Shown piece after piece: positions 1-39,837 of a DNA stretch of 39,837 bases. Below the pieces are notes generated by a model that saw only the letters and a program-made list of their open reading frames with translations, made no database searches and was not told the origin of the DNA. Source of the stretch: Desulfobulbaceae bacterium (lineage in GTDB: Bacteria > Desulfobacterota > Desulfobulbia > Desulfobulbales > Desulfocapsaceae); contig WBUQ01000023.1 in assembly GCA_008933635.1 (NCBI GenBank), forward strand, positions 1-39,837, read 5' to 3'. The stretch's first letter is position 1. Every line of letters begins with the position of its first letter. The position numbers and the translations under genes are program-made.

Positions 1-486
1 GTCCTGGGCGCAGAGAGGTTGTATGCCCTGAGTTGGTGCGGGTCTGTGTCTCCGGAATTGCTGATAGGTGATACCGTTATTGGAGGCCTCTCACTGTCCG
101 GGGAGGGGACTTCCAGATATTATACTGCAGACGTCGAGCCCGCCCCTTCTGTCCTCCTCTCTCAAAGGCTCAAGCAGTTTGCTGTTCAACTCGGGTTTGA
201 TCCTGTATTCGGCAGGATTTGGTCGACTGACGCTCCTTACCGGGAGAGCAGGTCATTCTTGCGGAATATGTACCTTGAGAAGAAGATTTATGGTGTTGAC
301 ATGGAATACTCAGCACTCTGCGCGGTCTGCGCGTTCAGAAAAATTGAATTCGCTTCTTTATTTTTAGTTTCAGATGAGCTTTGGGGTGAAAAGTGGAAAC
401 CTGGTTTCAATAACAAAGGTTTCCAAGAGAAAAACAGTGTGCTCACGCGAGCCTTGGTAACTGAGGAATGGGCATTGTATGATTAA
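1..486 (+). CDS. Nucleoside phosphorylase family protein (PNP/UDP type), 3' part
   Basis: The reading frame is open from base 1, so the N-terminal part lies outside the window; about 161 C-terminal residues are seen. The visible part fits the PNP_UDP_1 fold: a WCGSV segment followed by GDTVIGG resembles the glycine-rich phosphate/ribose region of uridine and purine nucleoside phosphorylases, and GVDMEYSALCAVCAF matches the conserved segment with the ribose-binding Met-Glu pair (M-E-S/Y). Family members cleave the N-glycosidic bond of a nucleoside with phosphate and serve salvage in the cytoplasm. Which base is used cannot be read from this fragment. The stop codon overlaps the start of rimO by 8 bases, so the two are probably cotranscribed and translationally coupled. 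Confidence 0.75.
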   Translation, partial: VLGAERLYALSWCGSVSPELLIGDTVIGGLSLSGEGTSRYYTADVEPAPSVLLSQRLKQFAVQLGFDPVFGRIWSTDAPYRESRSFLRNMYLEKKIYGVDMEYSALCAVCAFRKIEFASLFLVSDELWGEKWKPGFNNKGFQEKNSVLTRALVTEEWALYD

Positions 487-1855
487 AATGAAGCGAACCT
501 TGTATATTGTCAGTCTTGGCTGCGCAAAAAATCTGGTTGATTCAGAACATATTCTGGGCGCGCTTGTGAGTGAGCATTGGCGAATTGTTACGGATCCCAA
601 CAAGGCCAGTGTCTTGATGGTCAACACCTGCGGTTTTATACAGTCAGCTGTTGAAGAGTCGATCGAGGAGATTCTGGAACTGGCCGATATTAAATCAAAA
701 TACCCTGAAAAGAAGCTGGTGGTGGTGGGATGCCTTGTGCAGCGTTACACTTCGCAGCTTCTTGAAACGTTGCCTGAGGTCGATCTGTTCATTGGTACTG
801 AAGGCGTCTGCAATATCGCTCGGTTACTTGATGAACTGATTGTCGGCCCCGTAACGAGGCGTATAGAAATTCCGGACCGCATTCTTTTGGGCAGTACTTC
901 CCCGCGACTTCTTACTACGCCCCATTTTCGCTCGTGGTTGAAGATCACCGAAGGGTGTGACAATTGCTGCACGTACTGCCTCATCCCTTCCATCCGCGGC
1001 GGGTTGAGGAGCAGGAGTATAGAAGACCTCGTCTGTGAAGCACAGATACTTGAGTCGAAAGGAGTTAAAGAGCTCTCATTGATAGCTCAGGACTTGACCG
1101 CATTCGGAATGGACAACGACAGGAGCCCTCAGCTTCATCTTCTGCTTGAAAGGCTTTTAGTTGGGACAACAATACCATGGTTGCGCTTGTTGTACCTCCA
1201 CCCGGCAGGGATAGATGAGAGGCTGCTCAATCTCATGGCGGAATTTCCCAGGATTATGCCGTATCTCGATATTCCGATACAGCATGTCAGTAATAGGATA
1301 CTTTCGGCAATGAACCGGCGATATACTGCCGAAGATCTTGAACGCCTGATTGACAGGATTAGAGCCAAGCTGCCAGAAATAGCCCTGAGAACGACACTGC
1401 TCGTTGGTTTTCCCGGCGAGAAGGAAAGTGATATTCTCCAACTCGAGGAGTTCTTGCTGAAACATCGTTTCGATCACGTAGGTATTTTTGCCTATTCCAA
1501 TGAAGAAGGCTGCGCTTCAGAAAACTTCCCAGAACAATGTTCGGAGGAGGAGAAGACGGCAAGGCGTGATCACCTTCTGCATGTGCAATCAGGCATATCG
1601 GCAGAAATGCAACAAAAATATATCGGCAGGATCGAGCCGGTTTTGGTCGAGGGAACGAGTAGTGAAAGCGATCTGCTTCTCGAGGGACGGACGCGATTTC
1701 AGGCGCCGGATGTTGATGGATGCGTATATATCGTCGATGGTGTTGCCAGCCCCGGTGATATAGTGAACGTCAATATCACCGAGGCTCATGTATACGATCT
1801 GGTAGGTGTGATTGCGGAATACAGCAGCTTCGGTCAGGGAACCGGCAAGGTATGA
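479..1855 (+). CDS. rimO: Ribosomal protein S12 methylthiotransferase RimO
   Basis: A 458-residue radical-SAM methylthiotransferase that should place a beta-methylthio group on the conserved Asp of ribosomal protein S12. Domains in order: UPF0004 with the auxiliary 4Fe-4S cysteines C15 (SLGCAKNLVDSE), C51 (VNTCGF) and C85 (VVGCLVQRY); radical SAM core with the CxxxCxxC triad C160/C164/C167 (EGCDNCCTYC, followed by LIPSIRGG, the RimO rather than MiaB signature); C-terminal TRAM domain from about residue 385. Length is normal for the family. The start at 479 is chosen because GAGGA (463-467) lies 11 bases upstream; ATG at 488 would give the usual MKRT start but with poor spacing. It overlaps the upstream nucleoside phosphorylase gene by 8 bases and converges on the HU gene 42 bases downstream, where I see no clear terminator. 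Confidence 0.96.
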   Translation: MIKMKRTLYIVSLGCAKNLVDSEHILGALVSEHWRIVTDPNKASVLMVNTCGFIQSAVEESIEEILELADIKSKYPEKKLVVVGCLVQRYTSQLLETLPEVDLFIGTEGVCNIARLLDELIVGPVTRRIEIPDRILLGSTSPRLLTTPHFRSWLKITEGCDNCCTYCLIPSIRGGLRSRSIEDLVCEAQILESKGVKELSLIAQDLTAFGMDNDRSPQLHLLLERLLVGTTIPWLRLLYLHPAGIDERLLNLMAEFPRIMPYLDIPIQHVSNRILSAMNRRYTAEDLERLIDRIRAKLPEIALRTTLLVGFPGEKESDILQLEEFLLKHRFDHVGIFAYSNEEGCASENFPEQCSEEEKTARRDHLLHVQSGISAEMQQKYIGRIEPVLVEGTSSESDLLLEGRTRFQAPDVDGCVYIVDGVASPGDIVNVNITEAHVYDLVGVIAEYSSFGQGTGKV

Positions 1856-1897
1856 TATTTCGCCTTCTTTGCCTGTGGCCAATACGCCGTATTCCGA

Positions 1898-2182
1898 TCA
1901 TTTCTTGTTGGCGTTGACTTGCTCCCTGAGATCTTTACCGACCTTGAAAAACGGTAATTTTTTCGGTTTGACCTTGATCTTCTTGCCAGTTTTAGGGTTT
2001 CTTCCTTCGTAGGAGTCATATTTCTTAATGACAAAACTGCCGAAACCGCGAATCTCAATGCTCTCACCCTTGGCGAGTGCTTCAGTCATCGTATCGATGA
2101 TGGTGTTAGTGATAGCGGCAGCTTCACGATGAGGTATATTGATCTCCTGCGCCAGAGCTTCAATGAGTTCTGATTTGTTCAT
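1898..2182 (-). CDS. HU/IHF family DNA-binding protein (IHF-beta-like)
   Basis: A 94-residue histone-like protein that should dimerise and bend DNA. It starts MNKSELIEAL, has the central RGFGSF turn, and the flexible DNA-binding arm carries GRNPKTGKKI with the intercalating proline, then PFFKVGKDLR in the last helix. The length and the MNKSEL start are closer to IHF subunits and the deltaproteobacterial IHF-beta-like proteins than to classical HU, but the two cannot be separated with certainty by eye. The Shine-Dalgarno CAGGAGAAAGG directly precedes the ATG. The gene stands alone, facing rimO, with its own promoter region of 224 bp that also contains a terminator for rluB. Confidence 0.95.
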   Translation of the reverse strand: MNKSELIEALAQEINIPHREAAAITNTIIDTMTEALAKGESIEIRGFGSFVIKKYDSYEGRNPKTGKKIKVKPKKLPFFKVGKDLREQVNANKK

Positions 2183-2231
2183 ACCTTTCTCCTGTTTTCC
2201 GGAAGTCGAGTTGTGCCCACGAGGTTGGGGA

Positions 2232-2258
2232 GCGCTGAAAAAGGCTGTTTTTCAGTGC
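2232..2258. other. Inverted repeat in the leader of the HU/IHF gene
   Basis: The arms CTGAAAAA (2235-2242) and TTTTTCAG (2248-2255) are perfectly complementary around GGCTG, and two more GC pairs plus a G-U wobble can extend the stem to 11 bp. It lies between the candidate -10 box and the start codon of the HU/IHF gene. No U-run follows on the minus strand, so an operator or a leader hairpin is more likely than a terminator. Confidence 0.45.
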
Positions 2259-2278
2259 AGCGGTTGATTAAAAAGCCA

Positions 2279-2307
2279 AATAAAGTTCACTTGTTAATCG
2301 GTGACAA
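2279..2307 (-). promoter_or_regulatory. Candidate sigma70 promoter of the HU/IHF gene
   Basis: Read on the minus strand: TTGTCA (2307-2302, 5/6 to consensus), a 17-base spacer, and TTTATT (2284-2279, 4/6). It lies about 100 bases before the HU/IHF start codon and downstream of the rluB terminator. The surrounding sequence is AT-rich, so chance matches are possible. Confidence 0.35.
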
Positions 2308-2338
2308 ACAGAAGCCTTCAGAAAATATATAATATATT

Positions 2339-2373
2339 CAAAAAGATGCGAGTAAGTTCGGCTCGTCTTTTTG
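2339..2373 (-). terminator. Probable rho-independent terminator after rluB
   Basis: The plus-strand arms CAAAAAGA-TGCGAG and CTCG-TCTTTTTG pair around TAAGTTCGG with a two-base bulge. Read on the minus strand the hairpin ends in a T-rich run (TCTTTTTG), 34 bases after the rluB stop codon. It separates the yjbQ-ubiD-rluB operon from the HU/IHF gene. Confidence 0.7.
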
Positions 2374-2406
2374 CTGTCCTGTCTCTAACTGTTTAGATTT
2401 AATCAG

Positions 2407-3153
2407 CTATTTTCGTGTTTGTAAAGGGAATTCTAAAAATATTTTTTCCAGATCTCCGGAGTTGAGCTGCCGGTATTTTCCGGTTTCCAGATTGTGCAAT
2501 TGCAATCGTCCGTAGGCGATTCGTTTCAGGTGAAGAACTGGATGAAGAATCGCCTCGAACATCTTTTTTACCTGCCTTTTCCTGCCCTCGTGGATCGTTA
2601 TCTGAACGTGTGTCGCGTGCTTCGACCTTTTCAGCACAATCAGATGTGCCGGTGCTGTCCTTCTCCCATCAATGGTTATCCCTGCTGCTAACGATGCCAG
2701 CTTGTCCTTGTTGGGATGCCCAGCTACCAGGGCTTCGTAAGTCTTTGTGATTTGATGGCTCGGGTGTTGAACCTTCTGGGCAAACTCGCCATCATTCGTC
2801 AGGATAAGCGCGCCTTCGGTATCCAGATCCAATCTGCCTACCGGAAAGAGCCGTTCGGCAATCCCCTTCACCAAGGATGTGACAATCGGTCGTCCTTGAG
2901 GATCGGACAGGGTTGTCACATACCCCCGGGGTTTGTTGAGGAGAATATAAATCAGTTGCTTCCGGGGGACGATCAGACGACCATCACAACTGACAGTCTG
3001 CTGGCCGGGATGTATCTTGATTCCCATATCGGTGACAACGATATCGTTGACCCTGACCCGACCGGCCTTGATCAGTTCTTCAGCCTTTCGGCGGGAGGCC
3101 AGTCCGCACTGCGACAGGTATTTCTGCAGCCGGATTTCGTTGTTCAGCGCCAT
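2407..3153 (-). CDS. rluB: Large-subunit rRNA pseudouridine synthase, RluB type
   Basis: A 248-residue RsuA/RluB/RluE/RluF-class pseudouridine synthase, expected to isomerise a uridine in the peptidyl-transferase region of 23S rRNA. An S4 RNA-binding domain comes first (LQKYLSQCGLASRRKAEELI, residues ~8-27), then the catalytic domain with VGRLDLDTEGALILTNDG, where the Asp of GRLD is the catalytic residue, and a C-terminal GRKRQVKKMFEAI segment typical of the class. I chose ATG at 3153 (MALNNEIRLQ); an upstream in-frame start at 3249 would add 32 residues that do not resemble the family and would run deep into ubiD. The start overlaps the ubiD stop codon by 10 bases, so it is the last gene of the yjbQ-unknown-ubiD operon. 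RluB rather than RsuA or RluF is inferred from the motif flavour. Confidence 0.88.
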   Translation of the reverse strand: MALNNEIRLQKYLSQCGLASRRKAEELIKAGRVRVNDIVVTDMGIKIHPGQQTVSCDGRLIVPRKQLIYILLNKPRGYVTTLSDPQGRPIVTSLVKGIAERLFPVGRLDLDTEGALILTNDGEFAQKVQHPSHQITKTYEALVAGHPNKDKLASLAAGITIDGRRTAPAHLIVLKRSKHATHVQITIHEGRKRQVKKMFEAILHPVLHLKRIAYGRLQLHNLETGKYRQLNSGDLEKIFLEFPLQTRK

Positions 3154-4922
3154 TGGTGGGGAAGGATCCTGGAAATTTTTCCATCGACAAGGGATTTGGT
3201 TGCGGCATCTACTTCGAGGACGTCGGTATACCAGGGTTTCATGCGGCAATCGAACACTACCGGCGGTCTCAGTCCGACATGAAAACGTGCCACTGTGATC
3301 GAAGAGCCATGGATATCGGCGGCCGGTTCAAACCGGGTAAAAAAGGTCCAGAGAAATTCCTGCATTGAGCAGGTGGCATTGTCGGTATTATCGACCAAGA
3401 GGATGCATGGCCAGTCGCACAGGTCTGCGCATTCGGCGATTCTCGTGGCCAGCTTCGGATTGGCGGCATAGGGAACTCCCTCCACGACCATGGTTCCGGG
3501 CAGGAAAACTTTGGGTTTCGTGCAATCAGGAGGGAGGGTGCCCGTGAAAGAGCGGGGTAGATCGCGACGTTTTTCTTGGCCGAGCCCCATGAGCATGGCT
3601 TTCGAGCCTTTATTGACCGAGGGGCCGGTATAGTCGAGGGTGTCCTGGGAGACGTTGGCAAAGACGAAAAGATCCTGATCCCATTGCACGCGTTCAAGAA
3701 TATGCGGCCAGAGTTTCGAGAAGTCGGTTATATCAATATCGCCATCGGTGATCAGCAGAAACTTGGTCAGGGAAAGCTGGCCCTCGCCGAGGATCCGCAG
3801 GCCGCAGGCGAAGGCTTCACGGGGGTAGCGGTCGGAGACACGTGCGGCGGCGAGGCAGTGGAAACCTGTCTCGCCGAAGGTTTTCAGTTCACGCACGCCT
3901 TTCATAACCAGTGGAAAGAGCGGTGAAAGCAGTTCCTGAAGGTAGTCGCCGATGAAAAAATCTTCCTGTTTTGGCCGGCCGACAACGGTTGCCGGATATA
4001 TTGCGTTATCGCGATGATAGATGTGGCTGATCTGAAAAACAGGGTAATCATGCTCGAGTGAATTGTATCCGTAATGATCGCCGAAGGGGCCTTCGGGGCG
4101 GCGGATATGCGGTGGGACCATGCCCTTGATGGCGAATTCGGCATGGGAGACAAGATCATGGCCGCCAAGAGGGTCTCTTGTCATCCTGAGTTTCTCACCG
4201 AGCAGCAGGGAAGTCAGGATCAGTTCGGGGATGTCTTCAGGGAGCGGGGCGATCGCTGACAGTATCAGAGCAGGAGGGCCACCGATATACAGGGTTAACG
4301 GCAACGAACGGTTCGACTTCTCCGCCTCGAAATAATGGTAGCCGCCGCCCTTGTGAATCTGCCAGTGGATACCGGTTGTCTCATCGTCGAATCGCTGGAT
4401 ACGGTACATGCCAAGATTATGGCCGCGTCCGTCAGGATGTTCTGTATACACCAGCGGGAGAGTGACAAACGGCCCGGCATCAGAATGCCAGGAAGTGAGC
4501 AGCGGCAGGCTGCTGAGGCGTGGCGGGGATTGACAGTTCTGCAGAATTGGACCGGACGATGAGGTCTTGAGGCCGATTTTCAGGCCATCCATCAAGAGTT
4601 CGCGCTTCTGCCAGATCTTTGCAAAGGTCAGCGGCATGATCGACTCGGCCAGATCCACTATGCCCTTGACAAAATTCTGCGGTCTTTTGCCAAACGCCAG
4701 TTCGAGTCTTCTGGCTGTGCCAAAGAGGTTGGTGGTGACCGGAAACCGAGAATTCCTCACTTTGGTGAAGAGCAGGGCCGGTCCGCCTCTGGCTATAACC
4801 CGCCGGTGAATTTCGGCGATTTCGAGATGGGGATCGACTTCTTCATCAACAACAAGAAGCTCGTTCTCATGTTGCAGGAGGTCCAGAAAACTGCGCAGAT
4901 CAATAAGGGTTTGCCTGGTCAA
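3144..4922 (-). CDS. UbiD family decarboxylase, menaquinone-biosynthesis type
   Basis: A 592-residue prenylated-FMN-dependent decarboxylase of the UbiD family. The signature region PEGPFGDHYGYNSLEHDYPVF (around residue 283) and the preceding GGGYHYFEAE segment are conserved. It is about 100 residues longer than E. coli UbiD (497 aa); the C-terminal extension with FTRFEPAADIH and RMKPWYTDVLEVD resembles the long SCO4490-type decarboxylases of the futalosine menaquinone pathway, so a role in menaquinone rather than ubiquinone synthesis is likely (inference). The start codon is TTG at 4922, supported by AAGGAAT seven bases upstream and by the lack of any upstream in-frame ATG in the three bases before the preceding stop. 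No UbiX-type prenyltransferase gene, needed to make prFMN, lies in this window. Confidence 0.9.
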   Translation of the reverse strand: MTRQTLIDLRSFLDLLQHENELLVVDEEVDPHLEIAEIHRRVIARGGPALLFTKVRNSRFPVTTNLFGTARRLELAFGKRPQNFVKGIVDLAESIMPLTFAKIWQKRELLMDGLKIGLKTSSSGPILQNCQSPPRLSSLPLLTSWHSDAGPFVTLPLVYTEHPDGRGHNLGMYRIQRFDDETTGIHWQIHKGGGYHYFEAEKSNRSLPLTLYIGGPPALILSAIAPLPEDIPELILTSLLLGEKLRMTRDPLGGHDLVSHAEFAIKGMVPPHIRRPEGPFGDHYGYNSLEHDYPVFQISHIYHRDNAIYPATVVGRPKQEDFFIGDYLQELLSPLFPLVMKGVRELKTFGETGFHCLAAARVSDRYPREAFACGLRILGEGQLSLTKFLLITDGDIDITDFSKLWPHILERVQWDQDLFVFANVSQDTLDYTGPSVNKGSKAMLMGLGQEKRRDLPRSFTGTLPPDCTKPKVFLPGTMVVEGVPYAANPKLATRIAECADLCDWPCILLVDNTDNATCSMQEFLWTFFTRFEPAADIHGSSITVARFHVGLRPPVVFDCRMKPWYTDVLEVDAATKSLVDGKISRILPHQWR

Positions 4923-4925
4923 TGT

Positions 4926-5186
4926 TTATTCCTTGCCGTCGCTATGGTGGTGGTCGTGATCCTGGAGAAAGAACCGGTGGTACTCTGATTTGGAAAGGTG
5001 CTTTTTCAACAGACCTGTGAAGTTATCGATAAATTTCTCAATTTCCTCTTCATCTACGCGTGATGCCAGGAGGTCGGCAAATTCGCTGTTGCCGGCCAGT
5101 TGCAGGAAGCAGGAGAATGATAGGCGGTCCAGCTCAAGGCTGAGGCCGAAACAGATATCAGAAGACGAAAAGCTGCCTTTATTCAT
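4926..5186 (-). CDS. Small protein of unknown function between yjbQ and ubiD
   Basis: An 86-residue ORF filling the gap between yjbQ (10 bases upstream) and ubiD (3 bases downstream). I do not recognise the family. The protein is acidic in the middle (VDEEEIEKFIDN), probably mostly helical, and ends in a His-rich tail (QDHDHHHSDGKE) that could bind a metal ion. No signal peptide or membrane segment is visible. The frame stays open upstream to 5255, but that would overlap yjbQ by about 60 bases; I favour ATG 5186, which has no good Shine-Dalgarno and may rely on coupling to the yjbQ stop. Its position in a tight operon argues that it is translated, though its function cannot be inferred. Confidence 0.6.
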   Translation of the reverse strand: MNKGSFSSSDICFGLSLELDRLSFSCFLQLAGNSEFADLLASRVDEEEIEKFIDNFTGLLKKHLSKSEYHRFFLQDHDHHHSDGKE

Positions 5187-5196
5187 GTCGGACCGG

Positions 5197-5598
5197 TCAT
5201 ATGGAAGAGGTGAGGCGCCAGAGGATTTGTCTGGTGCGGGGGCCATCGAATTCACAGAAAAAAATCTTTTGCCATCTGCCGAGCACGAGGCGATTATCCT
5301 CTATCAGCAGCGTGAGTGAAGAGCCGATCAGTGAGGCCATGATATGGGCCGGGGAGTTGCCCTCGGCGTGCCTGAACGGCAGGTTGCCGGGGACGATCGC
5401 CGATAGGCCTGCAATGATGTCGAGTCGGACATCGGGATCTGCCCCTTCGTTGATGGTGAGCCCGGCGGTTGTGTGTGGATTGAAGAGGTAGAGGACGCTG
5501 CTGCCGGCCGACGCTGGCAGTAAACTTGCTACATGAGATGTAATGTCGAGCAGTTCCATCTTTTTCAGTGATGAAACATCCAGCCGGCCACTGAGCAT
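5197..5598 (-). CDS. yjbQ: YjbQ family protein (UPF0047)
   Basis: A 133-residue YjbQ/UPF0047 protein. NPHTTAGLTINEGADPDVRLD covers the family's conserved HTT/NE/D cluster, and HAEGNSPAHIMASLIG with the later VLGRWQKIFFCEFDGPR are the second and third signatures; the conserved His/Asn/Glu residues are thought to form a metal or phosphate site. E. coli YjbQ has been reported to have weak thiamine-phosphate synthase activity, but the true role is unsettled. A strong Shine-Dalgarno, GGGAGGT, precedes the ATG. It is the first gene of the leftward operon that continues with an unknown small gene, ubiD and rluB. Confidence 0.93.
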   Translation of the reverse strand: MLSGRLDVSSLKKMELLDITSHVASLLPASAGSSVLYLFNPHTTAGLTINEGADPDVRLDIIAGLSAIVPGNLPFRHAEGNSPAHIMASLIGSSLTLLIEDNRLVLGRWQKIFFCEFDGPRTRQILWRLTSSI

Positions 5599-6010
5599 AT
5601 TACCTCCCTTTCAGTTGCGAATGAGATTGAATTGGCGTGGTGAGAGCGCAATCAGCCAGTGTAACCACTGCATCTTCGGTTTGTTTGGCTGGCGGATCGA
5701 TAGGTGTATTCACTAACTCATGATGATTGCAGGTAATCCTCAGTATATGCCTTTTCATTTCACCCGTCAATGGTCCTCGATATGGAATATTGCACAGATA
5801 CAGGAGGATGGTTTGTCTTGATGAATCATGCAATTGCGTGATATTGTTGCCCATCGGATTGACATGAATACTTGCCGCCGCGGAAGGAATTCAAGCATGG
5901 TTGTCGAATGGGCGGCAGGGTTGCTGTGTGACAAAGGTATGTAGGATATGGTCATCCATTGCCCATATGATACGAGAAAAATGGAAGGCGGCGGATAAGT
6001 GGAGGAGAAG
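5599..6010. other. Divergent intergenic region yjbQ / aroC
   Basis: This 412-bp stretch holds the leftward promoter and about 135-base leader of the yjbQ operon, and on the right the aroC ribosome binding site GGAGGAGA (6001-6008). A TATGAT box (5966-5971) is a possible aroC -10 but has no convincing -35 at the right distance. A minus-strand ORF of 84 codons (5600-5854) runs through it, but the yjbQ promoter lies inside it, so I do not count it as a gene. A 20-codon minus-strand ORF at 5611-5673 is treated among the findings. Confidence 0.6.
5742..5770 (-). promoter_or_regulatory. Sigma70-type promoter of the yjbQ-ubiD-rluB operon
   Basis: Read on the minus strand: TTGACG (5770-5765, 5/6), a 17-base spacer, and TATACT (5747-5742, 5/6). 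This is the best promoter match in the window. The expected transcription start is near 5735, giving a leader of roughly 135 bases before the yjbQ start codon. Confidence 0.7.
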
Positions 6011-7081
6011 ATGGCAGGAAATACTTTCGGCAGAGTTTTCCGTGTTACGACCTGGGGAGAATCGCATGGAACCGCGGTCGGGGCTGTTATCGATGGCTGT
6101 CCAGCCGGGATGACTCTCGACCTGGAAAAACTGCGGGAGGAGATGGTGCGGAGACGGCCAGGTCAGGGAGGGGCTTCAAGCCCGAGAAAGGAGCCTGACC
6201 AGGTCGAGATCCTCTCGGGGATTTTCACCCCTGCTGGCGAGATGGCTCCCAGAACAACCGGAACGGCCCTAGCGTTGATCGTTTACAACAAGGATGCACA
6301 TTCAAAGTCGTATGACAACCTGCGAGATGTCTTCCGTCCAGGTCATGGAGATTTCACCTACCAGGAAAAATACGGAATCCGCGACCACCGTGGCGGAGGG
6401 CGAGCCTCGGCGAGAGAGACGGCAGCCCGGGTTGCTGCCGGCGCCGTGGCGGCTCAGGTTTTGCGTCACCACGGCATAACGGTTCTTGCGTATACCGTGG
6501 CTCTGGGTGGAGTCAGGGCTGTCATCCGCGATTACGGGGAGATTGGCAATAACCTGTATTGCTGCCCGGATCCCGAAGCAGCCGAGCGTATGGAACAACG
6601 GATTCGTGAGGTCAGGAGCCAGGGTGACACGGTAGGCGGGGTTGTCGAATTGCGGGCATCCTGCCCGGCAGGTCTCGGCGAACCTGTATTCGATAAGCTC
6701 GAGGCAGATCTGGCGCATGGGCTGATGTCCATCGGAGCGGTTAAAGGCGTCGAATTCGGGGCCGGATTCGCGGTTGCCGATTTGCTGGGATCAGAAAACA
6801 ATGATAGTATGCTCAAAGAGGGCTTTGCCAGCAATAATGCCGGCGGTATTCTGGCCGGGATATCGAGTGGTCAGGAACTGGTGATCCGGGTTGCTGTAAA
6901 GCCGATCCCTTCTATAGCGGCTGAGCAGTGGACGATCAATCGTGCCGGTGAGGAGGTGAAGATAAAGGTGGGCGGTCGCCATGATATTTCTGCCATTCCC
7001 CGGATTATTCCTGTATGTGAGGCAATGGTTCGTCTGACGCTGGTGGATCATCTCCTTCGCCAACGATGCAGTCGCCTCTGA
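6011..7081 (+). CDS. aroC: Chorismate synthase
   Basis: A 356-residue enzyme for the last shikimate-pathway step, the FMN-dependent anti-1,4 elimination of phosphate from 5-enolpyruvylshikimate-3-phosphate. The three family signatures are present: GESHGTAVGAVIDGCPAG near the N-terminus, KYGIRDHRGGGRASARETAA (around residue 120), and NNAGGILAGISSGQ around residue 275 with the conserved Gly-rich loop. Length is typical. The frame is open from a GTG at 5999, but MAGNTFGRVFRVTTWGES at 6011 is the usual family start and GGAGGAGA at 6001-6008 is its ribosome binding site. The next gene starts 4 bases after the stop, so aroC is the first gene of a long rightward unit with the carbohydrate genes. Confidence 0.97.
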   Translation: MAGNTFGRVFRVTTWGESHGTAVGAVIDGCPAGMTLDLEKLREEMVRRRPGQGGASSPRKEPDQVEILSGIFTPAGEMAPRTTGTALALIVYNKDAHSKSYDNLRDVFRPGHGDFTYQEKYGIRDHRGGGRASARETAARVAAGAVAAQVLRHHGITVLAYTVALGGVRAVIRDYGEIGNNLYCCPDPEAAERMEQRIREVRSQGDTVGGVVELRASCPAGLGEPVFDKLEADLAHGLMSIGAVKGVEFGAGFAVADLLGSENNDSMLKEGFASNNAGGILAGISSGQELVIRVAVKPIPSIAAEQWTINRAGEEVKIKVGGRHDISAIPRIIPVCEAMVRLTLVDHLLRQRCSRL

Positions 7082-7085
7082 GAAA

Positions 7086-8753
7086 ATGATGAAAAAGAGA
7101 GTGCACAACCAGGCCATCCGCAAGATCTGGATGCTCACCCGTGAATACGGAGAGATAGCCGGAGCCGGGGGCGTAAAGGATGTCTGCAAACAGTTGGCGG
7201 AAAGTTTCGCTGCCAGGAAAACCAGCGAAGTTCGTGTGGTGCTGCCGCTTTATGGGTTCATCGATCCGGCTAAACTGGGATGCAGCCTGCTGCAGGATAA
7301 TCTCGCACAGCGGCCGCTCGAATTTCCAGTGGACATGTACTACGCGATGGAGGAGCGGAGGGAATATGTCAGGGTCTGGACCTGCACGACAGCCGGTGTG
7401 GTACTGTATCTTCTGGAAGCACTACGCTTCGGAGAAAAACGAGACGTCTATACGTATACCAGCGATGAAGAGCTGACGGATCGATGGAAACACGCCGGAT
7501 CGGGGCATTACGACTATTTCGCGATGAATGTGCTTCTGCAGAAGGCTGCTTTGGAGTTGATGATCCTGCTGGGTGAGCATCCGGATGTCATTCACTGCCA
7601 TGACGGGCACACTGCGATCGTGCCTGCACTTATCAGCGAATGCCCCGGTTACAGGAGTTACTTCCGACGGACCGGCTGCCTTGTCACCCTGCATAATGCA
7701 GGAATTGGATATCATCAGGAGGTCGCCGACCTGCCGTTTGCCCATGCTATCACCGGCCTCCCTTGGTCTTTCATTGAATCAAATTGCCTCAATGCAGCCT
7801 TTGATCCGTTCCTTGCGGCCAGTCATTATGCCCTGCTGAACACGGTCAGTGAGAATTATGCCCGGGAACTGCAGAAAACCGACAACGACCGTTTGACTGG
7901 TTGGCTGGGGCATTTCCTGGCCGATCGCGGAGTGCGCATTGAAGGTGTCACCAATGGTATCGATCCCGCCGACTTCAACCCGTCGTTGCCGGAGCAAGCT
8001 GGAATTGCCGCTGCCTTCGATCCGGCAGACCCCGTTGATTCGCTCGCCGGCAAACGGCTGTGCAAGAAGTCGCTTCTGGCGGCGATACGAACGAGGAGAT
8101 TGCCCGATGACCTGGAAATCGCCGGATCACTGGAAGAAAACGAGAAATTGCCGATTTTTACCTTTATTGGTCGTTTAAGCAGGCAGAAAGGAGTTGATAT
8201 CCTCGTTTCGACGCTGACGACCTTTATGCTGCGTCAACCCGACTGTCAGGCGCTATTTCTCGGCAGCGGCGACAGGATGGAGGAACAGCGGATCCGGCGC
8301 CTGGTTGCCATGGAAGGATTGGCCGGTCGAATCTGCTATTTGCGGGGGTACAGCCCGAGGGTTGCCAACCAGGTTTACGCGGCCGGGGATTTCTTTGTCA
8401 TTCCTTCAATGTACGAGCCCTGCGGTTTGACAGATTATATCGCCCAGCTGTTTGGCAATATTCCAGTGGTTCATCATGTCGGAGGACTGGTCAAGGTCGT
8501 TGACGGCAAAACCGGTATCGCTTACAGGGGCGGTCCGGCAGAACTGGAAGTGGCCCTGGAACGGGCGATTGCCCTTTTCTCTGCACCAGAGGCGTTGCGC
8601 AGGATGCAGCGGGAAGCGGTCGCCCGGATCCGAGAAAAACATACATGGGATCAGGTGATGCAGGCGTACCAGCAGCTGTACGAAAAGGCCAGGCTGCAGC
8701 GATGGCTCAAGAATCCGGCTTACACCGACAACCTGGCGGCAAATACATTATGA
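7086..8753 (+). CDS. Glycogen/starch synthase-like glycosyltransferase (GT5)
   Basis: A 555-residue GT-B glycosyltransferase of the GlgA family. N-terminal domain: REYGEIAGAGGVKDV at residues 19-33, DVIHCHDGHTAIVPAL and TLHNAGIGYHQ with the conserved His. C-terminal nucleotide-sugar domain: TFIGRLSRQKGVDIL, IPSMYEPCGLTDYIAQLFG with the two acidic residues of the E-x7-E-like motif, and HHVGGLVKVVDGKTGIAY. These are GlgA signatures. A notable difference is that the KTGGL motif, whose Lys is implicated in ADP-glucose binding in E. coli GlgA, aligns without a gap to GAGGV, so the Lys is replaced by Gly26. The protein is also about 80 residues longer than E. coli GlgA. It may still be an alpha-glucan synthase, but donor and acceptor are uncertain. 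ATG at 7086 or 7089 is possible; neither has a strong Shine-Dalgarno. gap follows after 16 bases. Confidence 0.85.
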   Translation: MMKKRVHNQAIRKIWMLTREYGEIAGAGGVKDVCKQLAESFAARKTSEVRVVLPLYGFIDPAKLGCSLLQDNLAQRPLEFPVDMYYAMEERREYVRVWTCTTAGVVLYLLEALRFGEKRDVYTYTSDEELTDRWKHAGSGHYDYFAMNVLLQKAALELMILLGEHPDVIHCHDGHTAIVPALISECPGYRSYFRRTGCLVTLHNAGIGYHQEVADLPFAHAITGLPWSFIESNCLNAAFDPFLAASHYALLNTVSENYARELQKTDNDRLTGWLGHFLADRGVRIEGVTNGIDPADFNPSLPEQAGIAAAFDPADPVDSLAGKRLCKKSLLAAIRTRRLPDDLEIAGSLEENEKLPIFTFIGRLSRQKGVDILVSTLTTFMLRQPDCQALFLGSGDRMEEQRIRRLVAMEGLAGRICYLRGYSPRVANQVYAAGDFFVIPSMYEPCGLTDYIAQLFGNIPVVHHVGGLVKVVDGKTGIAYRGGPAELEVALERAIALFSAPEALRRMQREAVARIREKHTWDQVMQAYQQLYEKARLQRWLKNPAYTDNLAANTL

Positions 8754-8769
8754 TCTACAGGAGGCGACC

Positions 8770-9774
8770 ATGACAGTAAAAATAGGAATCAACGGATTTG
8801 GGCGGATTGGCCGGAATATCTTCAGAGCGATGAGCAAGGACCCTGCCTTTGCCGATATTGAAATTGTTGCCATCAATGACCTGACTGATAACGCCACCCT
8901 TGCTCATCTGCTGAAGTATGATTCGGTGATGGGGACCTTCGACAGGGATGTGGTTGCCGATGAGAAGGGCATTCTGGTTAACGGGCGTCACATTGCCGTT
9001 ACCAATCAGCGGAACCCTGCCGATATTCCATGGGGAGATGCCGGTGCCGAATATGTGGCCGAATGCACAGGCTTCTTTGTTGATAGTGAGACCGCCCAGG
9101 CACACATTGATGCCGGTGCCAGCAAGGTGGTCATTTCCGCTCCGGCAAAAGGAGGTGTTAAAACCTTTGTAATGGGAGTGAATGAGGACGAATACGACCC
9201 CGTCACGCATCATATCGTTTCCAATGCCTCCTGTACCACCAATTGCCTCGCTCCGGTCGCCAAGGTCATCCTCGATAACTTCGGCATCACCAGGGGATTG
9301 ATGACCACCGTACACGCCTATACCGGTGACCAGCGGCTGCTTGATTTCCCGCACTCGGATCTGCGTCGGGCCCGGGCGGCAGGTTTATCGATGATACCGA
9401 CCAAGACTGGTGCCGCGGCGGCAGTCTCTCTTGTGATTCCAGTACTCAAAGGCAAGTTCGATGGGCTGGCCATTAGGGTGCCGACACCAACGGTTTCGAT
9501 CGTGGATGTGGTCATGGAGGTTGAGCGGGAGACGACCGTCGACGAAGTCAATCAGGCCCTGCGGGGTGCAGCGAACCGTTATCTCGGATACACCGATCTT
9601 CCTCTTGTTTCCATTGATTTCAAGGGTGACAGTCATTCTTCGATAGTCGATGGCAAGTGCACCAAGGTCATCGGCAGGACGGTCAAGGTGATGAGCTGGT
9701 ACGACAACGAGTGGGGCTATTCCAACCGGATGCTTGATCTGATCCTCCATATGGAGGCGAATAAACCGCTCTGA
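8770..9774 (+). CDS. gap: Glyceraldehyde-3-phosphate dehydrogenase, type I
   Basis: A 334-residue phosphorylating GAPDH, interconverting glyceraldehyde 3-phosphate and 1,3-bisphosphoglycerate in the cytoplasm. The Rossmann start INGFGRIGRN, the Asp of AINDLTD (favouring NAD over NADP), the catalytic Cys155 in SNASCTTNC, the His of TTVHAYTGDQ and the C-terminal SWYDNEWGYSNRM are all present. A clear Shine-Dalgarno, AGGAGG, lies ahead of the ATG. It sits between the GT5 synthase (16 bases) and the dikinase-like gene (28 bases), all on the same strand. This fits a carbohydrate reserve or lower-glycolysis unit, though gap could simply be a housekeeping passenger. Confidence 0.97.
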   Translation: MTVKIGINGFGRIGRNIFRAMSKDPAFADIEIVAINDLTDNATLAHLLKYDSVMGTFDRDVVADEKGILVNGRHIAVTNQRNPADIPWGDAGAEYVAECTGFFVDSETAQAHIDAGASKVVISAPAKGGVKTFVMGVNEDEYDPVTHHIVSNASCTTNCLAPVAKVILDNFGITRGLMTTVHAYTGDQRLLDFPHSDLRRARAAGLSMIPTKTGAAAAVSLVIPVLKGKFDGLAIRVPTPTVSIVDVVMEVERETTVDEVNQALRGAANRYLGYTDLPLVSIDFKGDSHSSIVDGKCTKVIGRTVKVMSWYDNEWGYSNRMLDLILHMEANKPL

Positions 9775-9802
9775 GTGCAGCGTTTTTCTCTTTTGCAATG
9801 AT

Positions 9803-12800
9803 ATGGACACACTGATTACCGAGCCTGGGATCGAATCCGATGCCCTGCGGGCCAACCTTCTGGAGACTGCCGGGGAGGTCGTGATCGCTGACGACCTGCG
9901 GTTGATCCTCGACATTTTTAAAAAATACAAGGGAATCCACGCAGGACTGGAAAAGTTGCTCTACGAGATCTGCCATCCTTTCCGGAACTGGAATCTGATT
10001 CTCCCGCAGCTCCGCAGCTTCGTCCTGAAAAACAGCAGCCATATCCTGGGGCATCAGCATGGACCGGATGTGCTCAGGCTGTTCTCCCGGATATTCCTCG
10101 AGGTCATTGAAGACTCCCGTCGCAGTTCCGGGCTGCTCGACCAGGTTGCAGGGGCGCTGGTGCTCTGGCTGGAGAAGATGACCTCGCTTTTCACCGTTGA
10201 CGATCTCTGCCGGTTTGCCGACCCGTTCAATGAGCTGCTTGATAATCTCGGCCATGACGGGGAAGAGGGTAACCCGATCCTGACCCATATCGTCCACGGT
10301 CAGCATCCCGTGAAAAAATTCGCCACCAGGATCCTTGACCTGGTTGGTGATGGAGTGCCGGGATTCAATGTATTTCCGCTTGCCAGATTCGTCTGCACCG
10401 TCCAGAGACAGACGTACCGCTACTGGCTGCAGGAGGATGATCCCCTGCCGTGGTTTCTCGATCGCTGCGGGATCGAGGCGGAAAGTTTCAGCTCGGGAGC
10501 GATCTTTGACAGGATATCCCATGCATCGTTGCGGATGCACATGACGGCACTTGAAGATCTGGATCTGGAGGGAGATCCTCTGGGCAGCCTCCGCAGGCTT
10601 CTGGAATTGCCGACCGGCGTCGATATTGTAAAATATTACAGGGAAATACCAAGTCTTCTCGTCGAGCAGTTGCAGGACCGCTACAGTCTGGAAACGCAGC
10701 GTTCACCACTCTATCACGGGGTGGAGAACGAAAAGCTGCTGTTTCTGTTCAAGATCATGGATACGGCCGGCCTCCACCTGATCCATGAGGAGATGTTGCG
10801 GGAGATCAACCGCAGTCTGGTTCAACTGATCCGCCAGCAGAGTTTTGAAGAGATTGAGGAGTTTCTGCTCATCACCTTCAAACTGCTGAAGGTCAATGTC
10901 CGCAAATACCCCCACACCTCGCTGCAGTGCATCCAGGTTCTGGGCGGGGAAGTTTTCGATCGCGGCAACAGCAGGATGGTCGAGGCCTTTCTCTGGGGGG
11001 TGGTCCGCTTCGGCTTCCAGCACGCCAACGTCACCGGCGTGGACGAGGACTGGCAGCCATTGGCCAATCCTGCCCACCTCAGTAATATCAGGGTCTGGCT
11101 GCATCTGATCATGCGTGAGCCGAAATGGTGTTCGACGCTGTTTTCCGCCCTGATCATCCATCTCAAACTCTCCGGCACCTGCGTCAAGGATACCGATCTG
11201 TTCCAGCGTGATATCACCGAACTGCTGAATCACCCTATCGAACCGATATACAACCTGGCCAAACAGTTCACCAAGCTGATGCCGGTGTTTTACAACGAGA
11301 TCGGGTCGGAAGGTGAGTTGCGGGACGTCTCGACCGAACTCGACGAGATCCACCGCCGCAAGGACGTGCTGATCCATTTTCTGCGGAAGCAAGGCCATGT
11401 AGAAAGCTCAAACCTGATCGTCGATTTCATTCAGGCCATCTTCCTGTTCTGGAAGACCAGGGATCAGAGCCTTCTCCAGCCTTTTCTGCCAATTGAGGTC
11501 TACAAACAGGTGCAGTTGAGCGGTCCGTTCATCGATGACCAGCACCTGCTGCTGCAGCGGCTCTGGGAGGAGATACCGCTGAAGAGGATACAGGATCTGT
11601 TGACCATCGACCAGGCGGTGATGACCGAGTTCCTCGGTCGTCAGGAGGACCTCGAATCGCTGGAAGTCCGCCGGTTCGAACTGCTGGTCAAGATGTACCG
11701 GCTCTTGTACAAGAAGTATATGCTTGGGTTCCAGGAGCTGCGGTCGGAGTTGCTGCAGGCCGTGCACGACGGATTTCCTGAGATGGAGAAGTTGCTGGTC
11801 AATCTCGAGCACTCAGATACCGAGAGCTGCCTCGAGGCCCTGCTTGATGCCCTTGAAGGATTGAAGGAGATCATTCTCTCCCCCGAAAAGTTTGAAGCCC
11901 GTGAGGATATCTACTACAAGCGCCATATCGCCGTCGATATCCCCTCGGTTTACGGTCGGTACAAGGAGCGCAAGTTCGACGCCCTGAGCCTGACATTTCG
12001 CCTGGAGAACCTGGCCAACATCTACCTGGAGAAACTGTCGGAGACCGTTAACCTGACCTTTATCACCCAGGCCACTTTCTTCAGCATCGTCCGATCGATC
12101 AAGCTGTTCATGCAGGCCCTGCGGATCGACGGCATCACCTCGCGCCGCCTGAATACCTACCTCTCCCTGCTAGCCAGTTCGCTCAAGGTCCGCCGGTTTT
12201 CCTACACCCAGTATCTCGATATCTTCCGGGGCTTGTCGGAGGGGGTAAAGGATGTCATCTATGCCTATTATACCAACATCCACCAGAACAACCTCTCGCT
12301 GATCATACCCCAGATCGGCCGGGAAAATCTGCTGCCCAAATTCCAGAGCCTCTACGACGACGGCGAGGTCGGTACATCGGTACAGCGGTTGTCCGAGGCT
12401 TTCCTCCGTGACCTGATCGCGTCTACCTTCGGCCTGCAACACCTTGACAATTTCATCCTGCGGATCATCCAGACACTGGAAAACCAGAAAACCATCCTGG
12501 ACCAGAACCGGCTTGATCTGCTGATGACCTACAATCCCGACAAGGCCCTCTCGCTGCTGCACCGGCTCAATCCGTTCACCCACAACCTCATCCATCTCGG
12601 CAACAAGGGGTACAACCTGGCCACCCTGATATCGGATGACAAGCCGGTGCCCCCTGCCTTTGTCATCACCACAGAGGTCTTCCGCTGCCGTGATATCGTC
12701 TTCGGCTTTTCCCAGGCCAGAGAGGATTTCATGCGTCGGATCAGATCCGCCCTCAACGAAGTGGAACGGCTGACCGGCAAGGTCTTCGGTTCTCCCGATG

Positions 12801-14077
12801 CCCCCCTGCTGCTCTCCGTTCGCAGCGGAGGGGCCATTTCCATGCCGGGGATGATGGCGACGGTGCACAATGTCGGTTTCAACGAGGACCTGATCGAAGA
12901 ATATGTCGAGCGCCACGGGAATGCCTATCTGGCCTGGGACAATTACCGGCGGTTCCTGCAGTCTTGGGCTATGGTTTCCGGCATGGAGCGCGAGGATTTT
13001 CAGGTGCTGATGGACGAAGCCAAGGCCAGGTACCAGGTGAGCCTGAAACGCCATTTCCTGCCTGAACAGATGCGCGAGTTGGCCTTGTCGTACCAAAAGC
13101 TTATCCGAAAGCGCGGGCTTGGCATTCCGGATGACCCCTGGCTGCAGTTGGTCAACGCCATCGAATTGGTACTGGATTCCTGGGATACCGAAAAGGCCAT
13201 CGACTATCGAAAGATCATGGATGTCTCCGATGCCTGGGGTACGGCAGTGATCGTCCAGGCCATGGTGTTCGGCAACCGCAGCGATACTGCCGGTTCCGGC
13301 GTGGTGTTCACTTCCCATCCCTATCGTAAGGTCCACCGGGTCGCCCTCTGGGGAGACTATGCCTACGGCGACCAGGGGGAGGATATTGTCTCCGGACTGG
13401 TCACCAGTTGTGCAGTTTCGCTGGAACAGGCGCAGCTTGACGGCCGTGCGGCGGAGGATACCCTTGAGCGTCGTTTTCCGGCCATCTATGCCAGGCTGCT
13501 GGAGATATCCCGGGAGCTGGTCTATGAAAAACGCTGGAATCCCCAGGAGATCGAGTTTACTTTCGAAGGACCTGAACCGCAGGATCTCTTCCTGCTGCAG
13601 ACCCGGGATATGATAACCATCAAAAAGAAGGAGCATCTCAATGTTTTTGTTGAGAGTGCTGAACTCGAACAGTCCCATCTCGGTCAGGGAATCGGAGTGT
13701 CAGGCTCGGCTCTTTCTGGTCTGGCTGTCTTCACTGAAGAAAATATAAACGAACTGCGCCGCCGATTTCCCAAGACGCCGCTGATTCTGGTCCGCCAGGA
13801 TACGGTTCCGGAAGATATCAAGGTAATAAACATGGCGGACGGCCTGCTCACTTCGAGGGGGGGGCAGACTTCACACGCCTCCGTTGTCGCCGTCCGACTG
13901 GAAAAAACCTGCGTCGTTGGCTGCAAGGCATTGAGGGTGTATGATACGGGGCAATATTGCGAAATAGGCGGGGTTCGTCTCGGCTTCGGCGACGAGGTTT
14001 CCATCGATGGCAGAACCGGTGCAGTCCTGCGCGGGAAGCACCTAATCCGTGAGGAATTTCATATCTTGCCGATATAG
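9803..14077 (+). CDS. PPDK-like dikinase (ATP-grasp plus phosphohistidine domain) with a 900-residue N-terminal extension and no PEP barrel
   Basis: A 1424-residue protein. Residues ~930-1290 match the N-terminal half of pyruvate phosphate dikinase (PPDK): LGNKGYNLATL (from 932), PVPPAFVITTEV, SVRSGGAISMPGMM, QAMVFGNRSDTAGSGVVFTS, GDQGEDIVSGLVT and EIEFTFEGP with FLLQTRDM, so the nucleotide-binding site appears intact. Residues ~1305-1410 are the swivelling phosphohistidine domain with SRGGQTSHASVVAV; the catalytic His is H1358, preceded by Thr-Ser as in PPDK. The protein ends 66 residues later, so the C-terminal PEP/pyruvate TIM barrel is absent. Residues 1-~900 are predicted helical, rich in Leu/Glu/Arg, and I recognise no domain in them. 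It probably forms a phosphohistidine from ATP and passes the phosphate to an acceptor other than pyruvate, or to a barrel encoded elsewhere (inference). No frameshift is seen. Annotated relatives may simply be called pyruvate phosphate dikinase. Confidence 0.85.
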   Translation: MDTLITEPGIESDALRANLLETAGEVVIADDLRLILDIFKKYKGIHAGLEKLLYEICHPFRNWNLILPQLRSFVLKNSSHILGHQHGPDVLRLFSRIFLEVIEDSRRSSGLLDQVAGALVLWLEKMTSLFTVDDLCRFADPFNELLDNLGHDGEEGNPILTHIVHGQHPVKKFATRILDLVGDGVPGFNVFPLARFVCTVQRQTYRYWLQEDDPLPWFLDRCGIEAESFSSGAIFDRISHASLRMHMTALEDLDLEGDPLGSLRRLLELPTGVDIVKYYREIPSLLVEQLQDRYSLETQRSPLYHGVENEKLLFLFKIMDTAGLHLIHEEMLREINRSLVQLIRQQSFEEIEEFLLITFKLLKVNVRKYPHTSLQCIQVLGGEVFDRGNSRMVEAFLWGVVRFGFQHANVTGVDEDWQPLANPAHLSNIRVWLHLIMREPKWCSTLFSALIIHLKLSGTCVKDTDLFQRDITELLNHPIEPIYNLAKQFTKLMPVFYNEIGSEGELRDVSTELDEIHRRKDVLIHFLRKQGHVESSNLIVDFIQAIFLFWKTRDQSLLQPFLPIEVYKQVQLSGPFIDDQHLLLQRLWEEIPLKRIQDLLTIDQAVMTEFLGRQEDLESLEVRRFELLVKMYRLLYKKYMLGFQELRSELLQAVHDGFPEMEKLLVNLEHSDTESCLEALLDALEGLKEIILSPEKFEAREDIYYKRHIAVDIPSVYGRYKERKFDALSLTFRLENLANIYLEKLSETVNLTFITQATFFSIVRSIKLFMQALRIDGITSRRLNTYLSLLASSLKVRRFSYTQYLDIFRGLSEGVKDVIYAYYTNIHQNNLSLIIPQIGRENLLPKFQSLYDDGEVGTSVQRLSEAFLRDLIASTFGLQHLDNFILRIIQTLENQKTILDQNRLDLLMTYNPDKALSLLHRLNPFTHNLIHLGNKGYNLATLISDDKPVPPAFVITTEVFRCRDIVFGFSQAREDFMRRIRSALNEVERLTGKVFGSPDAPLLLSVRSGGAISMPGMMATVHNVGFNEDLIEEYVERHGNAYLAWDNYRRFLQSWAMVSGMEREDFQVLMDEAKARYQVSLKRHFLPEQMRELALSYQKLIRKRGLGIPDDPWLQLVNAIELVLDSWDTEKAIDYRKIMDVSDAWGTAVIVQAMVFGNRSDTAGSGVVFTSHPYRKVHRVALWGDYAYGDQGEDIVSGLVTSCAVSLEQAQLDGRAAEDTLERRFPAIYARLLEISRELVYEKRWNPQEIEFTFEGPEPQDLFLLQTRDMITIKKKEHLNVFVESAELEQSHLGQGIGVSGSALSGLAVFTEENINELRRRFPKTPLILVRQDTVPEDIKVINMADGLLTSRGGQTSHASVVAVRLEKTCVVGCKALRVYDTGQYCEIGGVRLGFGDEVSIDGRTGAVLRGKHLIREEFHILPI

Positions 14078-14122
14078 CATTGTGTAATTTTTAGTGAAGA
14101 TCCTGGAGGTCGGAGAGCGAAT

Positions 14123-14347
14123 ATGCCAAAGCGAGGATATCTGAAGGGGCCGAAGTTGTTTTCACTGGCGAGGAAGAAGGCGCTGCAGTTTGATCTTCCG
14201 CAGACCAAGGGAATCAAGCTTGCGGAGCTGATCTGCAGCATTCAGGAAAAAGAAGGGTTTGAGCCATGCTTCCAGCGCAGGGATATCTGCCAGCAGCGTG
14301 ATTGTTGCTGGCAGGCCTCATGCAACGCGAGAATGCTCATTGAATAG
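14123..14347 (+). CDS. Small SAP-like, Cys-rich protein
   Basis: A 74-residue protein 45 bases after the dikinase-like gene. Its N-terminal half (residues ~12-44, TKGIKLAELICSIQEKEGF) looks like a short SAP-type helix-extension-helix, as found in small deltaproteobacterial proteins annotated as SAP-domain or Rho N-terminal-like. The C-terminal half has seven cysteines counting from the ICSIQ helix, with the CF, C, DCCW, C pattern (PCFQRRDICQQRDCCWQAS), which could bind zinc or an iron-sulfur cluster. GGAGGT at 14105-14110 is a ribosome binding site at the long end of useful spacing. A nucleic-acid role would be a guess. It converges on the DUF2892 gene 22 bases away. Confidence 0.7.
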   Translation: MPKRGYLKGPKLFSLARKKALQFDLPQTKGIKLAELICSIQEKEGFEPCFQRRDICQQRDCCWQASCNARMLIE

Positions 14348-14369
14348 CCGCGCCCAATTGGTTCACGGG

Positions 14370-14588
14370 TCAGGCGAGCGTCCTTCCCTCCGGCACACCA
14401 AGCCGTTTAAGGATGTACGCCATCGGGCAGAATTTGGAAAAACCGAATTGAAAGAGATTGAGGCCAACAAAAGCGGTGAAAAAGAGCCAGTATTGGGAAT
14501 GAAACAGAGGGCTCGCCTCAACCCCGAGGGCAAGGCTGAAAAGTATAAACAAGCCGGCCAGCGTGTGAATCCAGTCAGTTATAATCAT
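14370..14588 (-). CDS. DUF2892 (YgaP-type) small inner-membrane protein
   Basis: A 72-residue membrane protein with two hydrophobic segments (WIHTLAGLFILFSLALGV, residues ~6-23, and WLFFTAFVGLNLFQFGFSKF, ~34-53) followed by the conserved FCPM and ILKRLGV motif of DUF2892. The same domain forms the membrane anchor of E. coli YgaP, a rhodanese, but no rhodanese domain is present here. A near-ideal ribosome binding site, GGAGGTGA, lies six bases before the ATG. The gene follows the ArsR-type regulator by 48 bases on the same strand, so the two form an operon. The context suggests a role connected with sulfide, persulfide or thiosulfate, but the exact function is not known. Confidence 0.85.
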   Translation of the reverse strand: MIITDWIHTLAGLFILFSLALGVEASPLFHSQYWLFFTAFVGLNLFQFGFSKFCPMAYILKRLGVPEGRTLA

Positions 14589-14636
14589 CGTTGTTCACCT
14601 CCACTTCCTGTCTGGGAATCGTTCTTTCCTTTCTGA

Positions 14637-14924
14637 TCAAACATCCGGGCAAAACAGGGCGCGCATCTTCTGAATGAGTTCCAGGATGCGTTTGTCTGTG
14701 ATTCTGTTGTAGATGAAGTTCGCGTCCTTGCGAAAGTCGATTATTCCCTGGCTGCGGAGAATATTGAGGTGCTGTGAGACATTCGCATTGGTCGTCTTGA
14801 CGCTGTCCCTGATCTCCCCGACGGACATTTCATGCTCCTGAAGCAGGCACAGGATCTTCAGACGGATAGGATGAGACATTGACTTGAGGAGTTTGGAAAC
14901 CGCATCGATCTGTTCTTCTCGCAT
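14637..14924 (-). CDS. ArsR-family regulator, SqrR/BigR/YgaV-like (probable persulfide sensor)
   Basis: A 95-residue winged-helix repressor. The HTH lies in SVGEIRDSVKTTNANVSQHLNILRSQ-type sequence (residues ~34-59), and the wing carries FRKDANFIYNRI. The usual metal-site motif ELCVCDL of ArsR/SmtB proteins is absent. Instead there are only two cysteines, C26 in RLKILCLL and C92 in RALFCPDV, 66 residues apart. That is the position and spacing of the dithiol pair in the persulfide sensors SqrR and BigR (C41/C107 and C42/C108). It probably loses DNA binding when these Cys form a tetrasulfide or disulfide (inference from the family). It precedes a DUF2892 gene, as YgaV precedes ygaP in E. coli, and a 30-bp palindrome lies just upstream. 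Confidence 0.9.
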   Translation of the reverse strand: MREEQIDAVSKLLKSMSHPIRLKILCLLQEHEMSVGEIRDSVKTTNANVSQHLNILRSQGIIDFRKDANFIYNRITDKRILELIQKMRALFCPDV

Positions 14925-14945
14925 ACAAGTGTCCTTGCTGGATTG

Positions 14946-14975
14946 AAGGTATTTAATTTTTTAATTAATTACCTT
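14946..14975. promoter_or_regulatory. Palindromic operator candidate for the ArsR-type regulator
   Basis: A 30-bp near-perfect inverted repeat. The arms AAGGTA-N-TTAATT and AATTAA-N-TACCTT match at 12 of 13 positions around TTTT. It ends 22 bases before the regulator's start codon and would cover the promoter, where TTTACA (minus strand, just upstream) is a possible -35. Self-repression by a dimeric ArsR-type protein is the likely use. Confidence 0.7.
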
Positions 14976-15428
14976 GAGACATTTTGTAAAGGAAATTTTC
15001 AAGGCCAGACTGGTGTCAGTCTTGGCAGACAAATCAGGGCACAGATTGTACTGACTCGATCTCGCATCAGCAATCATTTTGCAATTCGTGTGTGATGAAA
15101 GCCAAGGCACGATAAGCGAGACGACTCCTGAAATATCTGGCGATGGTGTTTTGGCCGGGGCAGGCTGAATCAGCGACATGGTGCCATATTATGTCAGGCA
15201 ATTTTGCTGGTTTGGCGACAGCAGAACGCCTGAGGTTGTGATCATCCCGCCATTTTTTTCCCCAGCTCTGAGGATAGACTTGAATCTCTGAGGATAAAAG
15301 AGTTTATTGCGAAGTCGTCTGTGATGAGACTCGAATTCAGTTGAATAAAGCGATGAGCGGGGGCGGGGCCCCATTCGACTCGGGGGCCAGCCAAGAGTCG
15401 GAAGGAATGGAGCTGAAGAGGAGGCAGA
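14976..15428. other. Non-coding region between the regulator and the isochorismatase gene
   Basis: About 450 bp with no convincing gene; a minus-strand ORF at 14961-15179 looks accidental. It holds a direct repeat CTCTGAGGATA at 15266-15276 and 15286-15296, exactly 20 bases apart, within a possible promoter (TTGAAT 15280-15285, 17-base spacer, TTTATT 15303-15308). GAGGAGG (15418-15424) is the ribosome binding site of the next gene. Confidence 0.5.
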
Positions 15429-16007
15429 ATGGACGGGAAAACGTATGATCTGCTGACGCCGGACAGGTGTTGTCTGCACGTGATCGATCCGCAGGAAAGC
15501 CTGATGACCCAGATCCATGAAAAGGATCGGGTGGTAGCGACCATCAGGTTGATGCTGCAGTTTGCCAGAATCGTCAAACTGCCTGTCGTCGCGAATACCC
15601 AGTACAAAAAAGGGTTGGGTCCTTATGTCGCCGATCTCGAGTCGATGATGGGCGATATCCCGCGCCCTGACAAAGTGGAGTTCGGGGCACTCGCCAATGC
15701 GCAGACCCGGGAGTTCTACGCCGGACTGCCGCAATCTGTGACCACGATTCTGCTTTGTGGGGTTGAAACCCATATCTGCATTTACCAGACGGCTGTCGGA
15801 ATCCTTGCCATGGGGAAAACACCCTGGATAATCGCCGATGGAGTGTCGACACGGAATGTGAACAACCATGTCTTGGCCTTGCAGCGGCTCAGGGAGCTCG
15901 GGGCCATTATCGGTCCTGCCGAGATGATCATCTACGAGCTGCTGGGGCGGGCTGGAACCCCGACATTCAAAGAGGTGCTGCCGCTGATTGTCAATCACCC
16001 AGTTTGA
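15429..16007 (+). CDS. Isochorismatase-family cysteine hydrolase
   Basis: A 192-residue hydrolase of the isochorismatase-like (cysteine hydrolase) superfamily. The catalytic triad is visible: D20 in VIDPQES, K82 in RPDKVEFGAL and the nucleophile C117 in GVETHICIYQT; the GVETHICI cis-peptide region is typical. The size and motifs resemble the small YcaC/ISOC1-type members of unknown substrate rather than isochorismatase EntB or nicotinamidase PncA, which carry different metal or carrier-domain features. A strong GAGGAGG site lies four bases before the ATG. It stands alone 87 bases ahead of alaS on the same strand. The substrate cannot be assigned from sequence. Confidence 0.9.
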   Translation: MDGKTYDLLTPDRCCLHVIDPQESLMTQIHEKDRVVATIRLMLQFARIVKLPVVANTQYKKGLGPYVADLESMMGDIPRPDKVEFGALANAQTREFYAGLPQSVTTILLCGVETHICIYQTAVGILAMGKTPWIIADGVSTRNVNNHVLALQRLRELGAIIGPAEMIIYELLGRAGTPTFKEVLPLIVNHPV

Positions 16008-16012
16008 TACAG

Positions 16013-16032
16013 TTTCCGGCAGATGCTGGAAA
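16013..16032 (+). other. Small hairpin after the isochorismatase gene
   Basis: TTTCCGGC and GCTGGAAA pair over 8 bp (one G-U) around AGAT, 6 bases past the stop codon. There is no U-run, so it is at best a weak terminator or an RNA-stabilising hairpin. Confidence 0.3.
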
Positions 16033-16094
16033 GTTGGCGGCTTATGACTCGATAAACGTTAACCCATATTGATCCAAAGAGTTGATCCGAAAAT

Positions 16095-18752
16095 ATGAAA
16101 GGTAAAGAAATACGGTCAAAGTTCCTCGATTTTTTTGCAAGCCAGGGACACACTATCGTTGACAGCTCCCCGCTCGTTCCCAAAGACGATCCGACCCTGC
16201 TGTTCACCAATGCCGGCATGGTTCAGTTCAAGATGGTATTCATGGGCGAGGACAAGCGGCCGTATACGAAGGCTGTCACCAGCCAACGCTGCGTCAGGGC
16301 GGGCGGCAAGCACAACGATCTTGAGAATGTCGGCTACACCGCCAGGCACCACACGTTTTTCGAGATGCTCGGCAATTTCTCTTTCGGCGACTATTTCAAG
16401 GAAGATGCCATCCGTTTTGCATGGCAGTTTCTCACCAGAGAATTGGGGCTGCCACCGGAAAAGCTTTGGGTTTCCGTTTTTCAGGACGATGACGAGGCCT
16501 TCGGCCTCTGGGAAAAAATAGAGGACCTGCCGAAGGGACGGATTGTCCGCATGGGAGAGAAGGACAATTTCTGGGCCATGGGAGATACCGGCCCCTGCGG
16601 CCCCTGTTCAGAGATCCATATCGACCAGGGTGCCGAGGCAGGTTGCGGCAGGAGTGACTGTGCCCTCGGCTGTGACTGCGATCGTTTCCTGGAATTGTGG
16701 AATCTCGTCTTCATGCAGTTTTATCGGGATGAGGACGGGACTCTGACCCCTCTTCCCAAGCCGAGCATTGATACGGGTATGGGGCTCGAGCGAGTGGCGG
16801 CCGTTCTTCAGGGAAAATTCAGCAACTATGACTCCGATCTGTTTGCCCCGATAATTGAAAAGCTCGAGCACCTGTCCGGAAGGCGATACAAGGAAAAGAG
16901 CAGTGACGATACAGCGATGCGTGTCATTGCCGACCATGCCAGGGCTACAGCTTTTTTGGTCGCTGATGGCGTGCTGCCGTCCAACGAGGGCAGGGGCTAT
17001 GTCCTGCGGCGAATTATGCGGAGGGCCGTTCGCTATGGACGAAATCTTGGCTTGCAGTCAAACTTCCTTGAACACGTCGTCGATACTGTGATCCAGACCA
17101 TGGGTGAAGCGTATCCGGTGCTGAAGGTGGCCATGCCGCTGATGGACAAGGTCGTCCGCAACGAGGAGGAACGGTTCAGGGAAACCCTTGATCACGGATT
17201 GCAACTCCTCGAAGGGGAAATAGACCACCTGAAAACGTCAGGTGCGGAAGTGCTGCCAGGCGGCTTTGTCTTCAAACTGTATGACACTTATGGATTCCCG
17301 TACGATATAGTCCGCGACATTGCCCATGAGCGAAAGTTCCTGGTCGATGAAGCTGGTTTTCATGCGGCGATGGAAGAGCAGCGGAGTAAATCGCGTGCAT
17401 CCCGCAAGGATGACCGCCTGCGTCTGCGCCAGGAGGGCATCAAGGGATTGATCGAATCCGGAGTGACGACAGAGTTTCTCGGTTACGACTTCCTTGAGGT
17501 AGAGTCGGAGGTCAAGGCCCTGCTGGACAATGAAGGTAAAACGGTTGAGAGGCTGATAGAGGGGCAGAGAGGAAGAGTCATTGTTGCCAGGACGCCATTC
17601 TATGCCGAATCGGGAGGGCAGGTAGGCGACAGCGGGGAAATTTGCTGGGCGGGTGGCAAAGCCACGGTGGATACTGCTTTGCTCGAAGGGGATTCAGTGA
17701 TTGTCCACGAGGCAGTCGTAGTGCAGGGTGAGCTGACCCCTGGCCAGGATGTTACGTTGCTGGTAAAGAAAAGCAGTCGTCGGAATGTGGCGGCGCACCA
17801 TTCGGCCACGCATCTCCTGCATGCTGCCCTGTCACGGGTTCTCGGCAATCATGTCAAGCAGGCCGGATCACTTGTTGCGCCGAACCGGTTGCGATTTGAT
17901 TTCACCCATTTTTCTCCGATGACCGAGGAAGAGATCGAGGAAGTTGAAAACCTGGTCAATGATCAGATTCGAGAAAATCACCCGATCATGACCAGAATTC
18001 TAGCCAAAGATGAGGCGATCCGTGAGGGGGCAACAGCATTGTTTGGCGAAAAATATGCTGATGATGTCCGGGTGGTGAAGATTGGGGATGTCAGCATGGA
18101 GTTATGCGGGGGCACCCATACGAGTTCATCCGGTCAGATCGGACTTTTTAAAATCCTTGCCGAAAGTGGCATTGCTGCAGGAATTCGGCGGATTGAGGCC
18201 GTTGCCGGCAAGACAGCTTTTCAGCATGTCCAGAAGATCTGTCGAAGGAGCGGAGAACTTGGCAGGATGCTGAATGCACGCGAGGACGAGGTCCAGGAAA
18301 AGGTCGAGGCGCTGCTCCTGCACCAGAAACAATTGGAGAAGCAGATTGCCGATCTGTCCACAAAGCTCGCCTCGACAAGCCTTGAGGGGCTGATGTCCAA
18401 AACTGTCGAAGTAAATGGAATCAAGGTCCTTGCGCTGGAACTGGCCCTCGACAGCGCGAAAACCCTGCGGGAGGTCGGAGATAAGGTGAGAGATCTCCTC
18501 AGTTCGGGAATCGCGGTCCTGGGAGGAGTTATTGACGAAAAGGCGGCAATCCTGGCCCTGGTTTCACGGGATTTGACGGATAAAATTCAAGCCGGGGATC
18601 TGGTTCGTCAAGTGGCGGCCATTGTCGGCGGGAAAGGGGGCGGTCGGCCTGACATGGCCCAGGCCGGCGGTCCAAATGCCGACAAACTTGGCGAGGCAAT
18701 CGCGACGGTACCTGCCATAGTCGAGGCGATGATCAAAACTGCAGCTGAATAA
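16095..18752 (+). CDS. alaS: Alanyl-tRNA synthetase
   Basis: An 885-residue class II synthetase that charges tRNA-Ala. The order is normal: catalytic domain starting KEIRSKFLDFFASQGHT with motif 2 around FEMLGNFSFGDYFK and motif 3 GMGLERVAAVLQG; tRNA-recognition domain; editing domain with zinc ligands H569 and H573 (HHSATHLLH) and C671 and H675 (CGGTHTSSSG); a coiled-coil linker (~730-765); and the C-Ala/DHHA1 domain with GGKGGGRPDMAQAGG. All editing-site residues that can be recognised are present. There is no clear Shine-Dalgarno before the ATG. The gene ends in a strong terminator hairpin, so it is transcribed separately from the atp operon. Confidence 0.98.
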   Translation: MKGKEIRSKFLDFFASQGHTIVDSSPLVPKDDPTLLFTNAGMVQFKMVFMGEDKRPYTKAVTSQRCVRAGGKHNDLENVGYTARHHTFFEMLGNFSFGDYFKEDAIRFAWQFLTRELGLPPEKLWVSVFQDDDEAFGLWEKIEDLPKGRIVRMGEKDNFWAMGDTGPCGPCSEIHIDQGAEAGCGRSDCALGCDCDRFLELWNLVFMQFYRDEDGTLTPLPKPSIDTGMGLERVAAVLQGKFSNYDSDLFAPIIEKLEHLSGRRYKEKSSDDTAMRVIADHARATAFLVADGVLPSNEGRGYVLRRIMRRAVRYGRNLGLQSNFLEHVVDTVIQTMGEAYPVLKVAMPLMDKVVRNEEERFRETLDHGLQLLEGEIDHLKTSGAEVLPGGFVFKLYDTYGFPYDIVRDIAHERKFLVDEAGFHAAMEEQRSKSRASRKDDRLRLRQEGIKGLIESGVTTEFLGYDFLEVESEVKALLDNEGKTVERLIEGQRGRVIVARTPFYAESGGQVGDSGEICWAGGKATVDTALLEGDSVIVHEAVVVQGELTPGQDVTLLVKKSSRRNVAAHHSATHLLHAALSRVLGNHVKQAGSLVAPNRLRFDFTHFSPMTEEEIEEVENLVNDQIRENHPIMTRILAKDEAIREGATALFGEKYADDVRVVKIGDVSMELCGGTHTSSSGQIGLFKILAESGIAAGIRRIEAVAGKTAFQHVQKICRRSGELGRMLNAREDEVQEKVEALLLHQKQLEKQIADLSTKLASTSLEGLMSKTVEVNGIKVLALELALDSAKTLREVGDKVRDLLSSGIAVLGGVIDEKAAILALVSRDLTDKIQAGDLVRQVAAIVGGKGGGRPDMAQAGGPNADKLGEAIATVPAIVEAMIKTAAE

Positions 18753-18803
18753 CAGGAGCGACAATGCCGAAACCTCCTCGGCAACTGGGAGGGGAACCCC
18801 TGA

Positions 18804-18836
18804 AAACAGGAGGAAAATGCCGTTTTTCTCCTGTTT
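18804..18836 (+). terminator. Terminator hairpin after alaS
   Basis: AAACAGGAGGAAAA (18804-18817) pairs with TTTTTCTCCTGTTT (18823-18836) over 14 bp with one G-U, around TGCCG. The hairpin is strong and lies 52 bases past the alaS stop. The T-rich stretch is inside the stem, and the following sequence is AT-rich. Confidence 0.8.
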
Positions 18837-18969
18837 ATAAATTGATTGACACGCTGAGATATTTACAGTAAAGATTTTTTTGCTGTAGTGAATGGTGGTT
18901 CATTTTTATCCGGAATACTCTTGTTTTGCTCGTTAATTGCTTGATTTCTGGCATTATCGCTATGCGGTC

Positions 18970-19002
18970 AACATTCAGTGCATGAATGTTAAGGTTTATA
19001 TT
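18970..19002 (+). promoter_or_regulatory. Candidate atp operon promoter with overlapping palindrome
   Basis: AACATTCA-GTGCA-TGAATGTT (18970-18990) is a perfect 21-bp inverted repeat. It overlaps a weak -35 (TTCAGT 18974-18979), which is followed after 17 bases by TATATT (18997-19002, 5/6 to the -10). A second candidate is TTGACA at 18846-18851 with a poor -10. The palindrome placement suggests a regulator site controlling the atp operon. Confidence 0.4.
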
Positions 19003-19033
19003 TGTTATCTAAGTTAATCGGGAGCTTACTAAC

Positions 19034-19459
19034 ATGATAACGATGGACATCACGTTGCTGTTTCAGATTGTGAACATGATTATCCTCATGTTTCTGCTCA
19101 ACGGGGTTCTTTACAAGCCTGTAAAGAAGATCCTGAAGGACAGGGCTGAAAGGCAGCAGGGCATGCAGGGCGAGATCGCAAAATTTGAAAAAAATGCGCG
19201 GCTTCGCCAGCAGGAAGTAGACGAAAAAATGGCAAAGGCGTCGGGAAAGGCCAAGGCAGCTCTTGATTCCGCTCGGGCTGAAGCTCAGGCGGCCGGAGAC
19301 CAGAAACTCGGGGCTATCAAGACTGAGGCTGAGGATGGCAAGAATAAGCAGCTTGCCGAGATCAGAGCACAGATCGGGAGTGCCAGGGCCAGCCTTCAGG
19401 CTAATCTTGACGGATTCGCAAACGATATGGCCAGTAAAATTCTGGGAAGGAGCCTGTAA
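19034..19459 (+). CDS. atpF': ATP synthase b' subunit
   Basis: A 141-residue stator subunit of F-type ATP synthase. One N-terminal membrane segment (ITLLFQIVNMIILMFLLNGV, residues ~6-25) is followed by LYKPVKKILKDRAER and a long charged helix, as in b-type subunits, ending MASKILGRSL. A shorter start at 19043 (MDITLL) is possible. It begins the operon, with the second b gene two bases downstream; two unequal b subunits form a heterodimeric stalk, as in cyanobacteria and many deltaproteobacteria. Confidence 0.93.
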   Translation: MITMDITLLFQIVNMIILMFLLNGVLYKPVKKILKDRAERQQGMQGEIAKFEKNARLRQQEVDEKMAKASGKAKAALDSARAEAQAAGDQKLGAIKTEAEDGKNKQLAEIRAQIGSARASLQANLDGFANDMASKILGRSL

Positions 19460-19461
19460 AG

Positions 19462-20196
19462 ATGAGAGGAGTGAAGCAAGTAGCCCGAATGATGGTTCTG
19501 GTCACGGCGGCACTATGGTTTGCCTTGTCTGCTGGAACTGTCTGGGCGACTGAACAAGCGAGTCATGAAGCAACTGGTGCAGTTCAGGAGGCAACGTCGG
19601 CGCAGGGACATGGCGAAGCCGCTGCTGGAGCAGGACATGCGGTTGCCGCCGAGGGAGGTCATGGTGCAGCTGCTGAGGGGGGACATGGTGCTGCTGCAGG
19701 TGGCAGTCTCTCCGCAGCGAAGTTGAAAGATCTCTTCTGGCGTGTTGTCAACTTTGTTGCCCTGATGATCATCCTGGTCAAGTTCGGAGCCAAACCCATC
19801 GGCGCCGGCCTTGCTGGCAGACAGAAAAGAATTCGTGAAGAAATAGAGGATCTGGAAGCAAAAAAAGTGGCTGCTGAGAAATCCTACAGAGATTTTGAGG
19901 CCAAACTTGCAACTGTTGAAAAAGACATCGACAAGATTGTTGAAAAAGCCGTGGCCCAGGCTGAACTTGAGAAAGTAAAGATTCTCGAAAGGGCGGAGCA
20001 GGCCGCCGCGGATATCAAGCGACAGGCCGAGATGGCCGTTCAGAAGGAGATCATGGAAGCGAAGCGGTCTCTGAAGGATGAAGTTGCAGATAAGGCTGCT
20101 GCAATGGCTGAAGCACTGATCGTTAAGAATCTGACGCCTGCAGATCAGGTGAAGATTGTCGAAGATTATTTAGCTAAAGTGGGGGCCGTACAGTGA
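19462..20196 (+). CDS. atpF: ATP synthase b subunit with N-terminal signal and His/Gly/Ala-rich insert
   Basis: A 244-residue b subunit, much longer than E. coli AtpF (156 aa). Residues 1-29 look like a secretion signal (MRGVKQVARMMVLVTAALWF, cleavage near VWA). Residues 30-81 are an Ala/Gly/Glu/His-rich stretch with His at 35, 50, 59, 67 and 75, and an exact 8-residue tandem repeat AAEGGHGA (62-69, 70-77). The ordinary b subunit starts at ~84 with a membrane helix (LFWRVVNFVALMIILVKF) followed by the peripheral helix up to the delta-binding end. After cleavage the insert would lie in the periplasm (inference). AGGAG at 19446-19450 serves the ATG, and the stop overlaps the GTG start of atpH by 4 bases. 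Confidence 0.93.
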   Translation: MRGVKQVARMMVLVTAALWFALSAGTVWATEQASHEATGAVQEATSAQGHGEAAAGAGHAVAAEGGHGAAAEGGHGAAAGGSLSAAKLKDLFWRVVNFVALMIILVKFGAKPIGAGLAGRQKRIREEIEDLEAKKVAAEKSYRDFEAKLATVEKDIDKIVEKAVAQAELEKVKILERAEQAAADIKRQAEMAVQKEIMEAKRSLKDEVADKAAAMAEALIVKNLTPADQVKIVEDYLAKVGAVQ

Positions 20197-20738
20197 AACA
20201 GACTATCCTCGCGCGAAGATACGCCAAGGCGCTTTTTACCGTTGGCAAGGAAAAGACTACCTTTGAGGAATACAACCAGATACTGCAGGGTGTGGCAGAA
20301 CTGTATGTTTCCAATCCTGAAGTTGTTGATGCGTTGACTAACCCACTGTATCCTATCGATATAAAAGAAAAAGTCATGGATGGGATGATCAGGTCCATGG
20401 GTGTCGACAAGATCATGGGTAATTTTCTCCGTCTGCTGGTTCAGAAAAAACGAACTGAAATTCTGCCGGAGATAGCTGAAGAGTTTCAGGTCATGGTTGA
20501 TGACGAAAAGAATATCAGCCATGGCAATGTCATTTCTGCAATTGAGCTGAGCGCCGATTTGCAGGCAAACGTCCAGGCCACATTAGAAAAGTTGACAGGC
20601 AAGAAGGTGAAACTGACAACCAGTGTGGATCCATCGATTATTGGCGGAATCATAGCCAAGGTCGGCGATCTTGTATTGGATGGCAGCATTAAGACACAAC
20701 TTGCAGGTTTAAAAGATTCCATCAAGGGGAGAGAATAG
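20193..20738 (+). CDS. atpH: ATP synthase delta subunit
   Basis: A 181-residue OSCP/delta subunit linking the b stalk to the F1 head. It starts MKQTILARRYAKALFTVG, which matches the family start (ARRYAKAL), and ends with the VDPSIIGGIIAKVGDLVLDG signature near residue 150. The start codon is GTG at 20193, overlapping the atpF stop as GTGA, so translation is coupled. The atpA ATG follows the stop directly. Confidence 0.96.
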   Translation: MKQTILARRYAKALFTVGKEKTTFEEYNQILQGVAELYVSNPEVVDALTNPLYPIDIKEKVMDGMIRSMGVDKIMGNFLRLLVQKKRTEILPEIAEEFQVMVDDEKNISHGNVISAIELSADLQANVQATLEKLTGKKVKLTTSVDPSIIGGIIAKVGDLVLDGSIKTQLAGLKDSIKGRE

Positions 20739-22262
20739 ATGCAGATCAAAGCCGAAGAGATTAGCCAGATCATCAAGGATCAGATTGGAGAGTACGAGAC
20801 AAGCGTTGATTTGAACGAAACCGGAACCGTCATATCGGTTGGTGACGGTATTGCTCGTGTATACGGTGTGCAGAACTGTATGGCCATGGAGCTCCTGGAG
20901 TTTCCCGGTGGAATCATGGGCCTTGCCCTCAATCTTGAGGCAGACAACGTCGGTTGCGCGATCTTGGGCAACGTTTCGAACATCAAGGAAGGCGATATAG
21001 TCAAGCGAACCGGTAAAATCGCCGAGGTTCCAGTCGGACCCGCAATGCTTGGACGTGTTGTCGATGGTATTGGACAGCCAATCGATGGTCAGGGACCGAT
21101 CAAAACTGATCTCTATGCAAAAATCGAAGTCCTTGCGCCAGGCGTTATTGCCCGTAAGGGCGTTCACGAGCCGTGCTATACCGGTGCAAAAGCGGTTGAC
21201 GCGATGACTCCTGTCGGACGCGGCCAACGTGAGCTCGTGATCGGCGATCGTCAGATTGGCAAGACGGCCCTGTGTGTTGATGCGATCATTGCGCAGAAGG
21301 ACACGGACGTGCACTGCATTTATGTTGCCGTAGGTCAGAAAAAATCCACCGTTGCCCTGGTTGTCGAGGCACTGAGAAAACATGGGGCGATGGAATACAC
21401 CACGGTAGTAGCGGCCTGTGCTTCCGATCCGGCCCCAATGCAGTACATCGCCCCATTCGCAGGTTGCTCCATGGGCGAGTACTATCGCGACAACGGCAAA
21501 CATGCCCTGATCATCTACGACGATCTTTCCAAACAGGCGGTCGCTTACCGCGAACTCTCCCTCCTGCTCCGTCGGCCTCCTGGACGTGAGGCGTATCCCG
21601 GGGATATTTTCTTCAACCACTCACGTCTCCTTGAGCGTGCCGCAAAGGTGAATGATGCTCTCGGAGCCGGGTCCCTTACCGCTTTGCCGATCATCGAGAC
21701 CCAGGCCGGTGATGTTTCCGCGTTTATCCCGACAAACGTTATTTCGATCACCGATGGCCAGGTATACCTCGAGCCGAACCTGTTTTTCTCCGGTGTCCGC
21801 CCAGCCATCAACGTCGGTCTCTCCGTTTCGCGGGTAGGTGGCGCTGCACAGGTAAAAGCGATGAAGCAGGTAGCTGGAACCCTGCGCCTCGATCTAGCCC
21901 AGTATCGTGAGTTGGCTGCGTTTGCCGCCTTCGGTTCCGATCTCGACGCTGCTACCCAGGCAAAGCTGACCCGCGGCGAACGACTTGTCGAGATTCTCAA
22001 ACAGCCCCAGTATCAGCCGTTGCCCATGGAAAAACAGGTGACGATCATTTACGCGGGATCGAATGGCTTCCTCGATAAATTGCCGGTGAATACTCTCGCT
22101 GACTACGAGAAGGAACTCTATTCCTATATCGAGTCCAACGATCCCTCGATCTTCTCAGATCTGAAGGAAAAGAAAGAGTTTACCGCCGAGATCAAGGAGA
22201 AACTCAATAAAGCACTGACCAGCTTTGGTGAAACGTTCAAGGCAACAAAAGGTCTCAACTAA
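20739..22262 (+). CDS. atpA: ATP synthase alpha subunit
   Basis: A 507-residue non-catalytic F1 subunit. The start [16 protein letters not shown] is followed by the beta-barrel domain, the P-loop GDRQIGKTA with K175 (the same number as in E. coli), and the alpha/beta signature [14 protein letters not shown]. The preceding AAGGGGAGAG is a good ribosome binding site inside the end of atpH. There is no gap between the atpH stop and this ATG. The length and motifs are normal. Confidence 0.98.
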
Positions 22263-22281
22263 TTCTGGATAGGTCCAAACT

Positions 22282-23154
22282 ATGCCGAGCTTAAAGGAAG
22301 TTAAAACGAAGATCCAGGGTGTCAAAAAGACATCACAGATCACCAAGGCCATGAACATGGTCGCTGCGGCAAAGCTACGTGGTGCTCAGGAGAAGATGGA
22401 AGCATTCCGTCCTTATACGCAGAAATTTAACGAGGCCATGTCCAATCTGTCTGGAGGAGCGACAACCGATCAGTTTCCCTTGATGGAGAAACGGGAAGTG
22501 AAATCCGTCGAGCTGGTTGCTGTCACTTCTGACCGAGGCCTGTGCGGTTCCTACAATGCGAACATCATCAAACTTGCATTGAAAAAGGCCAAAGCCTATG
22601 AGGACGAGGGGAAGAAGGTCACCTTCGTCTGCGTGGGAAAGAAAGGTTTTCAGGCCCTCAACAAAACCGGCAAGGTTAGAAAAAAATACACCGACATCAT
22701 GGCCAGTTTCCAGATGTTCAACGCCCGTGAGGTAGCTACTGATCTTGCCGACAATTTCCTCAAAGGCAACAGTGACAAAGTTGAGATTCTTTATGGGGAG
22801 TTCCGCTCGGTAGCTGTTCAGGTGCCCACATTCTCTGCATTTCTTCCCGTTCAGCCTGTTGAAGCCGCTGGACAGGAGAAGACCAAGAAGATCTCTGGGG
22901 ACTACATCTACGAGCCCTCTACCGAAGAGATTATGGATGTGTTGCAACCGCTCTACCTGAATGTCATCGTCTACCAAGCCATGCTGGAGGTAGGTGCGAG
23001 CGAGCATGCGGCGAGGATGACTGCGATGGACAACGCTACCAGTGCCTGCAAGGATATCGTGGCCAACCTGACCATTGTGTACAATAAGGCCCGTCAGGCC
23101 GCCGTTACCAATGAATTGATGGATATTGTGGGCGGTGCCGAGGCCCTTAAATAA
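22282..23154 (+). CDS. atpG: ATP synthase gamma subunit
   Basis: A 290-residue central-stalk subunit. The N-terminal helix LKEVKTKIQGVKKTSQITKA and the C-terminal signature EHAARMTAMDNATSACKDIV are typical, and SDRGLCGSYNANI (~80-92) is the conserved central segment. It lies between atpA and atpD, 19 bases after atpA. There is no recognisable light- or redox-regulation insert as in chloroplasts. Confidence 0.98.
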   Translation: MPSLKEVKTKIQGVKKTSQITKAMNMVAAAKLRGAQEKMEAFRPYTQKFNEAMSNLSGGATTDQFPLMEKREVKSVELVAVTSDRGLCGSYNANIIKLALKKAKAYEDEGKKVTFVCVGKKGFQALNKTGKVRKKYTDIMASFQMFNAREVATDLADNFLKGNSDKVEILYGEFRSVAVQVPTFSAFLPVQPVEAAGQEKTKKISGDYIYEPSTEEIMDVLQPLYLNVIVYQAMLEVGASEHAARMTAMDNATSACKDIVANLTIVYNKARQAAVTNELMDIVGGAEALK

Positions 23155-23196
23155 TTATTTGAAATTTGCTAATCACACACATCTAAGGAGGGGTAA

Positions 23197-24624
<1,428 letters not shown>

Positions 24625-24642
24625 TACTCAAGGGTAAATTTC

Positions 24643-25056
24643 ATGGCACAACAGATACGATTGGAGGTTGTAACTCCCAAAGGTGCCGTTGTTAGCGAGG
24701 ATGTCGACATCGTTAACGCACCCGGCTACGGGGGTGATTTTGGTGTGCTTGCAAATCATGCGCCTTTTTTATCGACGATTAAGATCGGGACTCTGACTTA
24801 CGAGCAAGGTCGCAAACGCGAGACCCTGATGGTGAGTGGCGGATTCTGTGAAGTATCCAACAACAAGATCACCTTTCTTGTTGAGAGTGCCGAGTTCGGC
24901 AGTGAAATCGACGTTGACAGGGCGATGCGGGCCAAAGAGAGAGCAGAAAAGAGACTGGCCCAGGCTGCGCAACATGATGAGGCCTTCAACAGGGCAAGAG
25001 CCGAGGCGGCGCTCAAACGCGCGCTTGCACGAATTAAGACGGCTAAGTCTAACTGA
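24643..25056 (+). CDS. atpC: ATP synthase epsilon subunit
   Basis: A 137-residue epsilon subunit. The N-terminal beta-sandwich ([39 protein letters not shown]) is followed by the two-helix C-terminal domain with an Ala/Arg-rich sequence ([20 protein letters not shown]). It is the last gene of the operon, 18 bases after atpD and just before the strong terminator. No atpB (a), atpE (c) or atpI lies here, so the membrane rotor genes must be elsewhere. Confidence 0.97.
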
Positions 25057-25069
25057 TTTAATCTGATTG

Positions 25070-25114
25070 GAAACGAAAAAGGCCACCCCCTTCGGAGGTG
25101 GCCTTTTTCGTTTC
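25070..25114. terminator. Strong bidirectional terminator between atpC and the amidase gene
   Basis: An 18-bp perfect stem (25070-25087 with 25097-25114) contains GGCCACC/GGTGGCC next to A5/T5 runs and is capped by a loop containing the stable CTTCGG tetraloop. It has A- and T-tracts on both sides, so it can stop transcription of the atp operon and of the convergent amidase gene. Confidence 0.95.
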
Positions 25115-25164
25115 AAGCTCTACTCAATGCTGTTTGTCTTTAGGATAATAAAACCGGCAACAGC

Positions 25165-27048
25165 TCAGAGGCTTGCAGTGTTGGTCTTTACATAAGCCGA
25201 GATGCCATTGGCAATCTGGCTGGCTACTGTTTCTAGGTAATAGGGGTTTTTCAGGTTTTCCGCTTCGTCTTTATTGCTGATAAATGCGATTTCGAGCAAA
25301 ATCGATGGCATTTGTGCTCCGATAAGGACATAGAATGGAGCCTGCTTTACGCCCAGGTTCTTGATTTCCCCGAATTGTTTCCCATTCAATCCACTCAGCA
25401 TGGTGGCATGGACACGTTCTGCCAGACGGGAGGATTCATCAATTTTTGAGTTTTTCAGAATATCGGAGAGAATCCCCTCGAGGTCACTGATTTGATGGGT
25501 CGATGTGGCGTTCTCCATTGCAGCGACTCGCATGGCTTCAGCGTTGGTGCTGAGGTTCAGAAAATAGGTTTCGAGTCCGCGAGACTCTTCTGACGGATGG
25601 GCATTCAGGTGGAGTGAAACGAACAGATCAGCCTCCTCCGTATTCGCAATGGCGGTGCGTTCTTCGAGAGTGAGATAGCTGTCGTCATTCCTGGTCAGGA
25701 TAACCTCGCAGTTGAGGAGATGCTCCAGCTTTGGTTTTAATTTCTGCGCTATCTTGAGAACAATATCCTTTTCAAGCATCTGATTGGCCATTGCTCCAGG
25801 GTCTTTCCCACCATGACCAGGATCAAGGACTATCTTTCTCACACCCAGTCCCAGTTGCTGAGCCAGGGACAGCTTCGGCTCCTTGCCGCTTGGCCCAGGG
25901 GTTTCCGGAGGCGGCGGCGCCGGCCGTTGAACGATCCTTTTCTTATTTTCTCTTTTTATACTGACTGGTTGGGGGAGCTGGTTGTCCAGCCGCTCAGCAG
26001 TCAGGGGTTTCTCCGGCTTTGCCTGATCTGCCTGCCTTGACTGATCTGCCAAATGAGCGATGGTCGGTCCATCGAGGGCGGGCGGCTTAAGCGGTGAAGT
26101 AACGACTTCCTTCTGGCCATGAACATCGATGATGATGCGAAACGGATTTGGCAGACTGAAGATTTTATACGTATCAATCGATTTGACATCGAGATAGACA
26201 CGAACCGTATCGGTCCGGACCTGATCAACGCGCAGCTGCTTGAGCAGACCTTCCTGCACGGAAATTTTACGTCGCAATTCCGGAGCGGTATAACTGCTTT
26301 TGAAGTCAATTGATAGGCTGTGAGGCGCATCGCTCCGTTTCCGCAGCACATTCTCGCTATAGGTGACAGGACTGTCTGCCATGACGACAATCCGCGCATA
26401 GTCCGGAGATGACCAGAATTTCACTGGATGAATGGTAGTCAACTGGTTGCTGTGTGCGTTGCCGACAAGCGCGCGAGGGAGAGGGAGGTCGAAGTCCTTT
26501 GACAGAATCTTCAGTTTTTCTGCAGCGTTGGGGTGCATGTCCCCTTTGGGGTATTGCGATATGATTTTTTCCAGTGTGGAGGATGCCATTTTGGGATCTT
26601 TCTTTAGCTGGAAATAGATCTGGGACTCTGCGTAGAGAGCATCGTCGGCAAGGAAGTGTTCGGGAAAAAGGCGAGAGGTATCTTTGTAGTACGCAAGCGA
26701 TTCATCCAGATCGATCCCGAGGCTGAACCGTTCATACATTTTCAGATACATGGTGCCGAGCATATACAGGCACCCCGGCGCAAATTCGCTTTTGGGGTTT
26801 AGGAGGTAGACCTTTCTGAAATTCCGCGTTCCTTTCAGCCAGTTATCCCGTGAACGGGCGAGATTGCGGTTATTTTCGAGTTGGTTGAAATAGAATTTGG
26901 ATTGATCGTACATCTGGCCAGGAGAGGAAGTCCCCCCAGAGGAGACAGGAGAAACAGACGCAGAGCCGGCAACTTGCGCCAGGAGGCTGTCGGTCGTGAG
27001 CAACCCGGCAAGGAACAGCAAAAAAAGAAGATATCGCAGCATGAGCAA
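25165..27048 (-). CDS. N-acetylmuramoyl-L-alanine amidase (AMIN plus Amidase_3), AmiC-like
   Basis: A 627-residue periplasmic, zinc-dependent peptidoglycan amidase. In order: signal peptide (MLMLRYLLFLLFLAGLL, 1-~24); a helical TPR-like region (~45-190, with NPKSEFAPGCLYMLGTMYLK); an AMIN domain (~210-320, ending IIIDVHGQ); a Pro-rich linker (APPPPETPGPSG, ~385); and Amidase_3 with zinc ligands H412 (DPGHGG), E426 and H480 (SLHLNAH), plus catalytic E586 (LLEIAFISN). It is longer than E. coli AmiC (417 aa) because of the TPR-like part, which may tether it to a partner. AMIN domains usually target such enzymes to the septum or pole. It lies 152 bases downstream of mutS on the same strand and ends at the strong terminator shared with atpC. 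Confidence 0.95.
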   Translation of the reverse strand: MLMLRYLLFLLFLAGLLTTDSLLAQVAGSASVSPVSSGGTSSPGQMYDQSKFYFNQLENNRNLARSRDNWLKGTRNFRKVYLLNPKSEFAPGCLYMLGTMYLKMYERFSLGIDLDESLAYYKDTSRLFPEHFLADDALYAESQIYFQLKKDPKMASSTLEKIISQYPKGDMHPNAAEKLKILSKDFDLPLPRALVGNAHSNQLTTIHPVKFWSSPDYARIVVMADSPVTYSENVLRKRSDAPHSLSIDFKSSYTAPELRRKISVQEGLLKQLRVDQVRTDTVRVYLDVKSIDTYKIFSLPNPFRIIIDVHGQKEVVTSPLKPPALDGPTIAHLADQSRQADQAKPEKPLTAERLDNQLPQPVSIKRENKKRIVQRPAPPPPETPGPSGKEPKLSLAQQLGLGVRKIVLDPGHGGKDPGAMANQMLEKDIVLKIAQKLKPKLEHLLNCEVILTRNDDSYLTLEERTAIANTEEADLFVSLHLNAHPSEESRGLETYFLNLSTNAEAMRVAAMENATSTHQISDLEGILSDILKNSKIDESSRLAERVHATMLSGLNGKQFGEIKNLGVKQAPFYVLIGAQMPSILLEIAFISNKDEAENLKNPYYLETVASQIANGISAYVKTNTASL

Positions 27049-27200
27049 CTGTGCAGGCTATGTCGAGGAAGTATTCGTGATTGTTTGAAAGGTGGCAGGG
27101 GGTCGTGTCAGCAGATCGTCTCACTTGCACTATACAGAAAACAGATTTGTATGGCAAAATAAATAGATGTACCTCTTGCAAGGAAAATTTGCGGATGAGG

Positions 27201-29879
27201 CTAGTTGTCCCGCTGATTGTAGAGCTCTCTCAACGTATAGAGTGCCTCCATCGCCTGTCTCGGGGTCAAATCATCTATGGAGAGACCGTCAATGAATACC
27301 CTGACCGCATCTGGATTCGGCGTGAAAAGCGACAGCTGGTTCGGATGGACTTTTTTTCTGTGCTTACGCGGTTTGTTGCTTCTGGCAAAATACGGATCGC
27401 CTTTCAGGTCGAACTCGCTCTGCTCGATATTCTTCAAAATTTCTTCGGCCCGTTCAATGACATGGCTCGGTACCCCGGCAAGGCCGGCTACCTGGATGCC
27501 ATAACTCCTGTTCGTTCCACCTTCGACAAGTTTGTGCAGGAAGATGATCGAGTCGTTCCACTCTCTGACCGCGACCGAAAAATTTTTCACTCGTTCCTGG
27601 GTAAGGGCAAGGTCGATCAACTCATGGTAATGCGTGGCGAAGAGGGTTTTGACGCCCTTGTCATCCTTCTGGGCGAGTTCCTCGGCTACGGCCCAGGCGA
27701 TGGACAGGCCATCGTAGGTCGAGGTGCCGCGACCTATTTCATCTAGCAGGACGAGGCTTCGGGTTGTCGCGTTGTTGAGGATATTCGCCGTCTCACTCAT
27801 CTCCACCATGAATGTCGATTGTCCTCGTCGAAGATCGTCCATGGCGCCGACCCGGGTGAAAATCCGATCGACCAGACCAACCCTGGCATATTCCGCCGGA
27901 ACAAAGCTGCCCATCTGGGCCATCAGCACAATCAGGGCCGTCTGTCGCAGAATCGTTGACTTGCCGGCCATGTTCGGTCCGGTAATGATCAGAACCTCCT
28001 GCTCTGTCTGGTCGAGGAGGATGTCATTCGGGACGAACTTGCCTGTCGGCATGCTCCGTTCGATGACAGCGTGCCGGCCTTCTCGGATGTGCAGCGTGTC
28101 TGATTCGTCGATTATGGGGCGGACGTAGGCGTGATTCCGGGCAGTTTCGGCGAGGGAACAGAGGAAGTCGATCTGGGCCAGAGCCTGCGCCGTCCTCAGG
28201 ATGCGACTGCTCTCTTGCGCCAGGTGAACCCGGATTTCGCAGAACAGCCGATATTCAAGCTCAAGGCGCCTTTCCTCGGCACTGAGCACCTTGCTTTCGA
28301 ATTCCTTCAGTTCTGGAGTGATGAAACGCTCGGCATTGACCAGGGTCTGTTTGCGGATATAATCCTCGGGCACTTTGTCGCAGTGGATTTTACTGACTTC
28401 GAGGTAATAGCCGAAGACCCTGTTGAATCCGATCTTCAGCTTGGGGATCCCAGAACGTTCCCGTTCCCTGGCTTCCACGGCGAGGATCATTTGTTTCCCA
28501 TCCCGCTGGATATGGATAAGTTCATCGAGTTCGGCGTTGAATCCTTCCCTGATCAGGTTTCCCTCCCGTACGGACAGAGGAGCCTCTTGATGAATGGCGG
28601 CGGCGAGGAGATCGTGGATGTCGACAAGGGGGTCGATGCCGGCCGCCAGGTGGTCGACGACAGCGGTTCTGCAGCTGGTGAGGGTCTCAACGCATTGGGG
28701 GAGGATGGCAATGGAGTCGCGGAGGGCCAGCAGGTCGCGGCCGTTGCATGACCCGAGCACGATTCTTCCGTTGAGCCGCTCGAGATCGTAGATCCGGTCG
28801 AGAATCGTGCGCAGCTGCTCCCGGGCGGTGTTGTTCTGGTGGAAAAACGAAACGGCGTCGAGCCTTTCCTCGATCTGCGCGATATCCTGAAGTGGAAACA
28901 GGACGTTATGCCTCATCAGCCGGGCCCCCATCGGCGTGCACGTCTGATCGAGCACGGCGAGGAGACTCCCTTCCCTTTTGCCGCCGATAATGGTCTGGGT
29001 CAGTTCGAGGTTTCTCCGCGAGGCGTCGTCAATCTGGAGAAAGGCTGAGAGTTCCAGCGGGGTGAGCTTCTCGATATGGGTGATCGCGGCCTTCTGGGTT
29101 TCCCGGACATACTCGATGAGGACGGCAGCGGCCGGGATGCCGGAAGCGAGGCTGCCGCAGCCGAAGCCGTCCAGCGTAACAACCCTGAAGTGTTCGTAGA
29201 GTGATTCGGTGGCCTCCTGAAGCGAATAGCAGCGGGAAGTGCGTTCGGTGACGCATACTCCGGGCAGGAGGGCTGATATCGACCGGAGCAGGGCGGCCAG
29301 GGAATTCTTGTCCTGGGCGTTGATGAGTATCTCCGCTGGCGCGAGTCGGGTAATCTGGTCAAGGACAAGATGCCCGTCTGCGGAATCGTCTCCTGTCTGA
29401 CCAACCAGGCATCGACCGGTACTGACATCGAGGAAACAGAGGCCGTATGTGGTAGATTTTAGGTGGCGGCTGAGAACGAGGGAGCAGACGTAGTTGTTGC
29501 TCCTGTCGTCGAGTACCTGGCTGTCGGTCACCACGCCGGGAGTCAGGATCCTGACCACTTCCCGTTTGACGAGGCCTCTGGCGGATGCCGGGTCTTCCGT
29601 CTGTTCGCAGATGGCGACCCGATGGCCGGCCGTAACCAATTTGGCGAGATAGCCGCTGGATGAATGGAAGGGGATCCCGCACATCGGTATCCGGTTTTCT
29701 TCCTCCTTGCTGCTGCGTGACGTCAGGGCGATGCCGAGGATCTTCGAGGCGGTGATCGCATCCTCGAAGAACATTTCGTAGAAATCGCCCATTCGGTAGA
29801 AGAGGATGGCATCGGGATGCTGGGTCTTGATCTCGAGATACTGCTGCAGCATCGGCGTCATTTTCACAATGGTCGTCAT
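27201..29879 (-). CDS. mutS: DNA mismatch repair protein MutS
   Basis: An 892-residue MutS ATPase that recognises mismatches. The N-terminal mismatch-binding motif is F33-Y-E35 in MGDFYEMF (the F-x-E of E. coli F36/E38), and MLQQYLEIKTQHPDAILFYR precedes it. The ATPase has Walker A GPNMAGKST (K640), LRRGQSTFMVEM, Walker B LVLLDEIGRGTSTYDG and the TLFATHYHEL switch. The start at 29879 gives the normal MutS length and N-terminus (MTPMLQQY at residue 7). The yfcE-type gene ends 100 bases upstream and the amidase gene begins 152 bases downstream on the same strand. No mutL is seen here. Confidence 0.98.
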   Translation of the reverse strand: MTTIVKMTPMLQQYLEIKTQHPDAILFYRMGDFYEMFFEDAITASKILGIALTSRSSKEEENRIPMCGIPFHSSSGYLAKLVTAGHRVAICEQTEDPASARGLVKREVVRILTPGVVTDSQVLDDRSNNYVCSLVLSRHLKSTTYGLCFLDVSTGRCLVGQTGDDSADGHLVLDQITRLAPAEILINAQDKNSLAALLRSISALLPGVCVTERTSRCYSLQEATESLYEHFRVVTLDGFGCGSLASGIPAAAVLIEYVRETQKAAITHIEKLTPLELSAFLQIDDASRRNLELTQTIIGGKREGSLLAVLDQTCTPMGARLMRHNVLFPLQDIAQIEERLDAVSFFHQNNTAREQLRTILDRIYDLERLNGRIVLGSCNGRDLLALRDSIAILPQCVETLTSCRTAVVDHLAAGIDPLVDIHDLLAAAIHQEAPLSVREGNLIREGFNAELDELIHIQRDGKQMILAVEARERERSGIPKLKIGFNRVFGYYLEVSKIHCDKVPEDYIRKQTLVNAERFITPELKEFESKVLSAEERRLELEYRLFCEIRVHLAQESSRILRTAQALAQIDFLCSLAETARNHAYVRPIIDESDTLHIREGRHAVIERSMPTGKFVPNDILLDQTEQEVLIITGPNMAGKSTILRQTALIVLMAQMGSFVPAEYARVGLVDRIFTRVGAMDDLRRGQSTFMVEMSETANILNNATTRSLVLLDEIGRGTSTYDGLSIAWAVAEELAQKDDKGVKTLFATHYHELIDLALTQERVKNFSVAVREWNDSIIFLHKLVEGGTNRSYGIQVAGLAGVPSHVIERAEEILKNIEQSEFDLKGDPYFARSNKPRKHRKKVHPNQLSLFTPNPDAVRVFIDGLSIDDLTPRQAMEALYTLRELYNQRDN

Positions 29880-29979
29880 GCAGGGTCCTGTCGCTGGTGG
29901 AAAAGTTGCTGGATATCAGGGGGAATCCGATCGACAATCCTTCCCGATGCGATTCCTCTGCCGCAGGGCCAGAGAATGT

Positions 29980-30477
29980 TCATGGGAGTGCGGGCAGCTC
30001 ATGTATGGCAGCCGAAATACCATGCTCGCCGATGGTGAGGATGGCATAGGTTCCCGGTGCGCCATATCGCCCTGTGCCGGCAAAACTGCCGGGGTTGACC
30101 AGGAGAACGGCGCCGATTCTGGTCTGCATCGGCCTGTGAGTATGCCCGAAAACGATGCAGTCGACAGTTGGCAGCAGGGCAAGAAGATGATCCTCGATCC
30201 CCTGCCTGCTGCCTGCGCCATGGCAGATGCCGATGGTGAACCGGTCGAAGCGCACCGTCCGGTGATGGGGCAGGGCAGCCTGCGTGCGGTTGTTGCACAT
30301 GTTGCCGTGGACAGCGTAGACGTCGATGCCGGGAAAAGCGTTGAGGATGTCCATGTCGGTCAGGTCGCCGGCGTGGATGACTGCCTGGCAGTTCGCGAAG
30401 GCATGGCGGGCCTGAAGCCGGAACAGCTCTGTGCACCCGGCAAGGTGGGTGTCTGAGAGAACGCCGATACGCAGCAT
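29980..30477 (-). CDS. YfcE-type metallophosphoesterase
   Basis: A 165-residue calcineurin-like phosphodiesterase of the YfcE/MJ0936 family. The metal-ligand motifs appear in order: LSDTH, HAGDLTD, HGNMCNN (a GNxxN-like motif), ICHGAG and FGHTHRP. E. coli YfcE hydrolyses phosphodiesters in vitro; the biological substrate is unknown. I use ATG at 30477 (MLRIGVLSDTH); the frame is open 27 codons further up, but those residues are not family-like and the best promoter -10 lies there. GGAG sits upstream of the ATG at usable spacing. mutS follows 100 bases downstream. Confidence 0.9.
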   Translation of the reverse strand: MLRIGVLSDTHLAGCTELFRLQARHAFANCQAVIHAGDLTDMDILNAFPGIDVYAVHGNMCNNRTQAALPHHRTVRFDRFTIGICHGAGSRQGIEDHLLALLPTVDCIVFGHTHRPMQTRIGAVLLVNPGSFAGTGRYGAPGTYAILTIGEHGISAAIHELPALP

Positions 30478-30511
30478 GGGGATCGATCTCCATCTTGAAG
30501 GACAAAGTCGC

Positions 30512-30540
30512 ATTATACCGGGTTGCTGCACCGTGAAACA
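30512..30540 (-). promoter_or_regulatory. Candidate promoter of the yfcE-type gene
   Basis: Read on the minus strand, TATAAT (30517-30512) is a perfect -10, about 30 bases before the start codon at 30477. The -35 zone (around 30540-30534) has only a weak match, so an activator or an extended feature may be needed. Confidence 0.45.
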
Positions 30541-30624
30541 GGAAAAAGTCGATTCCAAAGGAATGCAACCATATCGGGCAGGATCCTGTCTTGCATGGCC
30601 GCGTGGAAATGAAGGCGATAACGG

Positions 30625-30654
30625 TTGCCAAAAATCAACAGGTAAAGGTATATT
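30625..30654 (+). promoter_or_regulatory. Candidate sigma70 promoter of efp-epmA
   Basis: TTGCCA (30625-30630, 5/6), an 18-base spacer and TATATT (30649-30654, 5/6). The predicted start near 30661 leaves a leader of about 105 bases before efp. It diverges from the yfcE promoter in the same 289-bp region. Confidence 0.55.
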
Positions 30655-30766
30655 GCAATGTTTATCACCATGAGCGACATTTCCTCAGACAGGCCTGTAC
30701 TCGTGCTGTCCGGTAAATGAAAACCTGTACCTCTTCGGCCAGACCGAAGCAAGATGGAGAACAACG

Positions 30767-31330
30767 ATGTATAACGCTTCTGACCTGCGAAAGGGCCTCA
30801 AGCTGCAGATTGACGGCAATCCCTATATCATCATCGATTTTGAGTTTTCGAAACCCGGCAAGGGGCAGGCCCTGTATCGGTGCAAGATGCGCAACATGAT
30901 CACCGGCAACCAGCTTGTCCAGACCTACCGTTCGGTCGACAAGTTTGAAAAGGCGGATCTCGAAGAGCGGAAGATGCAGTATCTCTACAATCAGGATGAC
31001 GAGTACCATTTCATGGATACCGACAATTTTGAGCAGCTCTTCATCACCAGGGAGCAGCTCGGCGACAACGTCAATTTCCTGATCGACAACATGGAGGTCG
31101 AGGTGCTGTTTTTCGCCGGCAAGGCTATCGATGTCAGCCTGCCGATCTTTGTCAACCTGGTGGTGACGAAGGCTGACCCGTGGGCCAAGGGCGACACCTC
31201 CGGCACCGATACCAAGCCGGTAACGGTGGAAACGGGATATATTCTGCAGGTGCCGCCTTTTGTCGAGGAAGGAGAAAAGATCCAGATCGATACCCGTACC
31301 GGCGAATACGTGACCAGGGTCAAGGACTGA
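30767..31330 (+). CDS. efp: Elongation factor P
   Basis: A 187-residue EF-P, which relieves ribosomes stalled at polyproline. The N-terminal KOW-like domain ends with the PGKGQAL loop, in which K32 corresponds to the lysine that is beta-lysylated in E. coli (K34). Two OB-like domains follow, ending VETGYILQVPPFVEEGEKIQ and RVKD. The Shine-Dalgarno GGAG lies before the ATG. epmA starts four bases after the stop, so the modifying ligase is encoded next to its substrate. Confidence 0.98.
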   Translation: MYNASDLRKGLKLQIDGNPYIIIDFEFSKPGKGQALYRCKMRNMITGNQLVQTYRSVDKFEKADLEERKMQYLYNQDDEYHFMDTDNFEQLFITREQLGDNVNFLIDNMEVEVLFFAGKAIDVSLPIFVNLVVTKADPWAKGDTSGTDTKPVTVETGYILQVPPFVEEGEKIQIDTRTGEYVTRVKD

Positions 31331-31334
31331 AGCG

Positions 31335-32255
31335 ATGCTCGACAGAAAGGGGCTGCATCGCCGTGCCGCCCTTTTTGCCTCGGTCAGGCGATTTTTCAGA
31401 ACCAGGGGGTTCCTCGAGGTCGACACCCCGATCCGTCAGCCCGTTATCATCCCCGAGAGCAATATCCATCCTCTTGCCGCTGAGGGGCAGTACCTGCAGA
31501 CTTCACCGGAACTCTGCATGAAGCGGATCCTCGCCGCCGGCTGCGACAATATCTTCCAGATATGTCCCTGCTTCCGCAAGGAGGAGCGGGGCCGCAGACA
31601 CCTCGAAGAGTTCACCATGCTGGAGTGGTATCGCCGTGACGCCGACTACCTGCAGCTGATGCGCGACTGCGAGGAGCTCCTGGTCGAGATTGCCGGGTCG
31701 ACGGTGCCGGGTTTTCCTGACACCGAAAAGCTTCCTGAAGGAGGAACGTTCCCCGGCCTCGAGCTGACAGTGCCCTGGGAGAGGCTGACGGTTCAAGAGG
31801 CGTTTTCCCGGTACAGCCCGTTGCCGCTTGACCGGTGCATCGCCGAGGACTGTTTCGACGAGATGCTGGTCGAACATGTCGAGCCGAACCTCGGGCGGCC
31901 AGTACCGACTTTTCTCCATGATTATCCGGTCGAAATGGCCACGCTGGCGAAATGCAGGGCGGACGATCCGACACGAGTCGAACGCTTTGAGCTCTATGTG
32001 AACGGGATGGAACTGGCCAACGGATTTTCCGAGCTGACCGATGCCGATGAACAGCGCCGGCGCTTCATCCATGAAATCGGGATCATTGAGGGATCCGGCC
32101 GTCTTCCGGCCGGGATTCCGGAACGCTTCCTGGCCGACCTGGCACGCATTGAGGCTGCAGCGGGCATCGCTCTCGGCATGGATCGCCTGTTCATGCTGCT
32201 CACCGGGGAGAAGGATATCAGCAGGGCCGTGTCTTTTGCGCCAGGGGATTTCTGA
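31335..32255 (+). CDS. epmA: EF-P--(R)-beta-lysine ligase EpmA
   Basis: A 306-residue class II lysyl-tRNA-synthetase paralogue (PoxA/GenX/YjeA) lacking the anticodon-binding domain; it attaches beta-lysine to EF-P. Motif 2 is seen in CPCFRKEERGRRHLEEFTML, after TSPELCMKRILAAGCD; motif 3 is GIALGMDRLFMLLTG near the C-terminus. The gene follows efp by four bases, which supports the call. The 2,3-aminomutase EpmB, which would supply beta-lysine, is not in this window and should be elsewhere in the genome. There is no N-terminal extension, as expected for EpmA. Confidence 0.93.
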   Translation: MLDRKGLHRRAALFASVRRFFRTRGFLEVDTPIRQPVIIPESNIHPLAAEGQYLQTSPELCMKRILAAGCDNIFQICPCFRKEERGRRHLEEFTMLEWYRRDADYLQLMRDCEELLVEIAGSTVPGFPDTEKLPEGGTFPGLELTVPWERLTVQEAFSRYSPLPLDRCIAEDCFDEMLVEHVEPNLGRPVPTFLHDYPVEMATLAKCRADDPTRVERFELYVNGMELANGFSELTDADEQRRRFIHEIGIIEGSGRLPAGIPERFLADLARIEAAAGIALGMDRLFMLLTGEKDISRAVSFAPGDF

Positions 32256-32416
32256 TCGAGCCGTGCGGTCAAAATCTGTTTTAATTCTTTGGTCCTGGCC
32301 TGGCAGAGAAAGAAAACTGGCAATATCATTCAGACCAATGCTATCCTGAAAGGGAAGTGGGTCGCGGTCGAAAAGCTGCCTGTGCGTCAGTCTGTCTCAA
32401 CCTGAACTCTGGAATC

Positions 32417-34009
32417 ATGGATCAACAACAGAACCAACAGATCGGAAAACTTCTCGACCTTTTTCTCCGCTGGAAGGCCTTTATCGTCTTCACCATTTTG
32501 ATCAGCCTGCCCGTCGGCCTGCTGGTCTATCTGAAGACGCAGAAGGTCTATCAGGCCACCTCCCTGCTCAGCTACCAGCAGCAGAAGGTCAGCCCCAACA
32601 ATATGTCGCCGGAGATAGAGGCGGCCATCCGCGAGGTGGTCTCCTCCCTGACCCAGATCGTGACCAGCAGGACCAATCTCGAAACCCTTATCACGGATCT
32701 CAATCTTTATCAGGAGGCGCGGAAAAAACTGCCGATGGAGGATGTCGTCGAGCTGATGCGCAAATCCATTGAGATCGAACCATCGACACTAGGCGACACC
32801 TTTCAGATTCGCTGTTCAGGTGGAGAACCTGACGAGGTAGTCAAAGTGACGAATGCCCTGGCCGCCAAATTCATCGAGGAGAACCTGAAATACCGGGAAG
32901 AGCAGGCCACCGAAACATCCGCCTACGCCAGCGACGAGCTGGCGATGGCCAAGGAGACGATGGATCGGAAAGAAGCGGCCATGCGGGACTACAAGCTCAA
33001 GCATTACAACGAGCTGCCCGAACAGCGGCAGACCAACGTGTCGCAGCTCATCGCCCTGCGGGAGCAGTACCAGCTCAAGCAGGAGAGCATCCAGGACCTG
33101 GAGAAGACGATGATCCTGATCCAGGATCAGGTCTCGAACAGGCGCAAACTCATATCAAGCCAGAGCGATCTGAACGTGGAAGACAGCAGGGCAGGCACAG
33201 CGCAGGCGGCGCAGGATTCGGCGCTCAGTCCGGCCGACCGGCTGATCCAGTTGCGGGGGGTGCTGAAGGGGCTTGAGGTCAAGTATACGGATAACCACCC
33301 CGAGGTCAAACGGACGAAAAAACAGATCGCCCGTCTGGAAGAGAGCCTGGCAGCAGGTGGAAGTCCCGCAGGCGGCACGACCGGATCAGTGGCTGTCCCC
33401 GTGCGTGACTCGGCAGACCCGGTGATCCTCCAGCTGGAGGCCCAGCTGAAGAATGTTCAGCTGAGCATCCAGAATATCAACGAGGAAAAGGAGAGCCTGA
33501 AAAAGACCATCGCCCAGTACGAAGAATGGGTCGCCGCCGCTCCGGTCCGCGAGGCCGAGTGGTCGGCGCTGACCCGCGAGTACGGGGAATTGAAGAGGCA
33601 TTACGACCTGCTGGTCTCGTCGGACCTCCAGGCAAAATCGATGCTCAACCTCGAGAAACGGCAGAAAGGGAGCCAGTTCAAGATCGAGGACGCCGCCCGC
33701 TTCCCGGAAAAGCCGATCAAACCCGATTTCCTCAAGATCATTGGCATCGCCCTGGTCTGCGGCGCCGGTCTCGGCTTCGGCATTCCTTTCATGTGGGCCT
33801 TCCTCGACTCCTCGTTCCGCGATGTCAACGATATCGAGACATTTCTCGGCGTCCAGGTGATCTGCGCCGTGCCTCTGGTGCTGACTGACAAGGAGAAAAC
33901 CTGGAAAAAACGGAAGCTGTATCTCGGAACCGGGACTGCCATCCTGCTCTTCCTGTGTATCGTGGCCCTCTATGCGTATTTCTGGCGCCGTGGGCTGATC
34001 GTCGTCTAG
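32417..34009 (+). CDS. Wzz-type polysaccharide chain-length/export protein (GNVR family)
   Basis: A 530-residue inner-membrane protein of the Wzz/PCP family. One membrane helix lies near the N-terminus (AFIVFTILISLPVGLLVYL, ~24-42), then a large periplasmic coiled-coil region (~60-445), then a second helix (IIGIALVCGAGLGFGIPFMW) and a third near the C-terminus (GTAILLFLCIVALYAYF). A Gly-rich loop (AAGGSPAGGTTGS) interrupts the coiled coil. These proteins set the length of, or help export, surface polysaccharide, often with a partner BY-kinase. I use ATG at 32417 (MDQQQNQQ) rather than the open frame from 32357, whose first 20 residues do not look family-like. The ATPase and kinase genes follow on the same strand. 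Confidence 0.85.
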   Translation: MDQQQNQQIGKLLDLFLRWKAFIVFTILISLPVGLLVYLKTQKVYQATSLLSYQQQKVSPNNMSPEIEAAIREVVSSLTQIVTSRTNLETLITDLNLYQEARKKLPMEDVVELMRKSIEIEPSTLGDTFQIRCSGGEPDEVVKVTNALAAKFIEENLKYREEQATETSAYASDELAMAKETMDRKEAAMRDYKLKHYNELPEQRQTNVSQLIALREQYQLKQESIQDLEKTMILIQDQVSNRRKLISSQSDLNVEDSRAGTAQAAQDSALSPADRLIQLRGVLKGLEVKYTDNHPEVKRTKKQIARLEESLAAGGSPAGGTTGSVAVPVRDSADPVILQLEAQLKNVQLSIQNINEEKESLKKTIAQYEEWVAAAPVREAEWSALTREYGELKRHYDLLVSSDLQAKSMLNLEKRQKGSQFKIEDAARFPEKPIKPDFLKIIGIALVCGAGLGFGIPFMWAFLDSSFRDVNDIETFLGVQVICAVPLVLTDKEKTWKKRKLYLGTGTAILLFLCIVALYAYFWRRGLIVV

Positions 34010-34036
34010 GTTTGCCATTTCACCGGGTCGCGCACC

Positions 34037-34984
34037 ATGTATCGTCAACACTTTGGGCTGCTGCACAAGCCGTTTGAGCTGACTCCCGATGCCAGGGCGC
34101 TTTTTTTGAGCGAATCGCATAAGGAGGCCCTGTCGGTTCTGCAGTATGGCGTCGTCAACAGCAAGGGATATCTGCTGCTGACCGGTGGGGTTGGAACCGG
34201 CAAGACGACCCTGCTCTACGTCCTGACGACAAACCTCAACTGTTCCTATCACCTCTGCCTGCTGACCAATCCCGCCCTGGAGATAGCGGACTTCTATTAT
34301 TACGTGGGGGAGCGGCTCGGTTTGCCGTTTGACGGCAACAAGGCGAAATTCCTGATACAGTTCGCGGATTTTATCACCAGATGCCGCAAGGAACAGAGTC
34401 GGATCCTGCTCATCATCGATGAAGCGCATGCCTTGCCGCTGAATATTTTTCAGGAAATCCGTTTCCTGTCGAATCTGCCGCCGGAAGATCAGGCCATCCT
34501 CAGCATTTTCCTGGTCGGGCAGCCGGAACTGCTGGACCGTCTGGCGGATGAGCGGCTGCTGCCGCTGCGGCAGCGCATCGCCATCCGTTTTCATATCGAA
34601 CCGCTGACACTGCAGGATACCAAGGACTACATCCTGTTTCGACTGGACCGGGCGGGAGCGAGCAGCAGGAACATCTTTACCGAGAAGGCGCTGGAACGGG
34701 TTTACCGGGAGACCGGCGGCAATCCCCGCCTGATTAATATCCTCTGCGACAATGCGCTGGTCAGTGCCTATGCCGCCGATGAACTGGTTATCGACGAAGG
34801 GATTATCCGTGCCTGTGCCGACGAGATGGTCCTGCCCGGGGAGAGGAAAGTCGGCTTCCTGAAAAAATTGCGAAAGTCCGTCAACCCCTGGTGGGTTGCC
34901 GTTGCCGTAGTGCTGTGCGTTGTTGAGATCGTCGGGTTTTACCTGGGTGGACTACTCAACAATATGCTGCGATTTATCTTCTGA
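34037..34984 (+). CDS. ExeA-like AAA ATPase with C-terminal membrane anchor
   Basis: A 315-residue ATPase of the ExeA/GspA family, near the TIGR03015 type found in exopolysaccharide/PEP-CTERM loci. The start HFGLLHKPFELTPD is the family signature. Walker A is GGVGTGKTT (K56); Walker B is LLIIDEAHAL (D128/E129); the sensor 1 and 2 regions are FLVGQPELL and GGNPRLINILCD. A single hydrophobic helix follows near the C-terminus (WWVAVAVVLCVVEIVGFYL, ~287-305), so it is probably membrane-anchored. It lies 27 bases after the Wzz-like gene and 22 before the kinase gene, so the three genes form an operon. Its task there is not established. Confidence 0.88.
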   Translation: MYRQHFGLLHKPFELTPDARALFLSESHKEALSVLQYGVVNSKGYLLLTGGVGTGKTTLLYVLTTNLNCSYHLCLLTNPALEIADFYYYVGERLGLPFDGNKAKFLIQFADFITRCRKEQSRILLIIDEAHALPLNIFQEIRFLSNLPPEDQAILSIFLVGQPELLDRLADERLLPLRQRIAIRFHIEPLTLQDTKDYILFRLDRAGASSRNIFTEKALERVYRETGGNPRLINILCDNALVSAYAADELVIDEGIIRACADEMVLPGERKVGFLKKLRKSVNPWWVAVAVVLCVVEIVGFYLGGLLNNMLRFIF

Positions 34985-35006
34985 GGGAGAGGTTGAGGGA
35001 AAGATA

Positions 35007-35873
35007 ATGGGGAAATTTTCACGGGCTTTGGAAAGATCGGGGCTGGGGGCGCCTGGAGAAGAGGAGCGGGACGGTGCAGTGGAATCCGGGCCGGAGGCAC
35101 CGGCCGCGCCGGAGCGTGCCGGCGCTGAAAAAACATCGAAGCCGGAGAAAAAGCTGCGTCAGCCGTCGGGGGGCTGGGATACTCGTCTCACCCAGTCGAC
35201 GAGTTTTTCTGCCGAATCGGCCGAGTCCTTCCGGGTACTCCGTTCACGCATCCTGTTCCCCGACGATGGCGCCCCGACCTGCAAAACCATCATGGTCACC
35301 TCCACCGCCATCGGCGAAGGAAAGACCTTCGTAGCCGCCAACCTCGGCATAGCCCTGGCCCAGGGGGTCGATCAGCGATCGCTGCTGGTCGACTGCGACC
35401 TGCGTCGCCCGACCCTGGCCCAGCTGTTCGGTCTGTCGCAGCAGAAGGGCCTGGCAGATTTCCTCAAATCGGGCACCGACCTGGCGGAACTGATCCTGAA
35501 AACCTCGGTCGACAAGCTGACCATCCTGCCCAGTGGCCGGCCGCCGGTGAACCCCTCCGAGCTGCTCGGCTCGGCGAGGATGGATGGCCTGGTGAAGGAG
35601 ATGGCCGAGCGATACGATGACCGTTTCATCATCTTCGATACGCCGCCGGTTTTGGCGGCATCAGAGGCCCTGGTGCTGTCCCAGAAGGTTGACGGGGTAG
35701 TGCTGGTGGTGCGGCAGGGCGCCTCCGGACGCAGCCAGATCAAGCGGATCATCGAGCTGATCGGCCGGGAAAAGCTCATCGGGATCGTTTTCAACAGCTA
35801 TGTCCGCAGCTACCTCGAAGACAGGATCCTGGGCCAGTACGCCTACTACGGCGACTATGACAAGCCGGCTTGA
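35007..35873 (+). CDS. BY-kinase (CpsD/CapB-type tyrosine autokinase)
   Basis: A 288-residue cytoplasmic bacterial tyrosine kinase. A variable Glu/Ala-rich head (residues ~10-60) precedes the kinase domain: Walker A in STAIGEGKTFVAA (K106), Walker A' in LLVDCDLRRP and Walker B in FIIFDTPPVL. A C-terminal tyrosine cluster (YVRSYLEDRILGQYAYYGDY) is the likely autophosphorylation site. The start is ATG 35007 (MGKFSRALERSGL); an upstream in-frame ATG at 34920 lies inside the ATPase gene and is not credible. It ends next to a hairpin and faces ygiQ. With the Wzz-like and ATPase genes it makes a regulatory module for polysaccharide export. Confidence 0.9.
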   Translation: MGKFSRALERSGLGAPGEEERDGAVESGPEAPAAPERAGAEKTSKPEKKLRQPSGGWDTRLTQSTSFSAESAESFRVLRSRILFPDDGAPTCKTIMVTSTAIGEGKTFVAANLGIALAQGVDQRSLLVDCDLRRPTLAQLFGLSQQKGLADFLKSGTDLAELILKTSVDKLTILPSGRPPVNPSELLGSARMDGLVKEMAERYDDRFIIFDTPPVLAASEALVLSQKVDGVVLVVRQGASGRSQIKRIIELIGREKLIGIVFNSYVRSYLEDRILGQYAYYGDYDKPA

Positions 35874-35875
35874 CG

Positions 35876-35909
35876 GAGGCTGATCGCCCCGAATCGGGTA
35901 GTCAGCCTC
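35876..35909. terminator. Convergent hairpin between the BY-kinase gene and ygiQ
   Basis: GAGGCTGA (35876-35883) and TCAGCCTC (35902-35909) pair perfectly and a CCCG/CGGG stem can form inside. No U-run follows on either strand, so this may be a weak bidirectional terminator or a barrier to convergent transcripts. It overlaps the ygiQ stop codon. Confidence 0.5.
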
Positions 35910-37713
35910 ACCGCTTACTGCTCCTTCTCCTTGGCGAAGGTGGAGGAGTTCCTTTCAGATATTCCCGTTCGAGGATATCCCGCTGTCTCTTCCTTTCGCT
36001 GGCGCTTTTCGGCACAACCAGCGGTTTCTTCGTGTCACGGCGCAGGCCGGTGACGTACATGGCGGTGGACAGTGTTCCTGGCGTCGGGGTGAAATCCTGG
36101 AAAGCCCTGATCTGCAGGTCGAGTGCCCGCAGGTCGTGAATCAGCTGCCGGACCTGTCTTTCGGTGCAGCCGGGATGGGCGGTGATGATATAGGGCGAGA
36201 AGCGGATATCCCGGCCCAGTTCGCCGGCCATCCGACGGCAGGTTTCGACGAACTGGCGCAGCAGGGCCGGCGGTTCCTTGTGCATCAGGTTCAGGATGTC
36301 GGGGTCGGTATGCTCCGGGGCGATCTTTAGCGCCCCCGGGGTGTGGTGGCGGATGATGCGCCGCAGCAGGGAGGGGGTCTTCAGCAGGAGCTCCATGCGC
36401 AGGCCCGAGGAAATGAAGACGTGTTCCACCCCCTTTACGGCTGCGACCTCGTCGAGCAGGCGCAGGAACTCCGGTTCCGCCAGCTGGAGGTGGGGGCACA
36501 CCTTCGGATAGAGGCAGTCGTGTCTGGCGCAGCCGCCTTTGGCGCAGCCGGTACCCCAGAGGTTGGCCGTTGGGCCGCCGAGATCGCTGATCGTGCCGCC
36601 GAAATCCTCGGCGCTGCTGATCGCTCTAGCTTCATCGACTATCGACTTCCTGCTGCGGCTGGTCACCTGCGGACCCTGGTGCCGCGTGATCGCGCAGAAC
36701 GAACAGTTGCCGGAGCACCCCCGGACAATGGTCACCGAATCCCGGATCATCCGCCAGGCGGGGATGTCGGGTGTGGACGGGTGGGGCCTGCGGCTGAAGG
36801 GGAGGCCGTAGAGGGCGTCGAGTTCCCGGCTGTCAAGCGGTGCGGCCGCCGGATACTGGATGACCCAGTGGTTCTGCTGGCGCTGCAGCACTGCCGCGGC
36901 GGAGCGGGCCCGGGCGTGGCGGTCGAGCCGGAGTTCCTGGTCGAGGAAGAGTTCCGGCTGCCTTTCGATATCAGCCCAGGACGGCAGCACCAGGTAGCTC
37001 TCGGGGTTGGCCCCGGCGAGCTCGGGCAGCCGTTCATGGAGCTCCCTGTCGGTGAGGCGGCGGCAGGTGCCGGCGATGCCATCAGGCAGAAGGTCGCCGG
37101 CCGCCACGCGTTCCGCGATCTCCAGTACAGCCCGCTCGCCCATGCCGTAGACGAGCAGGTCGGCCTTGGCGTCGGTCAGGCAGGAGGCCCGCAGCTTCTC
37201 CTGCTTGTAATCGTAGTGGACGAAGCGCCGCAGGGAGGCCTCGATGCCGCCGAGGACCAAGAGCGTCCTGCCAAAGGCCTCGCGGGCCAGCTGGGCATAG
37301 AGCAGGACGGCCCGGTCGGGGCGGCGGCGGCTGGCTCTGGAGTGTTCTTCGCCCCGCCAGGGGTCGCCGCCGGGTGAAAAGGCGTCGAAGTCCCTGACCT
37401 TGCCGTTGCCGGTGTAATTGGCGACGACCGAATCGAGGTTGCCGGCGGTGATGCCGCAGAAGAGGCGGGGCGGAGGGAACTGGCGGAAGTCGTCCGCCCG
37501 GTCGAAGCGCGGCTGCGGCAGGATCGCCACCCGGTATCCGCGGCTTTCCAGCAGCCGGCCGACCAGGGCGACGCCGAAGGACGGGTGGTCGACATAGGCA
37601 TCGCCGGTGACGAGGAGGATATCGATGCCGTCCCATCCGCGCTGCCGGCATTCGTTCCAGGAGACCGGCAGAGGCTGGGAGGATGGCGATGTCACGGTTT
37701 TCTGCTGCATCAT
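35908..37713 (-). CDS. ygiQ: YgiQ family radical SAM protein (UPF0313)
   Basis: A 601-residue radical SAM protein of unknown reaction. The N-terminal part (GIDILLVTGDAYVDHPSFG) is family-specific, the radical SAM CxxxCxxC lies at C333/C337/C340 in GCSGNCSFCAITRHQG, and later cysteines (GCAKGGCARHDCLYPKVCPH) may bind an additional cluster. RFSPYIITAHPGCT and GLRMELL are further conserved segments. The start at 37713 (or 37710) follows lgt by 7 bases; the frame is open 32 codons upstream within lgt, but that start would be out of place. No substrate is known. It is the last gene of the mnmG-lgt-ygiQ run and faces the BY-kinase gene across a hairpin. Confidence 0.92.
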   Translation of the reverse strand: MMQQKTVTSPSSQPLPVSWNECRQRGWDGIDILLVTGDAYVDHPSFGVALVGRLLESRGYRVAILPQPRFDRADDFRQFPPPRLFCGITAGNLDSVVANYTGNGKVRDFDAFSPGGDPWRGEEHSRASRRRPDRAVLLYAQLAREAFGRTLLVLGGIEASLRRFVHYDYKQEKLRASCLTDAKADLLVYGMGERAVLEIAERVAAGDLLPDGIAGTCRRLTDRELHERLPELAGANPESYLVLPSWADIERQPELFLDQELRLDRHARARSAAAVLQRQQNHWVIQYPAAAPLDSRELDALYGLPFSRRPHPSTPDIPAWRMIRDSVTIVRGCSGNCSFCAITRHQGPQVTSRSRKSIVDEARAISSAEDFGGTISDLGGPTANLWGTGCAKGGCARHDCLYPKVCPHLQLAEPEFLRLLDEVAAVKGVEHVFISSGLRMELLLKTPSLLRRIIRHHTPGALKIAPEHTDPDILNLMHKEPPALLRQFVETCRRMAGELGRDIRFSPYIITAHPGCTERQVRQLIHDLRALDLQIRAFQDFTPTPGTLSTAMYVTGLRRDTKKPLVVPKSASERKRQRDILEREYLKGTPPPSPRRRSSKR

Positions 37714-37720
37714 CGGACAG

Positions 37721-38566
37721 TTATTTCCGTTTCCGGCCGGCACGGGGGGTAGCGGCGGGGGTGGTCTTCTGCTGCCGCATCCGGACAAGCCAGAAGACAA
37801 TCCCGCCAATCACCATCGCCAGGCTGAGGCTCTGGCCCATGGTCACCAGGCCGAAGAGGAAGCCGATCTGCGGGTCGGGTTCACGGAACTGCTCGACAAA
37901 CATCCGGAAGATCCCATAGCCGATCAGGAACAGGGCGAGGATGCTGCCATGCGGCCACAGCGGCCTGCCTTGCCAGGGACGGGCCTTCACCGTCCAGAGG
38001 AGCAGGAACAGGACCGCGCCTTCGAGCAGGGCCTCGTACAGCTGGGAAGGGTGACGCACCACCGCGCCGCCATCCGGGAAGATGACCCCCCAGGGAACGT
38101 CGGTCTGGCGGCCGAACAGCTCGCCGTTGATGAAATTGCCGATCCGTCCCAGGCCCAGGCCGACCGGGATGGTCGCAACATAGATGTCGGCGCCCTTCCA
38201 GAAATCGATGCCATGCTTCCGGCAGAACAGCCAGCCACTGACGATCAGCAGGAGGCAGGCCCCGTGGAAGGACATCCCGCCCTCCCAGGTGGCGAGGATC
38301 TCCAGCGGGTGCCGGAAATAGTAGGCCGGGTTGTAGAACAGGACATAACCCAGGCGGCCGCCGAGGATGACGGAGAGGATCAGGACCAGGTTGAGGTTCT
38401 CGAAATGCTGCTCCAGCTCGCTGAACTGCCAGCGGCGGATCTGGTGGCGCGCCAGGAAATAGCTGGCGCTGAAGCCAATGACATACATCAGGCCGTACCA
38501 GCGGATCTGCAGCGGGCCGAGGCTGAGGAAGACAGGATCGAGGGCGTGGACGAAGGGTGTCTGCAT
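37721..38566 (-). CDS. lgt: Prolipoprotein diacylglyceryl transferase
   Basis: A 281-residue inner-membrane enzyme that transfers diacylglyceryl from phosphatidylglycerol to the lipobox Cys of prolipoproteins. The Lgt signature GRIGNFINGELFGR is complete, and WEGGMSFHG carries the catalytic-region His. Several hydrophobic segments (MYVIGFSASYFL, LILSVILGGRLGYVL, ILALFLIGYGIFRMF) fit the seven-helix topology. The C-terminus is Lys/Arg-rich and short (KTTPAATPRAGRKRK), within family variation. It lies 14 bases downstream of mnmG and 7 bases upstream of ygiQ. Confidence 0.96.
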   Translation of the reverse strand: MQTPFVHALDPVFLSLGPLQIRWYGLMYVIGFSASYFLARHQIRRWQFSELEQHFENLNLVLILSVILGGRLGYVLFYNPAYYFRHPLEILATWEGGMSFHGACLLLIVSGWLFCRKHGIDFWKGADIYVATIPVGLGLGRIGNFINGELFGRQTDVPWGVIFPDGGAVVRHPSQLYEALLEGAVLFLLLWTVKARPWQGRPLWPHGSILALFLIGYGIFRMFVEQFREPDPQIGFLFGLVTMGQSLSLAMVIGGIVFWLVRMRQQKTTPAATPRAGRKRK

Positions 38567-38580
38567 GGCAGGTAAGAGCG

Positions 38581-39837
38581 TCAGTTCTGGGCCTTGAGCC
38601 GTTTGATGTGGACCTGGAGCACGGAGATGGCGGCCGGGGTGATCCCCGAGATGCGCGAGGCCTGGCCGAGGGAACGCGGCCGGACCCGGCTGAGCTTTTC
38701 CACCACCTCGTTGGAGAGGCCGGACAGCGCCTTGTAGTCGATATCCTCGGGCAGCATCAGCGACTCCATCTTGCGAAAACGCTCCACCTGCTCGTTCTGC
38801 CGCTCGATATAGCCGGCGAATTTGATCTGCAGCTGCACCTCGTCCTTGAACGGTGATGCGGCCAGCGCCTCGAGATCCTGCCGTTCCTCGTCGGCCAGCG
38901 GCAGACCGGCGAGCAGATCGATGGTCATGCCGGGCCGGCGGAGCAGCTCGGTCAGGCTGCTCTTCTGCCGGATCCCGGTCTCTCCGATTGCCGCCAGCGC
39001 CTCGTTGGTCCCGGCCGTCGCCTTGACGGCGATGGTGTCGAGCAGGGCGGCGCCTTCGGCCATCTGGCGTTCCTTGTCGAGGAACCGCCGGTATGCCGCG
39101 TCATCAAGCAGGCCGATCTCGAAGCCGGTCCGGCTGAGCCGGGTGTCGGCGTTGTCTTCCCGCAGCAGTAGACGGTACTCGGCGCGGGAGGTGAACAGAC
39201 GATACGGCTCTTTGGTGCCGCAGGTGACGAGGTCGTCGATCAGCACGCCGATATAGGCCTGGGAGCGGTCGAGGATCAGCGGTTCCCGGCCCTGCACGAA
39301 ACGGACGGCGTTGATCCCGGCCATCAGTCCCTGGGCTGCGGCCTCCTCGTAGCCGGACGTGCCGTTGATCTGGCCGGCCAGGTACAGCCCCTCGATCCGC
39401 TTGGTGGCAAGGGACGGGAGGAGCTCGAGGGGGTCGATATAGTCATACTCGATGGCGTAGCCGGGTCGGATGATCTCGGCCCTTTCGAGCCCCTTGATGC
39501 TGTGGATCATCGCCGTCTGGGTGGCGATCGGCAGGCTGGTCGGCAGGCCGTTGGGGTAGACCTCGACGGTGTCGAGCCCTTCCGGTTCGAGGAAGATCTG
39601 GTGCCGTTCCTTTTCCGGGAAGCGCATCACCTTGTCCTCGATCGACGGGCAGTAGCGGGCGCCGATGCCCTCGATGATGCCGGCGTACATCGGCGACTGG
39701 CCGATGCCCTGGCGGATGATCGCATGGGTCTGCTCGTTGGTGTAGGTGATATGACAGGGCAGCTGCGGCAGGGTATAGCGGCCCCTGGAGGCAAACGAGA
39801 AGTGGGCCGGCGGGTCGTCGCTGTACTGGGCCTCGAG
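38581..39837 (-). CDS. mnmG: tRNA uridine-5-carboxymethylaminomethyl modification enzyme MnmG, N-terminus cut off
   Basis: The last 418 residues of MnmG (GidA); the frame is open to the window end and no start codon is visible. MnmG with MnmE adds the carboxymethylaminomethyl or related group to U34 of certain tRNAs, using FAD. The visible part contains [17 protein letters not shown] and [20 protein letters not shown], then [20 protein letters not shown] and the region with [19 protein letters not shown], ending in the C-terminal helical domain used for MnmE binding ([17 protein letters not shown]). The N-terminal FAD GxGxxG region lies outside the window. It precedes lgt by 14 bases. Confidence 0.97.

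Follow-up and report, generated by a model that had tools for sequence, protein, structure and literature searches.

A putative PPDK-type dikinase without a PEP/pyruvate barrel and its pairing with a long GAPDH

What reaction might be carried out by a protein that keeps the ATP-binding and phosphohistidine domains of PPDK, but carries some 900 residues of a different kind in place of the PEP/pyruvate barrel? The gene that raises this question lies in a window of 39,837 nucleotides (the whole stretch of DNA that was analysed) from a Desulfobulbaceae bacterium, at the end of an apparent aroC-glgA-gap-dikinase run with spacers of 4, 16 and 28 bp. The relevant features, all on the forward strand, are as follows.

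5999..7081, + strand: aroC (chorismate synthase), which opens the apparent run
7086..8753, + strand: GlgA-like GT5 glycosyltransferase
8770..9774, + strand: gap1, a canonical type I GAPDH of 334 aa that ends 28 bp before the dikinase gene
9803..14077, + strand: dikinase gene, 1424 aa, ATG start (from ORF call, Pfam, PDB relatives and homologues)
9803..12562, + strand: N-terminal module, residues 1-920, almost all-helical in the model
11003..11482, + strand: residues 401-560, conserved blocks with mean column identity 0.71-0.81
11903..11962, + strand: residues 701-720, a low-confidence loop in which 12 of 20 positions are at least 97 % identical
12596..13609, + strand: ATP-grasp nucleotide-binding domain of PPDK type, residues 932-1269
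13670..14038, + strand: phosphohistidine swivel domain, residues 1290-1412
13874..13876, + strand: codon of H1358, the phosphorylatable His of the TSHA motif

The C-terminal third resembles PPDK (EC 2.7.9.1) in having a nucleotide-binding domain followed by a phosphohistidine domain. Pfam matches are confined to PPDK_N (residues 975-1211, 2e-27) and the PEP-utilizers mobile domain (1326-1406, 3.3e-17), with no further domain at E <= 0.001. The closest solved structures are PPDKs: residues 932-1412 align with residues 18-508 of the C. symbiosum enzyme (1kbl) at E 1.6e-73, and in an AlphaFold model of residues 225-1424, positions 913-1421 superpose on PPDK 2-518 (1dik) with Z 31.3. Both the PDB alignment and the model place the swivel directly after the ATP-grasp domain, which is the PPDK-like order. 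The kinase residues of PPDK, K22, R92, E323, Q335, R337, T453 and H455, correspond to K935, R1007, E1251, Q1266, R1268, T1356 and H1358; all are retained in every covering row of the family alignment (140 to 145 rows), with H1358 a His in 140 of 140. Given these residues and the predicted PPDK-type fold, both catalytic domains look intact, as the preliminary description had proposed.

The differences from PPDK are equally clear. As also described earlier, the protein stops 66 residues past H1358, and it contains no Pfam match to PF02896, the PEP/pyruvate barrel, so that alone it cannot act as a normal PPDK. It further differs in its 920-residue N-terminal module, in a Glu at PPDK position D321 in 140 of 141 rows, and in scoring below the cut-off of the PPDK equivalog model TIGR01828 (349 bits versus 843.45). 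Scores also fall below the cut-offs of NF004531 (278 versus 456), a model of 534 positions that is named PPDK but appears to describe half-PPDKs, and of the rifampin phosphotransferase model NF041857 (25.5 bits versus 999).

The dikinase belongs to a real family of 145 non-identical, colinear relatives with 38-89 % identity. Whole-genome searches, which covered genomes of the window's phylum, located it in every one of the 58 genomes in a sample of the window's order (its own genome counted) and in 84 of the 297 searched across the phylum. There was no match on plasmids in PLSDB at E 1e-5, and none of the papers listed by literature searches describes the family.

Although the family is widespread in its order and phylum and colinear throughout, its N-terminal two thirds (residues 1-920) match no Pfam model at E <= 0.001 and no NCBIfam model, and a profile search against PDB sequences gave a best E of 0.84, i.e. 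no relative. The earlier view of this region as helical and without a recognised domain is upheld: the model shows helices and a single hairpin, and its first ~500 residues are predicted to be alpha-solenoid-like. Structure prediction followed by a fold search, the check that had been suggested, revealed no barrel; Foldseek and VIA-align returned mostly solenoids (importins, CAND1, separase) at TM about 0.12; matches of the N-terminal half reach Z values of up to 10.3 with an rmsd of 14.9, and the arrangement is a common one. Because VIA-align covers only residues 4-501 well and the pTM values of the models are 0.61 and 0.57, we do not claim a new fold. A PEP/pyruvate barrel concealed in this module is rejected in view of the helical model, the solenoid matches and the lack of a relative among PDB sequences. 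Against the PEP synthase and six barrel-less paralogues encoded in the same genome, the module yielded only blastp pieces (E 0.37 and 0.80) and no match in a profile search.

Conservation within the module is concentrated at particular sites. Residues 441-520 form the block of highest mean column identity in the whole protein, and the surrounding segment 401-560 contains the invariant positions H425, D463, T464, D465, E503, R507, D514, E515, R528, K529, H532 and E534. Among the positions in loop 701-720 that are at least 97 % identical are K706, R707, H708, Y717 and Y720; only the first of the models folds this loop into a hairpin. Among 29 N-terminal polar positions that were checked, 23 show the same residue in all 146 rows and six in 144 or 145, and this invariance persists down to 38 % overall identity. 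Residues that are at least 97 % identical are enriched in internal low-confidence loops of the model, which include 296-303 (25 of 64 versus 76 of 829 elsewhere, p 1.4e-9), and the enrichment holds when both protein ends are counted (26 of 83 versus 79 of 837, p 2e-7). Judged from this pattern, the invariant polar positions look like a ligand or catalytic site, and the suggestion that the N-terminal residues bind the acceptor is borne out to the extent that they likely form an acceptor or partner module.

Known dikinases offer several precedents for such an arrangement. Glucan/water dikinases (GWD, PWD) follow the same half-enzyme logic by handing the phosphoryl group of a phospho-His to an acceptor other than pyruvate. 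However, their swivel precedes the ATP-grasp domain and they carry a carbohydrate-binding module, whereas the present protein has the ATP-grasp domain before the swivel and no such module at E <= 0.001. In rifampin phosphotransferase the acceptor domain lies between the ATP-grasp and swivel domains. The ATP-grasp domain of our protein is of PPDK type, unlike that of rifampin phosphotransferase and HpeHI, and the protein's model matches 5hv1 with Z 16.9 and HpeI with Z 15.1. According to the available part of one report, rifampin phosphotransferase, HpeHI, CreHI and PpsAB share with it an ATP-grasp domain, a swivel His and an acceptor domain for something other than pyruvate, but HpeH has its acceptor domain joined to the swivel, whereas here the putative acceptor module is N-terminal to both (PMC12167813). 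Half-PPDKs as such are already known: VadK (Rv1127c), from mycobacteria and other actinobacteria, is likewise a PPDK front half without the barrel, encoded near the pathway that it serves. In the portion of that account available, VadK is described with the two PPDK front domains only and with methylcitrate-cycle enzymes as its partners, whereas our protein adds a conserved N-terminal module of 920 residues (PMC13400623).

Genomic context was examined by tblastn at 44 of 80 named loci and 19 of 20 distant loci, with those having less than 3 kb on either side left out. A glgA gene occurs within 3 kb of the dikinase gene at 33 of 44 named loci, but at only one of 19 distant loci, whereas a GAPDH gene occurs within 2.5 kb at 35 of 44 and 18 of 19, respectively. 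A simple gene caller, which missed gap at loci L069, L084, L153 and, in Desulfoprunum benzoelyticum, L070, counted gap at 32 of 44 named and 17 of 19 distant loci and glgA at 32 of 44 named loci. The conserved neighbour is gap, not glgA. The preliminary description had named a glycogen-synthase-like gene as the neighbour and drawn from it a clue to the acceptor; glgA is indeed nearby, but the immediate neighbour is gap, with glgA one gene beyond, and the glgA linkage is nearly absent from distant relatives. Its proposal to survey gap as a neighbour proved the more productive one. At distant loci L149, L151, L152 and L154 the gene order is gap1-dikinase-gap2-pgk-tpi-secG.

The gap2 gene in this arrangement encodes a long GAPDH of ~420 aa, about 80 residues longer than gap1, that retains the GAPDH Cys, His and Asn motifs and whose extra segments are, by eye, patchily conserved. 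We can say with good confidence that the dikinase pairs with gap2. Among the 297 phylum genomes, 84 have the dikinase, 85 have gap2 and 83 have both, although a Fisher value for this co-occurrence is overstated because the genomes are related. The discordant genomes (one with the dikinase only, two with gap2 only) are all less than 80 % complete. In six mixed families, gap2 was counted by eye in 15 of 16 dikinase-positive members and in none of 19 dikinase-negative members; in one further family it occurs in two of three genomes and the dikinase in none. Within the order sample, gap2 is present in 55 of 58 genomes versus 58 of 58 for the dikinase, and the three genomes lacking it include two that are 94 % and 99 % complete (G014 and G035; the third is G034). 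The two genes are far apart or on separate contigs in 20 of the 83 shared genomes, in part of which contig ends may mask linkage; in the order sample they are clearly apart in six genomes of one or two contigs (G008, G016, G018, G025, G040 and G047) and adjoin in G045. Dikinase and gap2 distances remain correlated once PGK is controlled for (n=41; partial r 0.87, with 0 of 2000 permutations as high), in a permutation that ignores relatedness and against a control that may have its own transfer history; the dikinase-PGK correlation given gap2 is still 0.47.

Pairs of an acyl-phosphate kinase and a reductase of GAPDH fold are recurrent in metabolism, as with PGK and GAPDH or aspartokinase and ASADH. 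We infer, at a probability of about 0.38, that the protein is an AMP-forming dikinase that acts on a small molecule at the GAPDH step, in partnership with gap2, with 3-phosphoglycerate as its most likely acceptor. ATP would charge H1358 as in PPDK, with release of AMP, and the swivel domain would ferry the phosphoryl group to a site in the helical N-terminal module, which replaces the PPDK barrel and would bind the other acceptor. With 3-phosphoglycerate, the product would be the acyl phosphate 1,3-bisphosphoglycerate, to be reduced by gap2; alternatively, the reverse reaction could regain ATP from AMP and PPi. The intact PPDK-type kinase half, the invariant N-terminal residues, the synteny with GAPDH and the co-occurrence with gap2 are observations in favour of a dikinase at this step. 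The fully specified phosphoglycerate dikinase (ATP + 3-phosphoglycerate (+ Pi or water) -> AMP + 1,3-bisphosphoglycerate (+ PPi or Pi), passed to gap2) is by itself rather unlikely. Against the dikinase reading, 82 of the 84 genomes with the dikinase also have PGK, and pgk lies within the retrieved stretch at eight of 20 distant loci, so that there is no missing enzyme to replace. Furthermore, the barrel-less dikinases described in the available part of the literature, rifampin phosphotransferase and HpeHI, phosphorylate hydroxyls (PMC12167813), and none with a carboxylate acceptor was found in the partial texts searched.

Nearly as likely is a role as a regulator of gap2, in which the phospho-His state would sense ATP/AMP or PPi and the N-terminal solenoid would bind or phosphorylate gap2, setting the flux between glycolysis and gluconeogenesis by analogy with VadK. 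In the portion of its description available, VadK, itself a half-PPDK, phosphorylates its own His, and enzymes of the adjacent pathway co-precipitate with it (PMC13400623). A near one-to-one co-occurrence with one GAPDH subtype, even when unlinked, suits a dedicated partner, and both the alpha-solenoid matches and the additional length of gap2 are consistent with docking. The solenoid-like first half of the module, as modelled, would fit protein binding, which counts against a small-molecule dikinase. However, the invariant N-terminal set is dense, polar and loop-enriched, which in our judgement suggests a catalytic pocket more than a docking surface, and the patchy conservation of the extra gap2 segments also speaks against regulation.

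Either reading names gap2 as the partner and suggests that central metabolism contains a step or switch not recognised so far. Should the protein make or consume a triose-level phosphate as an AMP-forming kinase, a major group of anaerobes would add a third, so far overlooked, member to the textbook GAPDH/PGK pair; should it be a regulator, it would be a further half-PPDK turned metabolic switch, after VadK. A true phosphoglycerate dikinase would provide a second, strongly driven entry to the lower half of gluconeogenesis and would stand to PGK as PEP synthase stands to pyruvate kinase. Run backwards, it would let sulfate reducers regain ATP from AMP and PPi that sulfate activation yields.

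Other roles are much less probable. A glucan or sugar dikinase resembling glucan/water dikinase is improbable: it would agree with the glgA linkage at named loci and with the presence of GT5 glycogen synthase in 69 of the 72 genomes outside the order that carry the dikinase (the only genomes counted), for which reason a glucan acceptor stays a candidate. However, GT5 was not found in the other three and is weak in several more, the protein has no carbohydrate-binding module, and the near absence of glgA from distant loci counters a glucan acceptor as the general function. Still more improbable is a subunit of a split PPDK or PEP synthase, as the two front domains might suggest. The separately encoded barrel that had been raised as the main alternative was not borne out by a genome-wide search, in which the sole PF02896 match belongs to a complete PEP synthase of 817 aa, although one could have been overlooked because the genome is 96 % complete; the recurrent neighbours inspected at distant loci, by clustering and by eye, are not barrels. 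Finally, an ATP-driven stand-in for PTS enzyme I (EI) that phosphorylates HPr or EIIA-Ntr is largely refuted. The EI swivel domain is homologous to that of the dikinase (PF00391), 17 of 21 EI-less genomes (the 21st inferred) have the dikinase, and ptsN and another EIIA gene, named by eye, lie upstream at several distant loci. However, EI and HPr are lost together (HPr in one of 21 EI-less genomes), and the EI-less loci L167 and L168 retain the dikinase without visible ptsN and EIIA clusters. The HPr-binding N domain PF05524 is not in the dikinase, and neither it nor HPr was found in the genome of the window.

Replacement of a glycolytic kinase was also considered and rejected. PGK is present in the genome of the window and in 283 of 297 genomes, counts that include some partial or weak matches (e.g. 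G075 and G284); among the 14 PGK-negative genomes the dikinase occurs only in G229 and G252, assemblies of 950 and 290 contigs. Phosphofructokinase (PF00365) is present in 265 of 297 genomes, with two copies in the genome of the window.

The dikinase gene lies within a run of aroC, glgA, gap and dikinase genes separated by inter-ORF gaps of 4, 16 and 28 bp:

9803–14077, forward strand, dikinase ORF of 1,424 codons

Pfam matches to its product are limited to two, the ATP-binding domain of PPDK and the mobile domain of PEP utilisers. NCBIfam matches all fall below their cut-offs, including the top one, to PPDK (349 bits versus 843), and that to PRK05878, a 534-position PPDK model (278 bits versus 456). 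Two AlphaFold models were built on the window and named-locus sequences, covering residues 1–920 (mean pLDDT 78.5, pTM 0.61) and residues 225–1424 (mean pLDDT 78.3, pTM 0.57). In the latter, residues 913–1421 (full-protein numbering) superpose on PPDK residues 2–518, and therefore the protein ends approximately where the PPDK PEP/pyruvate barrel starts. The PPDK structures 5lu4 (Z 31.3, rmsd 5.7 over 454) and 1dik (Z 31.3, rmsd 11.4 over 437) match this model, as do rifampin phosphotransferase (Z 16.9) and PEP synthase (Z 16.0), and PPDKs are also top-ranked by Foldseek. The Pfam matches and a model that corresponds only to PPDK 2–518 bear out the preliminary description of ATP-binding and phosphohistidine domains lacking a barrel. 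The alternative proposed there, a separately encoded barrel, is not supported by a genome-wide search, in which the sole PF02896 match is part of a complete PEP synthase.

Residue conservation was evaluated in an alignment of the window protein and 145 non-identical relatives (146 rows). Because K935, R1007, E1251, Q1266, R1268, T1356 and the predicted phosphohistidine H1358 are unchanged in all rows that cover them, the kinase half is under strong selection. The highest conservation of the whole protein occurs in blocks 441–480 and 481–520 (mean 0.81), within the N-terminal module. There, 23 of the 29 polar positions checked are identical in 146/146 rows:

H425, D463, T464, D465, E503, R507, D514, E515, R528, K529, H532, E534
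K638, K706, R707, H708, Y717, Y720, E722, K724, R733, E735, Q803

The others (N428, R430, R519, S535, D806 and H827) differ in one or two rows. As anticipated, residues 1–920 are helical in the AlphaFold models and have no Pfam match; a hairpin at 700–721 is present in the 1–920 model and absent from the 225–1424 model. The proposed fold searches returned mostly alpha-solenoid rows for approximately the first 500 residues, and such matches are common for helical models and give no pointer to function. Internal loops with pLDDT below 50 are enriched in conserved positions (25/64 versus 76/829 elsewhere, p = 1.4e-9), and these conserved polar loops suggest a site ordered by a ligand, the swivel domain or a partner.

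Searches using only the N-terminal 920 residues as the query revealed the module in 58/58 genomes of the order sample, own genome included, in 84/297 genomes of the phylum sample, and at 129 places in the named collection. The best 80 of these 129 loci were retained, and their titles include Desulfobulbus, Desulfoprunum, Desulfopila, Desulforhopalus, Desulfocapsa, Desulfofustis, Desulfocicer and Desulfamplus. Relatives are colinear with the window dikinase, and their C-termini coincide with window residue 1424 in named loci wherever the contig extends that far, and lie near it in distant loci. The N-terminal match is split over two open frames at G051:C9:32220-34929 and G120:C1:682947-685590, and contains an in-frame TGA at G042:C39:7797-10589; these may reflect frameshift, assembly error or decay.

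Neighbour counts cover the loci with flanks of 3 kb or more on both sides (44 named, 19 distant). In the suggested survey of flanking genes, GAPDH was found within 2.5 kb of the dikinase at 35/44 named and 18/19 distant loci, whereas glgA within 3 kb is a feature of named loci (33/44) and not of distant ones (1/19). The distant loci L149, L151, L152 and L154 share the order gap1 (canonical GAPDH), dikinase, gap2, pgk, tpi, secG. In L155, L161–L164 and L166 the sole nearby GAPDH is the long form, gap2. In the gap1-to-secG order, gap2 was identified as GAPDH by NCBIfam and the L149 pgk by PF00162; other genes were named by eye.

The gap2 product is approximately 420 residues long and scores below the NCBIfam type I GAPDH cut-off of 367.2 bits (L149, 331.7; own copy, 329.6). 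The Cys, His and Asn motifs of GAPDH are retained in it, and Gly-Arg stands at the position of the ribose-binding Asp of canonical NAD-GAPDH. Judged from sequence, this replacement suggests NADP(H) use. The own-genome copy is located as follows:

L176:3448-4695, contig C5, gap2, about 0.5 kb from pgk

At a threshold of 1e-85, set to part it from canonical GAPDH, gap2 was detected in 85/297 genomes of the phylum sample, and 83 carry both genes (Fisher p = 2e-70, relatedness ignored). G168 has only the dikinase, and G062 and G133 only gap2; all three genomes are less than 80% complete. The two genes are far apart or on separate contigs in 20 of the 83, including all 12 sampled genomes of the window's order. 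In the order sample, gap2 is present in 55/58 genomes, and the absence of a match from G014, G034 and G035 (94, 84 and 99% complete) is evidence against strict pairing. Pairwise distances of the two proteins correlate across 41 genomes (r = 0.89; 0.87 after removing PGK, with 0/2000 permutations as high), and in the subset of 11 where the genes lie apart the values are 0.96 and 0.92.

PPDK is established to convert ATP to AMP with formation of a pyrophosphoryl-His and then a phosphoryl-His. By analogy, ATP would pyrophosphorylate H1358 and leave as AMP, phosphate or water would take up the gamma phosphate, and the phosphoryl group left on the His would be carried by the swivel domain to an acceptor site, putatively the N-terminal module's invariant region. 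We tentatively propose, with a probability of about 0.38, a barrel-less dikinase whose N-terminal module binds another acceptor and which partners gap2 at the GAPDH step. A kinase paired with a GAPDH-fold reductase is a common route for reducing carboxylates via an acyl phosphate (PGK/GAPDH, aspartokinase/ASADH). Because the partner that stays constant is a GAPDH and such pairs reduce carboxylates, 3-phosphoglycerate would be the likeliest acceptor, a specific claim that is itself rather unlikely to be correct. Almost as likely, the dikinase might be a regulator of gap2 instead, and its near one-to-one match with a single GAPDH subtype would suit a partner protein. There is precedent in the mycobacterial VadK, likewise a barrel-less dikinase, which one report describes as an autophosphorylating half-PPDK with methylcitrate synthase as its proposed binding partner (PMC13400623). 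However, the dense invariant polar set of the N-terminal module suits catalysis.

Replacement of a missing enzyme by the dikinase was also considered. Phosphofructokinase (PF00365) occurs in 265/297 genomes and PGK in 82/84 dikinase-positive genomes, which does not support a stand-in role for either. PTS enzyme I (EI) was found in 276/297 genomes; of the 21 without it, 20 were listed directly and G341 was inferred from its absence from the positive list. The own genome is among these 21, and 17 carry the dikinase. HPr was not found in 20 of the 21, and the dikinase therefore persists where there is no PTS and is rejected as a stand-in for EI.

Barrel-less dikinases as such are already known, rifampin phosphotransferase (PMC4844700) and VadK among them, together with HpeHI and its relatives (PMC12167813). 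Three features are new: the N-terminal module, its position ahead of the kinase half, and the dikinase–gap2 pairing. No description of the family was found among the papers listed in searches of open-access literature, or in passages of a review of the PEP-pyruvate node (PMC8100219).

Several further arrangements were observed. In L151, L152, L154, L157 and L158 the GAPDH-dikinase cluster is immediately preceded by an rpoN/hpf/ptsN/rapZ/EIIA run, named by eye; this run reads hpf, ptsN, rapZ, EIIA gene, rimI in L151 and L154, and is similar, with rpoN, in L152. L167 and L168 come from genomes without EI and HPr, and the ptsN and EIIA clusters were not observed at either locus. In the window, ATP synthase genes at 19034–24624, with two adjoining b/b' subunit genes, lie 3' of alaS. 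The own genome also encodes six more PPDK_N proteins of 870–1109 aa without a Pfam PEP barrel:

L171:3854-6961, PPDK_N protein
L171:9951-13277, PPDK_N protein
L172:4382-6991, PPDK_N protein
L173:3759-6866, PPDK_N protein
L174:4142-7087, PPDK_N protein
L175:7932-10967, PPDK_N protein

A simple pattern search revealed no TSHA-like motif in the six. Two of them are copies that are 89% identical, and the L175 protein has a weak receiver-domain match under the gathering score.
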